Source of the DNA: an uncultured Methylopila sp.
Lineage (GTDB): Bacteria; Pseudomonadota; Alphaproteobacteria; Rhizobiales; Methylopilaceae
Assembly: GCA_902168115.1 (NCBI GenBank)
Contig: CABHPB010000072.1
Coordinates: 62,001 to 126,000 of the forward strand
Direction: 5' to 3'
DNA: 64,000 nucleotides
Position 1 is the first letter of the stretch, and each line of letters begins with the position of its first letter. A program made the position numbers and the translations under genes. The notes under the pieces were generated by a model. That model was not told where the DNA came from. It saw only the letters and a program-made list of their open reading frames with translations, and ran no database searches. Below, in pieces: positions 1 through 64,000 of the stretch.

Positions 1-117
1 GGCGAGGATTTCCTTCGAGAGCTTCTTGACGTCGGCGTTGTGGTCCGGCGCGTCCGCGGGCGCTGCTCCCCGAACCGGTCGGACGGTCTCCGGGGATGCG
101 ACTGCTGCGTCGGTCAT
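1..117 (-). CDS. unidentified protein, N-terminal 39 residues only
   Basis: A minus-strand frame opens with ATG at 117-115 and runs off the left edge without a stop, so only 39 codons are visible (MTDAAVASPETVRPV...KKLSKEILA). A purine-rich ribosome site (GGAGAGGA) sits about 5 bases before the ATG, which supports a real start. There is no signal peptide. It lies downstream of xoxF in the same direction but behind a terminator, so it is probably a separate unit. It does not look like XoxG or XoxJ, which are exported proteins. I do not recognise the family from this fragment. Confidence 0.5.
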   Translation of the reverse strand, partial: MTDAAVASPETVRPVRGAAPADAPDHNADVKKLSKEILA

Positions 118-279
118 TCGGTCCTCTCCGTTGTTGCGCGGCCGACCGGGCCTGGCTCGGCGGCGTCGGCCGGCCCCGGCAAAGGATTGCTGCAACGCAG
201 TAGACGACGCCTGGGGGCGTGAGGGCAAGGGGCGCGGGGATCGCCCGCGCATTTGATCCTTCGAACCGGCGCAGCGGAC

Positions 280-310
280 AAAAAAAGAGGCGGGCCCGCA
301 AGGGCCCGCC
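280..310 (-). terminator. intrinsic terminator of xoxF
   Basis: A perfect 9-bp GC stem (289-297 with 302-310) closes a 4-base loop. Read on the minus strand it is followed by a run of seven T (plus-strand A280-A286). It lies about 95 bases past the xoxF stop and is a textbook Rho-independent terminator for the methanol dehydrogenase transcript. Confidence 0.9.
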
Positions 311-368
311 TGTCCACAGACTGCCTGGAAAGAGGGAGCTGACCAGGATTGGCGTGGAAGTGAGAGGG

Positions 369-394
369 GATCGGGCCGTGGTTCCGGCCCGATC
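369..394 (-). other. 3' stem-loop directly after xoxF
   Basis: A perfect 10-bp inverted repeat (369-378 with 385-394, 6-base loop) starts 9 bases past the xoxF stop. It has no T-run, so it is not a terminator by itself. It may protect the 3' end of the transcript, acting together with the true terminator at 280-310. Confidence 0.6.
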
Positions 395-403
395 CGATGT
401 CGA

Positions 404-2227
404 TCAGTTCGTCGGCAGGGTGAAGACCGTCATCTGGCCGCCGAGAGCGGTGTACTGCGACAGGGCCGCATAGCCGCCGACCGCGCCGAGGCCGTCGGTC
501 GCGTTGGTGAGGCCCGCCGCAAGGCCGATGCCCGCCCAGCCGCCGACGCCCGAAAGCACCGCGACGTACTGCTTGCCCTTGTGCTCGTAGGTCATGACGT
601 TGCCGATGATCCCGGACGGCGTCTTGAACTTGTAGAGCTCCTTGCCGGTCTTGGCGTCGACCGCCTTCAGATAGCCTTCGAGCGTGCCGTAGAAGACGAT
701 CCCGCCAGCGGTCGCCAGAGCGCCGGACCACACGGAGAACTGCTCCTTGTTGGACCAGACGATCTTACCCTTCTTGCCGTCCCAGGCGATGAAGTTGCCC
801 ATGCCGCCATGGCTGTTGGGGGCCGGATACATGGAAAGGGTCGCGCCGACGTAAGGCTGACCTGCGGTGTACGAGACCTTGAAGGGCTCGTAGTCCATGC
901 AGACGTGGTTGGTCGGAACGTAGAACAGCTCGGTCTCCGGCGAGTACGCCGCAGGCTGCTGGTCCTTGGTGCCGAGCGCCGCCGGGCAGATGCCCTGCGA
1001 GTTCACGTCCTCGCCGTTCTGCTCGGTCGAATACTTCGACACGACCAGCGGACGGCCGTAGTCCTTCGAGGACTTGTCCATCTCCACCTTTGTGGCCCAG
1101 TTCACGACCGGATCGAATTTCTCGGCGACGAGAAGCTCGCCGGTCTCGCGATCGAGCGTGTAGCCGAAGCCGTTACGGTCGAAATGGGTGAGAAGCTTGC
1201 GCTCCTTGCCGTCGATCTTCTGGTCCGTGAGGATCATCTCATTGACGCCGTCGAAGTCCCACTCGTCATGGGGCGTCATCTGGTAGACCCACTTGGCCAT
1301 GCCGGTGTCAGGGTCGCGGGCCCAGATCGTCATCGACCATTTGTTGTCGCCAGGACGCTGCTTGGGGTTCCAGGTCGAGGGGTTGCCGGACCCGTAATAG
1401 ATCAGGTTGAGCTTCGGATCGTACGAGTACCAGCCCCAGGTGGTGCCGCCGCCGGTCTTCCACTGGTCGCCTTCCCAGGTCTTCAGCGACGAGTCTTTGC
1501 CGACCGGCTTGCCGAGCGACATCGTCTTCTCGCCATCGACGAGGATCTGGTCGTCCGGCCCGACCGAGTAGCCGCGCCACGCCTTCGAGCCATCCTTCAG
1601 ATTGTAAGCGGTGACGCTGCCCTGGACGCCGAACTCGCCGCCGGAAATGCCGACGATCACCTTGTCCTTCACGGGAAGAACCGTGGCGGTGTTGGTCTCG
1701 CCCTTCTTCGGGTCGCCGTTGACGACCGACCACTTCTTCTGGCCCGTCTTGGCGTCGAGCGCGACGACGGTCGTGTCGGCCTGATGCAGCAGGATCATGT
1801 TGTCGGCGTAGGCGAGCCCACGGTTGACCGTGTCGCAGCACATCACCGGGATCACATTCGGATCCTGCTTCGGCTCGTACTTCCAGACGATCTTGCCGCC
1901 CTCGTCGAGGTTCAGGGCGAACACGTTGTTCGGGAAGGGCGTGTGGACGTACATCATGTTGCCGACGACGAGCGGCGAGCCCTCGTGTCCGCGCAGAACG
2001 CCGGTCGAGAAGGTCCAGGCGACCTGAAGCTTCTTGACGTTGGAGGCGTTGATCTCGTCCAGCTTCGAATAGCGCGTGTTCGCGTAGTCGACCGTCTGGA
2101 GCACCTGCTGCTTGGGATCGGCGCTGCGCTTCAGCACCTCGTCATTCGCCGACGCGGTGTGCACGAGCGCCGCCGCGCCGCCAACGCCCAGCATCAGCCC
2201 TAAGCTGATCTTCTTAAACCGGTTCAC
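404..2227 (-). CDS. xoxF: lanthanide-dependent PQQ methanol dehydrogenase XoxF
   Basis: Periplasmic quinoprotein that oxidises methanol (and often formaldehyde), passing electrons to a cytochrome c. The 607-residue product has a signal peptide ending at ASA (residue 27), the adjacent Cys130-Cys131 pair, the metal/PQQ ligands Glu198 and Asn282, and Asp324 followed two residues later by Asp326 in [10 protein letters not shown]. That second Asp coordinates the lanthanide and distinguishes XoxF from calcium-type MxaF, which has Ala there. The start is GTG with GGAGG six bases upstream. Neither the cytochrome gene xoxG nor xoxJ is visible next to it. A terminator follows, so xoxF appears monocistronic. 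Family assignment is firm; substrate range is inferred. Confidence 0.97.
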
Positions 2228-2335
2228 CGGCGACCTCCGAAATCTTATTATTGTTCAGCGGCAAGCTCCGGCCTGCAGCGCGATGAACATGATCTCGTCA
2301 CGAACGCGTGTCTACTGATTTATTTCTTATTATTC

Positions 2336-2363
2336 ATGGAAATTCTCAGTCTAAGAATTCCAT
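2336..2363. promoter_or_regulatory. imperfect dyad upstream of xoxF, candidate operator
   Basis: ATGGAAATTCT (2336-2346) faces AGAATTCCAT (2354-2363) across a 7-base spacer; the arms pair completely except for one extra A on the left. It sits about 110 bases before the xoxF start inside the AT-rich stretch. A regulator-binding site is inferred; no specific regulator can be named. Confidence 0.4.
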
Positions 2364-2422
2364 TATTATTTTGAAACGGAAGTATTTCAGAATTTATTTC
2401 TAATAAGCGTCTCACAATTGGT

Positions 2423-2432
2423 CTGACGTCAG
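2423..2432. promoter_or_regulatory. 10-bp palindrome CTGACGTCAG
   Basis: A perfect 10-base palindrome lies at the distal end of the AT-rich xoxF upstream region, about 195 bases before the start. It could be an upstream activator site. Chance occurrence cannot be excluded. Confidence 0.25.
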
Positions 2433-2577
2433 CGTCTGCGCGCGTTACCCGGCGAGCCGCCGAGCGCCCATGGGACCCGCCCGTTCAGGCGGCCTGCGGC
2501 GTAAGCGCGAACGGCCGCGCGGGAGACGCCGCTCCCGCCGGTCGCTAAATACCCTGGTCGGAAAACGGGATGGCGCG

Positions 2578-2808
2578 TCAGGCGCGCGCGAAGACGACCA
2601 CGTTGCTGTCGGGGTCGTCCATCGCCTCGGTCACCGCCTGATGGAGCATGCCGGCTTCATCGAGGCGCTCGCGCAGCGCGCGCACCGAGCGCAGCAGGTC
2701 GAGCCCGAGGCCGAGCGGCGTGAGGAGCAGGGTGGTCGCGTAGACGTCGAGGGCCTGTCCGACCAGCTCGGCGTCGGCAGGCGACAACGCGAATTTGAGG
2801 TCGTCCAT
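2578..2808 (-). CDS. small hypothetical protein, 76 residues
   Basis: An ATG-started frame of 76 residues (MDDLKFALSP...NVVVFARA) with no signal peptide or membrane segment. It is predicted to be mostly helical, with a Leu-rich middle (residues 27-42). A GA-rich stretch (GAGAGAAGGG) lies about 10-15 bases upstream and could serve as a ribosome site. It sits alone between xoxF and treY in the same direction. I do not recognise it. Its amino-acid composition looks coding rather than a shadow, since no other gene covers the interval. Confidence 0.5.
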   Translation of the reverse strand: MDDLKFALSPADAELVGQALDVYATTLLLTPLGLGLDLLRSVRALRERLDEAGMLHQAVTEAMDDPDSNVVVFARA

Positions 2809-2940
2809 GGATGGGTCCGCCCTTCTCTCGCGACGATCCGATTGTCACGAAAGCGACGGGACCGAAGATTCGACCTTCCGGCCGACGCTTCGAGTGGAAC
2901 ATGCATTCCGCAAAACGCCATACGCACAACAACGGATAGA

Positions 2941-5577
2941 TCAGCCGTCCGTCGTCAGGAGGCCGACCGGGAGAGACAGGAAAGTCTCCAGTCCCATCAA
3001 TGGTTTCATGGAAATCTTCCGGCCCGAGAGCGGGTCGGTCATTTGCAGCGCCGCAATCGATTGCGGCAGTGCGATGCTGTTATCTTGCAACAGTTTTGTG
3101 TCTGCGATCATTCCGTCATGGGAGGACAGGGCGCGAATCGGCCGCAGGACTGCGACGACGACGAGGGCTTCGTCGTGAAGCGTGCGCGCGAAGGCGACGA
3201 TTGAATCCGCGTCCGGGCCCTTGATGGCGAGCGGCAGGTAGTCTCCCTCCGCGAACAGGCGAGGGCGCCGATTGCGCTCCCGCAGCACGGCCGCCATCAG
3301 CGCCTGCTTCACCGCGCCGTCGCGCCAGTGGGTTGAGGCGTCGACGACCGTCTCGCCGCGATCGAGCGCGGCCCGCCGGGCCTCGTAGTCGACCGGGCGG
3401 CGATTGTCGGGATCGACGAGCGAGAGGTCCCAGAACTCGGTCCCCTGATAGCTGTCAGGAACGCCCGGAACGGTCAGCCGCAGCAACGTCTGCACCAGCC
3501 CGTTCGACGCGCCGGCGGCGGCGATGCGTTCGGCGAACGCCGCGACGTCGGCGCGGGTCCGCGCGTCGGGGCCGGTCATCACGCCCATGAGCAAAGCGTG
3601 GGCGGCGCCTTCATAGGCCTCGTTTGGCGCGGACCAGTCGGTGGCGAGCTTGGCCTCGCGCAGCGCCTTGGTCTGCCAGCCGGCGACGCGCTCGGCGAAG
3701 GCCTTGCAGCCCTCCGCGTCGTCCGGCGACAGGTCGACCGGCCATGCGCCGACGAGGGTCTGGAACAGGATCGAGGCGTCGGCCGCGCCGGGCGCGTCGC
3801 CGGAGCGCAGCGGCGCCGACATCTGGCTCCAGCGTTCGAGCGCCGCCGCCCATTCGTCCGGGATCTCGCTCAGGACGGCGAGCCGCGCGCGAACGTCCTC
3901 GCCGCGCTTGTGGTCGTGGGTTGCGGTGGTGAGCATCGCGTTCGGGAAGTTCGCGCGCTTCGCCGCCATCTTCTCGTGGAAGGTCTTCGGCGAGATCGAG
4001 AAGGTCGCGACGTCGAAGCCGACGTCGGTGCGCGAGAGCAGGCGGCCGTAGCGGTAGAAGGCGGTGTCCTCGACCGCCTTGGCGGCGACGGGCGCAGAGA
4101 GCTGCTGGAAGCGACGGATCGCCTTATCGCGCAGCGGGCGCTGCTCTTCCGGCGCGCCGGCCTGGCCGCCGAGCCAGCCGTCCAGAAGATCAAGCACGGG
4201 CGCGTCCGCCGGCAGGATGCTGGCGCGCGCCTTCTCCATCGCGCGGGCGAAGATCGGCCGGTCGGCCTCGGTCCGCCCGTCGGTCGCGTTGGCGTAGGTG
4301 CGGTAGGCCGGGAAATGCGCGAGCAGTTCGACCAGCGCGCGGCGGATGGCGGCGCGCGACGTGTCGCGTGTCTCGTAGTCGAGCCGGGCGACCCTGTGCA
4401 GCGCCTCGGCCGCCTGGTCGAGCTGGGCCGAGAAGGACCGGTCCAGAATCTCGCGCCGCGCGGCTTCCTCCTCGACATGAAAATCGGCCGGACGGCCGCT
4501 GATTTCGGCCCACAGCGCGCCGAGCGGTTCCTCGCCCGACGGGTCGTGCAGCAGGGCGGAAACGTCGTCCATGAAGTCGTAACCGCTCGCCCCGTCGATC
4601 GCCCAGTCGTCCGGCAGCGGCTCGCCGGGCCCGAGAATCTTCTCGACGACGAGATAGGCGCGCTGCCTGGCGAGATCGCCGGGTCGCTCCGGCTGGCGCG
4701 CGTCGAGGTGCTCGCGCAGCCGCCGGCAGTAGCCGCCGGGATCCATCAGCCCGTCGACATGGTCGACGCGGAACCCGTCGATCAGGCCTTCGGCATAAAG
4801 GTCGAGCAGTTTGGCGTGCGTCGCCTCGAACACGGCCGGGTCGGCCATGCGCAGGCCGGCGAGCTCGTTGACGTCGAAGAAGCGCCGCCAGTTGATCTCG
4901 TCGCCCGCGACCATCCAGTGCGCGAGGCGCCAGTTCTGCTTCTCGAGCAAAGCGTGGAGCCGGGCTCGGCCGTCCTCGGACGTCGCGTCATAGGCCTCGA
5001 GGCCGGCCTCCTCGATCTCGTAGCGGTCCTGCGGGCGCAGCGGGAACAGGTGGTCCGCGTAGCGCAAAGTGAGCCCCCCGCGCTTGCCCTCGCGCGTGAT
5101 CGTCAGCTCGCCCGACTTCAGCGCCTCGCCATAGGTCATGCCGAGCGTCGGCAGCAGGACCTTGCCGTGGAGCGCGGGGTCTGCCGGCTCCCAGTCGATG
5201 TCGAAGAAATGGCCGAAGCGGCTGCCCGGTCCGTAGGCGAGGACGTCGAGCCACCACTCGTTGTCGCCGCCGACCGCCATGTGGTTGGGGACGATGTCGA
5301 CGATCATGCCGAGCCCTTCGGCCCGAAGCGCCGCGACGAGCGCGCGGAACCCGTCCTCGCCGCCGAGCTCCGGATTCACCGTGGTGGGATCGACGACGTC
5401 GTAGCCGTGATTGGAGCCGGCGCGGGCGGTGAGGATCGGCGAGGAGTAGAGATGGCTGACCCCGAGCGCCTTCAGGTAGGGCGCGAGCGAGGCGCCCCGC
5501 TCGAACGGGAACGCCTTGTGGAACTGCATGCGCATCGTGGCGCGGGGCGGGGAGGCCGCCCCATGCGTGTCAGTCAC
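2941..5577 (-). CDS. treY: malto-oligosyltrehalose synthase TreY
   Basis: GH13 enzyme that isomerises the reducing-end alpha-1,4 bond of malto-oligosaccharides to alpha,alpha-1,1, giving maltooligosyl trehalose. The chosen product has 878 residues. The GH13 signature regions are present: IVDIVPNHM (93-100), GFRVDHVDG with nucleophile Asp272, VVEK with acid Glu312, and THDHKRGED with Asp555. I chose the GTG start at 5577 because its bases overlap the malQ stop (GTGA), as in the neighbouring junctions; an ATG at 5535 is the alternative. The frame stays open further upstream, but that stretch is malQ in another frame. It is the last gene of the operon and partners TreZ. Confidence 0.95.
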   Translation of the reverse strand: MTDTHGAASPPRATMRMQFHKAFPFERGASLAPYLKALGVSHLYSSPILTARAGSNHGYDVVDPTTVNPELGGEDGFRALVAALRAEGLGMIVDIVPNHMAVGGDNEWWLDVLAYGPGSRFGHFFDIDWEPADPALHGKVLLPTLGMTYGEALKSGELTITREGKRGGLTLRYADHLFPLRPQDRYEIEEAGLEAYDATSEDGRARLHALLEKQNWRLAHWMVAGDEINWRRFFDVNELAGLRMADPAVFEATHAKLLDLYAEGLIDGFRVDHVDGLMDPGGYCRRLREHLDARQPERPGDLARQRAYLVVEKILGPGEPLPDDWAIDGASGYDFMDDVSALLHDPSGEEPLGALWAEISGRPADFHVEEEAARREILDRSFSAQLDQAAEALHRVARLDYETRDTSRAAIRRALVELLAHFPAYRTYANATDGRTEADRPIFARAMEKARASILPADAPVLDLLDGWLGGQAGAPEEQRPLRDKAIRRFQQLSAPVAAKAVEDTAFYRYGRLLSRTDVGFDVATFSISPKTFHEKMAAKRANFPNAMLTTATHDHKRGEDVRARLAVLSEIPDEWAAALERWSQMSAPLRSGDAPGAADASILFQTLVGAWPVDLSPDDAEGCKAFAERVAGWQTKALREAKLATDWSAPNEAYEGAAHALLMGVMTGPDARTRADVAAFAERIAAAGASNGLVQTLLRLTVPGVPDSYQGTEFWDLSLVDPDNRRPVDYEARRAALDRGETVVDASTHWRDGAVKQALMAAVLRERNRRPRLFAEGDYLPLAIKGPDADSIVAFARTLHDEALVVVAVLRPIRALSSHDGMIADTKLLQDNSIALPQSIAALQMTDPLSGRKISMKPLMGLETFLSLPVGLLTTDG

Positions 5578-7658
5578 GCGTCTCGTCTCCTGTTCAACTG
5601 GACAAGCCGCGCCTTGGCCGATGGTTTCGCAATGAGGTCCGGCGCGGGCTTGGGCAGGCGCCGGCGCCAGTTCGGGTGCTCGTCGAGCGTACCGGGAAGG
5701 TTCGGCTGCTCGACCTGTCCGAGCGCGTCCTCGAGCGGCAGCAGGACGAGGCGCGAGGGCGTCTCGCCGAGAAAGCCGACGGCGGCGTCGACGGCCGGCT
5801 GATGATCCTGCGGCTCGGGCTGCGGGCCTTCCGCCGCGCTGGCCTCGACGAAGGCGCGCCAGAGCTCGGCGCGCTCGTTCTTGCGGGTGAAGCGGTCGTT
5901 CCCGAATGTCTCGCCGAACTGCTGGCCGCCGATCGACTCCCTGAGCGCGATGTCGGCGCCGGACCACCAGCCCGCCATGGTCGGCAGGTCGTGGGTTGTC
6001 GTCATGGCGAGCGCGCCGGAGGGGTAGTAGCCCGGCGGATAGAAGCCGCGATGGTCGTCGCGCTCGAACTGCAGCACCTTCATGCCGGCGATCCCGGCCG
6101 CGGCGATGCGGTCGCGGAAGCCGTCCGGAACCGTGCCGAGGTCCTCGCCGACGACGATCGCCTCGTTTCGTAGGGATTCGAGCGCGGTGAGGCGCAGCAT
6201 GTCCTCGACCGGGAAGGCGAGATAGGCGCCCTCGCGCGATGGCGCGCCCTCCGGCGCGACCCACAGGCGCTCAAAACCCATGGCGTGGTCGATGCGCACG
6301 CCGCCGGCGTTCCTCATGCAGGCGCGCAGGGTCGCGAGGAACGGCTCGAAGCCGGTGCGCCTGAGGGCGATCGGCGAGAAGGTGGCGAGCCCCCAGCCTT
6401 GGCCGTTCGGATTGAACAGGTCCGGCGGCGAGCCGACCGACAGGCCGACCAGCACGTCCTGCTGGCGGCTCCAGGCGTGGCTGCCGCCGGCGTCCATGCC
6501 GACGGCGAGGTCGGAGATCAGGCCGATGGCCATGCCCGCTTTCCGCGCGACCTGCTGGGCGGCGCCGAAGGAGCGGTCGGCGAGCCACTGCAGGAAGACG
6601 TGGAACGTCACCTCGCCGGCGTTGGCGTGGGCGAAGGCCTCCGTTTCCGGCCCGTCAGGATCACGCAGGCCCGAAGGCCAGCCGCGCCAGTCCCATTGGC
6701 CGGGGTCGCGGCCGAAGCGGTCCGCGTGGATGGTCTCGAAGATCGCGTGCTTTTCCAGCATCGCGCCGCCCTCGCGCCGGAAGGCCGCGAAGTCGTTCGC
6801 GAGGCGGCCGGGCGCGTCCTCCAGAAGCTCGACGGCGCAAAAACTGTCGTAGAGCGCGCGCAGCGTCGCGAGCTTTGCCCGGGAGGCGGCCGGCCAGTCG
6901 ATCAGCGCCTCGCGCTCATGGCGTCGCCGCGCGCTCGCGGTCCGTGCGACCCGCGCCGCTTCCGCGACGCGCGCCTCGCCGAACAGGAAGTCCGGGTCGG
7001 CGTGGAGCGGGTTGAGGAACAGACGGCTCGAGGGCGAGTACGGGCCGAAATGATGCGGGTCGGCGGAGAAGCCGGCGTGCAGCGGCGACAAGGCCAGCGC
7101 GTCTGCGCCGGCGAGCGCCGCGGCTTCCGCCAGATCGTCGACGCCGCCGAAATCGCCGATCCCGCCGTCGCCCTTGCGGGTCAGGCCATAGACCTGCGCG
7201 GCGAGCCCCCACATGCGGCGGGGAAAATCCTCGATCGAGCGGCCGCGGCCGGGCGAGACTGCGACGGTGATCTCGCGGCTCCCGAAAGCGAGGCGGTGGT
7301 AGCCGGGCTCGAGGATGGGCCGCGCCTCGGCCTTGCCGCCGCCGGCGCCCGCCAGCTCGAACTCGAACACGACGCCGTCCTCGCGGGTGAGCTTCGCCTT
7401 CTCGCCATGGGCGGCGTCGACCATGAAGGGCCGCCCGACCAGCGCTGTAACGAGCGGCGCCGGCTCGCGCTCGATCGCGTCGAGCTTTTCGAGCGCCGCC
7501 CGGGCCGCGCCGTCGGTCGCGCCGTCGAGGCCCATCACCGCCAGCAGCTGCTCAAGAGCCTCCGGCGAAACGGTCTGCGGGCGGCCCGACTGGTCCGTCC
7601 AGTGCACGGAAAGTCCGGCCCGCGTCGCGATGTGGCGCAGCGTGTCGTCGCGGTTCAC
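5574..7658 (-). CDS. malQ: 4-alpha-glucanotransferase (amylomaltase) MalQ
   Basis: GH77 enzyme that transfers glucan segments between malto-oligosaccharides, so short glucans are recycled into lengths usable by TreY/TreZ and GlgX. The 694-residue length is that of the long MalQ type with an N-terminal extension of about 145 residues. Catalytic motifs are GVRIDHAMG (nucleophile Asp457), VVGEDLG (acid Glu505) and TTTHDLPT (Asp557). The start is GTG at 7658, overlapping the treZ stop as GTGA. It also overlaps treY downstream by 4 bases. All reading points to a coupled operon. Confidence 0.95.
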   Translation of the reverse strand: MNRDDTLRHIATRAGLSVHWTDQSGRPQTVSPEALEQLLAVMGLDGATDGAARAALEKLDAIEREPAPLVTALVGRPFMVDAAHGEKAKLTREDGVVFEFELAGAGGGKAEARPILEPGYHRLAFGSREITVAVSPGRGRSIEDFPRRMWGLAAQVYGLTRKGDGGIGDFGGVDDLAEAAALAGADALALSPLHAGFSADPHHFGPYSPSSRLFLNPLHADPDFLFGEARVAEAARVARTASARRRHEREALIDWPAASRAKLATLRALYDSFCAVELLEDAPGRLANDFAAFRREGGAMLEKHAIFETIHADRFGRDPGQWDWRGWPSGLRDPDGPETEAFAHANAGEVTFHVFLQWLADRSFGAAQQVARKAGMAIGLISDLAVGMDAGGSHAWSRQQDVLVGLSVGSPPDLFNPNGQGWGLATFSPIALRRTGFEPFLATLRACMRNAGGVRIDHAMGFERLWVAPEGAPSREGAYLAFPVEDMLRLTALESLRNEAIVVGEDLGTVPDGFRDRIAAAGIAGMKVLQFERDDHRGFYPPGYYPSGALAMTTTHDLPTMAGWWSGADIALRESIGGQQFGETFGNDRFTRKNERAELWRAFVEASAAEGPQPEPQDHQPAVDAAVGFLGETPSRLVLLPLEDALGQVEQPNLPGTLDEHPNWRRRLPKPAPDLIAKPSAKARLVQLNRRRDA

Positions 7659-9406
7659 GCGGCGCTCTCCAGGATGGCGACGGTCGCAAAGCCCTGCAGC
7701 GTGCCGGACCGAAGTCCGTCGGCGGCGCCGGGCGGGATCTCGAACAGAACGGGCCCCCCGAGCGGCGCGACGTCGACCGTCTGGTCGGCGAGATTGGTCG
7801 CAAGCGTCAGCCGCGCGCCGTCCTCGAACCGCCACGTGGCCCTTGCGGCCTTGGGGCCGATGGCCTTGGCCTCGACCTCCGGCATGGCGGCGCGGCGGGA
7901 GATCTCAGCCGCGCGTATGGCGAGCAGCTTCTGGAACAGCGCGGTGCGCGCCTCCGCGCGCGTCGCATGCGGCTCGGGGATCGAGCTCTCAAAGGTCCCG
8001 AGCGCGTTCGGGTCCGGAATCTCTTCTCCGGCGAAGGCTGCGAACTTCGCGAACTCCTTGCGGCGTCCGTCGCGCACCGCCTGCGCCAGCGGCTCCTCAT
8101 GATCGGTGAAGAACAGGAAGGGCGTCTCGCTCGCGACCTCCTCGCCCATGAAGATCATCGGGACCTGGGGGCTCAGCAGCAGCGCGGCGGTCGCGGCCTC
8201 GACGCCTGCGGGCGGAGCGAGCGAGGTCAGGCGGTCGCCGAAGGCGCGGTTGCCGATCTGGTCGTGGTTCTGGAGGAAGCTGACGAAAGCGTAAGGCGGC
8301 AGATGCCCGCTCTTCGTGCCGCGCGGCTTGCCGAGGTTGGGCGAGACCTCGCCCTGATAGACGAAGCCGTCGGCGAGAGAGCGCGCGAGCTTCTCGGCCG
8401 TGTCCTCGGCGTAGTCGGCGTAGTAGCCCTCGCGCTCGCCGGTCAGCAGGACGTGGATGACGTGGTGGAAGTCATCGTTCCACTGGGCGTCGACGTCGCC
8501 GGCGAGGTGGCTCTCCTCGTTGTGCTCGTTCTCAAGCACGAGATGGAGTTCGCGCCCTTCCGAGGCTTCGAGCGCGCGCACGGCGGCGGCCATCTCTTCG
8601 ATCCAGTCCGCCTCCGAGATCGCATGGACCGCGTCGAGCCTCAGCCCGTCGAGCCGATACTCGCCGAGCCAGTAGAGGACGTTCTCGGTGAAGTAGGCGC
8701 GGACCTGCGGAAGCCGGAAGTCGATCGCGCCGCCCCATGGCGTCTCGATGTCGTCGCGGAACACCGGCGGGGCGTAGGCGCCGATGTAGTTCCCGTCCGG
8801 TCCGAAGTGGTTGTAGACCACGTCGAGCATGACCATCAGGCCGAACTCGTGCGCGCTATCCACGAGGTCCTTGAGCTCGTCGGGCGTTCCGTAGGCGGCG
8901 TCGGGGGCGTAGGGCAGCACGCCGTCGTAGCCCCAGTTCCGCTCGCCCGGGAAATCGGCGATCGGCATCATCTGGACGGCCGTCACGCCGAGCTTGGCGA
9001 GCAGCGGCAGGGCCTGCTTGACGCCCGCGAAGCCGCCGAAGCAGCCGACGTGCAACTCGTAGATCACCGCCTCGCGCCACGGCCGGCCGCGCCAGTCGGA
9101 CGCGCGCCAGCGATAGGCGCGCGCGTCGACGAGCACGCTCCAGCCATGCACGTCGCCGTCCTGAAAACGGGCGGCGGGGTCCGGGACCGTGAGCCCGTCC
9201 GGCAGGTGGTAGCGGTAGCGGGCGTCGGCCGGGACTTCGAGCGTCAGCTCGAACCATCCGTCCGCGAGGGATTTCATCAGCTTCGGGTCGCGGCCGTCGA
9301 TCTCGAGCCTGACCTCGGGATGCGCCGGCGCCCAGAAGCGGAACGTCGTTCCCGCCGGATCATAGGTCGCGCCAAGCGGCAGGCTGCGTGAGAAGGCTGA
9401 ACTCAA
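7655..9406 (-). CDS. treZ: malto-oligosyltrehalose trehalohydrolase TreZ
   Basis: GH13 enzyme that releases trehalose from the maltooligosyl trehalose made by TreY. The product is 583 residues, a usual TreZ length, with an N-terminal beta-sandwich (residues 8-95) and a GH13 barrel: GLRLDAVHAI (nucleophile Asp258), LVLENEHNE (Glu292) and FLQNHDQIGNR (Asp382). The only start that keeps the conserved PLGATYDPAG beginning is TTG at 9406, overlapping the glgX stop as TTGA; no ATG or GTG is available nearby. The rare TTG start suggests translation by coupling to glgX. Confidence 0.95.
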   Translation of the reverse strand: MSSAFSRSLPLGATYDPAGTTFRFWAPAHPEVRLEIDGRDPKLMKSLADGWFELTLEVPADARYRYHLPDGLTVPDPAARFQDGDVHGWSVLVDARAYRWRASDWRGRPWREAVIYELHVGCFGGFAGVKQALPLLAKLGVTAVQMMPIADFPGERNWGYDGVLPYAPDAAYGTPDELKDLVDSAHEFGLMVMLDVVYNHFGPDGNYIGAYAPPVFRDDIETPWGGAIDFRLPQVRAYFTENVLYWLGEYRLDGLRLDAVHAISEADWIEEMAAAVRALEASEGRELHLVLENEHNEESHLAGDVDAQWNDDFHHVIHVLLTGEREGYYADYAEDTAEKLARSLADGFVYQGEVSPNLGKPRGTKSGHLPPYAFVSFLQNHDQIGNRAFGDRLTSLAPPAGVEAATAALLLSPQVPMIFMGEEVASETPFLFFTDHEEPLAQAVRDGRRKEFAKFAAFAGEEIPDPNALGTFESSIPEPHATRAEARTALFQKLLAIRAAEISRRAAMPEVEAKAIGPKAARATWRFEDGARLTLATNLADQTVDVAPLGGPVLFEIPPGAADGLRSGTLQGFATVAILESAA

Positions 9407-11550
9407 GTCTCGACGTCTCCCGGGCCTTCGGCCTTCGGCTTGGCGTTTCTTGACCGGCGGTTCGCCGCCGGCGCGACGGCCAGCAACAGGACCGCGCTCT
9501 GCGGACCGACATCGACCGTGTCGCCTGGCGCCGCGCGCTCGGCCATCTCGGGCTTGCCCGTGTCGATCAGGATCGTCGAAGGCAGCGCCGGGGCAGGCGC
9601 GACGAAGGAGACCGGAGCTTCGGTGGGGTTCAGCATCAGGGTCAGGATCGATACGGCGCCGTCGTCCCGCTGGGCGGCGCGGCGCAGGCTCAACGTGCGT
9701 TCCTCGTGATCGTTCCAGTCCTCCGAGCCAAGATCCTGACCGCGCTCGTCGAACCAGGCGATGTCGAGCACGCCCGCCGCAGGCTGCTCGCGGCCATGGA
9801 GGAACTGCTTGCAGCGCAGGATCGGGTGCTGGCGACGCAGCTCGGTCAGGCGCGCGACGAAGGCGACCAGCGCCTCGCCGTCCGGCGTCTCCGCGCGTCG
9901 CCAGTCGATCCACGAGGTCTCGTTGTCCTGCGCGTATGCGTTGTTGTTGCCGTGCTGCGTGCGGCCGAACTCGTCGCCGGCGAGCAGCATGGGCGTTCCT
10001 TGAGCGAAGAACAGCGTCGCCAGCATCGCCCGCTGCAGGCGTGTCCGGCGGGCGCGGATGGAGGGATCGGCTGTCGGGCCTTCGACGCCGCCGTTCGACG
10101 AGTAATTCTCCCCGTGGCCGTCGCGATTGTCCTCGCCATTGGCGAGGTTATGTCGTTGCACATAGGCCGTCGCGTCGGCGAGCGTGTAGCCGTCGTGGCT
10201 CGCGACGAAGTTGATCGACGCCCATGGCTTGCGCGAGCGCCGGTCGAACAGATCTGATGAACCGGCGAGCCGCGCCGCGAGCTCCGGGCGCTGGCCGGCG
10301 TCGCCGCGCCAGAACCGCCGCACGCTGTCGCGGTACTTGTCGTTCCACTCGGCGAAACCGGGCGGGTGGCCGCCGAGGTGGTAACCGCCGGGACCGATGT
10401 CCCACGGCTCCGAGATGAGCTTCACCCGGGAGAGCGTCGGGTCCTGCCGGACCGCGTCGAAGAAGCCCGAATTTGGATCGAAGCCGTGATCCTCCCGGCC
10501 GAGCGTGACGCCGAGATCGAAGCGGAAGCCGTCGACGTGATAGGCCTCAACCCAGTAGCGGAGCGAGTCCATCACCATCTGCAGCACGCGCGGATGGCTG
10601 AGATTGACGGTGTTGCCGCAGCCGGTGTCGTTGACGCAGCGGCGCCAGTCGTGGGCCTCCATCCGGTAGTAGCTGAGATTGTCGAGGCCGCGGAAGGAGA
10701 GCGTCGCGCCTTCCTCGCTGCCTTCGGCGGTGTGGTTATACACGACGTCGAGAAACACCTCGATCCCGGCCGCGTGCAGGCGGCGGATCGCGACCTTCAT
10801 CTCATTGAGCGAGCCGTCGGAGAGATAGCGCGGCTCGGGCGCGAAGAAGCCGATCGTGTTGTAGCCCCAGTAGTTGCGGAGCCCCATCTCGACGAGGCGG
10901 CGGTCCTGCACGAAGGCGTGGATCGGCAGCAGTTCGACGGCGGTGATCCCGAGCCGCTTGTAGTGCTCGATCATCGGCGGGCTCGCGAGCGCCGCGAAGG
11001 TGCCGCGCTCGTGCGGGCGGATGTCCGGCCGCAGCATCGTCAGCCCGCGGACATGGGCCTCGTAGATGACGGTCTCGTGCCAGGGAACGTTGGGCGGCCG
11101 GTCGTCGCCCCAGTTGAAGGCGTCGTCGACCACCACGGCCTTCGGCATGCCGGGCGCGGAGTCGCGCCGGTCAAAGGAGAGGTCCGCACGGGGGGAGTGC
11201 AGGCGGTAGCCGTAAAGCGCGTCCGACCAGCGCACCTCGCCGAAGACCTGCTTGGCGTAAGGGTCCAATAGCAGCTTGTTCGGATTGAAGCGGTGGCCGT
11301 GCTGCGGGTCGTAGCCGCCGTGCGCGCGGAAGCCGTAGAGCAGACCGGCGCGGGCGTCCGGCAGGTAGCCGTGGAACACCTCGTCGGTCTTCTCCGGCAG
11401 CGGCATGCGCGCGATCTCGCGCCGGCCGGACGGGTCGAACAGGCAGAGGTCGATCTGCTCGGCATGGGCGGAAAAGACGGCGAAGTTGACGCCGAGCCCG
11501 TCCCACGTTGCGCCGAGCGGGTAGGGCGAGCCTTCCTCCAGCGTGGTCAT
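9403..11550 (-). CDS. glgX: glycogen debranching enzyme GlgX (operon copy)
   Basis: Isoamylase-type GH13 enzyme that hydrolyses alpha-1,6 branches of glycogen. The 715-residue protein starts with a CBM48-like sandwich (residues 8-120), then the barrel with GFRFDLGVTLGRE (nucleophile Asp345), LISEPWDIGPGGY (acid Glu381) and ASHDGYTL (Asp453). The C-terminal tail (about 695-715) is basic and low in complexity. It begins the second half of the operon after an 85-base gap from glgB, and feeds linear chains to TreY/TreZ. A second glgX lies at 19714-21795. The two differ in sequence, so they are not a recent duplication. Confidence 0.95.
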   Translation of the reverse strand: MTTLEEGSPYPLGATWDGLGVNFAVFSAHAEQIDLCLFDPSGRREIARMPLPEKTDEVFHGYLPDARAGLLYGFRAHGGYDPQHGHRFNPNKLLLDPYAKQVFGEVRWSDALYGYRLHSPRADLSFDRRDSAPGMPKAVVVDDAFNWGDDRPPNVPWHETVIYEAHVRGLTMLRPDIRPHERGTFAALASPPMIEHYKRLGITAVELLPIHAFVQDRRLVEMGLRNYWGYNTIGFFAPEPRYLSDGSLNEMKVAIRRLHAAGIEVFLDVVYNHTAEGSEEGATLSFRGLDNLSYYRMEAHDWRRCVNDTGCGNTVNLSHPRVLQMVMDSLRYWVEAYHVDGFRFDLGVTLGREDHGFDPNSGFFDAVRQDPTLSRVKLISEPWDIGPGGYHLGGHPPGFAEWNDKYRDSVRRFWRGDAGQRPELAARLAGSSDLFDRRSRKPWASINFVASHDGYTLADATAYVQRHNLANGEDNRDGHGENYSSNGGVEGPTADPSIRARRTRLQRAMLATLFFAQGTPMLLAGDEFGRTQHGNNNAYAQDNETSWIDWRRAETPDGEALVAFVARLTELRRQHPILRCKQFLHGREQPAAGVLDIAWFDERGQDLGSEDWNDHEERTLSLRRAAQRDDGAVSILTLMLNPTEAPVSFVAPAPALPSTILIDTGKPEMAERAAPGDTVDVGPQSAVLLLAVAPAANRRSRNAKPKAEGPGDVET

Positions 11551-11635
11551 CGAGCCGGACGTTCAGAATCGGCGGCCCGCCGCAGCGGACCTCTCGCATC
11601 GCGCACGCAGTCTTCCCCCAAAGATCAGTCCGTCG

Positions 11636-13815
11636 TCACCCTGCGCGAAGCGCGATCACCGCGAGCGGGGGCAGCGACAGCAGCAGCGACTGCGCCTCGC
11701 CGTGGCTCTCGACCGGCGCGGTCTCGACCGCGCCCGAATTGCCGACGTTCGAGCCGCCATAGATCGCCGAATCCGTATTGATGATCTCGCTCCATCGGCC
11801 GGCCGTCGGAACGCCGATGCGATATTCGTGCCGCGGCACCGGCGTCATGTTAGCGACGACCAGGACCTGTGGGTCGCCGTTCTCGCCGAGGCGCCGGAAC
11901 GCGAAGACCGAGTTCGCGCGGTCGTCGCCGATCACCCAGCGGAAGCCGCTCTCCTCGCAGTCGCGCCGGTGGAGCGCCGGTTCCGCGGCATAGGTCCGGT
12001 TGAGGTCGCGCACGAGGCGCTGGACGCCGACATGCGCCGGATCGTCGATCGCCGGCCAGTCGACCTGACCGTCGTGGTTCCATTCGGTCCACTGGGCGAT
12101 CTCGCCGCCCATGAACAGCAGCTTCTTGCCGGGATGGCTCCACATCAGTCCATAGAGCGAGCGCAGGTTCGCGAACTTCTGCCAGGTGTCGCCCGGCATC
12201 TTGTTGATGAGCGAGCCCTTGCCGTGGACGACCTCGTCATGGCTGAGCGGCAGCACGAATTTTTCGGAGAAGGCGTAGACCAGCCCGAAGGTGATGCCGT
12301 CGTGGTTGTAGGAGCGGTAGATCGGGTTCTGCTCCATGTAGTTCAGCGTGTCGTGCATCCAGCCCATGTTCCACTTGTAGTGGAAGCCGAGCCCGCCCTC
12401 GGTGGTGGAGCGGGTGACGCCCGGCCAGGCGGTGGATTCCTCGGCGATGGTGATCGCGCCCGGCACGCGCTCGCGCACCACGGCGTTGAAGTGCTGGAGG
12501 AAGCCGATCGCCTCGAGGTTCTCGCGGCCGCCGAGATGGTTCGGCACCCACTCGCCTTCCTTGCGGGAGTAGTCGCGGTAGAGCATCGAGGCGACGGCGT
12601 CGACGCGCAGCCCGTCGACATGGAACTGCTCGAGCCAGTGCAGGCCGCTCGCGATCAGGAAGTTCTGCACCTCGCGGCGCCCGAAATTGTAGATCGCGGT
12701 GTTCCAGTCGATGTGGAACCCCTCGCGCGGGTCGGCGTGCTCGTAGAGCGGCGTGCCGTCGAAGCGGTAGAGCCCGTGAGGGTCGGTCGGGAAATGCGCC
12801 GGCACCCAGTCGACCACGACGCCGACGCCGGCCGCATGGGCGGCGTCCACGAAGCGCGCGAAGTCGTCCGGCGAGCCGTAACGGCCGGTCGGCGCGAACA
12901 GGCCGAGCGGCTGGTAGCCCCACGAGCCTCCGAACGGATGCTCGGCGACCGGCAGCAGCTCGATATGGGTGAAGCCCATCTGCGCGGCGTAGGGGATCAG
13001 CTTCTCGATCGCGAAGCTCCAGTCGACCTGACGGCCGTCCTTGAGCCACGAGCCGAGATGAACCTCGTAGAAGGACAGCGGCTTGTCGGGCGCGCTGCTC
13101 TGGCCGCGCGCGGCCATCCAGGCGTCGTCCGTCCAGGCGTAGGCCTGCGGTCCCGCGACCACCGAGGCGGTGCCCGGCGCGCTCTCGGCGGACTTGGCCA
13201 CCGGGTCGGCCTTGTCGGCGAGCGGCGCGCCGTCCGGGCCGTTGATCGCGAACTTGTATCGCTCGCCGGCCTTGAGGCCTGGAACGAACAGCTCCCACAC
13301 GCCCGACGGGAAACGCACGCGCATCGGGTGGCGGCGACGGTCCCAGGTGTTGAAGTCGCCGACGATCGCGACGCGCTTGGCGTTGGGCGCCCAGACGGCG
13401 AAGCGCACACCCTCGACGCCGTCGATGCTCATCACATTGGCGCCGAGCGCCGACGCCAGCTCGAAATGGCGGCTCTCGCCAAGCAGGTGCAGGTCGAGCT
13501 CGCCGAGCAGCAGGCTGAAAGAATAGGGGTCGGCGCTTTCCTGCGTGACGCCGCCGGGCCAGCGGATCTTCAGCCGGTAGGGATCGACTCCCCGCACGGG
13601 GCCCTCGAACACGCCGGTGCCGTCGATCTCCGCGAGAGTCCCGATCACGGCGCCGGAGCCGGCGTCGATCGCCTCGACGCTTTCGGCGCCGGGCAGCACG
13701 GCGCGGATATACGGCCCGTCTCCGTCGTCGTGACGGCCAAGCACGGCGAACGGATCGGCGTGCGATCCATCGGCGAGGCGTTTCAGGGCTGCGCGGTCGA
13801 TGCTTGTGGTCATGG

Positions 13816-13819
<4 letters not shown>
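11636..13819 (-). CDS. glgB: 1,4-alpha-glucan branching enzyme GlgB
   Basis: Forms alpha-1,6 branches in glycogen-like glucan. The 727-residue protein has two N-terminal carbohydrate-binding sandwiches (about 20-110 and 125-230), as in full-length bacterial GlgB. The GH13 barrel carries [10 protein letters not shown] (nucleophile Asp407), ITIAEEST (acid Glu460) and [12 protein letters not shown] (Asp528). The ATG at 13819 overlaps the stop of the treS-maltokinase gene (ATGA); a second in-frame ATG lies two codons in. It acts directly after GlgE, branching the linear chains GlgE makes. Confidence 0.97.
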
Positions 13820-17126
<3,307 letters not shown>

Positions 17127-17130
<4 letters not shown>

Positions 17131-19127
17131 ATGGTCGCTCCAAGCGGCGCGCGCAGGCGCCAGACGTGGAACGGCAGCTCGTGCGGGTTCACGTAGATCG
17201 AGTGGTTCTTGCCGGTCAGCGTGAAGGCGTTTCCGCGCATCAGGTCCTCGACCTCGAGCGTGCCGTCGTCGGGCAGGTCGAACTCCCAGAGCGGCAGCTC
17301 GTAGCCGGCGTTGCGCTCGGAGAACGGATCGAGCGAGACGAACACGAAGATCATGTCCTCGAGCGCCGCGCCGTCGATGCTTCGCCGGCCCTTGCCGAAG
17401 CAGAGGATCTGGTCGTCGAAGCAGTTGAAGAACTTCACGTCGAGATGGCTGTGCAGCGCCGGGTTTTCCCGGCGGATGCGGTTCAGCCGCGTGATCTCCT
17501 GGATGATGTTGCCGGGCTGGTTCCAGTTGCGGACCCGGATCTCGTACTTCTCGCTGTCGAGATACTCTTCCTTGCCCGGAAGGGCGGCGCTCTCGCAGAT
17601 CTCGAAGCCGTTATACATGCCCCACAGGCCCGACAGCGTGGTCGCGAGCGCGGCGCGGATCAGGAAGCCCGGACGGCCTGACGTCTGCAGGAAATACGGG
17701 TTGATGTCCGGCGTGTTGACGAAGAAATGCGGCCGGAAGAAATCCTTCGGCGCCGTCGTCGACAGCTCGGTCAGGTACTCGGCGATCTCGTGCTTGTGGT
17801 TGCGCCAGGTGAAGTAGGTGTAGGACTGCGAATAGCCGACCTTGGCGAGGCGATACATCACCTTCGGGCGCGTGAACGCCTCCGACAGGAAGATCGCGTC
17901 CGGGTGCTTGGCCTTCACTTCGGCGATCATCCACTCCCAGAACGGGAACGGCTTGGTGTGCGGATTGTCGACCCGGAAGGTCTTCACGCCCTCCGAGGCC
18001 CAGAACAGCACGACGTCGCGCAGCGCCTCCCAGAGGCCCGGCTCGGCGTCGGGGCCGTAGAAGTCGACATTGACGATGTCCTGGTACTTCTTCGGCGGGT
18101 TCTCGGCGTATTTCATCGAGCCGTCGGGCCGCCACTTGAACCAGCCCGGCTGCTCCTTCAGCCACGGATGGTCCGGCGAGCACTGGATCGCGAAGTCGAG
18201 CGCGATCTCCATGCCGTTCTCTGCGGCCGCCGCCACCAGCGCGCGGAAATCCTCGAGCGTGCCGAGCTGCGGGTGGATCGCGTCGTGGCCGCCCTCGGCG
18301 GCGCCGATCGCATAGGGGCTGCCGACGTCCTCGGGACCGGGCGTCAGGGTGTTGTTCGGGCCCTTGCGGTTGGTCTGGCCGATCGGGTGGATCGGCGGGA
18401 AGTAGAGCACGTCGAAGCCCATGTCGCGGATCTGCGGTAGGCGGCGGATGACGTCGCGGAACGTGCCGTGCTTCAGCGGGTCGCCGCTTTCGGAGCGCGG
18501 GAACAGCTCGTACCAGCTCGCGTATCCGGCCTGGATGCGCTCGACCTCGAGCGGAAACGGCTCGGTCTGCGTGCGATGTGCGCGCGGATCGGCGGCCTTG
18601 GCGGCCGCGGCGGTCGCCGACGACAGCAGTTCGGCGACGCGCCCGCCGGTGTCGGCGGGCCGGGTGCGCAGGACGATGTCCGCGACCGGACGGGCGTCCT
18701 CCGCGTCCGCGGCGGCGGCGTGCTCCTCGAGCATCTGCAGCCCCTCGTCGGTCTCGAGCTTCACGTCGAGCCCGGCGTCCCGCTTCTTCGTCAGGTCGCG
18801 GCGAAACGTCCCAAAGTCGTCCCACCAGGCCTCGATCGCGAACTCATGCGCGCCGATGACGCCCGGCGTGAAGCTCGCGCTCCAGCGATCGTTGACGAGC
18901 TCGTGCATCGTCGCGCGGCTCCAGTCGCCGGACCCTTCGCGTCGCCAGAGAACCTCGGCTTTGAGGACTTCGTGGCCGTCGGCGAAGATGTCGGCTTCGA
19001 TCGTGAGGGGGCGGCCGACGATCGTCTTCACGGGGAAGCGCCCGCCGTCGACGGTCGGCGTGATCGACTCGATCGCGATCCGCGGGCGCTCCGTCGCGGC
19101 GGCTGCCTCGGAGGAGGCTTTCAGCAT
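17127..19127 (-). CDS. glgE: alpha-1,4-glucan:maltose-1-phosphate maltosyltransferase GlgE
   Basis: Extends linear alpha-1,4-glucan using maltose-1-phosphate. The chosen product has 666 residues, the usual size. Domain order: N-terminal sandwich (about 14-125), helical insert, GH13 barrel with TFRVDNPHTKP (nucleophile Asp387), FLSEAFTRP (Glu416) and VNTPDINP (Asp474), C-terminal sandwich. The frame extends to an ATG at 19229, but I chose the ATG at 19127 because CGGAG lies 6-10 bases before it, while the upstream ATGs at 19229, 19214 and 19151 lack a ribosome site. It is the first gene of the seven-gene operon. Confidence 0.96.
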
Positions 19128-19201
19128 GCGTGGCTCCGGTTGATCGTGCATTGATTCGGCTGAATTCTGTGCCCTGAAGCTGGCGGCGCGGTCCCCTGTC
19201 C

Positions 19202-19226
19202 GGAACTTAGACATCGGTCGCCGGTT
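19202..19226 (+). promoter_or_regulatory. EcfG-like general stress promoter (one mismatch) before the DUF2934 gene
   Basis: GGAAC (19202-19206), a 16-base spacer, then GGTT (19223-19226). The alphaproteobacterial general stress sigma factor EcfG is known to use GGAAC-N16/17-CGTT, so only one -10 base differs. The position suits a start about 35 bases before the ribosome site of the gene at 19267. Functional assignment is inference. Confidence 0.35.
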
Positions 19227-19266
19227 CATTCCGACAACCCCTTTGGAACCTTTCAGGAGGGCGCAG

Positions 19267-19605
19267 ATGGGCGATCGCGAGACGCGAATCCGGGACGAGG
19301 CCTACCGAATCTGGGTCGAGGCCGGCCGTCCCGACGGCGACGATCATCGCTACTGGTACGAGGCCGAGAAACGGGTCGACGCGAGCGACAGATCCGGCGG
19401 CAAGACCCGGACGGTGAGGGTCGTGGCGCAGAGCGCGGCGAACGCCGGCGTCGCGGCGCCGGTCGCAAAGCCCGTCGCCAAATCGGCCGCCAAGCCGGGC
19501 AAGGGCGCGCCGGTCGACGTCGCGCCGGCGAAGGGTCCGAAGTCGCCGTCGCGCAAGCCCACGTCCAAGCCCACGTCCAAGCCCCCATCCAAGCCGAAGG
19601 CCTGA
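19267..19605 (+). CDS. DUF2934 domain protein with Lys/Pro/Ala-rich tail
   Basis: The 112-residue product has an N-terminal DUF2934 block (IRDEAYRIWVEAGRPDG, then YWYEAEKRV, residues 7-36), followed by a disordered basic tail rich in Lys, Ala and Pro that ends in KPTSKPTSKPPSKPKA. The ATG at 19267 has AGGAGG 6-12 bases upstream; an upstream start at 19243 lacks one. DUF2934 proteins are small alphaproteobacterial proteins of unknown role, and the tail resembles those of nucleic-acid-binding or abundant stress proteins. It lies divergently from glgE and upstream of a second glgX, behind an EcfG-like promoter, which suggests a stress-related role (inference). Confidence 0.85.
   Translation: MGDRETRIRDEAYRIWVEAGRPDGDDHRYWYEAEKRVDASDRSGGKTRTVRVVAQSAANAGVAAPVAKPVAKSAAKPGKGAPVDVAPAKGPKSPSRKPTSKPTSKPPSKPKA
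19558..19600 (+). repeat. short tandem repeat in the DUF2934 gene tail
   Basis: Units of about 12 bases (CCCACGTCCAAG and variants) repeat three to four times and encode the K-P-T-S-type motif. Such runs vary in copy number by slippage without breaking the frame. Confidence 0.6.
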
Positions 19606-19634
19606 CCGGCCCCGGCGGCGGCGCGCGGACCAAG

Positions 19635-19659
19635 GGAACGGTCCGCCTCCTGCGCCGTT
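19635..19659 (+). promoter_or_regulatory. consensus EcfG stress promoter before the second glgX
   Basis: GGAAC (19635-19639), exactly 16 bases, then CGTT (19656-19659), followed by a T/C-rich stretch. This is a perfect match to the consensus GGAAC-N16/17-CGTT of the general stress sigma factor EcfG. A purine-rich AGCAGGGGGA at about 19679-19688 would be the ribosome site in the leader. Confidence 0.65.
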
Positions 19660-19713
19660 TCTTTCGCGGCGCAACATCAGCAGGGGGACGGGCGCGCGCG
19701 CCCGGCGAATCCG

Positions 19714-21795
19714 ATCGCTACGACCACCGACATCAGGACCGATCGCCACGTCGAAGCGGGGCGTCCGAACAGGCTTGGCGCGACCTTCGACGGCGAAGGC
19801 ACCAATTTCGCGCTGTTCTCGGCCCATGCCGAGCGCGTGGAGCTCTGCCTGTTCGACGACAGGGGGAACGAGGTCGAGCGGGTCGAACTGCCGGAATATT
19901 CCGACGAGATCTGGCACGGCTACCTGCCGGGCGTCACGCCCGGCCAGCTCTACGGCTACCGCGTCCACGGACCCTACCGGCCCGAAGACGGCCACCGGTT
20001 CAATCCGAACAAGCTGCTGATCGACCCTTACGCCAAGTCGCTGGTGGGCACGATCGCGTGGAACGACGCCCACTTCGGCTACAAGCTCGACGACGAGGCC
20101 AAGGACCTGTCCTTCGACGAGCGCGATTCAGCGCCGTTCACGCCCAAATGCGAGGTCGCCGACACCGCGTTCGACTGGGGCAAGGACGTCAAGCCCGAGA
20201 TCCCATGGGACCGTACGGTGTTCTACGAGACCCACGTGCGCGGCTACACGATGCTGCACCCGGACGTGCCCGAGGACATCCGCGGCACGTTCGACGGGCT
20301 GAGCCACAAGGCGGTGGTCGACCACATCAAGGCGCTCGGCGTCACCTCGGTCGAGCTGCTGCCGATCCACGCCTTCCTCGACGACCAGCACCTCGAGGCC
20401 AAGGGGCTGAAGAACTTCTGGGGCTACAACTCGATCGCCTTCTTCGCGCCGATGGCGCGCTACGCCGGCCACGGCGAGAAGTCGGGCCGGGCGCGGCTCG
20501 CGAGCTTCAAGCACCTCGTCCGCACCTTCCACAACGCCGGGATCGAGGTGATCCTCGACGTCGTCTACAACCACACGGCCGAGGGCAACGAGCTCGGGCC
20601 GACGCTCTCCTTCAAGGGCATCGACAACCTCAGCTACTACCGCACGATGCCGGACGAGCATCGCTACTACATCAATGACACCGGCACCGGGAACACGGTG
20701 AACACCAGCCATCCGCGCGTGCTGCAGATGGTCACCGACTCGCTGCGCTACTGGGTGGAGGAGTGCCATGTCGACGGCTTCCGCTTCGACCTCGGCACGA
20801 TCCTCGGCCGCGAGCCGGGCGGGTTCGATCCGCGCGGCGGCTTCTTCGACGCGGTCAACCAGGACCCGACGCTGCGGCAGGTGAAGCTGATCGGCGAGCC
20901 GTGGGACATCGGCCCCGGCGGCTACCAGGTCGGCGGCTTTCCCTCAGGCTGGGCGGAATGGAACGACAAGTATCGCGATACGGTGCGCGACTACTGGAAG
21001 TCGGGCTCCGGCGCGATGGGCGACCTCGCCGCCCGCGTTCTGGGCTCGGGCGACGTCTACGACCAGCGCGGCCGCCGGCCGTGGGCGACCGTTAATTTCA
21101 TCGCCGCCCATGACGGTTTCACCCTGCACGACCTCGTCTCCTACAACGACAAGCACAACGAGGCGAACGGCGAGGACAACAAGGACGGCCACTCCGACAA
21201 CCGCAGCTACAATTACGGCTTCGAGGGCGAGACCGACGACGAGGGGATCGTCGCGACGCGCGAGCGCCAGAAGCGCAACTTCCTCGCCACGCTCCTGTTC
21301 AGCCACGGCACGCCGATGATCCTCGCCGGCGACGAGTTCGGCCGCACCCAGCAGGGCAACAACAACGGCTATGCCCAAGACAGCGAGATCTCCTGGGTCA
21401 ACTGGGATCTCAACGAGAACAACCAGAAACTGCTCGCCTTCACGCAGAAGCTGGTGAAACTGCGGGCCGAAAACCCGATCCTGCGCCGCTCGAGCTTCCG
21501 CGACGGCATGGTCATCGAGTGGATCAACCCGAACGGCGGGCCGCAGACGGAAGAAGCCTGGCGCGACCCCGGCGCGGACTGCATCGGCCTGAAGCTGCAG
21601 ACGCAGGATGGCGCGAGCGCCTTCGTGATCTTCAACAGCCATGACGGCGTCGTGCCGTTCACGCTCCCCGACCGCGCGGGCGAGCGACCGTGGACCGTGA
21701 AGGTCGACACCGAGCGCCCGGAGGAGGACGAACGCGACGTCGCCGGCGGCGCGACGATCGACGTGCCCGGCCGGTCGCTGCTGCTGATGATGTGA
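19714..21795 (+). CDS. glgX: second glycogen debranching enzyme GlgX, start codon abnormal
   Basis: Isoamylase-type GH13 enzyme with GFRFDLGTILGRE (nucleophile, residue 359 from the chosen start), LIGEPWDIGPGGY (acid, 395) and AAHDGFTL. Conserved GlgX sequence (RPNRLGATFDGEG, then TNFALFSAHAE) begins at about 19762. However, no ATG, GTG or TTG occurs in this frame between the preceding stop (19603) and a GTG at 19837, which would cut off the start of the CBM48 domain. I place the start at ATC 19714 (reads as xATTTDIRTD) as the likeliest equivalent of the family N-terminus, giving 693 residues. The alternative is GTG 19837 (652 residues). A perfect EcfG promoter lies upstream. See findings. 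Confidence 0.85.
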   Translation: MATTTDIRTDRHVEAGRPNRLGATFDGEGTNFALFSAHAERVELCLFDDRGNEVERVELPEYSDEIWHGYLPGVTPGQLYGYRVHGPYRPEDGHRFNPNKLLIDPYAKSLVGTIAWNDAHFGYKLDDEAKDLSFDERDSAPFTPKCEVADTAFDWGKDVKPEIPWDRTVFYETHVRGYTMLHPDVPEDIRGTFDGLSHKAVVDHIKALGVTSVELLPIHAFLDDQHLEAKGLKNFWGYNSIAFFAPMARYAGHGEKSGRARLASFKHLVRTFHNAGIEVILDVVYNHTAEGNELGPTLSFKGIDNLSYYRTMPDEHRYYINDTGTGNTVNTSHPRVLQMVTDSLRYWVEECHVDGFRFDLGTILGREPGGFDPRGGFFDAVNQDPTLRQVKLIGEPWDIGPGGYQVGGFPSGWAEWNDKYRDTVRDYWKSGSGAMGDLAARVLGSGDVYDQRGRRPWATVNFIAAHDGFTLHDLVSYNDKHNEANGEDNKDGHSDNRSYNYGFEGETDDEGIVATRERQKRNFLATLLFSHGTPMILAGDEFGRTQQGNNNGYAQDSEISWVNWDLNENNQKLLAFTQKLVKLRAENPILRRSSFRDGMVIEWINPNGGPQTEEAWRDPGADCIGLKLQTQDGASAFVIFNSHDGVVPFTLPDRAGERPWTVKVDTERPEEDERDVAGGATIDVPGRSLLLMM

Positions 21796-21799
21796 CGGG

Positions 21800-21820
21800 G
21801 CGCCCGGATCAGCCGGGCGC
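21800..21820 (+). terminator. hairpin after the second glgX
   Basis: A perfect 8-bp GC stem (21800-21807 with 21813-21820, 5-base loop) begins 5 bases past the glgX stop. There is no T-run, so it may act as a weak or Rho-assisted terminator or as a 3' stabiliser. Confidence 0.5.
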
Positions 21821-22141
21821 ATCCACGCTGCAGAAAACTCCCGGGATCGCGGCGGACGTCACGCGGGTCGCCGGCAGGGAGCTTTCGCCGCGCGGGGGCC
21901 GCAGCGAATCGCCGGCTGGTGGGCGGCGGATCCGCCGTCAGGCCTGATCGTCCTTGGCCCGCGCCTCCCCCAGAGCGCGGAGCGGGCGACAACAGGGCGC
22001 GCGGGGGCCGCGTTGTGCGCGGATGCGTGATCGGATAGGTTCCGCGCTCGCGCGATGTCGGCCCGGACGGCCGACGACCCGAATTCGCGCGCGCCGGACG
22101 AGACGCCCATCCGGTCGGGCCACACACACCGGCAAGGTGAT
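21821..22141. other. intergenic region before purC
   Basis: About 320 GC-rich bases without a convincing gene. It contains a 12-base palindrome, GGCGGATCCGCC, near 21928. The purC promoter must lie here but I see no clear hexamer pair, and no PurR-type or guanine-riboswitch-like structure is evident. Confidence 0.4.
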
Positions 22142-22945
22142 ATGGATTTCCTCAAGCCACGGTATACGCCGATGAACCGCCGCCGCCGCATCTACGAAGG
22201 CAAGGCGAAGGTCCTCTATGAGGGCCCCGAGCCCGGCACGCTGATTCAGCACTTCAAGGACGACGCGACCGCCTTCAACGCCAAGAAGCACGAAATCATC
22301 GACGGCAAGGGCGTGCTGAACAACAGGATCTCGGAATACATCTTCCAGAACCTGAACGACATCGGCGTGCCGACGCACTTCATCCGCCGGCTGAACATGC
22401 GCGAGCAGCTGATCCGCGAAGTCGAGATCATCCCGCTCGAGGTGGTGGTGCGCAACGTCGCCGCCGGCTCGCTCGCGACCAAGCTCGGCCTCGAGGAAGG
22501 CACCCAGCTGCCGCGCTCGATCATCGAGTTCTACTACAAGAACGACCAGCTGAACGATCCGATGGTCTCCGAAGAGCACGTCACGGCCTTCGGCTGGGCG
22601 AGCCCGCAGGAGATCGACGACATCATGGCGCTGGCCATCCGCGTCAACGACTTCCTCTCCGGCCTGTTCCTCGGCGTCGGCATCCGTCTCGTCGACTTCA
22701 AGATGGAGACCGGCCGGCTCTGGGAGAACGACACGGTGCGCATCGTCGTCGCCGACGAGATCTCGCCGGACTCCTGCCGTTTGTGGGACATCAAGTCGAA
22801 CGACAAGCTCGACAAGGACCGCTTTCGCCGCGACATGGGCGGCCTCGTCGAGGCCTATTCCGAGGTCGCGCGCCGTCTCGGCATCCTGCCCGAGTCCGAG
22901 GTCCCGACCGGCCGCGGGCCGGTGCTGGTGACGTCGAAGGACTGA
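22142..22945 (+). CDS. purC: phosphoribosylaminoimidazole-succinocarboxamide synthase PurC
   Basis: Purine biosynthesis: joins aspartate to CAIR with ATP to give SAICAR. The product (267 residues from this start) shows the SAICAR synthetase start [16 protein letters not shown], the FKDDATAFN motif and [12 protein letters not shown] chose ATG 22142 because AAGGTGA lies immediately upstream. ATG 22172 ([10 protein letters not shown]), giving 257 residues, is the commoner family start but lacks a ribosome site. It heads a plus-strand purine cluster with purS, purQ and purL further right. A strong hairpin follows the stop. Confidence 0.97.
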
Positions 22946-22955
22946 CTGTATCTGC

Positions 22956-22991
22956 TTCGCCGGGTGGGCGCTACGGCGCCCACCCGGCGAA
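22956..22991. terminator. bidirectional hairpin between purC and the TonB-like gene
   Basis: A perfect 16-bp stem (22956-22971 with 22976-22991) closes a 4-base TACG loop. It lies between two convergent genes ending at 22945 and 22998. No long T-run is present, but the stem is strong enough to serve both strands. Confidence 0.8.
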
Positions 22992-22997
22992 AGCTCT

Positions 22998-23414
22998 CTA
23001 TTGGAGCCGCAACGGCAGCGCGAAAAGCAGCGGGTCGCCAGGCGTATCCGCGGGCGGCGCCGTGAAGCGGCGGGACGCGTTCCGGACGATCATCTCGGCA
23101 TAGTCGTGGATGGCCTTCGGGCTTGATTTCGGAAGCGCGGCGACGCGCAACACTTCGCCGCGACGATTGATGGCGAACTGGACCAGCACCGGCGTCGGCG
23201 CCGTGATCACAAACGGCAAGGCGGTGCGTCGGATTTCGGCGAGCAATTCGTTGACCAGCATCGCGGCGTAAGGCGAGTTCGCGCCGGCGCCGGAGATGTA
23301 GGCCGAAACCTTGTCGTCCCGAAGGATCGACGCGGTGAACGCGCCAGCCCCTCCTGTCGCGACCGCATAGAACGCCGTAGCCAGCATCAGCGCGGCGGCC
23401 CTGGGTATGCGCAT
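22998..23414 (-). CDS. exported protein with TonB C-terminal-like domain
   Basis: The 138-residue product has a signal peptide (residues 1-25, ending GAGA) and then about 110 residues. VLVQFAINRRGEVLRV followed by YAEMIVRNASRRFTAPP matches the beta-alpha-beta pattern of the TonB C-terminal domain (energy transducer family). It lacks the proline-rich spacer and uses a cleavable signal in place of a permanent N-terminal anchor, so it is not a full TonB. A periplasmic partner of outer-membrane receptors or a stand-alone TonB-like fold is inferred. It converges with purC and diverges from the gene at 23625. Confidence 0.75.
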   Translation of the reverse strand: MRIPRAAALMLATAFYAVATGGAGAFTASILRDDKVSAYISGAGANSPYAAMLVNELLAEIRRTALPFVITAPTPVLVQFAINRRGEVLRVAALPKSSPKAIHDYAEMIVRNASRRFTAPPADTPGDPLLFALPLRLQ

Positions 23415-23624
23415 GTAAGCTCCTGAAAGGGCGCGAATTCCTTACCCTCAGGACCACAAAGACCAAAGGCAAGCGAGCATCTGGCGATCTGCTCGCGCGA
23501 TGGTGGAAAAGGCCGGAATGTGGCGCTCTGATCACCATGACGTTTGCGGCGCGCACGGTGGCCTTGTGAGGCTGAACGGGCTAAACGCCTGCGCCGAACG
23601 GAAGCCTTTGCGGTAGGAGACGAC

Positions 23625-24197
23625 ATGACTTCGATTTGCGGCTGGACCGAAGGCCTTGGGTCGATGGCGGCGCGGACGATCCGGCTGGTCGCGCTGGCCG
23701 TGTCGCTTTCCATGATCGCCGCCGCGCCCGCGCTCGCGATCGACCTGACCAAGGTTTCGGGGCTCGGCGGGGAAGGCTGGACGACCAAGAGCGCGACCCC
23801 CGAGCTCGTGCAGCTGACCTGCTCCTCGCCTGTCTGCCCGCCCTCGGGCCAGCTCGCGATCGCCGCGCGCCCGGCGCCGGACGCCGCCCGCGACGAGGTG
23901 ATCAACGATCCCGCGGGCTCTCTCGCCGGCTACCGCAAGGGGTTTGAGAAGAGCTCGGTCGCGCAGGCCTGCACATTCGAGAACTTCCGGGCCGAGAAGG
24001 TCGGGGACACCGGCGCGCGCATCCAGATGGACGGCGACTGCCCGAGCGGGCTCGTCGTGATGATGGCGACGATCTTCGACAAGAGCCAGGGCGGCTCGAT
24101 CTCCGTGGTCGCCTCGTCGCAGGACCGGGCCAAGGCCCAGCGTCTGCGCGACCAGACGGTCGCCTCGATCGACGGCGCCATCGGCGCGGCGCGCTGA
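23625..24197 (+). CDS. hypothetical exported protein, 190 residues
   Basis: From the ATG at 23625 (TAGGAGA about 5-11 bases upstream) the product has a long signal peptide: a hydrophobic core at residues 19-35 and cleavage after APALA near residue 40. The mature part has four Cys (LTCSSPVCPPSG, QACTF, GDCPSG) that could form two disulfides. ATG 23664 is an alternative start. I do not recognise the family. The Cys pattern and length suggest a small periplasmic protein. It sits between the TonB-like gene and purS with no functional link I can support. Confidence 0.75.
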   Translation: MTSICGWTEGLGSMAARTIRLVALAVSLSMIAAAPALAIDLTKVSGLGGEGWTTKSATPELVQLTCSSPVCPPSGQLAIAARPAPDAARDEVINDPAGSLAGYRKGFEKSSVAQACTFENFRAEKVGDTGARIQMDGDCPSGLVVMMATIFDKSQGGSISVVASSQDRAKAQRLRDQTVASIDGAIGAAR

Positions 24198-24269
24198 TCC
24201 GCGGGCTGGCGCGCGGCGGCGCGAGGCCTTAAACGGAGCGCGAAACATGACCATCAGCCGGGAGCCGAC

Positions 24270-24512
24270 ATGAAGGCGCGCGTCACCGTCACGCTCAAGA
24301 ACGGCGTGCTCGATCCGCAGGGCAAGGCGATCGAGGGCGCGCTCGGCTCGCTTGGCGTCGACGGCGTCGACAGCGTGCGGCAGGGCAAGCTGTTCGACGT
24401 CGAACTCAAGACCTCCGACCCGGCCGAGGCCGAAGCGACGCTGAAGGCGATGTGCGAGAAGCTGCTCGCCAACACGGTGATCGAGAGCTACCGCTACGAG
24501 ATCGCGGGCTGA
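24270..24512 (+). CDS. purS: FGAM synthase subunit PurS
   Basis: Small 80-residue subunit of the three-part formylglycinamidine ribonucleotide synthase (PurS-PurQ-PurL). It starts [20 protein letters not shown], the typical PurS beginning. A GGGAG ribosome site lies 9 bases upstream. purQ follows after 4 bases, so the two are co-translated. PurL of the same complex lies 3.3 kb downstream. Confidence 0.96.
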
Positions 24513-24516
24513 TCCG

Positions 24517-25206
24517 ATGAAAGCCGCCGTCCTCGTCTTCCCCGGCTCGAACCGCGAACGCGACGTCGCGACCGCGCTGAAGCGCGCCACCGGCCAGGCG
24601 CCCGACTTGGTCTGGCACGCCGAGACCTCGCTGCCCGATGGGACCGACCTCGTCGTGCTGCCGGGCGGCTTCTCCTATGGCGACTATCTGCGCTGCGGGG
24701 CGATCGCGGCGCGCGCGCCGGTGATGGACGCGGTGCGGGCCCACGCCGCGCGCGGCGGCCTCGTGCTCGGCATCTGCAACGGTTTCCAGATCCTCGTCGA
24801 AAGCGGCCTGCTGCCTGGAATCCTGACCCGCAACAGGAACCTCAAGTTCCTCTGCAAGCCGCAGCACCTGAAGGTCGAGCGCAACGACACCGCCTTCACG
24901 CGCGGCTACCAGGCCGGCGACGTGATCGAGGTGATCATCGCCCATGGCGAGGGCAACTACTTCGCCGACGCCGAAACCGTCGAGCGGCTCGAGGGCGAGG
25001 GCAGGGTGGCGTTCCGCTACTGCGCGGCGGACGGCTCGGTCGGCGGCGACTCTAACGTCAACGGCTCGGTCAACGACATCGCCGGGATCTATTCGGAAAA
25101 CCTCAACGTGCTCGGCATGATGCCGCATCCCGAGAACCTCGTGGACGCGAGTGTCGGCGGCACCGACGGCCTCGCGCTGTTCACGGGGCTGGCGCAGGCC
25201 GCCTGA
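24517..25206 (+). CDS. purQ: FGAM synthase glutaminase subunit PurQ
   Basis: Class I glutamine amidotransferase of 229 residues that supplies ammonia to PurL for FGAM formation. Motifs include [12 protein letters not shown] at the start, the nucleophile in GICNGFQIL (Cys87), and MMPHPEN near the C-terminus carrying the catalytic His. It is placed 4 bases after purS and one base before the DUF72 gene start. Confidence 0.97.
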
Positions 25207-25207
25207 G

Positions 25208-26014
25208 ATGGCCGCCGGCCGCATCTTCGTCGGCGTCGGCGGCTGGACCTTCGAGCCGTGGCGCGGGACCTTCTACCCGAAGGGCCTGAAGAAGGACGCC
25301 GAGCTCGGCTACATGGCCGAGCGGCTGACGGCGATAGAGATCAACGGCACCTTCTATCGCGGCCAGAAGCCGGAGACCTTCGCCAAGTGGGGCGCGGAGG
25401 CGCCCGAAGGCTTCCAGTTCCCGCTGAAGGCCTCGCGCTTCACCACCAGCCGGCGCGTGCTCGCCGAGGGCGCCGAGTCGATCGCGAAGTTCTGGGACAC
25501 GAAGCCCACCACGCTCGGCGACAAGCTCGGGCCAATCCTGTGGCAGCTGCCGGCGACCAAGCGCTTCGACAAGGACGACATCGCCGCCTTCCTGAAGCTG
25601 CTGCCGGCCAGGGTCGACGGGATCAGGCTGCGCCACGTGATCGAGGCCGGCCATGAGAGTTTTGCGGACCCGGCCTTCATCGAACTGCTCGGCAACGCCG
25701 AAGGAGAGGTGGCGCAGGTCATCCTCGACGATCCCGACCATCCGACGCTCGCCGACGTCACCGCCGACTTCGTCTATCTGAGGCTCGAGCGCAGCCGCGA
25801 GGACGTCGAGACCGGCTATCCGGACGACGAGCTCGACGCCTGGGCGGAGCGGCTGAAGATCTACGCGGCCGGCGGCGTTCCGGCCGACCTGCCGAGCCTG
25901 ACCGGCTCCAAGCCGGCAAAGACGCCCCGCGACGTCTACTGCTTCTTCATCTCGGGCGCGAAGGTCCGCAATCCCGCCGGCGCCATGGCGATGATCGAGC
26001 GGGTGGGGCGGTAA
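25208..26014 (+). CDS. DUF72 domain-containing protein
   Basis: The 268-residue product starts MAAGRIFVGVGGWTFEPWRG and has the DUF72 TIM-barrel features, with EINGTFYR and the W/F-rich GFQFPLKASRF segment. The family (YecE-like) has no firmly assigned reaction. The start at 25208 follows the purQ stop by one base, so it is translationally linked to purQ. An upstream frame extension into purQ is not needed. It converges with the HAD gene at 26040 without an obvious terminator. Confidence 0.9.
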   Translation: MAAGRIFVGVGGWTFEPWRGTFYPKGLKKDAELGYMAERLTAIEINGTFYRGQKPETFAKWGAEAPEGFQFPLKASRFTTSRRVLAEGAESIAKFWDTKPTTLGDKLGPILWQLPATKRFDKDDIAAFLKLLPARVDGIRLRHVIEAGHESFADPAFIELLGNAEGEVAQVILDDPDHPTLADVTADFVYLRLERSREDVETGYPDDELDAWAERLKIYAAGGVPADLPSLTGSKPAKTPRDVYCFFISGAKVRNPAGAMAMIERVGR

Positions 26015-26039
26015 AGCCGGGCGTGACGCGGAGGCGCCG

Positions 26040-26747
26040 TCAGTCCTCCCACTCCCGCGTCTCCAAAAACTCCGCGACGCGGTCGAGCGTCGGGAAGACG
26101 GCGTCGGGCTCGTAGTCCGCGGGCCGCTTGCGGCCGGTGCCGCGGTCGACCCAGATCGCGCGGAAGCCGAAGTCCCGCGCGGCGACGAGGTCGAGATGCG
26201 GGCTCGCGCAGATGTGGATCAGCTCGTCGTATGACGTCACGCCGATGGCGCGATGCGCATGATCGAAGATCTGCCGGCTCGGCTTGTAGGCTTTCGCTTG
26301 CTCTGCCGTGACGACGCGGTCGATGACGCCGCCGAGCTGGGCGATGTTCCCGGCGATGATGTCGTCGTCGGCGTTCGAGATGACGCAGAGCCGGAACCCC
26401 ATGCGCTTCATCTCGCCGAGCGCCGCGACCACCTCCGGGAACGGCGGCATCGCCGAAATCCGCGAGGTGAGGATCTCGATGTCGGACGGCTCGAAGGCGA
26501 GGCCGAGCTCGATCATCGCGCGGCGCAGGCCCTCGCCGGCGACGTCGCGGAACAGCCGGTGGGGCTTTTCCTGTTCGAGCGCGTGCTCGTGCCTGTCATA
26601 GGTCGCGATCAGCGTCGCCGGGTCGGTCCGGCCGTCGCCCCGGCGCGCGAGGATGGCTTCGGCTGCGGCGAGCAATCCCTCGTCCCACTGGATCAGCGTG
26701 CCGTAGCAGTCGAAGGTCAGCCAGGTCGGCCGCTTGAGGGTCTTCAT
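26040..26747 (-). CDS. HAD-superfamily hydrolase, haloacid dehalogenase type II
   Basis: The 235-residue protein has the HAD motifs: nucleophile Asp13 in FDCYGTL, Ser in CVISNADDD, Lys in AKAYKPS, and ASPHLDLVAARDFG, the distinctive type II dehalogenase C-terminal pattern. It would hydrolyse a small 2-substituted acid or act on a phospho-compound; the substrate is unknown. ATG 26747 overlaps the stop of the upstream regulator (ATGA). It is the last gene of a three-gene minus-strand unit with an FCD regulator and a class II aldolase. Confidence 0.88.
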   Translation of the reverse strand: MKTLKRPTWLTFDCYGTLIQWDEGLLAAAEAILARRGDGRTDPATLIATYDRHEHALEQEKPHRLFRDVAGEGLRRAMIELGLAFEPSDIEILTSRISAMPPFPEVVAALGEMKRMGFRLCVISNADDDIIAGNIAQLGGVIDRVVTAEQAKAYKPSRQIFDHAHRAIGVTSYDELIHICASPHLDLVAARDFGFRAIWVDRGTGRKRPADYEPDAVFPTLDRVAEFLETREWED

Positions 26748-27460
26748 CGGTTCGCTCCCGAGGTTCGCGCCTGCGCGCCGGACATGGCGAAATCCGCCTC
26801 GACCCGGTCGAGCAGCAGCTGTCCTTCCGTGAGGTTGTGCTGTTCGCTCAGAGAGCCCGCGAGCGCGGCGTCGCGCGCGAGCACGGCTCGCACGATCGGC
26901 TCGTGCTGGCCGATGATCTCGCTCTTGTCGAAGACCAGCGCGTCGCCGGCGTTGATGTGCAGCCGGACCTGCGTCCGCAGCCGGCGGTAATGCTCTGACA
27001 GCCGGCCATGGCCGGCGAGCGCCACGATCGTCTCGTGGAGCCGGAAATCGGCGTCCGCGACCTCGTCGGCGGTCCCGCTTGTGCAGGCGGCGCGCAGATC
27101 GTCCATCGCGGCCTCGAGCTTCGGCCGCTCGCTGTCGGCGTGGCGCTGGGCGGCGAGGCGGCCTGCGAGGCCTTCGAGGCTCGCGCGCAGCGTCAGCAGC
27201 TCCCAGACGTCGTCGGGGCCGAGGCTCAGCACCGCCCAGCCGGCGTAGGGCGTCTGGATGACGAGCCCCTCGGCGGCGAGCGTATGGAGCGCAGAGCGCA
27301 CCGTCGCGCGCGACACGTCGAGACGGTTCGACAGGTCGATCTCGGTGATGCGCGAACCCTGCGCCAGCCCACCCGAGACGATCGCGTCCCGCAGCGCCTC
27401 CAGCGCGCGCGCCTCGGCGCTGCGGCGCTCCACCGGGCGGAGGGGATCGACGTCGCTCAT
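26744..27460 (-). CDS. GntR-family transcriptional regulator, FCD subfamily
   Basis: The 238-residue protein has a winged helix at residues 15-80 (ITEIDLSNRLDVSRATVRSAL) and an FCD ligand-binding domain at about 95-225, with metal-ligand-type Asp/His residues in ADFRLHETI, VRLHINAGD and GQHEPIVRAV. FCD regulators usually repress an adjacent catabolic operon until a small carboxylate binds. ATG 27460 overlaps the aldolase stop and its own stop overlaps the HAD gene. The perfect palindrome in the operon promoter (28323-28334) is the likely autoregulatory operator. Confidence 0.93.
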   Translation of the reverse strand: MSDVDPLRPVERRSAEARALEALRDAIVSGGLAQGSRITEIDLSNRLDVSRATVRSALHTLAAEGLVIQTPYAGWAVLSLGPDDVWELLTLRASLEGLAGRLAAQRHADSERPKLEAAMDDLRAACTSGTADEVADADFRLHETIVALAGHGRLSEHYRRLRTQVRLHINAGDALVFDKSEIIGQHEPIVRAVLARDAALAGSLSEQHNLTEGQLLLDRVEADFAMSGAQARTSGANR

Positions 27461-28263
27461 GGCCGCCCCCCGCCGCGATAGCCCGGCTCCTCGGCGTCAA
27501 GCAGCCGCTTCACGCTCTCCAGATGCAGTCTTGCGGACGCCGCGTCGCCCTCGCGCATCTGCGCCGCGGTCTTGCGCGCGACCTCGTCCGCCACCGGGAT
27601 CAGCGGCCGGCCGAGCGACATCGCGATGCACTGAACCTCGCAGGCGCGTTCGAGATAGTAGAGGTCGTCCCAGGCCTCGGCGATCGTGCGCGCCAGCACC
27701 ATCACGCCGTGCTGGCGCATGAAAACGATGTCGGCGTCGCCGATCGCGGAGGCGATGCGCGCGCCCTCGTCGCCGTCGAGCGCGAGGCCGCCATAATCCT
27801 CGTCGACCGCGACGCGGCCGTAGAACTTCAGGGCGGTCTGGCCGGCGAAGACCAGCGGGTCGCCCTCCACCATGGTGAGCGCGGTGGCGTAGGGCATGTG
27901 GGTGTGGAAAGCGACGCGGGCGTGCGGAACGCGCCGGTGGATCTCGGCGTGGATGTGGAACGCCGTGGCTTCCGGCTCGCCGTCGCCGGACACGACCGAT
28001 CCGTCGAGATCGCAGATGAGAAGGCTCGACGCCGTGACCTCGCGAAAGGCGAGGCCGTACGGATTGACGATGAAGAGGTCGTCGCAGCCCGGCACGACGG
28101 CCGAAAAATGGTTGCAGATCCCTTCCTCGAAGCCGAGCCGCGCCGCCATCCGGAAGCAGGCGGCGAGATCGATCCGGGCCTCGGCCAGAGTCTTGCTCTG
28201 AAGCTCCGGCCGCGCGTTGTCGCGGCGGGTCGGGGTCCCGGCTGAAGCTCGTGCGTGCGCCAT
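27457..28263 (-). CDS. class II aldolase/adducin family protein
   Basis: The 268-residue protein has the zinc-dependent class II aldolase fold: EGICNHFSAVVPG near the start, the metal-binding HTHMPYATAL, and MRQHGVMVLA for the third His. Members cleave or epimerise phosphosugars or decarboxylate keto acids; the substrate cannot be told here. It is the first gene of the aldolase-regulator-HAD unit. A GGGAGAG ribosome site precedes ATG 28263, and a promoter with embedded operator lies 55-83 bases upstream. Confidence 0.9.
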   Translation of the reverse strand: MAHARASAGTPTRRDNARPELQSKTLAEARIDLAACFRMAARLGFEEGICNHFSAVVPGCDDLFIVNPYGLAFREVTASSLLICDLDGSVVSGDGEPEATAFHIHAEIHRRVPHARVAFHTHMPYATALTMVEGDPLVFAGQTALKFYGRVAVDEDYGGLALDGDEGARIASAIGDADIVFMRQHGVMVLARTIAEAWDDLYYLERACEVQCIAMSLGRPLIPVADEVARKTAAQMREGDAASARLHLESVKRLLDAEEPGYRGGGRP

Positions 28264-28317
28264 CGTCGCTCTCCCGTTCGCGCTTCAGGCGACCTCGCGG
28301 CGCCCGCGATAGTCGGA

Positions 28318-28346
28318 TGTATATTGTCGACAATCTACGAGGTCAA
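28318..28346 (-). promoter_or_regulatory. sigma70-type promoter of the aldolase-regulator-HAD operon
   Basis: On the minus strand TTGACC (28346-28341), a 17-base spacer and TATACA (28323-28318) form a near-consensus promoter 55-83 bases before the aldolase start. The spacer and the -10 edge hold the palindrome described separately. Confidence 0.75.
28323..28334. promoter_or_regulatory. perfect palindromic operator ATTGTCGACAAT
   Basis: A 12-base perfect palindrome, flanked by TA-rich bases that extend the symmetry, fills the downstream half of the promoter spacer. It matches the general TTGTNNACAA-like form known for FCD-type GntR regulators. Binding by the co-encoded FCD regulator (26744-27460) is inferred, and would block RNA polymerase. 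Confidence 0.7.
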
Positions 28347-28503
28347 GTTTTGGCGCTCCAGGGCTAGGGCTTGAGCGGTCATAGCGGGGATAGAGCCGCC
28401 GCCCGAGGGCGCGACATCCGATCGGGACGCGAAGCCTAGCCTCGCGCGCCTCATTCGCGTAGCAAGACGCAACCGCCGCTCCCGCTCGAAACCCGCGAGT
28501 CCG

Positions 28504-30735
<2,232 letters not shown>

Positions 30736-30752
30736 AAAAAGGATCAAAGCCG

Positions 30753-31004
30753 ATGCCGATGGACGCCCGCGAGATCGAACGGCTGATCCGCGCTTCGCTT
30801 CCGGACGCTCAGGTGACGATCCGGGACCTAGCCGGCGACGGCGACCACTACGCCGCGACCGTCGTGTCGGAGAGCTTCCGCGGCAAGACGCGCGTGCAGC
30901 AGCACCAGCTTGTCTATCAGGCGCTTCAGGGCCAGATGGGCGGCGCGCTGCATGCGCTCGCGCTTCAGACCAGCGCCGGCCCCATTCCGCAGATCGACGC
31001 CTGA
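30753..31004 (+). CDS. BolA family protein
   Basis: The 83-residue protein has the BolA fold: IERLIRASLPDAQVTI, DGDHYAATVVS and VQQHQLVYQAL. BolA proteins pair with monothiol glutaredoxins to bind [2Fe-2S] clusters, and grxD follows 21 bases later, so the two probably form a functional pair in iron sensing or cluster transfer. ATG 30753 has an AAAGGA site about 10 bases upstream; a second ATG lies two codons in. Confidence 0.93.
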   Translation: MPMDAREIERLIRASLPDAQVTIRDLAGDGDHYAATVVSESFRGKTRVQQHQLVYQALQGQMGGALHALALQTSAGPIPQIDA

Positions 31005-31025
31005 GGGCGAACGAAAGGTTCAGAG

Positions 31026-31358
<333 letters not shown>

Positions 31359-31380
31359 CCGAGCCTCGCCTGCACAAGGC

Positions 31381-31462
31381 GTCATGCCCGGGCTAGACCC
31401 GAGCATCCATCACGCCGGGCGCGCCGCGCCCGATGGACCCCCGGATCAAGCCCGGGGGTGAC
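31381..31462. repeat. palindromic intergenic repeat element
   Basis: Two 30-base arms (31381-31410 and 31433-31462) are imperfect inverted copies (GTCATGCCCGGGCTAGA... against GTCACCCCCGGGCTTGA...), about 24 of 30 bases agreeing, around a GC-rich core that itself folds (GGGCGCG/CGCGCCC). Elements with this GTCATGCCCGGG start are dispersed in Hyphomicrobiales genomes. It lies between grxD and the macrodomain gene and may form a long cruciform or transcript hairpin. Confidence 0.7.
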
Positions 31463-31479
31463 GTGCGGAGGAGGGCGGC

Positions 31480-32034
31480 ATGGTCGTCAAACTGACCGAA
31501 ACTGTCCTCTCCCGAACGATCTCCGGCAAGTCCGTCGAGGTTCTCGTCGCCGACATCACGACCCTCGACGTCGACGCGATCGTCAACGCCGCCAACACCT
31601 CGCTGCTCGGCGGGGGCGGGGTGGATGGCGCGATCCATCGCGCGGCCGGACCCGACCTCGTCATGGAGTGCCGGATGCTCCACGGCTGCAAGACGGGGCA
31701 GGCGAAGATCACCAAGGGCTACAGGCTTCCGGCGCGCCATGTGATCCACACCGTCGGCCCGGTCTGGCAGGACGGCTCCAAGGGCGAGCCGGACCTGCTC
31801 GTGGCGTGCTACGCCAATTCCGTCGCCCTGGCCGCCGAACGCGGCCTGAAGTCGATCGCTTTTCCAGCCATCTCGACCGGCGTCTACCGCTTCCCGCCCG
31901 ACCGCGCGGCGGCGATCGCGGTTGCCACGAGTCTTGAGGCGATCAGGTCCAACTCTCTCGAAAAACTGATCTTCTGCTGCTTCTCCGAGGACAGCGCGCG
32001 TCTTCATGCCGCCGCGATCGAGGCGCAGTCGTAA
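31480..32034 (+). CDS. macrodomain protein, O-acetyl-ADP-ribose deacetylase type
   Basis: The 184-residue protein has the macrodomain signatures [33 protein letters not shown] and [12 protein letters not shown], which bind the ADP-ribose moiety. Members of this YmdB-like branch remove O-acetyl or ADP-ribosyl groups. GGAGGAGGGC lies directly before ATG 31480. It stands alone between the repeat element and the phosphoesterase gene, so its cellular partner is unknown. Confidence 0.93.
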
Positions 32035-32133
32035 GCGCGGTTCACCACGTTCGCGATCATGTGTCGACGGCGGCGACCCGGGCGCCTAGCTGAAGTGCTC
32101 GCCCGCACGAAGTCCTGACGTCGCCGGAAGCTC

Positions 32134-33027
32134 ATGTCCCTCGTCACCCGCAGAGCCGTCCTCACCGCAGGCGCCGCAGGCTTTCTGGTCTCGGCGTCCG
32201 GCGGCGCCTATGCCGGCCTCATCGAGCCGACGATCCTGCTCGACGTGACGCGCTATCAGCTGACGCCCCCCGGCTGGCCGGCCGACCACGAGATGACCAT
32301 CGCGGTGATCTCCGACGTCCATGTCAACGAGCCCTACATCCCGATGTCGCGGGTCAAGCGCATCGTCGAGACGACCAACGCGCTGAGGCCCGACCTCATC
32401 GTCCATCTCGGCGACCACGAGGCGACCCACCGCTTCGTGCAGCGCCGGGTCGACCCGAACGAATGGGCCGCCGCCTACGCCGACCTCCACGCGCCGCTCG
32501 GCCTCTACACCGTGCTTGGCAATCACGACTGGTGGCACAACCGCCGCTCCATCCGCCGCGCGCTGGACGGCGCGCGCATCCGTATCCTCGAGAACGACGT
32601 CGACCTTCTCGAGCATGACGGCCGGCGCTTCTGGATCGCGGGTCTCGGCGACCAGCTCGCGCACTGGACCGGCCAGCGCGGCGTCTTCCGCGGCGAGGAC
32701 GACCTCGACGGCACGCTCTCGCGGATCAAGACGGACGATCCGGTGCTGATGCTGGCGCACGAGCCGGACGTGTTCGCGCGCATGCCCCCGCGGGTTTCGC
32801 TGACCTTGTCCGGTCACACCCATGGCGGCCAGATCTATATTCCGGGCCTCACCGACCGCTGGATCCCGTCCGGCTATGGCGAGCGCTTCCGCTACGGCCA
32901 CATCATCGAGGACGGCCGGCACCTGATCGTGTCGGGCGGAATCGGCATGTCGGTCGTGCCGATCCGGTTCGGCGTGCCGCCCGAGGTTCTGCTGATCAAG
33001 CTCGGCGGGTCGAGCGCCGTCGTTTGA
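32134..33027 (+). CDS. exported calcineurin-type metallophosphoesterase
   Basis: The 297-residue protein begins with a twin-arginine type signal (TRRAVLTAGAAGFLVSA) and probably acts in the periplasm after folding in the cytosol. The metal-binding motifs are SDVH (Asp61, His63), GDHE (Asp94), GNHDWW (Asn130, His131) and SGHTHGGQ (227-230). The pattern matches the YkuE-like family, whose suggested substrates include lipid or nucleotide phosphoesters. The stop lies 3 bases from the end of the convergent gene at 33031. Confidence 0.9.
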   Translation: MSLVTRRAVLTAGAAGFLVSASGGAYAGLIEPTILLDVTRYQLTPPGWPADHEMTIAVISDVHVNEPYIPMSRVKRIVETTNALRPDLIVHLGDHEATHRFVQRRVDPNEWAAAYADLHAPLGLYTVLGNHDWWHNRRSIRRALDGARIRILENDVDLLEHDGRRFWIAGLGDQLAHWTGQRGVFRGEDDLDGTLSRIKTDDPVLMLAHEPDVFARMPPRVSLTLSGHTHGGQIYIPGLTDRWIPSGYGERFRYGHIIEDGRHLIVSGGIGMSVVPIRFGVPPEVLLIKLGGSSAVV

Positions 33028-33030
33028 GCT

Positions 33031-33336
33031 TCAGCAGACAAGCGCCTCGACCATCTGCAGCACGGCGCCGATGACGACGAGGAAGAAGCCAATCGGGATG
33101 ATGAACAGCCCGATCAGGTATTTGAGCGTCGAGACCCCGAAGCTGACGACCTTCCAGCCAAAATCCTTGGTCGCCTTGCCGCGCCCGCAGGACTCTTCCG
33201 GCTTGTCCTGCGCCGTGAGTTCAGTGATCGAGGCGCGCAGATAGGGCGCGCCTGCCTGCGCCGATTGCAGCGGCGTGGCGGCGACAAGGATCAGGCAGAG
33301 CAGGGCGCGCAGCCAGACGAGGGCGCGGTTTCGCAT
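33031..33336 (-). CDS. small membrane protein with signal peptide
   Basis: The 101-residue product has a signal peptide (residues 1-28, ending AQA), a short exported segment with one Cys, and a strong membrane helix near the C-terminus (about 73-97, YLIGLFIIPIGFFLVVIGAV). I do not recognise the family. It is read toward the phosphoesterase gene and sits downstream of marC in the same direction, with an 85-base gap. Confidence 0.65.
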   Translation of the reverse strand: MRNRALVWLRALLCLILVAATPLQSAQAGAPYLRASITELTAQDKPEESCGRGKATKDFGWKVVSFGVSTLKYLIGLFIIPIGFFLVVIGAVLQMVEALVC

Positions 33337-33421
33337 CGGGACGCTTTCGGGCGAGCGTGTTGGACGCCCGTCTTAAACCGGAAAGCGAGCAGGCGAATCA
33401 ACCCCGCCGCCGGAGAGGTCT

Positions 33422-34108
33422 TCAGCCCGGGCGTCCGAAGCCGCCCGCATGCAGCGCGTCCAGCGCCCCGGTCAACGCGATCTGGACGCCGACGCAGAGC
33501 AGCAGGAAGGCGGCCAGACGCCCGATGATCCGGACGCCGCTCGGTCCCAGCAGGGTGCTGATCCAGTCGCCCCAGCTGTAGGCGAGCCAGATGGCGACGG
33601 CGTTGGCGACGGCCGCGAGCGAGATGCCGACGCCGAAGGCTGTTAAGGCGACTGTTTCCGACGGTCGGGCGGCGCCGATCGCGATCGCCACGGCGATCGT
33701 GCCGGGGCCCGTCGTCAGCGGCATGGTCAGCGGGAAGAAGGCGACGTCGTCGGGGATGCCCTTGGCGTCCTCCGCCTCGGACTGCTTGCGCTGCTCGTTG
33801 TGCTCGGGCGCCATCAGCAGCCGCCAGCCGTTGACCGCGACCACCATGCCGCCCGCGATGCGCAGCGCCGGCAGGCTGACGCCGAAGAAGGCGAGCACAT
33901 AGGCGCCGAGCCAGAGCGAGGCGAGCATCACCACCTCGGCGTAGATCGCGATCTTCCTCGCGAGCGCCACCCGCTCGGCGTGGCTGCGCTCGGCGGTGAT
34001 CTGCGTGAAGATCAGCGCGCCGCCCATCGGGTTGATGATCGAGAACAGCGCCGAGCCCGCCAGCAGGAAGGCCTGCACCATGGCGAGCAGCCAGTTGATC
34101 ACGGACAT
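33422..34108 (-). CDS. MarC family integral membrane protein
   Basis: The 228-residue protein has about six membrane helices and the MarC pattern: NPMGGALIFTQITAE in the first loop, and FFPLTMPLTTGPGTIAVAIA. The family was once called multiple antibiotic resistance or NAAT transporter, but its true function is unsettled. ATG 34108 follows a 91-base gap holding a small hairpin at 34148-34166. Confidence 0.93.
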   Translation of the reverse strand: MSVINWLLAMVQAFLLAGSALFSIINPMGGALIFTQITAERSHAERVALARKIAIYAEVVMLASLWLGAYVLAFFGVSLPALRIAGGMVVAVNGWRLLMAPEHNEQRKQSEAEDAKGIPDDVAFFPLTMPLTTGPGTIAVAIAIGAARPSETVALTAFGVGISLAAVANAVAIWLAYSWGDWISTLLGPSGVRIIGRLAAFLLLCVGVQIALTGALDALHAGGFGRPG

Positions 34109-34147
34109 GGCGGAGCGCTCTGGAGCAGGGCGGAGCGCTTCTCGATA

Positions 34148-34166
34148 CCTCCCCCTTGAGGGGAGG
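34148..34166. terminator. small GC hairpin between minus-strand genes
   Basis: A perfect 7-bp stem (34148-34154 with 34160-34166, loop CTTGA) lies 33 bases past the stop of the large membrane protein gene. It resembles one arm of the CCTCCCC/GGGGAGG repeats found at 36326-36458 and may be a repeat remnant or weak terminator. Confidence 0.4.
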
Positions 34167-34199
34167 GGGGACTGTCAGCGCCGCCGCGCCCGATGGCCC

Positions 34200-36275
34200 T
34201 CATCGGCCCTCGCGCGCCCACGTCGCGGCGAAGGCGCCGACGAGCAGCAGCAGGCCCAGAATGCCGGCGAAGACCGGCAGAATGCCGATGCCGCGCACCA
34301 CGCTGGCGTCGGCCTCCCTGACGCCGATCCAGTCGGCCCCAAAGGCGCGCGCGCCGGCCGAGACCGGCACGATGCGGGGCACAGTGAGCTCGGCGCCCGG
34401 CTCCGGCTCGACCCGGCGCGTCGAACCGCCGGTCGCGGTCGCGAGCGCGGCGAGCCGCTTGTCGGTCGAGGCGACTTCCGTGAACTCGCGCGGGTTGGGC
34501 GGCCCGACATTGACCAGGGTCGAGAAGGTTCCGTCGCTGGCGCGATGCAGGCCGAGCTCCGGCGTCTCGAGCGTGCCTCGCCACAGGCCCGGTTCGGCCT
34601 GCGTCAGCCGCACCTCCCGCGAAGTCCCGCCCGGGAGCGTCACGGTGACGGGCGCCGCCTCGTCCTTCAGCGTCTGGCGCTCGAGCGTGACCGTCTTGCC
34701 GGTCGCCTTGGCGCGCAGCGCCTCCTCCTCGAGGTCGGGCTCCTTCATCAGCCAGTGCGACAGCCGCCGAAGCAGGTCGACATGGGGGCCGCCGCCGTCG
34801 AAGCCGCGCGCCCAGAGCCAGGCGTGGTCGGACAGCAGCAGAGCGACGCGGCCCTTTTCCTCGCGCGCGAGCACGAGCAACGGGCGCTCGTCCGGCCCCT
34901 GCATCACCGCCTCGCCCTCGCGCAGCCGCGAGTCGACCATGCGGAACCAGGGCGCCCAGGCGGGCGGGTTCTGCTCGGAGCCCGGAAGGCCGCGCGTCAC
35001 CGGGTGCTTCTTGCCCACAGTGGAGAGCTCGGCCTTGAACGGCCGCTCCACGACGCCGCCCATCGGCTCGGCCGGCAGGACGTTGGCGAGCGGGGTCTCG
35101 TAGAGCGAGCCGGGCTCGGAGTAGTCCGGACCGCCCGCGACCAGCACGGCGCCGCCGTCTCGGACGTAGCGGGCGATGTTGTCGAAATAGACGATCGGCA
35201 GGATGCCCTGGCGCGCGTAGCGGTCGAAGATGATGAGGTCGAACTCGTTGATCTTCTGGGAGAACAGCTCGCGCGTCGGGAAGGCGATCAGCGACAGCTC
35301 GTTGATCGGCGTGCCGTCCTGCTTCTCCGGCGGCCTTAGAATCGTGAAGTGGACGAGGTCGACCGAGGCGTCGGCCTTCAAGAGGTTTCGCCAGGTGCGC
35401 TCGCCGGCGTGCGGCTCGCCGGAGACCAGCAGCACGCGCAGCTTCTCGCGCACCCCGTCGATCGGGATCACGGCGCGGTTGTTGACCGTGGTGATCTCCT
35501 GCCCGGCGTCCTCGGCCTCGAGCTCGATGTAGTTGACGCCGGGATGTGAGACGGGGACGTCGATCGTGGTCGACTGGCCCGGCATCGCCTCGATGCGCTC
35601 GATCTCCTCGCCGTCGCGCCGCACCACGATCGGGACAGGCCGGCCGAGCCCGGCGCCGACCTCCTCGACCTTGAAGCCGACGGTCTGCGTTTGCCCGACG
35701 ATGCCGAAGCGCGGCGCGAGCGTCAGCTGCACGCGCCGGTCGCGCTCGTCGGGACGACCGGTGATGAGCCCGTGGACGGGGCCTGCGAAGCCGAGGTCGC
35801 GCGCGCTCGGCGGCACGTCGTGGATCACGCCGTCGGTCACGAAGATCGCGCCCGAGACGCGCTCGGGCGGCACGTCCGCGAGGCCGTTGCGGAGCGCCGC
35901 GAACAGCTCGGTGCCGTCGCTCGCGGTTCCGTCCTGTCCGGCCTCGATCCAGCGGACTTCCGTGTTCTTGAGGCCCTGGAGGCGGGCTTCGAGCTGCTTG
36001 CGGACCTCGTCGGTCTGCGCCTTGCGCTGGTCGAGCGTCTGGCTTCCCGAGCGATCGACGACGACCGGCAGAATGTTGGTCAGCGGCTCGCGGTCCTCGC
36101 GGGTGAAAGACGGGTTCGCCAGCGCGAGCAGCAGGCAGGCGATCGCCCCCGCGCGCAGCCATGCGCCGCGCGTGCGCCCGAGGACGCAAAGCGCCGCGAC
36201 GACGGCGCCCGCGGCGCCGAGCGCGAGAAGCGCCCAGAGCGGGATCAGGGGAGAGAAGGCGACGTCGATGGTCAT
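34200..36275 (-). CDS. large membrane protein of the MoxR/DUF58 cluster
   Basis: The 691-residue protein has two N-terminal membrane helices (about 9-32 and 38-55), a VWA-like segment (VVVDRSGSQTLDQRK), a middle region resembling glutamine amidotransferase-like folds (LLVSGEPHAGERTWRNLL, then GGAVLVAGGPDYSEPGSL), and a C-terminal helix (about 666-685). It is probably inner-membrane anchored with a large periplasmic part. It is the last member of the MoxR - DUF58 - DUF4159 set, though separated by a repeat-bearing gap of 223 bases. The reaction is unknown; a role in maturing or guarding envelope proteins is inferred from MoxR systems. Confidence 0.85.
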   Translation of the reverse strand: MTIDVAFSPLIPLWALLALGAAGAVVAALCVLGRTRGAWLRAGAIACLLLALANPSFTREDREPLTNILPVVVDRSGSQTLDQRKAQTDEVRKQLEARLQGLKNTEVRWIEAGQDGTASDGTELFAALRNGLADVPPERVSGAIFVTDGVIHDVPPSARDLGFAGPVHGLITGRPDERDRRVQLTLAPRFGIVGQTQTVGFKVEEVGAGLGRPVPIVVRRDGEEIERIEAMPGQSTTIDVPVSHPGVNYIELEAEDAGQEITTVNNRAVIPIDGVREKLRVLLVSGEPHAGERTWRNLLKADASVDLVHFTILRPPEKQDGTPINELSLIAFPTRELFSQKINEFDLIIFDRYARQGILPIVYFDNIARYVRDGGAVLVAGGPDYSEPGSLYETPLANVLPAEPMGGVVERPFKAELSTVGKKHPVTRGLPGSEQNPPAWAPWFRMVDSRLREGEAVMQGPDERPLLVLAREEKGRVALLLSDHAWLWARGFDGGGPHVDLLRRLSHWLMKEPDLEEEALRAKATGKTVTLERQTLKDEAAPVTVTLPGGTSREVRLTQAEPGLWRGTLETPELGLHRASDGTFSTLVNVGPPNPREFTEVASTDKRLAALATATGGSTRRVEPEPGAELTVPRIVPVSAGARAFGADWIGVREADASVVRGIGILPVFAGILGLLLLVGAFAATWAREGR

Positions 36276-36325
36276 GTCTCAGCCGTCGTCCCGGCCGGAG
36301 CGCAGAGCAAAGGCCGCCGCGCGTC

Positions 36326-36458
36326 CCTTCTCCCCTCGCGGGAGAAGGTGGCCGGAGCGAAGCGGAGGTCGGATGAGGGGGCCTCTCCGCTAGCGCGACG
36401 GTTCAGATTCATCCCGAAGCGCCCCCTCACCCTTACCCTCTCCCGCGAGGGGAGAGGG
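36326..36458. repeat. composite palindromic repeat (paired hairpins)
   Basis: Two perfect 9-bp hairpins (36326-36334/36340-36348 and 36436-36444/36450-36458) face each other. Between them, GATGAGGGGGC (from 36372) and GCCCCCTCAC (36421-36430) also pair, so the whole 133-base unit is one inverted repeat. The sequence style (CTTCTCCC...GGGAGAAGG, GTCGGATGAGGGG) is that of a dispersed proteobacterial intergenic repeat. It lies between two minus-strand genes of the MoxR cluster. Confidence 0.8.
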
Positions 36459-36498
36459 GAGGCGGCGACGTCGCGGCTGATTTTGAACGCAAAGCCTT

Positions 36499-39363
36499 TC
36501 ACTGGCCGAGCCTTTCCAGCAGGGCCGGCACATGCACCTGGTCCGCCTTGTAGTTGCCGGTCAGCGTGTACATCACGATGTTGACCCCGACCCGGTAGGC
36601 CATCTCGCGCTGGCGCTCGTCCGACGAGGTCGGGAACAGCGGCGCGCCGTCGGAGCCGACGGCCCAGGCGCCGGCGAGGTCGGCGGAGGTGATCAGGATC
36701 GGCGAGACGCCGTCGCCCGCGCGCGCCGGACGGTCCTCGCCCTCCTCGGCGGGCGGCAGCGCCTCGACCCAGAGCGGGCTGCCGGAATAGCGGCCGGGGA
36801 AGTCGTTCAGCAGATAGAAGGCCTTGGTCAGTACGTGGTCCGGCGGCGCCTTTTCGAGCGCGGGCACGTCGAGGCCGTCGAGCAGCCTGCGCAGCGCGGG
36901 CCCCTGCGGGCCGGCGCCGGTCATGTCGGCGTCGCGCGTGTCGAACAGGATCGTGCCGCCCTGGCGCATATAGGCGTCGATGCGCTGCAGCGTCTCCGGG
37001 CTCGGGGCCGCCGCGCTTTCGGTCACCGGCCAGTAGATCAGCGGGAAGAAGGATAGCTCGTCCTTCGACGGATCGACCGCCATCGGCGTTCCCGGCTCGA
37101 GCGCCGTGCGCTCGGCGAGCGTCTGTGTCAGGCCCTCAAGGCCCGCCTTCGAGATGCGGTCGACCTCGAAGTCGCCGGTCGCGACATAGGCGAGGCGGGT
37201 CTGCAGCGTCGCCTCCAGCGCAAAGCGCTCGTCGACCGGCTGCTTCTTGTCGGGCGCTCCTTGCGCGAGAACAGGCGTCGCGGCCGCGAAGAGCCCGATC
37301 GCGAGACCCGCGACGATCAGCGAGGCCGCGCGCGGACGACGCCCGAGCAGCGCGGCGCCGCCCGCCATCAGGAAGACGATCAGGCTGTCGAGGATCGCAA
37401 ACAGCGCCGCGAGCACGAACAGCCAGGGCGCGACCGGCGTCGGCTCCGGCGCGACGACCGGCGCGACCGAGGCCTGCAGTCCCGACAGGTCGAGCCGCGC
37501 GAGGCTCGCGCCGCCCGGCAGCAGGTTGACGGCGATCCCGCTGTCCGGCGGTCCGTAGAAGCCGGGCGGGTTCTCCTGCGTCGCGAAGGGCCGTCCCTCC
37601 GCCGGCGCGGGCTTTGCGGTGGCGGGAGGGCTGCGGAAGGCGCCGAAGCCGTCGAGCGTGCGCGAGGGCGGCAGCGTCGCCGCGCGCGGGGCCGGCCCCT
37701 GCGCGGCCTCACCCTTGGCCGGCTGGTCCTTCGCCTGCTCGCCCGCCGCGGCTTTCTGCGCCTCGGGGGCGGGCGGAGGCATCGAGCCGGCGAGATCGAC
37801 GATGCGGCGGAGCATGTCCACGAACGCGCCGGAGAGCGGCAGGTTCGACCAGCGCGTGTCGGCGGTCACGTGGAACAGGACCGACAGGCCCTTTTCGCGG
37901 CGCTCGGCGGTGACGAGCGGCGTGCCGTCGCCGAGCGTCGCCCACACCTTTTCGGGCAGGTCCGCGTCGGGCTCGGCGAGCACCTGGCGGCTTACCGTCA
38001 CGTCCTTGGGCGGGGCGAGCGGCGCGAAGGGACCGTCCGCGGCGTAGCTCGACAGCGGCTGCGGCGTCTCCCATGCCAGCGCGCCGCCGAGGATGCGGCC
38101 GCCTTGCCTCAGGCGCACCGGCGAGAGCTCGTCCTGCGGCGCGGCGGCGAGGCGGGGGCCCGCGAAGCGGATCAGCACGCCGCCCGCGCGTACCCACGCC
38201 GCGAGCTTCTCGTGGCTCTCGCGCGGCAGCGCGCCGACGTCGGCGAGCACGATGACCGGCAGCTTGTCGGCGACGAACTGGTCGACCGCCTGCGCGACCC
38301 CCTGTCCGCGCGCCTCGCGGACGTCCGCGAAGGGCCTGAGCGCCCGCGCGACATAGTAGGTCGGCGACAGCAGCGGCTGGGCGACGTCGGCGGTGGCGCC
38401 GGTCACGAGGCCGATGGAGCGGCGCTTGGAGCGCTGGTCGAGCAGCTGGACCCCGCCGGCGGACTTGGCGCCGACGATCTCGACGCGGGCGATGTCGTTG
38501 CGCAGCTCCACGGGCAGGTCGAAGGACGCGGTCGCGTCGCGTGCCCCGATCGCGAAGGCGGCGTCGACCTCGGCGAGCGAGCGGCCGCGAAGATCTGAGG
38601 CGCGCACCCGGATCGGCTCGACGCCGGCGGCCTCGGCGCGGAGCGCCTTCACGGTCATCGAGCCCGGCGAGTTCTCCGCCCCGACGAGCGCGCGGGCCGA
38701 ACCGGTCGGTTCGACGCGCACCGCGAGCGGGCGACCGTTCAGCGCCTTCGCAAGAGCTTCCGCAAAGGCGCGGCCCTCGCCCGATGCGAGACCGTCCGAA
38801 ATCCAGAGCGCGTCGGCGGACGGATTGGCCGCGAGGAATTTTTCGATCGGTCCGAGCTGGCCGCGCCGGTCGGGCGTGAAGGGTTCGGGCGAGAGCACCC
38901 GAAGGCGCTCGATCGCGGCGTCCGAGGCGGAGAGGCCGATGTCGCGCGGCGCGTCGGCGCTCGCAACCAGCGCGACGGGCCGGCCCGCATCGCCAGCCGA
39001 CAGGATCGCGCCCTCGGCGGCCGCGACCCGCGCCGCCCAGTCCGGCGCTGCGGCCCAGCCGTTGTCGACGACGACCAGCAGCGGCCCGGAGCCGGCCGTC
39101 GCGGCGGGCGGCGGATTCCAGATCGGCTTGGCCAGCGCGAAGATCAGCAGGGCCGCGAGCGCAAGGCGCAGCAGCAGCAGCCACCACGGCGTCTTCACCG
39201 GCGTCTCGCGCTTTGCGACGACCTCGAGCAGCAGGCGCAGCGGCGGGAAGTCGATCTTCTTCGGCCGCGGCGGGGTGAGGCGCAGCAGCAGCCAGATCGC
39301 CGGCAGCAGGATCAGCGCGCCGAGCATCCACGGGCTGAGGAAGGCGAGGGGGAGCGCGCTCAT
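36499..39363 (-). CDS. BatA-like/DUF4159 membrane protein
   Basis: The 954-residue protein has an N-terminal BatA-type (aerotolerance regulator) segment with two helices (about 5-26 and 58-80), a VWA-like region (LLVVVDNGWAAAPDW), a Pro/Ala-rich linker (about 500-600), further helices around 630-690, and a C-terminal DUF4159 domain (FPLIYWPVTES, GTILFDTRDADMTGAG). It is most likely an inner-membrane protein with periplasmic domains. ATG 39363 overlaps the DUF58 stop by 4 bases, so the ORF extension further upstream is a shadow. It works with MoxR and DUF58 partners in an unknown envelope process. Confidence 0.88.
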   Translation of the reverse strand: MSALPLAFLSPWMLGALILLPAIWLLLRLTPPRPKKIDFPPLRLLLEVVAKRETPVKTPWWLLLLRLALAALLIFALAKPIWNPPPAATAGSGPLLVVVDNGWAAAPDWAARVAAAEGAILSAGDAGRPVALVASADAPRDIGLSASDAAIERLRVLSPEPFTPDRRGQLGPIEKFLAANPSADALWISDGLASGEGRAFAEALAKALNGRPLAVRVEPTGSARALVGAENSPGSMTVKALRAEAAGVEPIRVRASDLRGRSLAEVDAAFAIGARDATASFDLPVELRNDIARVEIVGAKSAGGVQLLDQRSKRRSIGLVTGATADVAQPLLSPTYYVARALRPFADVREARGQGVAQAVDQFVADKLPVIVLADVGALPRESHEKLAAWVRAGGVLIRFAGPRLAAAPQDELSPVRLRQGGRILGGALAWETPQPLSSYAADGPFAPLAPPKDVTVSRQVLAEPDADLPEKVWATLGDGTPLVTAERREKGLSVLFHVTADTRWSNLPLSGAFVDMLRRIVDLAGSMPPPAPEAQKAAAGEQAKDQPAKGEAAQGPAPRAATLPPSRTLDGFGAFRSPPATAKPAPAEGRPFATQENPPGFYGPPDSGIAVNLLPGGASLARLDLSGLQASVAPVVAPEPTPVAPWLFVLAALFAILDSLIVFLMAGGAALLGRRPRAASLIVAGLAIGLFAAATPVLAQGAPDKKQPVDERFALEATLQTRLAYVATGDFEVDRISKAGLEGLTQTLAERTALEPGTPMAVDPSKDELSFFPLIYWPVTESAAAPSPETLQRIDAYMRQGGTILFDTRDADMTGAGPQGPALRRLLDGLDVPALEKAPPDHVLTKAFYLLNDFPGRYSGSPLWVEALPPAEEGEDRPARAGDGVSPILITSADLAGAWAVGSDGAPLFPTSSDERQREMAYRVGVNIVMYTLTGNYKADQVHVPALLERLGQ

Positions 39364-40271
39364 CGCTCGGCCTCGCCGAGGCGGGCGTGCAATGCGAGCA
39401 GCGGCTCGGTCGCCGGGCGGTCGGTGCGGTGGATGGTGAAGGTCCAGCCGAACCGGCGCGCGATCTCGGCGAGCGCCGCGCGGTGCCGGGCGAGGCGCTC
39501 CTCGTAGCCGGCGCGCCAGTCCTCGGCGCGTCCGGCGACGAGCTTCAGCGGCGCGTCGGGATCGAGGAACTCGGTGCGGCCGGTGAAGGGGAAGGTCTCC
39601 TCGATCGGGTCGACGATCATGACCATATGGCCCCGGCCGCCGCGTCCGGCGAGGTTCGCGACCGCCGCGGCGATCTCCTCCTCCGGGGCGAGCAGGTCGC
39701 CGATCAGAACGGCCTCCGCGAGACGGGCGATCGGCGCCTCGGCCGGGGGCAGGCCGCTGGAGTCGTCGGCGGCGAAGGCGAGCGACTGGGCGAGCTTGTC
39801 GATGGCGAGCCGGCTCGCGGTCGGCCGGGTCAGGCCGAGCAGCCCGACCCGCTCGCCGCCGCGCACCAGCACGTCGGCGAGCGCAAGCCCGAGGACGACG
39901 GCCCGATCGAGCTTGGAGACCTCGGACAGGCTGGAGCGGTAGGCCATCGAGCGGGAGCGGTCGATCCAGAGCCAGACGGTGTGGGCCGCCTCCCACTCCT
40001 GCTCGCGGATATAGACGTGCTCGTCGCGCGCGGACCTTCGCCAGTCGATCTTCGTCGTCGGATCGCCGTCGGTGAAGCGGCGGAACTGCCAGAAATTCTC
40101 GCCGACGCCGGAGCGCCGCCGCCCGTGCAGGCCGTGGACGACGGTGGCGGAAGCGCGCCGGGCGGCGACGAGCAGGCGCGGAAGCGCTGCCGCGAGGCCG
40201 AGCGCGGCCTCTTCGTGGCGCGCCGTGATCTTCGCGTCCTGCGGGTCGACCAGCCCTGCGCGCGCCGCCAT
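39360..40271 (-). CDS. DUF58 domain-containing protein
   Basis: The 303-residue protein has the DUF58 core, with the characteristic GENFWQFRRFTDGDPTTKIDWRRSA-type region (residues 57-81) followed by a VWA-like segment containing WLWIDRSRSMAYRSS. Such proteins are the standard partner of MoxR ATPases, including MxaS in methanol dehydrogenase maturation. This cluster is 37 kb from xoxF and lacks mxaA/C/K/L, so a link to methanol oxidation is only a possibility. The moxR stop lies 5 bases upstream of this start. Confidence 0.93.
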   Translation of the reverse strand: MAARAGLVDPQDAKITARHEEAALGLAAALPRLLVAARRASATVVHGLHGRRRSGVGENFWQFRRFTDGDPTTKIDWRRSARDEHVYIREQEWEAAHTVWLWIDRSRSMAYRSSLSEVSKLDRAVVLGLALADVLVRGGERVGLLGLTRPTASRLAIDKLAQSLAFAADDSSGLPPAEAPIARLAEAVLIGDLLAPEEEIAAAVANLAGRGGRGHMVMIVDPIEETFPFTGRTEFLDPDAPLKLVAGRAEDWRAGYEERLARHRAALAEIARRFGWTFTIHRTDRPATEPLLALHARLGEAER

Positions 40272-40276
40272 GCGCG

Positions 40277-41296
<1,020 letters not shown>

Positions 41297-41498
41297 CAAA
41301 AAACCTCTCCTCGCGCGGCTTCGCGCAGGTTACGCGCTGCGCCGCCCATCGGACGCCTGTCGGTCCGGCAATGCAACCCTTGGGCCGGCGCGCGCCGCCC
41401 GTGCCCTCTGCGGGGGTGGACCTTATCCACGGGCGGTCGCCGCCTTAAGTTCAGGCAAGCCAGCGAAAGGGGCGAGACCAAGGCCCGACCGAGGCGGC

Positions 41499-42125
41499 AT
41501 GGCTCGCAAAGCAGGAGCGCCGGAAAACGTGAGCGTCGACGAACAGGATCCGATCGCACGAGATCCGACCGCCGAGGGGGCGGCCCGGATGAAGGCGCTC
41601 GCGGAAGCCGCGAAGGCGGCCTCGTCGCGCGGCCCGGCGCCAGTGCATCTCTGGAACCCCAAGCATTGCGGCGACATCGACATCGTCATCAAGGCCGACG
41701 GGACCTGGCTTTATCGTGGTTCGCCGATCGGCCGGCCCGCGCTGGTCAAGCTGTTCTCGACCGTGCTCCGGCGCGACCCCGACGGCTACGTCCTCGTCAC
41801 CCCGGTCGAGAAACTGTCGATCACGGTCGAGGATGCGCCGTTCCTCGCCGTCGAAATGGCGAGCGAAGGGGAGGGCGACGGTCGCGTGATCCGCTTCCGG
41901 ACCAATGTCGACGAGACGCTCGACGCCGGGCCCGAAAACCCGATCAGGTTCGAGGAAGGCGAGGGCGGCGGCTTCAAGCCGTATGTGAAGGTCCGGGGCG
42001 AACTCTGGGCGCTGCTTGCGCGATCGGCAGTCTATGACCTCGTCGATCTCGCCGAGGAGACGGACGGCCGACTCGGGGTCTGGTCGCGCGGGGCGTTCTT
42101 CCCGATGAGCGGTGCGGCCGCGTGA
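41499..42125 (+). CDS. DUF1285 domain-containing protein
   Basis: The 208-residue protein carries the DUF1285 pattern: LWNPKHCGDIDIVIKADGTWLYRGSPIGRP-type start (quoted only in part, residues about 51-80), then LFSTVLRRDPDGYVLVTPVEK and FRTNVDE. The family is of unknown function and common in proteobacteria. The first 45 residues are a low-complexity Ala/Glu-rich leader. A GAGGCGG site precedes ATG 41499. Its stop overlaps the next gene (GTGA). Confidence 0.9.
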   Translation: MARKAGAPENVSVDEQDPIARDPTAEGAARMKALAEAAKAASSRGPAPVHLWNPKHCGDIDIVIKADGTWLYRGSPIGRPALVKLFSTVLRRDPDGYVLVTPVEKLSITVEDAPFLAVEMASEGEGDGRVIRFRTNVDETLDAGPENPIRFEEGEGGGFKPYVKVRGELWALLARSAVYDLVDLAEETDGRLGVWSRGAFFPMSGAAA

Positions 42126-42751
42126 CGCTTCTTGCAGAACGGTTCTCGCTTGCGGAGTTCCGCCTGCGCGCCGGCGAGCGGCTGCTGCCGTCGCCGCCCG
42201 ATCCCGACGATCCGGAGACCGTGCCGATCGGCGAGTTCGCGCTGCTTGCGCCCGACCGGATCCCGCGCGCCGCGGCGGTTCTGGTCGGGGTCGTCGCGCG
42301 CGAGGAGCCGCAGCTGCTGTTCACCCAGCGCGCCAAGGACCTGCCGGTGCACGCCGGCCAGATCTCCTTTCCCGGCGGCAAGCGCGAGCCCGCGGACGCG
42401 TCCCCGCTCGCAACCGCGCTTCGGGAGGCGCATGAGGAGGTCGGGCTCGAGTCCCGGCTCGTGAAGCCGCTCGGCTATCTCGACCTCTACGTCACGAATT
42501 CGGGTTTCGGCATCGTCGGCGTGGTGGCGGAGATCGATCCCGGCTATCGACTGACCCTGTCGCCGGGCGAGGTCGCGGACGCCTTCGAGGTCCCGCTCGC
42601 CTTCCTGATGAGCGCCGAGAACCACAGCGTCGAGATGCGCGAATGGAATGGCGGCCTGCGCGAGGTGCATCACATGCCCTGGGAGGACCGCCACATCTGG
42701 GGCGTCACCGCAGGCGTGCTGAAGAACCTCTACGAGCGTTTGTACGAATGA
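42122..42751 (+). CDS. NUDIX hydrolase, CoA pyrophosphatase type
   Basis: The 209-residue protein has the Nudix box REAHEEVGLE preceded by FPGGKREPAD, and the CoA-specific upstream element (LLFTQRAKDLPVHAGQISFPG-type, residues about 61-80). It likely cleaves CoA or acyl-CoA to phosphopantetheine and 3',5'-ADP. The GTG start overlaps the DUF1285 stop by 4 bases. This gene order (DUF1285, Nudix, DUF6111-like, cca) is a conserved Hyphomicrobiales set. Confidence 0.93.
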   Translation: MTLLAERFSLAEFRLRAGERLLPSPPDPDDPETVPIGEFALLAPDRIPRAAAVLVGVVAREEPQLLFTQRAKDLPVHAGQISFPGGKREPADASPLATALREAHEEVGLESRLVKPLGYLDLYVTNSGFGIVGVVAEIDPGYRLTLSPGEVADAFEVPLAFLMSAENHSVEMREWNGGLREVHHMPWEDRHIWGVTAGVLKNLYERLYE

Positions 42752-42767
42752 CGAGCCGCGAGTCCCG

Positions 42768-43043
42768 ATGAGCCGCATCGCCTTCCAGCTTCTGCTGTTC
42801 CTGCTGCCCTTCGCGGCCTATGCGGTGTGGCTCCATTTCACGGATCGGGGCTGGCGCGCGCCCGAGCGCTGGAAGGGCGTGCCGCTGGTCTGGCTGATCG
42901 CCGCCGGCACCGTGCTGACGCTCGGGAGCCTCGTCCTGCTCGCGTTGACGACGGGCGGGTCGACCCGCGCGATCTATGTGCCGGCGCATATGGAGAACGG
43001 CGTCTTCGTGCCGGGCAAGATCACCGAACCGGACAGGAAATGA
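42768..43043 (+). CDS. DUF6111-like small membrane protein
   Basis: The 91-residue product has two membrane helices (about 3-22 and 40-62) and ends with IYVPAHMENGVFVPGKI, a pattern I associate with the DUF6111 family next to cca in Hyphomicrobiales. The function is unknown. The start lies 16 bases after the Nudix stop, and its stop overlaps the cca start as ATGA. Confidence 0.85.
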   Translation: MSRIAFQLLLFLLPFAAYAVWLHFTDRGWRAPERWKGVPLVWLIAAGTVLTLGSLVLLALTTGGSTRAIYVPAHMENGVFVPGKITEPDRK

Positions 43044-44266
43044 CCGAGGCGACGACCCGGCTCACTGATGCGTCCTGGTTGGAGCGGCCCGCGCTCGCGG
43101 CGCTGCTCGACGCGCTCGACGCGGACGGGGAGGAGGCGCGCGTCAATGGCGGCGCGGTGCGCGACGCGCTGCTTGGACTGCCGCTGGGGGACGTCGACGT
43201 CGCGACCACCTCCCATCCCGACGAGGTGACGCGCCGCGCTAGGGCCGCCGGCTGGAAGGTGGCTCCCACGGGGATCGAGCACGGCACCGTCACGGTCATC
43301 GTGGACGGCCAGCCCTTCGAGGTGACGACGCTGCGCCGCGACGTCGCGACCGACGGGCGCCGCGCGGTCGTCGCCTTCACGCGCGACTGGGCCGAGGACG
43401 CGCAGCGGCGCGACCTCACCATTAACGGCCTCTACCTCGACCGCCGGGGCGTCGTGCACGACACGGTCGGCGGGCTCGACGACCTTAAGGCGCGCCGGGT
43501 GCGCTTCATCGGCTCGGCGCGCGAGCGCATCCGCGAGGATTTTCTGCGCACGCTGCGCTTCTTCCGCTTTCATGCGCGCTTCGCTGAGGGAGAGCCCGAC
43601 GCGGAAGGTTTTGCGGCCGCCATCGTCGAGCGCGAGGGGCTGCGGCGGCTGTCCGGCGAGCGGGTGCGGGCGGAACTGCTCAAGCTGCTGGTCGCCCGCC
43701 GCGCGCCCGAGACGGTCGCCGTCATGGCCGGCGCGGGCCTTTTCGCGCCGCTGCTCGGCGGCGCGCCGCGACCGTCCCGCCTGAAGCGCCTCGCCGCGCT
43801 CGACGCGGACGCGCCGGACGGCCTGCTGCGTCTGGCGGCGCTCACGCAGTTCGTGGCGGAAGATGCGGAACGACTGCGCGAGAGGCTGAAACTGTCGAAC
43901 GCGGAGAGCGCCCGGCTCGACGCCATCGGCGACCTGACGCCCCGTCCCGATCCCGCCGCCGGGGAGCAGGCCGCGAAGGCCGCGCTCTATCGCCACGGAC
44001 CGGCCGCCTTCCGTGACCGCGCGCTGCTCGCCTTCGCCGACGCCGGCGCCGCGCCCGACGATCCTGCGTGGCGAGACTTCGCCGCACTTCTCGATCGCTG
44101 GACCCCGCCCGCCATGCCCGTCACGGCCGCCGAGCTGATGGACCGAGGCGTCGCGAAGGGGCCGGAGCTGGGTCGCCTGCTGAAGGCGATGGAGGCGGCC
44201 TGGATCGCGGCTGGGTTTCCGCAGGAAAGATCCGAGATCGACGCGCTCGTGGATCGTGCGCTCTGA
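43040..44266 (+). CDS. CCA tRNA nucleotidyltransferase
   Basis: The 408-residue enzyme adds or repairs the 3' CCA end of tRNAs. It shows the class II nucleotidyltransferase head VNGGAVRDALLGLPLGDVDV (the GGxVRD and metal-binding DVD), RRDLTINGLYLD, and ERIREDFLRTLRFFRFHARF. The ATG 43040 overlaps the preceding gene's stop. The frame continues open upstream in the wrong context, so this start is preferred. It converges with hemF. Confidence 0.95.
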   Translation: MTEATTRLTDASWLERPALAALLDALDADGEEARVNGGAVRDALLGLPLGDVDVATTSHPDEVTRRARAAGWKVAPTGIEHGTVTVIVDGQPFEVTTLRRDVATDGRRAVVAFTRDWAEDAQRRDLTINGLYLDRRGVVHDTVGGLDDLKARRVRFIGSARERIREDFLRTLRFFRFHARFAEGEPDAEGFAAAIVEREGLRRLSGERVRAELLKLLVARRAPETVAVMAGAGLFAPLLGGAPRPSRLKRLAALDADAPDGLLRLAALTQFVAEDAERLRERLKLSNAESARLDAIGDLTPRPDPAAGEQAAKAALYRHGPAAFRDRALLAFADAGAAPDDPAWRDFAALLDRWTPPAMPVTAAELMDRGVAKGPELGRLLKAMEAAWIAAGFPQERSEIDALVDRAL

Positions 44267-44306
44267 GCACGCAGTTCGCTTCAGTCGAACCGGCCGTCCC
44301 GGCCCG

Positions 44307-45188
44307 TCACGGCCAGGCCGCGTGCGGCGGCAGCGAGGACAGGATCGAGGCGACGTTGCCGCCGGTCTTCAGCCCGAAGATCGTGCCGCGGTCGTAGAGC
44401 AGGTTGAACTCGACATAGCGGCCGCGGCGCACGAGCTGCTCGGCGCGGTCGGCCTCGGTCCAGTCCTTCGAGAGATTCGCGCGCACGATCTTCGGATAAA
44501 CCTCGAGAAAGGCCTCGCCCACGGCCCTGGTGAAGGCGAAGTCGGCTTCGAAGTCGCCGGTGTCGAGCCAGTCGTAGAAGATGCCGCCGATGCCGCGCGG
44601 CTCGCCGCGATGCTTCAGGAAGAAGTAGTCGTCGCACCAGGCCTTGTACTTGGCGTAGTCCGCGACCGGATGCGCCTCGCAGGCCCTGCGGAAGGCGTCG
44701 TGGAACGCGACCGAATCCGGATCGTCCTGCGTGCGCCGGCGGTCGAGCACCGGGGTGAGGTCGCCGCCGCCGCCGAACCACGCCTTCGAGGTGACGACGT
44801 GGCGGGTGTTCATGTGGACGGTCGGGACGTTCGGATTCCACGGATGGGCGATCACCGAGATGCCCGAGGCCCAGAAGCCGGGCGCGTCCATCGCGCCGGG
44901 GATGTCCTTGCGGAACTCGGGCGCGAACTCGCCATGGACGGTTGAGACGTGGACCCCGACCTTCTCGAAGACGCGGCCCTTCATCAGCCCCATGACGCCG
45001 CCGCCGCCGGGCGCGCCGGAATGGTCGGTGCGCTCCCACGGCGTGCGCTCGAAGCGTCCGGCAGGCGCGTCGCCGCCCGCCTCGTCCTCGATCGCCTCGA
45101 GCGCGGCGTGGAGCTGGTCCCTGAGATTTTCGAACCAGACGCGGGCCGCGGACTTGCGCTGTTCGAGATCGGCGATCGGCAGGGACAT
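44307..45188 (-). CDS. hemF: oxygen-dependent coproporphyrinogen III oxidase HemF
   Basis: Cytosolic heme pathway enzyme of 293 residues that oxidatively decarboxylates coproporphyrinogen III to protoporphyrinogen IX. Recognisable segments are [39 protein letters not shown] and [16 protein letters not shown]. The strict aerobe-type enzyme fits an aerobic methylotroph. The start is ATG 45188; trmL ends 28 bases upstream in the same direction. Confidence 0.97.
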
Positions 45189-45216
45189 CGGAAACTCCGG
45201 GCGTTGCAGTCGTGGT

Positions 45217-45690
45217 CTAGCCTTCGATGGGCCCGCAGGGGAAGCCGGACGTCTGCCTGAGCGCCTCGCCCAGAACCATCGCGCCCGCGACGGCGACGTT
45301 CAGCGAGCGGAGTTCTGGCTGCATCGGGATCCGCACGCGCATATCGGCCGCCGCGTGCACCTCGTCCGGCACGCCCGCCGATTCGCGGCCGACCATCAGC
45401 ACGTCGCCGGTTTCGAAGGCGACGTCATGGTGCGGCGTCGATCCGCGGGTCGTGATCAGCACAAGCCGTCGCCCCGCCTTGCGCCTTTCCGACTCGAACG
45501 CCGCGAACGAGAGGTGCCGCACGATCTCGACGTGGCCGAGATAATCGAGCCCGGCCCGCCGGAAGGCGCGGTCGGAGACGGGAAATCCCGCGGGCTCCAC
45601 GATGTCGACCGCAACGCCCATGCAGGCGGCGAGCCGGATCAAGGTGCCGGCGTTCTGGGGGATGTCGGGCTGGTAGAGCGCTAACCGCAT
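45217..45690 (-). CDS. trmL: tRNA (cytidine(34)-2'-O)-methyltransferase TrmL
   Basis: The 157-residue SPOUT methyltransferase modifies the wobble base of tRNA-Leu. The knotted-fold motifs are [11 protein letters not shown] and [20 protein letters not shown], near the C-terminus. I chose ATG 45690 ([15 protein letters not shown]), which gives the standard family length. Upstream in-frame ATGs at 45711 and 45795 would add a non-conserved tail. No ribosome site is visible, and an AT-rich stretch (45696-45720) sits directly upstream, so the mRNA may be nearly leaderless. Confidence 0.94.
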
Positions 45691-45705
45691 CGCACAATAT
45701 TTTTG

Positions 45706-45716
45706 TTGCATTGCAA
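45706..45716. promoter_or_regulatory. palindrome TTGCATTGCAA between trmL and petA
   Basis: TTGCA and TGCAA flank a single T in an AT-rich stretch 15-26 bases upstream of the trmL start. It could be a regulator site or part of the trmL promoter. The evidence is symmetry alone. Confidence 0.3.
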
Positions 45717-45777
45717 AATTCGTCGGTCCATTTGGATTCCCGTGCGACAAGGTGTCGTGGCGCGCCAGCGGGGGTTG

Positions 45778-45798
45778 GCCATGCTCTTGCCGCATGGC
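45778..45798. promoter_or_regulatory. inverted repeat upstream of petA
   Basis: GCCATGC (45778-45784) and GCATGGC (45792-45798) form perfect 7-base arms around a 7-base spacer, 115-135 bases before the petA start. It is a candidate operator for the cytochrome bc1 operon; no regulator can be named. Confidence 0.35.
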
Positions 45799-45912
45799 AC
45801 ATAGCGCCGGTCCTCAGATCCATTCCAACTCGAATGTGACCGGGGGCGCGGCTGTGCGGGTCGGCGATCCGTTTGCGGCCACTTTACGTAGCTGCGGACG
45901 GGAGACCGACGA

Positions 45913-46476
45913 GTGACCGCGACTGACGACGCGCACGACCCAGGTCGACGCGACTTTCTGTTCCTCGCCACGGGCGCCTGGGCGGCCGCCGGCGCGGGCT
46001 TTCTGGCCTGGCCGTTCATCTCGCAGATGAACCCCGACGCCGCCTCGCTGGCGCTCGGCTCGACCGAGGTCGACCTCGGCCAGATCTCCGAGGGCCAGGT
46101 CATCTCGATCAAGTGGCGCGGCAAGCCGGTCTTCATCTGGAACCGGACGAAGGCCCAGATCGAGGAGGCCAAGAAGGTCGATCTTGGCCAGCTTCCCGAC
46201 AAGAGCGCCCGCAACGAGAACCTGCCGTCCGACGCGCAGGCCACCGACGTGAACCGCGCGGCGTCCGGCAAGGAGAACTGGCTCGTCGTGGTCGGCGTCT
46301 GCACCCATCTCGGCTGCATCCCGCTGTCCAACTCCGGCGATTTCGGCGGCTGGCTGTGCCCGTGCCACGGCTCGCACTACGACAGCGCAGGCCGCATCCG
46401 CCGCGGTCCGGCCCCCGAAAATCTGCACGTTCCGCCCTACGCCTTCGAAGGCGACAGCAAGATCAAGATCGGTTGA
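45913..46476 (+). CDS. petA: ubiquinol-cytochrome c reductase iron-sulfur subunit (Rieske)
   Basis: The 187-residue subunit is anchored by an N-terminal helix (16-36) preceded by a twin-arginine-like GRRDFLF motif, as in other Rieske proteins exported folded. The [2Fe-2S] ligands are in CTHLGC (130-135) and CPCHGSH (149-155), the last followed by YD. It transfers electrons from ubiquinol to cytochrome c1. The start is GTG 45913 with GGGAG about 9-12 bases upstream. First gene of petABC. Confidence 0.97.
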   Translation: MTATDDAHDPGRRDFLFLATGAWAAAGAGFLAWPFISQMNPDAASLALGSTEVDLGQISEGQVISIKWRGKPVFIWNRTKAQIEEAKKVDLGQLPDKSARNENLPSDAQATDVNRAASGKENWLVVVGVCTHLGCIPLSNSGDFGGWLCPCHGSHYDSAGRIRRGPAPENLHVPPYAFEGDSKIKIG

Positions 46477-46533
46477 CCGAACGCGCTCCGGGACTTCAGG
46501 TCCTGAGCGCCGCCGGCATGTGAGGCTTCCTTC

Positions 46534-47808
46534 ATGCAGGGACATTCGACGTATCGACCGACCGGCGGCGTCGCGAAGTGGCTCGAGGACAGGCTCCCGA
46601 TCGTGGGGCTCGTTCACTCCAGCGCCGTGGCCTATCCGGTTCCGCGCAACCTGAACTACCTCTGGACGTTCGGCGGCATCCTCACCTTCATGCTCGTCGC
46701 CCAGATCCTGACCGGCGTGGTGCTCGTGATGCACTACGTGCCGGACGCCACCAAGGCGTTCGAGTCGGTCGAGAAGATCATGCGCGACGTGAACTACGGC
46801 TGGCTGCTTAGGTATCTGCACGCCAACGGCGCCTCGATGTTCTTCATCGCGGTCTACATCCACATGTTCCGCGGGATGTACTACGGCTCCTACAAGGCGC
46901 CGCGCGAGGTGCTGTGGATCCTCGGCGTCATCATCTTCCTGCTGATGATGGCCACGGCCTTCATGGGCTACGTGCTGCCGTGGGGCCAGATGTCCTTCTG
47001 GGGCGCCACCGTCATCACCAACCTGTTCTCGGCCATCCCGATCGTCGGACCGTCGATCGTGACCTGGCTGTGGGGCGGCTTCTCGGTCGACGACGCGACG
47101 CTGAAGCACTTCTTCTCGCTGCACTACCTGCTGCCCTTCGTGATCGCCGGCGTCGTCGGCCTGCACATCTGGGCGCTGCACCACGTCGGCCAGAACAATC
47201 CCGACGGCGTCGAGATCAAGGACATCCGCAAGGACACCGTGCCGTTCACGCCCTATGCGACGCTGAAGGACGGGGTCGGGCTTGTCTTCTTCCTGATCTT
47301 CTTCGCCTATTTCGTGTTCTACATCCCGAATTACCTCGGACATGCGGACAACTACATCAAGGCGAACCCGCTGGTGACGCCGGCGCACATCGTTCCGGAA
47401 TGGTACTTCCTGCCGTTCTACGCGATCCTGCGCGCCATCCCATCCAAGCTCGGCGGCGTCATCGCCATGTTCGGCGCGATCGCGGTGCTGTTCGTCCTGC
47501 CGTGGCTCGACCGCTCGAAGGTCCGCTCGGCGAAGTACCGCCCGCTGTTCAAGCAGTTCTTCTGGGTGTTCGTCGCCGTCGCCGTCCTGCTGGGCTGGCT
47601 CGGCTCGAAGCCGCCGGAGGGCGTCTACGTCACGCTGTCGCGCCTTGCGACCGCCTACTACTTCATCCACTTCCTCGTCATCCTGCCGCTGCTCGGCACC
47701 TTCGAGAAGACGAAGCCCTTGCCCGCCTCAATCGCGGACTCGGTGCTCGGCTCCTCCTATGGCGGCGCGCACGCTGCGGCCGCGGCCGCTCCGGAGACGC
47801 GCGGATGA
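46534..47808 (+). CDS. petB: cytochrome b of the bc1 complex
   Basis: The 424-residue, eight-helix membrane subunit binds hemes bL and bH; His ligands lie in [12 protein letters not shown] and the [18 protein letters not shown] region. The quinol-oxidation motif PEWY is present ([17 protein letters not shown]). It ends in an Ala-rich tail and overlaps the cytochrome c1 start as ATGA. With petA and petC it forms the standard three-subunit alphaproteobacterial complex III. Confidence 0.98.
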
Positions 47809-48713
47809 CCCGGCAGACCAGCATCAGGACCGACGGTTCGGCGATGACCTTCTCCGCCCGCAAGGCGATCCGCTCGCTCGCCCTCATCCTCGGCGTCGGC
47901 CTCGGCATCGTCGCCGCGGACGTGCAGCGCGCCGGCGCGGCCGAGCAGGAGCACCCGCCGCGCATGAGCTGGAGCTTCTGGGGGCCGCTCGGCCACTATG
48001 ACGCGGGACAGCTGCAGCGCGGCCTCAAGATCTATCGCGAGGTCTGCTCGAGCTGCCACGCGCTCTCGATGGTCGCGTTCCGCAACCTCGCGGATGAGGG
48101 CGGCCTGACCTACAGCGAGGACCAGGCCAAGACGATCGCGGCCGAGTATCAGGTCAAGGACCCGCAGCCGAACGACAAGGGCGAGTTCCCCGAGCGGCCG
48201 GGCCGGCTGTCGGACTACTTCCCGAGCCCGTTCCCGAACGAGGAGGCGGCGCGCGCCGCGAACGGCGGGGCCTATCCGCCGGACTTCTCGACGCTCGCCA
48301 AGGCGCGCACCTACGAGCGCGGCTTCCCGTGGTTCCTGATCGACATCTTCGGCCAGTACCAGGAGCAGGGCCAGGACTACATCCACGCTCTGCTGACCGG
48401 CTATCAGGAGCCCGAGCACGGCGAGAAGCCGCTGCGCCCGGGCCTGCACTACAACAAGTATTTCCCCGGACACTGGATCGCGATGGGCAAGCCCATCTCG
48501 GACGGGCAGGTGGACTACACCGACGGCACGCCGACCACCGTGGAGCAGTACTCCAAGGACGTCGCCGCCTTCATGACCTGGGCCGCCGAGCCGCACCTCG
48601 CGGCGCGCAAGCAGATGGGCCTGAAGGTGATGTTCTTCCTGATAGTCTTCGCGGGCCTGCTGTTCTACGTGAAGAAGTCGGTCTGGAGCGACGTGAAGGT
48701 CCGCACCGCCTGA
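47805..48713 (+). CDS. petC: cytochrome c1 of the bc1 complex
   Basis: The 302-residue subunit has a signal sequence (to about residue 46, ending AGA), the heme attachment site CSSCH (81-85), the axial Met region (WIAMGKPIS), and a C-terminal membrane anchor (about 274-290). It passes electrons from the Rieske centre to soluble cytochrome c. ATG 47805 overlaps the petB stop; ATG 47844 would give a shorter signal. The apparent longer reading frame upstream is a petB shadow. A terminator hairpin follows. Confidence 0.97.
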
Positions 48714-48742
48714 GGGCGCGTCGCGGAACGCACGGACTGTCG

Positions 48743-48767
48743 AACGGCGGGTCTCGGCCCGCCGTTT
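48743..48767 (+). terminator. hairpin after petC
   Basis: A perfect 9-bp stem (48743-48751 with 48758-48766, 6-base loop) is followed by a short TTT. It begins 30 bases past the petC stop and probably ends the petABC transcript. Confidence 0.7.
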
Positions 48768-48789
48768 CCATGTGAGGGGGACGAGCGCG

Positions 48790-49665
48790 ATGGCGAAGGC
48801 CGTTCTCGGGGTGATCGGCGGATCGGGCGTCTACGACCTGTCGCTGCTCACCGACGTCGAGGAGCTGAAGGTCGAGAGCCCGTGGGGCGAGCCCTCGGCC
48901 AATCCGATCCAGGGCATGATCGGGGCGACGCGCGTTGTTTTCCTGCCGCGCCACGGCGCCGGGCACAGGCTCGGCCCCTCCGACATCAACTACCGCGCCA
49001 ACATCGACGTGCTGAAGCGCGCCGGCGTCACCGACCTCGTCTCCATCTCGGCCTGCGGCTCCTATCGCGAGGAGCTGCCGCCCGGCATGTTCGTGCTTGT
49101 CGACCAGTTCATCGACCGCACCTTCGCCCGCAAGACCTCGTTCTTCGGCGCCGGCTGCGTGGCGCACGTCTCGTTCTCCGACCCGGTCGCGCCGAACCTC
49201 GTCGCCCGTCTCGCCAAGGCCGCGGCGGAGGAGGGCGTGCCGCACGTCGTCGGCGGGTCCTATGTCTGCATGGAGGGCCCGCAGTTCTCCACGCGGGCCG
49301 AGTCCGTCGCCTACAAGGCGATGGGCGCCTCGGTGGTCGGCATGACCAACATGCCCGAAGCCAAGCTCGCGCGCGAGGCGGAGCTGCCTTACGCGACCGT
49401 CGCCATGGTCACCGACTACGACGCATGGCGCCCGCACGAGGTCGGGGTGGGGGTCGCCGAGATCCTCGCCGTCATGCGCGAGAACGGCGACAAGGCGCGC
49501 CGGTTGCTGGCGCGTTTCGCCTCCGAATTCCCGCAGGAGCACGAGGCCTGCCCGATGGGCTCGGACCGCGCGCTCGATTTCGCGCTGGTCACCGCGCCGG
49601 AGCATCGCGACCCGGAGCTTCTGAAGAAGCTCGACGCTGTCGCAGGGCGTGTGCTGGGCGCCTGA
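48790..49665 (+). CDS. mtnP: S-methyl-5'-thioadenosine phosphorylase
   Basis: The 291-residue enzyme cleaves methylthioadenosine with phosphate to adenine and methylthioribose-1-phosphate in methionine salvage. The motifs are GVIGGSGVYDL (phosphate site), LPRHGAGHRLGPSDINYRAN, CMEGPQFSTRAES and VGMTNMPEAKLAREAELPYA. GGGGGACGAG precedes ATG 48790; an ATG at 48772 lacks a site. It stands alone, without other mtn genes. Confidence 0.95.
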   Translation: MAKAVLGVIGGSGVYDLSLLTDVEELKVESPWGEPSANPIQGMIGATRVVFLPRHGAGHRLGPSDINYRANIDVLKRAGVTDLVSISACGSYREELPPGMFVLVDQFIDRTFARKTSFFGAGCVAHVSFSDPVAPNLVARLAKAAAEEGVPHVVGGSYVCMEGPQFSTRAESVAYKAMGASVVGMTNMPEAKLAREAELPYATVAMVTDYDAWRPHEVGVGVAEILAVMRENGDKARRLLARFASEFPQEHEACPMGSDRALDFALVTAPEHRDPELLKKLDAVAGRVLGA

Positions 49666-49806
49666 CGGAAGCGCGCTGCGCCGTTGATCGACCCTGAAAC
49701 ATCGCCTCGGTTCGGGCCGCGGTCGATCCGTCATGCCCCCGTCAGGCTGCGCCGCTACGTTTCCGCCGCAATCGGAACGGTCCGGCGTCGCCCCACGAGA
49801 GGCCCC

Positions 49807-51078
49807 ATGCGCACCAAGCTCCTGAAACTCGGCCTCGCGGCCGCCATCGGCGCGTCCGTCATGGGCGCGGCGGCACCTGCGGCGGCGAATGACGAAAGCG
49901 TCCGGCAGGACAAAGGCGCGATCAACGTGCAGCTCGGGCCGCGCCCGTTCTTCCTCATCAACGACATGGCCGACAGCCCGCTGAAGCGGAAGCTGCAGCA
50001 GTGCGAGAACCGGACCTTCCGGCCGAGCGACTTCTCCATCGGCCATCGCGGCGCGCCGCTCCAGTTCCCCGAGCACACGCGCGAATCCTACGAGGCGGGC
50101 GCGCGCATGGGCGCCGGCGTCCTCGAATGCGACGTCGCCTTCACCAAGGATCTGGAGCTGGTCTGCCGCCACGCGCAGAACGACCTGCACACCACGACCA
50201 ACATCCTGCTCACCCCGCTCGCCGAGAAGTGCACCAAGAAATTCACCCCCGCGACGCTCGGCGACAATGGCGAGGTCGTGACCCCGGCCAGCGCCGAGTG
50301 CCGCACCAGCGACATCACCCTCGCCGAGTTCAGGACGCTGCGCGGCAAGATGGACGCCTCCAATCCGCGCGCGACGACGGTCGAGCAATATGTCGGCGGC
50401 ACGCCGGACTTCCGCACCGACCTCTATGCCGGCCCGACCAGCGGCCATCTGATGACGCATCGCGAGAGCATCGAGCTGTTCAAGCAGCTCGGCGTGAAGA
50501 TGACGCCGGAGCTCAAGAGCCCGGTCGTGCCGATGCCGTTCCGCGGCTTCACGCAAGCGGAATACGCGCAGAAGATGATCGACGAGTACAAGGCCGCCGG
50601 CGTGAAGGCCAAGGACGTGTTCCCGCAGTCCTTCGACAAGAACGACGTGCTCTACTGGGTCGACAAGGAGCCGGCCTTCGGCCGCCAGGCGGTCTATCTC
50701 GACGACGCCGAGACGGTCGCCGACCTGCCGACCGCAGGCGAGCTCGAGAAATACCGGCAGCAGGGCATCCGCATCTGGGCCCCGCCGGTCTTCGCGCTTC
50801 TCGACGTGAACTCCAAGAACGAGATCGTGGCGTCCAAGGCGGCGAAGAACGCCAAAGCCGCCGGCCTCGACATCATCACCTGGTCGCTGGAGCGCTCGGG
50901 CCGGCTCGCGGACCTGAACGGCGACTTCTACTACCAGACGATCGAGAAGGCGGTCTCCCGCGAGGGCGACCTGATGCGCGTCATCGACGTGCTGGCGCGG
51001 GACGTCGGCGCGCGCGCCATCTTCTCCGACTGGCCGGCGCCGGTCAGCTATTACGCCAACTGCATGAGCGCGAAGTAG
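49807..51078 (+). CDS. exported glycerophosphodiester phosphodiesterase
   Basis: The 423-residue protein has a signal peptide (1-28, ending AAA) and the GDPD barrel: SIGHRGAP (His80-Arg81), [10 protein letters not shown] (Glu107, Asp109) and CRHAQNDLH (His122), then TPELKSP with another acidic ligand. It would hydrolyse glycerophosphodiesters to glycerol-3-phosphate in the periplasm, perhaps for phosphate supply. ATG 49807 has GAGAGG about 7 bases upstream; a longer frame to 49684 lacks a site. A perfect hairpin follows at 51117. Confidence 0.92.
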
Positions 51079-51393
51079 GCCGAAAGCTCGCGGCGAACGA
51101 AAGGCCGCGCGCCCTGAGCGAGAGCGGCCCCTTGGGGCGTCGCTCTCGCTGGCGGATGGCCTGGGGGGACCGGCCCGCCGGACGTCCCGGCCGTCGCCGG
51201 CGTCGAGACGCGGGCGGAACCTGAGATGATCTCGAAGGCGGAAAGGTGGCGGTTCGGAGTCCCGATGTCGCCAATCGCGGCGTGAGGGCTTCCGAACGTT
51301 TCCCGCCCGGTTTCGGCAATCTCCGGTTACACAGTCGCGTTCGCCCCGCAGCCTCCGTTCGGCTAGGAGAAGGGCCGAACAAGATGTCTCGCC
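51079..51393. other. intergenic region between the phosphodiesterase and response regulator genes
   Basis: These 315 bases hold the strong hairpin at 51117-51150 and, after it, no gene I can support. The promoter for the two-component operon should lie in about 51160-51390. No clear hexamer pair stands out. Confidence 0.5.
51117..51150 (+). terminator. long hairpin after the phosphodiesterase gene
   Basis: AGCGAGAGCG pairs perfectly with CGCTCTCGCT, and inside it GCCCC pairs with GGGGC around a TT loop, giving 15 pairs with a 2-base bulge. It starts 39 bases past the stop. There is no T-run, so termination may be Rho-assisted. Confidence 0.65.
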
Positions 51394-52137
51394 GTGGACG
51401 CCGTCGTGGTCCAGTCGCCTCATGTCCTCGTCGTCGATGACGACGAGGAAATCCGCACGCTGCTCGGTCGCTACCTGACGACCCAGGGTTTCCGCGTCTC
51501 GCTCGCCGCCAGCCTCGGCCAGCTCCGGACGCGCCTTGAGGGCGGCCGTCCCGACCTCATCGTGCTCGACGTGATGCTGCCGGACGGTTCCGGCGTCGAC
51601 TTCTGCCGCGACGTCCGCGCGACCTCGTCCGTGCCGATCATCCTGCTGACCGCGCTGAAGGAAGACGTCGACCGCATCATCGGGCTCGAGATCGGCGCGG
51701 ACGACTACATCGGCAAGCCGTTCAACCCGCGGGAGCTCGCGGCGCGAATCCGCGCCGTGCTGCGGCGGGCGGGCGAGCCGGCCCGGGAGACGCCGTCGTC
51801 CGCCGGGCGGCTCTACCGCTTCGCCGGATTCGTCGTCGACGTCGACGCACGCAGGATCGCGGACGCGTCGGACGAGGAGCTTCCGTTCACGGCGGCCGAG
51901 TTTGACCTCCTGCTCGCCTTTCTCGAACGTCCGGGCCGCGTGCTTTCCCGCCAGCAGATTCTGGAGATCACCCGCGGGCGCGACCTCGGCGCGTTCGACA
52001 GGTCCGTCGACGTGCTGGTGAGCCGCGTGCGCCGCAAGCTCGGCGACGCCGGCACGTTCCAGATCCTGAAAACGCTGCGGCATGGCGGCTACCAGTTCAC
52101 CGCCCGCGTCGAGACCGAAGGCGGCGAGGCGAAATGA
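51394..52137 (+). CDS. OmpR-type response regulator
   Basis: The 247-residue protein has a receiver domain (10-120) with acidic pocket DDDEE, phosphoacceptor Asp59 in LIVLDVMLPDGSG, Thr86 and Lys108 (GKPFNPRE), and a winged-helix DNA-binding domain (about 150-240, VLSRQQIL, SVDVLVSRVRRKL). GTG 51394 is the annotated start, with GTG 51406 possible; no ribosome site is close to either. It overlaps the kinase gene as ATGA. The target regulon is unknown. Confidence 0.95.
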   Translation: MDAVVVQSPHVLVVDDDEEIRTLLGRYLTTQGFRVSLAASLGQLRTRLEGGRPDLIVLDVMLPDGSGVDFCRDVRATSSVPIILLTALKEDVDRIIGLEIGADDYIGKPFNPRELAARIRAVLRRAGEPARETPSSAGRLYRFAGFVVDVDARRIADASDEELPFTAAEFDLLLAFLERPGRVLSRQQILEITRGRDLGAFDRSVDVLVSRVRRKLGDAGTFQILKTLRHGGYQFTARVETEGGEAK

Positions 52138-53447
52138 GCCGCCTCGGCGCGCGCATCTCCGTTCTGCTCACGCTTGCGATCCTGTTCGTCGTCGGCGCGG
52201 CGACGGCGCTCGTTCTGGCGCTCATGAAGCCGCCGCCGGCCGGCCGGCCCGACGAGTCGTACCGCGTGGCCACGCGGCTCGCGCTGTTCGCGCAGACGGC
52301 GACGAGCCTGCAGCCGGACGACTGGCGGCGCCTGGTCGGCCCGGAGGCGCGGATCGGGGCCGCGCCGCCTGCCGCGCCGACGGACGAGCGGCGATCCGCC
52401 GATCTGGCGGAGGCGCTCGCCACGAAGGGCGTCGCGGGCGAGGCGCGCGTCACTCGACCCGAGGGCGGCGACCGGCCGACCGCTGCGCTGCGCCTGGCCG
52501 ACGGCCGCTGGCTGTCGATGGTCGCCGACGGCCGGCCGGAGGGTCCGCCCCCGCACGCCTGGATGGCCTTCGCCTTCTGGCTCGCGCTGATCTCTCTGGG
52601 CACGGCGGGGCTCGTGGTGTTCGCGGTCATGCGCGCGACGCGTCCGCTCGCGGCGCTCGAGCGCGCGGCCGCCGAGATCGGCCGGCAGGGAGACTTCGTC
52701 GAACTGCCGGAGACCGGGCCGGCCGAGGTAAGGGCCGCGACGCGCGCCGTCAACGAGCTGTCGCGCCGGCTCGGCGCGGCGATGGAAAGCCGCATGCGGC
52801 TCGTCGCGGCGGCGGGCCACGACCTGCGCACGCCGATGACGCGCATGCGCCTCAGGGCGGAGTTCCTCGGGCCGGAGGCCGAGCGCGAGAAGTGGCTCGC
52901 TGATCTCGACGAACTCGACCGCATCGCCGACAGCGCGATCCGGCTGGTGCGCGAGGAGGTCGATCCGGACGCGCACGAGACGATCGAGATCGACGTCATG
53001 GCGCGGGAGATCGCCGCGGAGCTCGCGGAGATCGGGCTATCCGTCCGGGTCGCCCGCACGACGCCGGCGGTGACCGTGGCGCGCCCGACCGCGATGCGGC
53101 GCGCCCTGCGGAACCTTTTCGTCAACGCGGCGACGCACGGCGCGTCGGCGGTCGTCGCGGTCGAGACCCGGTCGGACCGGGTGGCGGTGATCGTCGAGGA
53201 CGAGGGGCCGGGCATACCGCCCGAGTTGATCGAGCGCGCCTTCGAGCCGTTCTTCCGGGTCGATCCGGCGCGGTCCTCGCCGATCGCCGGGGCGGGGCTC
53301 GGCCTTGCGATCGCCAAGGAGATCGTAACGCGCAACGGCGGCGACCTGACGCTTGCGAACCGGCCCGCGGGCGGCCTGATACAGGTCGTGACGCTGCCCG
53401 CCGCGCCGACGTCATCGGCCTCTCAAGTCAATGCCGGACGTCGCTGA
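52134..53447 (+). CDS. membrane sensor histidine kinase
   Basis: The 437-residue kinase has two membrane helices (8-31 and 143-166) flanking a small periplasmic sensor domain of about 110 residues. A HAMP segment (167-220), the phosphoacceptor His229 in AAAGHDLRTPMTRMR, and the ATPase domain (NLFVNAATHG, VEDEGPGIPPE, GAGLGLAIAKEIV) follow. It phosphorylates the regulator at 51394-52137, with which it is translationally coupled. The sensed signal is unknown. Confidence 0.95.
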   Translation: MSRLGARISVLLTLAILFVVGAATALVLALMKPPPAGRPDESYRVATRLALFAQTATSLQPDDWRRLVGPEARIGAAPPAAPTDERRSADLAEALATKGVAGEARVTRPEGGDRPTAALRLADGRWLSMVADGRPEGPPPHAWMAFAFWLALISLGTAGLVVFAVMRATRPLAALERAAAEIGRQGDFVELPETGPAEVRAATRAVNELSRRLGAAMESRMRLVAAAGHDLRTPMTRMRLRAEFLGPEAEREKWLADLDELDRIADSAIRLVREEVDPDAHETIEIDVMAREIAAELAEIGLSVRVARTTPAVTVARPTAMRRALRNLFVNAATHGASAVVAVETRSDRVAVIVEDEGPGIPPELIERAFEPFFRVDPARSSPIAGAGLGLAIAKEIVTRNGGDLTLANRPAGGLIQVVTLPAAPTSSASQVNAGRR

Positions 53448-53467
53448 ACGTAACTGAACGTTTCTGC

Positions 53468-53504
53468 GCGTAAATATTTGTAAGTTATTGAATTTACGCC
53501 CGTT
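53468..53504 (+). terminator. possible terminator after the histidine kinase gene
   Basis: GCGTAAAT (53468-53475) pairs perfectly with ATTTACGC (53492-53499) around a long AT-rich loop, and TTTTT follows from about 53503. The stem is only 8 bp, so strength is uncertain. The AT-rich loop may instead contain the promoter for the EF-hand gene. Confidence 0.4.
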
Positions 53505-53605
53505 TTTAAACCGGAAAGGCACGCCGATTGCGCGAGCCTCATGCCCGCCGATCCGTGGCCGGGCGTCCGGACGGCGTGACGTGACGCCGTCGAGAGGGTG
53601 CAGAC

Positions 53606-54325
53606 ATGAGCATAAGCGCATTAAGCAGCGGACAAAGCTCGATGATTTCGAGCCTGATGATGAAGGCCCTGGACAAGGACTCGAGCGGCGCCGCCTCGCT
53701 CGACGAGTTCAAGTCGGTCGGGAAAAGTTTGCCGAGCGGCAGTTTCGACCAGAGCGAAGACGCGCTCTCCAAGGCGTTTTCCTCGCTCGACGCCGACAGC
53801 AACGGGTCGCTGACCGAGTCCGAGATCGCCCAGGGTCTTGCGAAGTTCTCCTCCGAAAGCGCCGGCGCGCTGCTCGGGCAGCAGGAGGCCGGCGGCATGC
53901 CGCCCCCTCCGCCGCCCGGAGGGGGCAAGGGCGAGAGCATGTTCGAGACCGCCGACGCCGACGGGTCGGGTTCGGTGTCGCTCGAGGAGTTCACGGCTGT
54001 GGGTCCCGAGGGCGCCGACACCGAGAAGGTCGAGGAGCTGTTCTCCTCGATCGATACGGACGGCGACGGCGAGATCAGCTCCGACGAAGACGAGACGTTC
54101 CGCGCCGCGCAGGGTCCGGGCGGGCCCGGCGGCGCCGGCGGCCCGCCGCCGTCCGGTCCGCCGCCGTCGGGCTCGGAGAGCGACGACGAGGAGGACACGG
54201 CCTCGACGCTGCTGTCGAGCCTCTCCGATCTCCTGGAGGCGCAGAGCGCCTATGCGAAGTCGGCGTCGGGCGTGTCGTCCTATCTGGACGAGGCGATATC
54301 GAGCCTGTTCTCCGCGGCGGCCTGA
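53606..54325 (+). CDS. cytosolic protein with four EF-hand loops
   Basis: The 239-residue protein has four canonical 12-residue EF loops: 23-34 (DKDSSGAASLDE), 62-73 (DADSNGSLTESE), 117-128 (DADGSGSVSLEE) and 150-161 (DTDGDGEISSDE). Two Pro/Gly-rich linkers (about 96-108 and 169-190) separate and follow them, and a C-terminal helical segment is acidic. The start (MSISALSSGQSSMISSLMMK) is Ser-rich with no signal peptide. Similar proteins are sometimes annotated as XopAW-type calcium-binding proteins, but no secretion system is seen here. Calcium binding is well supported; lanthanide binding is speculative. It follows the two-component genes after 158 bases. Confidence 0.9.
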   Translation: MSISALSSGQSSMISSLMMKALDKDSSGAASLDEFKSVGKSLPSGSFDQSEDALSKAFSSLDADSNGSLTESEIAQGLAKFSSESAGALLGQQEAGGMPPPPPPGGGKGESMFETADADGSGSVSLEEFTAVGPEGADTEKVEELFSSIDTDGDGEISSDEDETFRAAQGPGGPGGAGGPPPSGPPPSGSESDDEEDTASTLLSSLSDLLEAQSAYAKSASGVSSYLDEAISSLFSAAA

Positions 54326-54336
54326 CCGCCGGTACA

Positions 54337-54365
54337 CGTCGCCGCGCCCGATCGGCGCGGCGACG
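54337..54365. terminator. bidirectional hairpin between the EF-hand and MaoC genes
   Basis: A perfect 12-bp stem (54337-54348 with 54354-54365, 5-base loop) lies between convergent genes ending at 54325 and 54372. No T-run, but the stem is very stable. Confidence 0.75.
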
Positions 54366-54371
54366 GCCCGC

Positions 54372-54845
54372 TCATGCGGGCCGCGTCTCCACGAACACTG
54401 CGCTCGTGAAGCGGAAGGCCTCGACGCCGTTCTGGTTGAGGGCGGTGTTCAGGCCGTTGAGCAGGCCCCAGCCGGGACGGCTTGCGCTCGGGCGCGTCTC
54501 CAGCACTTCGGCGTAATAGGTCAGGGTGTCGCCGGCCATCACGGGAACGCGCCAGCGCAGGTCCGTGAAGCCGGGGGAGGGGCCGGCGCGGCCGACCGGC
54601 AGCCCCGCCATCATGCGCTCCTTCGCCATCCGGATCTGGTAGGCGACCATCAGCTTCATCCAGATCGCGCAGGTGTGCCATCCGGAGGCCGCGAGCCCCT
54701 TGAACGGCCCGGCGAGGCCGGCCTCCTCGCTGAGGTGGAAAGGCTGCGGATCGTAGCGCCCGGCGAAGCGGACGATCTCTTCGGCGGTGAACAGGTAGGA
54801 GCCGATCTCGGCCTTCGCGCCGACGTCGTAGTCCTCGAGATACAT
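54372..54845 (-). CDS. MaoC-like (R)-hydratase family protein, second of a pair
   Basis: The 157-residue hot-dog fold protein has FTAEEIVRFAGRYDPQPFHL, close to the hydratase-2 motif with its Asp and His, and FTDLRWRVPVMAGDTLTYYAEV. Members hydrate enoyl-CoAs or dehydrate 3-hydroxyacyl-CoAs. ATG 54845 overlaps the upstream MaoC stop by one base (TGATG). The two adjacent, diverged hot-dog proteins may form a heterodimer (inference). A longer frame in this reading direction extends into the neighbour and is not used. Confidence 0.9.
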   Translation of the reverse strand: MYLEDYDVGAKAEIGSYLFTAEEIVRFAGRYDPQPFHLSEEAGLAGPFKGLAASGWHTCAIWMKLMVAYQIRMAKERMMAGLPVGRAGPSPGFTDLRWRVPVMAGDTLTYYAEVLETRPSASRPGWGLLNGLNTALNQNGVEAFRFTSAVFVETRPA

Positions 54846-55306
54846 CAGGCGGCTTCCCTGCGGCGGCCGAACATGATCGAGCCGACCTGCCGCATCACCA
54901 CGGCGTCGTGCTGGTTCATGACGTCGAAGGCGAACTTGACGATGCCGACGTCGGACCGGGTCATGGAGCGGCGCGCCGACAGCACCTCGCGACGGACCCG
55001 CAGCGTGTCGCCGGCGCGGACCGGCGCGCGCCACTCGACGCTGTCGATCCCGGGCGCGCCCATCGAGGTCGCCTCGAGGAGGAAGCCCTCGCAGTTCATG
55101 CGCATCAGCAGGGCGGTCGTGTACCAGCCGGAGCCGATCAGCTCGCCGAGCATCGAGCCGTGCGCCGCCTTCTCCGACACGTGCATCGGCTGCGGGTCGT
55201 ACTCCTGCGCGAACTCGACCATCTGGTCGCGGTCGACGACGAGCCCGCCATATTCGACGACCTCGCCGGGCCGGAAGTCCTCGAAGGCGTAGCGCGGCTG
55301 GCTCAT
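54845..55306 (-). CDS. MaoC-like (R)-hydratase family protein, first of a pair
   Basis: The 153-residue protein has VVDRDQMVEFAQEYDPQPMH with the Asp/His of hydratase-2, GSGWYTTALLMRM, and VEWRAPVRAGDTLRVRREVL. It belongs to the hot-dog MaoC family acting on acyl-CoAs. It is followed by its partner with a one-base overlap and lies 10 bases downstream of ychF in the same direction, so it may be co-transcribed with rplY-pth-ychF. Confidence 0.92.
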   Translation of the reverse strand: MSQPRYAFEDFRPGEVVEYGGLVVDRDQMVEFAQEYDPQPMHVSEKAAHGSMLGELIGSGWYTTALLMRMNCEGFLLEATSMGAPGIDSVEWRAPVRAGDTLRVRREVLSARRSMTRSDVGIVKFAFDVMNQHDAVVMRQVGSIMFGRRREAA

Positions 55307-55316
55307 CGTCGTCGTC

Positions 55317-56414
<1,098 letters not shown>

Positions 56415-56476
56415 GGGGTCAGTCGCTCGTCGATCGGGTTATTGTGGGGTCGGCGGCTTCTAGCACGCCGTCGAAT

Positions 56477-57085
56477 TCAGGCGCGACCCTCGCCGAGGCG
56501 CGCCACCTCTGCGAAACCCGCGGCCTCCATCCGAAGATGGACCTTGTTCTGGAAGCTGTTGTCCTCGCCCTTGGCCAGGAGGTCGGCGCCGTCGGCGACC
56601 GCGTCGGTCAGCACGTCGACCCACTCCATCTCGCCGCGGCCGAAGTCGTTCAGCACGTAGGACAGCACGGCGTCGCGGCCGGGATGGCCGATGCCGAGCC
56701 GCACCCGCTTGTAGTCGTTGCCCATGTGGGCGGTGATCGAGCGCAGGCCGTTGTGGCCGGCGTTGCCGCCGCCGACCTTCACCCGGAGCTTGCCCGGCGC
56801 GAGGTCGAGCTCGTCATGGAAGGCGACGATGCCGGGGAGCGCGATCTTGTAGAACCGCGCCGCCTCCGCGACCGAGCGGCCGCTCTCGTTCATGTAGGTG
56901 GTGGGCTTCAGAAGCAGCGTCTTCACGCCGCCCATCGTCCCTTCCGACACGGCGCCCTGAAAGCGCGCCCGCCATGGCGAAAAACCATGACGGGCGGCGA
57001 TCCGGTCGACGGCCATGAAGCCGATATTGTGCCGGTTCTTCTCGTATTTCGGGCCCGGATTGCCGAGCCCGACTAGGAGCAGCAT
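56477..57085 (-). CDS. pth: peptidyl-tRNA hydrolase
   Basis: The 202-residue enzyme frees tRNAs from stalled peptidyl-tRNA. Motifs are [19 protein letters not shown] (catalytic His of the family) and [18 protein letters not shown]. The start is ATG 57085. Located between rplY (24 bases upstream) and ychF (62 bases downstream), with no terminator in between. Confidence 0.97.
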
Positions 57086-57109
57086 AGCGTCTCGCTCCCG
57101 CAGCCGAGA

Positions 57110-57829
57110 TCAGTCCTCGGACTTCTTCTCGTCGGAGGCCTCGGCCTCGCCGCCCTCGGAAGCCTCGCCCTCGGCGCCCTCTTCCTCGGTGGTCTCGCCG
57201 GCCTCTTCGGCGGCCTTCTCGGCTTCCGCCTCGGCCTGCTCCTCAGCCTGCTCCTCGGCGACGACGGTCGGCGCCGCGATGGTCGCGATCGTGAACTCGG
57301 GGTCCTCGTTCGCGAACGCGACGCCCTTCGGCAGCTTGACGCCGGAGGCGTGGACGATGTCGCCGATGTCGAGACCCTTGAGGTCGACCTCGATCGCTTC
57401 CGGCAGGTTGTCGACGCCGGCCTTCACCTCGACGGTGTGGGTTACGACGTTGAGCACGCCGCCACGCACGAGGCCGGGGGCCTCTTCCTGGTTCAGGAAG
57501 TGCACCGGAACCTCGACCTCGACCACCGAGTCGGCGGTGACGCGGTAGAAGTCGACATGGACCAGCGTGTCCTTGACCGGATCGCGCTGGTAGTCGCGCG
57601 GGATCGCCCGCTCCTTGCCCTTGCCGGTGTCGATGTCGAACACGGTGGTCTTGAAGCCGCCGGCGTGCAGCAGCTTGAACAGCTCGTGGCCGTCGAGCGA
57701 GATCGAGACGGGGGGCTTCTTGCCGCCGTAGATCACGGCGGGGATCTTACCTTCACGGCGAAGAGCGCGGGCGGCCCCCTTGCCGGCCTTCTCGCGCGTC
57801 TCGGCCTTCAGGGCCTTGGGAGCGGACAT
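57110..57829 (-). CDS. rplY: 50S ribosomal protein L25, long (CTC) form
   Basis: The 239-residue protein binds 5S rRNA. The N-terminal L25 domain begins with GAARALRREGKIPAVIYG, the C-terminal beta-barrel domain follows, and a long acidic tail rich in Glu and Ala (about 193-239) ends the protein. ATG 57829 has GGAG 11-14 bases upstream. The frame is open further upstream, but that part lacks a start signal. A hairpin in the leader (57853-57873) may regulate it. Confidence 0.96.
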   Translation of the reverse strand: MSAPKALKAETREKAGKGAARALRREGKIPAVIYGGKKPPVSISLDGHELFKLLHAGGFKTTVFDIDTGKGKERAIPRDYQRDPVKDTLVHVDFYRVTADSVVEVEVPVHFLNQEEAPGLVRGGVLNVVTHTVEVKAGVDNLPEAIEVDLKGLDIGDIVHASGVKLPKGVAFANEDPEFTIATIAAPTVVAEEQAEEQAEAEAEKAAEEAGETTEEEGAEGEASEGGEAEASDEKKSED

Positions 57830-58154
57830 CTTTTGATTCTCCGAAATGAAACGGCCGCCCGATGCGGACGGCCTTGAGGTCGTTCGTCGTCGAGGCGAAC
57901 CCCTCCAGGGGTGTGGGACGCCTCGCGCGTGGCGCGTATAGCCGAAACGGCCTGCCGGCGCAACGCGCGGAACCTCAGCGGCAGGACGCGGCGCAGACAC
58001 CGGACGCCGGCGTCCCGACTCCTGAAGCGGAGCAAGCGACAACTAAGACGCGCGATAACCTGTTGTGCGCACGCGATTAATCGGTCCTTAGCGGAATACC
58101 GATATATTTCACTTCATTCGCCGTTCCGCGACGACATTCCCGTGGTTCCGATCA
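57830..58154. other. divergent intergenic region of rplY and the tadG-like gene
   Basis: 325 bases without a convincing gene. Right next to rplY lies the hairpin 57853-57873. The last 80 bases (from about 58070) are AT-rich (ATTAATCGG, ACCGATATATTTCAC) and probably contain the promoter for the TadG-like gene. Confidence 0.45.
57853..57873 (-). promoter_or_regulatory. leader hairpin upstream of rplY
   Basis: GGCCGCCCG (57853-57861) pairs with CGGACGGCC (57865-57873) with one mismatch and a 3-base loop, 24 bases before the rplY start on the minus strand. It could be a ribosomal-protein leader structure or a chance hairpin. Confidence 0.35.
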
Positions 58155-59543
58155 ATGCCGACGCTGTTCGGACGTCTCCTCCGCGATCGATCCGCAAACG
58201 TCGCGACGATGTTCGGATTGCTTTGCGTCCCGCTGGTTCTGATCGCCGGCGGCGGCGTCGACCTGATGATTCACGAGCGCGAGCGCGTGAAACTGCAGGA
58301 CGCGCTTGACGCGGGCCTGATCGCGGCCGGCGCGCTGGCGCAGCCGAAGGCCGCCGAGTCCACGATCCGCTCCTACATCGACGCGGCCGGGTTCCGCGGC
58401 TACACGCTCAGCGTCAGCGAGCAGCGGACGCCGACGTCCAGGAACGTCACCGCGACGGCGACCAAGCCTGTCGCGACGACCTTCATGAAGCTCGCCCGCA
58501 TCGAAACGATGCTCGCCTCGGCGTCAGGCTCGTCGGAAGAGGCCTACCGCAACATCGAGCTGTCCTTCGTGCTCGACCTGTCGGGCTCCATGCATTCGGG
58601 CAAGCCGTCGCGGATCGAGGCGCTCCGTCCGGCGGCGAAGACCTTCATCGACCAGCTGCTCAACCCCAAGACCAAGGACTACACGACGATCAGCCTGATC
58701 CCGTTCGCCGGACAGGTGAACGTGGGGGCGTCGGCGTTCGACGCCTTCATGGGTTCGCCCTCGCTGCGCACGCACGACCGCTCGTCATGCTTCAACAACC
58801 TCGAAACGACCTTCACCGAGGCGATCCCGAACTTCGCCACGACGCCGCAGGTCCCTCAGTTCAGCACCTGGGCGGCGACCAAGAACGTCATCAACGGCAA
58901 GACCTTCGATCCCTGGAACTGCCCAACGGAAGAGACCTCGATCACCTATCTGTCGAACGATCCCGACGTGCTGAAGGCGAGGATCGACGGCTACCACCTG
59001 TTCGACGGAACGGGCACCCACATCTCGATGAAATGGGGCCTGCACCTGCTCGACCCCGGCTTCCGGACGATCCTGTCGAGCGCGCGCGCCCAGGGCGTGT
59101 CTCTGGGCTCGCCCGGCTTCACGAGCCGGCCGGCCGATTACGACGACGCCAGGACGCTCAAGGTGATCGTGCTGATGACGGACGGCGAGGTCGTCGCCCA
59201 GCAGCGCCCCAAGGTCGTCAATCCGCCGCGCTCGGACTACACGCCGAACCCGACCGGCGTCTATCCGCAGTTCCCGGCCGACGGCTCCAACGGCACCTAC
59301 AACGAGCAGAAGCTCTCCGCGACGCAGGCCATCACCAACATGGTCGCGGCCTGCACGGCGGCCAAGAACCACGGCGTCGTCATCTACGCCATCGGCTTCG
59401 AGGTGGCGGCGGGCGACTTCACGACCAAGCTGCAGGGCTGCGCGTCCGATCCCGACAAGTACTACGTCGCCAAGACGTCCGACATCAGCAAGATCTTCCA
59501 GGACGTGGCGCGCAGCATCGCGCCGCTGCGGCTGACCAACTGA
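58155..59543 (+). CDS. TadG-like pilus assembly protein with VWA domain
   Basis: The 462-residue protein has an N-terminal TadE/TadG-type helix (about 14-36, ATMFGLLCVPLVLIAGGGVD), then a VWA domain with the metal-site motif DLSGSMHSG (141-149) and MTDGE. Such proteins belong to tight-adherence (Tad) pilus loci, where TadG is thought to be a minor envelope component. No tadA, B, C or Z gene is present nearby. Two further TadE-like genes follow 10 bases after its stop. Confidence 0.9.
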   Translation: MPTLFGRLLRDRSANVATMFGLLCVPLVLIAGGGVDLMIHERERVKLQDALDAGLIAAGALAQPKAAESTIRSYIDAAGFRGYTLSVSEQRTPTSRNVTATATKPVATTFMKLARIETMLASASGSSEEAYRNIELSFVLDLSGSMHSGKPSRIEALRPAAKTFIDQLLNPKTKDYTTISLIPFAGQVNVGASAFDAFMGSPSLRTHDRSSCFNNLETTFTEAIPNFATTPQVPQFSTWAATKNVINGKTFDPWNCPTEETSITYLSNDPDVLKARIDGYHLFDGTGTHISMKWGLHLLDPGFRTILSSARAQGVSLGSPGFTSRPADYDDARTLKVIVLMTDGEVVAQQRPKVVNPPRSDYTPNPTGVYPQFPADGSNGTYNEQKLSATQAITNMVAACTAAKNHGVVIYAIGFEVAAGDFTTKLQGCASDPDKYYVAKTSDISKIFQDVARSIAPLRLTN

Positions 59544-59553
59544 CGGCCGCCGC

Positions 59554-60081
59554 ATGACCCTGCTCAGCCAACTCCGCCGGTTCAGGATCGCCCGCAGCGG
59601 GACGACGGCGGTCGAGTTCGCTCTGATCGCGCCGCTGTTCCTCGGCATGACGTTTACGACCTTCGAGGCCGGCGGACTGCTGATCCGCTCGATGATGCTC
59701 GACCGCGCGCTCGACAAGGCGGTCCGCACCGTCCGCGTGAAGGGCGGCGTCACGACCATCACGCAGACCCAGTTCCGCGATTCCGTGTGCTCGGGACTGC
59801 TGATGTTCTCGAGCGGCTGCGCGCAGCGCCTGACCGTCGAGATGACCGTGATCAAGTCGGCGAGCAGCTTTCCCTCGACCGCGATGACCTGTGTTTCGAA
59901 GACCGCGCCGAACCCGACCGTGAACTACGCCACCGGCGCCAGATCGGACATGGTCTATGTGCGCACCTGCCTTGCGGTCGACCCCATGTTGCCGATCGTC
60001 GCGACGGGTCTCGGTCTGCCCCGCAACGAATCCGGGCAGTTCTCGGTGATGGCCAGCGGCGGGTTCATGAACGAGCCATGA
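59554..60081 (+). CDS. TadE-like pilus protein
   Basis: The 175-residue protein has the pseudopilin-like GTTAVEFALIAPLFLGMTF helix (residues 17-35), the hallmark of TadE/F minor pilins, then a globular Cys-containing domain. It is processed at the membrane by prepilin-type peptidases in Tad systems. ATGA overlap with the next gene shows an operon. Confidence 0.88.
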   Translation: MTLLSQLRRFRIARSGTTAVEFALIAPLFLGMTFTTFEAGGLLIRSMMLDRALDKAVRTVRVKGGVTTITQTQFRDSVCSGLLMFSSGCAQRLTVEMTVIKSASSFPSTAMTCVSKTAPNPTVNYATGARSDMVYVRTCLAVDPMLPIVATGLGLPRNESGQFSVMASGGFMNEP

Positions 60082-60629
60082 TCCGGATGCGCTCCTTGTT
60101 CAGCAGACTATATCGGCGAGCGCAGGCGCTGCCCGGCGATCGGCGAGGCATGGCCGCGGTCGAGTTCGGCATCATCGCGCCGGTCATGGTGGTGACCATC
60201 ATCGGCACCTCGACCTACTTCGTGATGGGCCGGGAGGATTACCGCACCCGCCGGGCGACCTTCACCGCCGCCGACATGGTCTCCCGCCAGACGTCGGTGA
60301 CGAACAGCTTCCTCTCCAACGTGAAGACGCTGGCGGAACACATCGCGACGTCGAACGCGCGCACGCTCGGCTTCAGGGTGACCAGCGCCTCGAAGACTGC
60401 GGACGGCTTCGCCATCGACTGGTCCTACGCGACGAACCCGTACGTGCAGCGAACCAGCTTCGACGGCTCCGGCGCCCCGGACATCGCGAACGGCGAGTCG
60501 ATCATCATGGTCGAGACCTCCACCCCCTATCGGCCGATGTTCAGCATGTTCGGCACGCAGGAGCGTCGCCGGGAGTCGCAGAGCTTCTCGCGCCCGCGAA
60601 CGGTCTCGCGCGTCGCCAAGACCGACTGA
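60078..60629 (+). CDS. TadE-like pilus protein, third of the set
   Basis: The 183-residue protein has the TadE-type helix RGMAAVEFGIIAPVMVVTII (23-42), with the conserved Glu in AAVEF, and an exported remainder. ATG 60078 overlaps the preceding stop; the longer open frame upstream is in TadE sequence. The three genes probably form one assembly unit, but the rest of the Tad machinery is not in this window. Confidence 0.85.
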   Translation: MIRMRSLFSRLYRRAQALPGDRRGMAAVEFGIIAPVMVVTIIGTSTYFVMGREDYRTRRATFTAADMVSRQTSVTNSFLSNVKTLAEHIATSNARTLGFRVTSASKTADGFAIDWSYATNPYVQRTSFDGSGAPDIANGESIIMVETSTPYRPMFSMFGTQERRRESQSFSRPRTVSRVAKTD

Positions 60630-60658
60630 CGTCTCGACCGACTGACGCTGCCCCGTCG

Positions 60659-61897
60659 CTACTTCGAGCTCAGCTCCATCATCAGCCGCGTCAGCAGGTA
60701 GAGGCGCGGCGTGACGCTGCCGACCTCGGCGTATTCGTTCGGCGTGTGGATCTCGCCCCCGACGATGCCGAGCCCGTCGATCGTGGGCACGCCCGCGCCG
60801 GCCGCGATCGAAGCGTCGGCCGCGCCGCCGGAGCCCTCAAGCGTGAGCGTCTTGCCGAGCTCGCCGTAGATCTTCTGGGCCGCCTCGGCGAGCTTGTCGG
60901 TCCCGGCGTTCTTGGGCATCGGCGGAAAGTTGCGCTCGAGCCGCGCCGTGACCGTCGTGTCGGGGATGAGCGTGGACGACACGCGCGCCTTGAGGTCGCG
61001 CTCGACGCGGTCGAACTCCTCCGGCACGGCCGCGCGCACGTCGGCGGTCGCCTCGGCGTCCTCGGGGATGATGTTGGAGGCGGTCCCCGCCTTCAGCACC
61101 GTGACGTTGAACGTGGTGCCCTTCTCCTTGTCGCCGATCTCCTGGAGCTGCATCACCTGGTGGGCGAGCTCGACCGCTGCGTTGCGGCCCTTGTCCGGCG
61201 CGACGCCGGCATGCGCGCTCTTGCCCTTCACGGTGACATAGGCCTTGCCCGACCCCTTGCGGAACACGACGAGCCCGTCGGCCGCGCGGCCGGGCTCGAG
61301 GTTCAGCACCATGTCGTGGGCCTTGGCCTGCTCCTCGATTAGCTTGCGCGCGCCGGGCGAGCCGATCTCCTCGCTGGAGTTCAGCAGCAGCGTGATCCTG
61401 CCAAAATCCTTGAAACTAAGGTCCTTGAGGATCCTCAGCGCGTAGGCGCCGATCGCGATCCCGCCCTTGTCGTCCATGACGCCCGGACCGTAGGCGCGGT
61501 CGTTCTCGATGCGGAACGGCCGCCTGGCGGCGTCGCCCTCGCGGAAGACCGTGTCCATGTGCGCCATCAGCAGGATCTTCGCCTTGCCCGTTCCCTCGAC
61601 CGTCGCCAGAAGGTTCTTGCCCTTGCCGCCCTCGGCCGGCGCCTGCGTCTCGACCTTCGCGCCGGCCGCCTCCAGCTCGGCGGCGGCCATGTCGGCGACC
61701 TTCGAGAGCCCGGCCTCGTCGCCGCTGCCGCTGTCCTGGTCGACCATCTTCTTCAGGAAGGCGATCGCCGGGTCCTTGTAGGCCTCGGCGCGCTCGAGAA
61801 CCTTCTGGTCGGGACCGGCGAGGGCCGGCGACGTCGCTGCGGTGAAGGTCGCCAGCACGACGGCGGAACAACTGGCGCGGATGCGTTTTGAGGACAT
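60659..61897 (-). CDS. exported M20 family metallopeptidase, carboxypeptidase G2 type
   Basis: The 412-residue protein has a signal peptide (1-27, ALA) and the zinc ligands of M20: LLMAHMDTVF (His113, Asp115), GPGVMDDKGG (Asp142) and NSSEEIGS (Glu176-177), plus the later GEIHTPNEYAEV with a C-terminal His. The family hydrolyses C-terminal glutamate from peptides and folates. It would act in the periplasm. The start is ATG 61897. It converges with the TadE genes and is divergent from the gene at 62054. Confidence 0.92.
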   Translation of the reverse strand: MSSKRIRASCSAVVLATFTAATSPALAGPDQKVLERAEAYKDPAIAFLKKMVDQDSGSGDEAGLSKVADMAAAELEAAGAKVETQAPAEGGKGKNLLATVEGTGKAKILLMAHMDTVFREGDAARRPFRIENDRAYGPGVMDDKGGIAIGAYALRILKDLSFKDFGRITLLLNSSEEIGSPGARKLIEEQAKAHDMVLNLEPGRAADGLVVFRKGSGKAYVTVKGKSAHAGVAPDKGRNAAVELAHQVMQLQEIGDKEKGTTFNVTVLKAGTASNIIPEDAEATADVRAAVPEEFDRVERDLKARVSSTLIPDTTVTARLERNFPPMPKNAGTDKLAEAAQKIYGELGKTLTLEGSGGAADASIAAGAGVPTIDGLGIVGGEIHTPNEYAEVGSVTPRLYLLTRLMMELSSK

Positions 61898-62053
61898 TGC
61901 GGTCTCCGGGGAGCGATCGCCGCTGAGGCTAGGGCGATCGGTCCGCAGGTCCAGCGCTCGCCTGCTCCGCCGTTGCGGCGGCGTGACTTCAGGTTGCAGG
62001 CGGACCGTGTTTTGCTACTGTCCGCGTCAGGGCCGCGACTGCTGGGGGGCGAT

Positions 62054-64000
62054 GTGGCGATCCGTCTGGCGCATCTCTCGGATCTTCATTTCGGACGGAA
62101 GTTCGACTTCGGCCTCTGGTCCGCCGTCAAGGCCGAGATCAAGCGCTTCGATCCGGACCTGCTGGTCGTGTCCGGGGACATGGTCGACGAGCCGGAACCG
62201 CTGCACCTCCTCGCCGCGAAATGCGAGCTTAGATCTTTCGCGGAGGACGTGGCCGCCGAGCTTGTCGTCGTCCCGGGCAATCACGACGTGTTCGCGTCCG
62301 GCCTCGCGAGCGGCCTGTCGCAACGGCAGGACTGGTTCGACAGGATCTTCTTCAACGACACCGCGGAAGCGGAACGCGTCGCGGAGGAGGAGTTCGGGCT
62401 TCGCCTGAGGCTCGATCCATCCGTGCTCAATCCGAAGCGGGCGGCGGGCCTGTTCAAGAAGGTGATCGGCGTCGAGGACGATTTCAGGAGCAGCATCCCG
62501 GCCAGAGGCGAACAGGACCTGGTGCGACGTCCGGCCAATTGCGACGTGCTGCTCGCCCAGCTCGACTCGACGCGCGTTCCGACCGCCGCCCTCGATCCGA
62601 TCGGCCTCGCGACCGGGGAGGTCGACAAGGCGGACCTGGCGGCTCTCCGGGAGGAGCTGAGCAAGATCTCGCAGCCCTATCTGGTCCGCATCGCAGTCAT
62701 ACATCACCACGTTCTGCCGATCGCGTTTTCCGGGGGGAGGTGGCTCGGCGCCGAACCGTTCATGGTGCTGAGCAACGCCGGCACGGTGCTGTCCCTGTTC
62801 AAGGAGCATCACTTCGATCTCGTGCTGCACGGACACAAGCACGTGCCCCAATACTCCCGCATCGACCTGATGCCGCAGCACGAGGCCGGCTATCCGATCG
62901 CCGTCCTCGCCGCCGGCAGCGCCGCGTTGCAGACGGGCAGCGCGACGGGCAACTGCCTGAACTACGTCACCATCTCGGAGAACGGCCATATCGAGGTGGA
63001 GGCCTGCTACTACGGCGCGGGCTCGGGGCCGACGCGCAGCGGCGGGCCGGACAGATATGTTCGCTATTCGGAGTCCCTCGTGTCGGCGAAGCGGCGCGCG
63101 CTGAGGCGGGCCGAAGAGCGCCATCCCATCCGTTGCAGATGCCGCGAGCTGGCGTGCGAGATCACGGAAAGCGGCGATCTGCAGTTCGATCTGACGATCA
63201 AGGGATTTCGGGGAGACGTCAGGAGAAGCATCCTTCGCGAGCACCGGGTCGGGCTGGCGGACGACAGCTGGTTCGTCGACGATCGGCTGGAGGTGGTCCG
63301 GGACAACTGCAGCCACGACGTCAAGCTCGAGCTCCAGGTGGAGCGTGACGCCGGCGCGGGGGCGGACAACCCCCGCAAAGGCCAGAAGCGCAGGTTCACG
63401 ATCGCCGCCTCCGAGGAGGCGCTGCGCGGGGACGGCCTGAGCTATCGGGTGCGATGGGCCTGCGCGAACGGGACCAACCTGACGCGCTGGGAGGCGGAAG
63501 AAAGGACGACCGCGGAGGACCGCGCCGACGGATGGGACGAGGAGTGGCTGAGCGACACCATCACCCACCCGCTCGATCGACTGCTCCTCACCCTGAAGTT
63601 CCCGCCGTCGCTCGCCGCATGTCGCCCCGTGCTCGAATGCCGGCGTCCGTCGTCCTACCCGGCGTACGAGCTGTCGCAGACCGGGAGCGGAGACGCCGAT
63701 CTTCGCGACAAGGAGTGGCTCAAGGACGACAAGATCACGGAGTGCGACAAGGACCAGTTCCAGTACGACCCGGTCAACGGCCTCTGGCGCCTCGACGTCG
63801 CCGATCCCATGGTCGGCTACAACTACCGCATCGTCTGGAAGACGGTCGGCGAGCTCGCCGACATCGAGATCAAGACCGAAGTCGCGCAGCAGCGCGAGAT
63901 GCTGCTGGGCGCGGCGCGCGATCCCCGCTCGTGGCCGCAGCCTTCGCTGAAGGCCTTCGACGAGCTCGCGAACGCGCTCGGGACGGTCTTCGCAAGCGGC
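62054..64000 (+). CDS. metallophosphoesterase with long C-terminal region, 3' end outside the window
   Basis: An uninterrupted frame of 649 codons runs off the right edge. GTG 62054 follows GGGGG by about 4 bases; the ATG at 62052 is out of frame. Residues 1-300 are a calcineurin-type phosphoesterase with HLSDLHFG (Asp10, His12), SGDMVD (Asp42), PGNHDVF (75-81), IHHHVLP (216-222) and HGHKH (259-263), all metal-binding positions present. No signal peptide, so cytosolic. Residues 340-649 are not recognised: about two beta-rich repeats (for example CEITESGDLQFDLTI, RLEVVRDNCSHDVKLEL) and a final helical stretch. Substrate and C-terminal partner are unknown. Confidence 0.9.
   Translation, partial: MAIRLAHLSDLHFGRKFDFGLWSAVKAEIKRFDPDLLVVSGDMVDEPEPLHLLAAKCELRSFAEDVAAELVVVPGNHDVFASGLASGLSQRQDWFDRIFFNDTAEAERVAEEEFGLRLRLDPSVLNPKRAAGLFKKVIGVEDDFRSSIPARGEQDLVRRPANCDVLLAQLDSTRVPTAALDPIGLATGEVDKADLAALREELSKISQPYLVRIAVIHHHVLPIAFSGGRWLGAEPFMVLSNAGTVLSLFKEHHFDLVLHGHKHVPQYSRIDLMPQHEAGYPIAVLAAGSAALQTGSATGNCLNYVTISENGHIEVEACYYGAGSGPTRSGGPDRYVRYSESLVSAKRRALRRAEERHPIRCRCRELACEITESGDLQFDLTIKGFRGDVRRSILREHRVGLADDSWFVDDRLEVVRDNCSHDVKLELQVERDAGAGADNPRKGQKRRFTIAASEEALRGDGLSYRVRWACANGTNLTRWEAEERTTAEDRADGWDEEWLSDTITHPLDRLLLTLKFPPSLAACRPVLECRRPSSYPAYELSQTGSGDADLRDKEWLKDDKITECDKDQFQYDPVNGLWRLDVADPMVGYNYRIVWKTVGELADIEIKTEVAQQREMLLGAARDPRSWPQPSLKAFDELANALGTVFASG

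Follow-up and report, generated by a model that had tools for sequence, protein, structure and literature searches.

A second glgX gene of an uncultured Methylopila sp. lacks a canonical start codon, retains a conserved N-terminus and probably starts at AUC

Genes and features at the locus

The window, i.e. the whole stretch of 64,000 nucleotides that was analysed, lies on contig C72 of a draft genome of 4.1 Mb in 154 contigs. Its gene glgX2 was read directly as a stop-to-stop frame at 19606-21792 on the forward strand. The glgX2 product matched the model TIGR02100 with 1036.5 bits against a cut-off of 640.9 over residues 16-692 (ATC 19714 being residue 1 throughout) and stayed below the cut-off of another GlgX model, NF002983 (774.5 vs. 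901). A CBM_48 domain (residues 21-107) and an alpha-amylase domain both scored above the Pfam cut-offs. The conserved motif GRPNRLGA begins with its first nucleotide at 19762, where an earlier note on this DNA had placed the onset of conserved GlgX sequence. The features of glgX2 and its leader are as follows.

19635..19659, forward strand: EcfG-type (general stress response) promoter motif GGAAC-N16-CGTT, from direct reading and conservation in the genus
19682..19687, forward strand: Shine-Dalgarno-like site AGGGGG, best anti-Shine-Dalgarno duplex of -9.4 kcal/mol, 26 nt from ATC 19714
19689..19704, forward strand: inverted repeat CGGGCG-CGCG-CGCCCG, a predicted 6-bp hairpin that would put AGGGGG within 10 nt of the ATC
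19714..19716, forward strand: proposed start codon ATC, aligned with ATA in genome G009 and with CTA in the ATG-starting genome G012; no other near-cognate codon ahead of the conserved domain is common to the window and G009
19714..21795, forward strand: glgX2, glycogen debranching enzyme, 693 aa if ATC 19714 is the start (TIGR02100, CBM_48, alpha-amylase)
19723..19725, forward strand: place of the family ATG (residue 4), ACC in both the window and G009
19837..19839, forward strand: first in-frame canonical codon GTG, GTC in G009; a start here would cut the N-terminal part of CBM48

Another glgX gene, glgX1 (9484-11541, reverse strand), is located about 10 kb away and is 57% identical to glgX2. 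The open reading frames between the two genes (13816-19229, reverse strand) are presumably those of a TreS-maltokinase and of GlgE. The same spacing of about 10 kb on one contig was observed in 11 of the 12 other genomes of the genus, and in G009 the two genes are on two contigs. Just upstream of the promoter motif, a short lysine/proline-rich open reading frame (19243-19605, forward strand), which we take to be DUF2934-like, ends in the frame of glgX2.

The two halves of the promoter motif, GGAAC (19635-19639) and CGTT (19656-19659), are separated by 16 nt. The motif was found ahead of glgX2 in all 13 genomes of the genus, with N16 in 12 of them and N17 in one, and in these 13 genomes the start codon (ATC, ATA or ATG) follows 79-94 nt after its first base. 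On both strands of the 64 kb, GGAAC-N16/17-CGTT occurs three times, one of them ahead of glgX2. Its sequence, its distance from the gene and its conservation ahead of the orthologues all agree with an assignment as a putative EcfG-type promoter.

Absence of a canonical start codon

Direct reading of the glgX2 frame revealed no ATG, GTG or TTG between the stop codon TGA 19603 and GTG 19837. With this, the promoter, the ribosome-binding-like site and the codon gap described in the earlier note were all read again from the letters. The only ATC, ATT, ATA or CTG codons in the same interval of this frame are ATC 19714, ATC 19732 and CTG 19813. In the other two frames, the first canonical codon 3' of the promoter is TTG 19775, followed by ATG 19826.

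In order to compare the N-termini, glgX2 was read in related genomes. All 13 genomes of the genus, the window genome counted, have the gene, and residue 4 is ATG in 11 of them; only the window genome and G009, an independent genome of another species, have no canonical start there, both carrying ACC at residue 4. In G009, the glgX2 frame is devoid of ATG, GTG and TTG between the preceding stop codon (residue -207) and residue 84, the earliest position with a canonical codon. The two genes share 95% identity at the protein level and 91% at the DNA level. Named members of the genus among the matches listed were Hansschlegelia, Methylopila and Chenggangzhangella. In the complete Chenggangzhangella chromosome (genome G008, locus L038, G008:C1:4321067-4323132), glgX2 is in two pieces lying in two frames and split near residues 87-98, which reflects either a frameshift or a sequencing error; residue 4 of this genome was read via L038.

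Among 108 readable GlgX loci listed, in which some genomes occur twice, only those of the window and G009 lack a canonical codon upstream of about residue 25. L002, L003 and L015 had been excluded from this count beforehand, and L038 was dropped since its best match begins at residue 94. No further start-less GlgX locus was found among the 80 genome-scan matches listed, L038 included. As a control for the neighbourhood, 19 hand-picked open reading frames of the window were compared with the matching frames of G009, G012 and G001 with respect to putative starts; w1, w285, w340, w220, w13 and w326, judged to be antisense, in the wrong frame or unsure, were left out. A possible canonical start codon is shared with at least one relative by 18 of the 19, and glgX2 is the exception: its first canonical codon in common with G009 is codon 216 of the stop-to-stop frame (residue 180), and with G012 codon 205.

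The absence of a canonical start in glgX2 is therefore confirmed as real and common to two species in which the gene is conserved. A sequencing or assembly error in the window, which the draft state of the genome with its 154 contigs might have suggested, is extremely improbable, since the second, independent genome also has no start and has a different codon at residue 1; start loss by mutation or sequencing error, as considered in the earlier note, is not supported, given the equal absence in another species.

Three further ways around the missing codon were considered. A readthrough fusion of the open reading frame 19243-19605 with glgX2 was rejected, as the upstream frame differs in G009; the frame common to both in the window is therefore regarded as chance. 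A start in another frame combined with frameshifting was also rejected, because no canonical codon occurs in any frame from the promoter end to codon 20 in either species. A leaderless start is unlikely, as the position of the -10 element would place the promoter about 50 nt upstream.

History of the start codon

A protein tree was built from residue 5 on with 15 rows, 12 from the genus and three from the family, and rooted at the midpoint; G008 was omitted because of its broken frame. The window genome and G009 were recovered as sisters with a support of 100/99 and grouped with G012 at 100/100. Since residue 4 is ATG in 11 of the 13 genomes and ACC in the window and G009, a single ancestral loss of the family start is the simplest reading. 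At residue 1, the aligned triplets are CTA in the ATG-starting G012, ATA in G009 and ATC in the window.

The last triplets bear on a recent decay of the gene, in which each species would have lost its start independently, e.g. an ATG at residue 1, with glgX1 (9484-11541) covering the function. ATC and ATA are each one change away from ATG, and a second glgX with 57% identity is nearby. However, two independent losses at one codon would be required, and by hand count an ancestral ATG needs four changes at residue 1 vs. two for an ancestral ATA. Moreover, neither copy has an internal stop codon, and the promoter motif is intact in both. Recent decay is thus considered improbable, and the earlier note's suggestion of it does not fit a gene that is conserved in both species despite the absent start.

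Selection on the N-terminus

Substitutions between the window and G009 were counted for the part of the protein that canonical starts do not reach. Residues 5-41 contain 12 synonymous and five nonsynonymous differences (dS 0.65, dN 0.063, dN/dS 0.10), and residues 5-83 contain 22 and eight (dS 0.55, dN 0.046, dN/dS about 0.08). The corresponding values for residues 84-693 are about 122 and 39 (dS 0.37, dN 0.028, dN/dS 0.08), and dN/dS over residues 5-693 is 0.078. Fisher tests on rounded site counts gave p values of 2e-5 for residues 5-41 and 9e-10 for residues 5-83. Compared with residues 84-693, residues 5-41 have elevated values of dN as well as of dS. The stretch beyond the reach of canonical starts in G009 is preserved as protein, with a ratio near that of the rest of the gene.

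Because the N-terminal stretch is under purifying selection, decay, error and truncation are all disfavoured. Very recent separate losses of an ATG at residue 1 in both species would yield identical numbers; this double loss is less favoured, as it needs two events at one codon and an ancestral ATA requires fewer changes.

The truncated enzyme started at GTG that had been proposed in the earlier note can be judged on the same data. GTG 19837 is the first in-frame canonical codon of the window, and residue 42 is also GTG in six of the 11 ATG-starting members of the genus. With a start there, 41 residues would be lost and CBM48 would score 39.2 instead of 73.2 bits. G009 carries GTC at this position and has no canonical codon before residue 84, and purifying selection acts on residues 5-41, which precede the GTG. 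Such a truncated protein in the window species is therefore very unlikely. Of the interpretation in the earlier note, the rare-start reading was supported, and error, decay and the truncated enzyme were not. The sequence comparison strongly supports a non-canonical start from which the N-terminus is translated.

Proposed start codon

Between residues -8 and 40, near-cognate codons common to the window and G009 occur only at residue 1 (ATC in the window, ATA in G009), residue 20 (AGG, AAG) and residue 34 (CTG, CTG). The codons at residues 20 and 34 fall within the conserved GRPN-LGA block or downstream of it. As these two positions sit in conserved family sequence, residue 1 is the best candidate, in line with the rare start at ATC 19714 that the earlier note had envisaged and for which the aligned ATA in G009 and the purifying selection on the N-terminus now argue. 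ATA is otherwise rare, with two of 3917 codons in seven genes of the window and none of 609 in the rest of the G009 glgX2; a shared isoleucine codon near an N-terminus is in itself not rare. The assignment of AUC 19714 (AUA in G009) as the exact start codon appears well supported.

Alternatively, the N-terminus might be translated from another non-canonical codon near residues 2-8, e.g. ACG/ACC at residues 3-4. Both species have ACC at the old start place, residue 4, and beyond this codon the frame is conserved. On the other hand, ACC is two positions off AUG, ACG at residue 3 is ACC in G009, and apart from residue 1 no near-cognate codon shared by the two species precedes the conserved block. 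In addition, the two differences between the window and G009 within residues 1-4 are both synonymous. A start at one of these other codons is rated as rather unlikely.

Shine-Dalgarno site and predicted hairpin

Sites were scored by their duplex with the anti-Shine-Dalgarno sequence, and what we take to be its core pattern, GGATCACCTCCTT, is found at two places in the window's own genome. The best site, AGGGGG, has a duplex energy of -9.4 kcal/mol in both species and is 26 nt away from the start in the window and 27 nt in G009. Because this distance differs by 1 nt between the species, the leader frame itself is regarded as non-coding. Within 13 nt of the start, the best site has only -2.1 kcal/mol in the window, which gives a split pattern of a strong distant site and a weak near one. 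G009 also has a near site, GGAG, located 3 nt before ATA with -5.4 kcal/mol. This is within the range of the ATG-starting relatives, where the strongest site no more than 13 nt from the ATG has -4.7 to -6.7 kcal/mol in 10 of the 11 genomes and -3.6 kcal/mol in G003. Given the near GGAG, the distant AGGGGG may be unneeded in G009. G001 carries a strong distant Shine-Dalgarno-like site (-9.5 kcal/mol at 33 nt) despite its ATG start.

The 26-nt spacing and the candidate hairpin within it were absent from the earlier note. G009 and G012 have counterparts of the predicted 6-bp hairpin, with 7 and 8 bp, respectively, and the spacing that would remain is 10 nt in the window and 9 nt in G009. One pair of the stem is G-C, G-U and A-U across the set of three formed by the window, G009 and G012. 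By chance, 26 nt of the GC-rich window DNA would contain 0.46 stems of 6 bp or more. None of five leader folds was clearly more stable than its shuffles (z from -0.01 to +2.50); for the 95-nt leader of the window, 199 of 200 shuffles folded at least as well, and the best predicted structure of the 95-nt leader of G009 differs from the hairpin. Since chance stems are frequent and shuffles equally stable, the hairpin was not accepted as proof of bridging.

Model and significance

The data are probably best explained by an intact glgX2 with a stress promoter, an AUC/AUA start and a distant AGGGGG that is perhaps bridged by a hairpin. In this model, transcription would start just 3' of the EcfG-type promoter and produce a leader roughly 50 nt long. 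AGGGGG (19682-19687) would hold the ribosome, and the hairpin at 19689-19704 might absorb the excess spacing and bring the AUC to about 10 nt from AGGGGG. Initiation would then occur at AUC 19714 in the window species and at AUA at the equivalent place in G009. Discrimination by IF3 against AUU, AUC and AUA would keep the output low and couple it to the level of IF3, which may provide control and a benefit.

A more specific reading is put forward tentatively and is at present doubtful. Here, the weak, IF3-gated AUC/AUA start and the hairpin-bridged distant Shine-Dalgarno site would act as a double brake, resulting in low, IF3-responsive GlgX2 despite the strong stress promoter, and this arrangement would have arisen on one branch of the genus where the swap of the ATG can be placed. 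If true, synthesis of a glycogen-mobilising enzyme would be low but IF3-responsive under a stress promoter. The evidence for start loss comes from two genomes.

To our knowledge, few natural AUH starts (AUU, AUC or AUA) exist outside infC. Gene callers limited to ATG, GTG and TTG truncate or drop genes with such starts; for glgX2 they would deliver a GTG-truncated protein in the window and a protein without most of CBM48 in G009. The ATC and ATA sisters beside ATG relatives represent a small evolutionary experiment in which a start codon was lost and the gene was kept. Moreover, the species pair bears on whether a distant Shine-Dalgarno site together with a hairpin permits the loss of a start codon.

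Comparison with known systems

An AUU start of infC is known in other bacteria such as E. coli. In seven of seven genomes of the genus that were searched (loci L155-L159, L153 and L154 in G000, G009, G011, G001, G012, G006 and G003), an AGAGGAG site in infC is followed by a conserved ATT, with an ATG four codons further on. This ATT is very likely the AUU start of the IF3 gene, the alternative being the downstream ATG. Since infC is very likely already IF3-gated, glgX2 would be a second AUH gene sharing this control.

Starts at AUU, AUC and AUA occur in bacteria, and IF3 discriminates against them (PMC4611024); IF3 and third-base pairing are treated in PMC10158994. For Staphylococcus aureus, AUA starts are described in infC, ccpN and citZ and an AUU start in cvfC1, with extended Shine-Dalgarno motifs in infC, cvfC1 and ccpN; in reporters, the starts of ccpN, citZ and cvfC1 reached about 10% of AUG in poor medium, and that of ccpN at most 30% in rich medium (PMC13009471). 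A Bacillus subtilis fusion with an AUC start mutation had much lower expression (PMC10303841), and non-ATG starts are described in sugar-regulator genes of enterobacteria (PMC11445065). As in the AUH genes covered there, an AUH codon is the only plausible start of glgX2, a strong Shine-Dalgarno site is present and the feature extends over more than one species (PMC4611024, PMC13009471), and a metabolic gene is among the known cases (PMC13009471). Unlike these genes, glgX2 has a candidate start codon that varies between sisters (AUC, AUA) and a strong site 26-27 nt off, and it encodes an enzyme and follows an EcfG-type motif.

For the spacing, genes 38 and 25 of phage T4 offer a parallel, as their Shine-Dalgarno distances of 22 and 27 nt are cut by structure to 5 and 11 nt (PMC3014915). 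In glgX2 the site is likewise too distant (26 and 27 nt), and an intervening structure would leave 9-10 nt. However, the phage genes start with AUG and their structure was tested by mutation and probing (PMC3014915), whereas the hairpin of glgX2 is a prediction that chance could give. With respect to the promoter, glgX of Sphingomonas melonis is part of an EcfG-dependent trehalose cluster with a GGAAC-type motif, and glgX2 resembles it in its putative membership of the general stress regulon together with a trehalose cluster and in its motif; the upstream region of the S. melonis glgX was tested as a putative indirect EcfG target (PMC6599016). On the best reading, glgX2 would be one more case of a known kind, the IF3-gated AUH starts, distinguished by its unusual location and leader.
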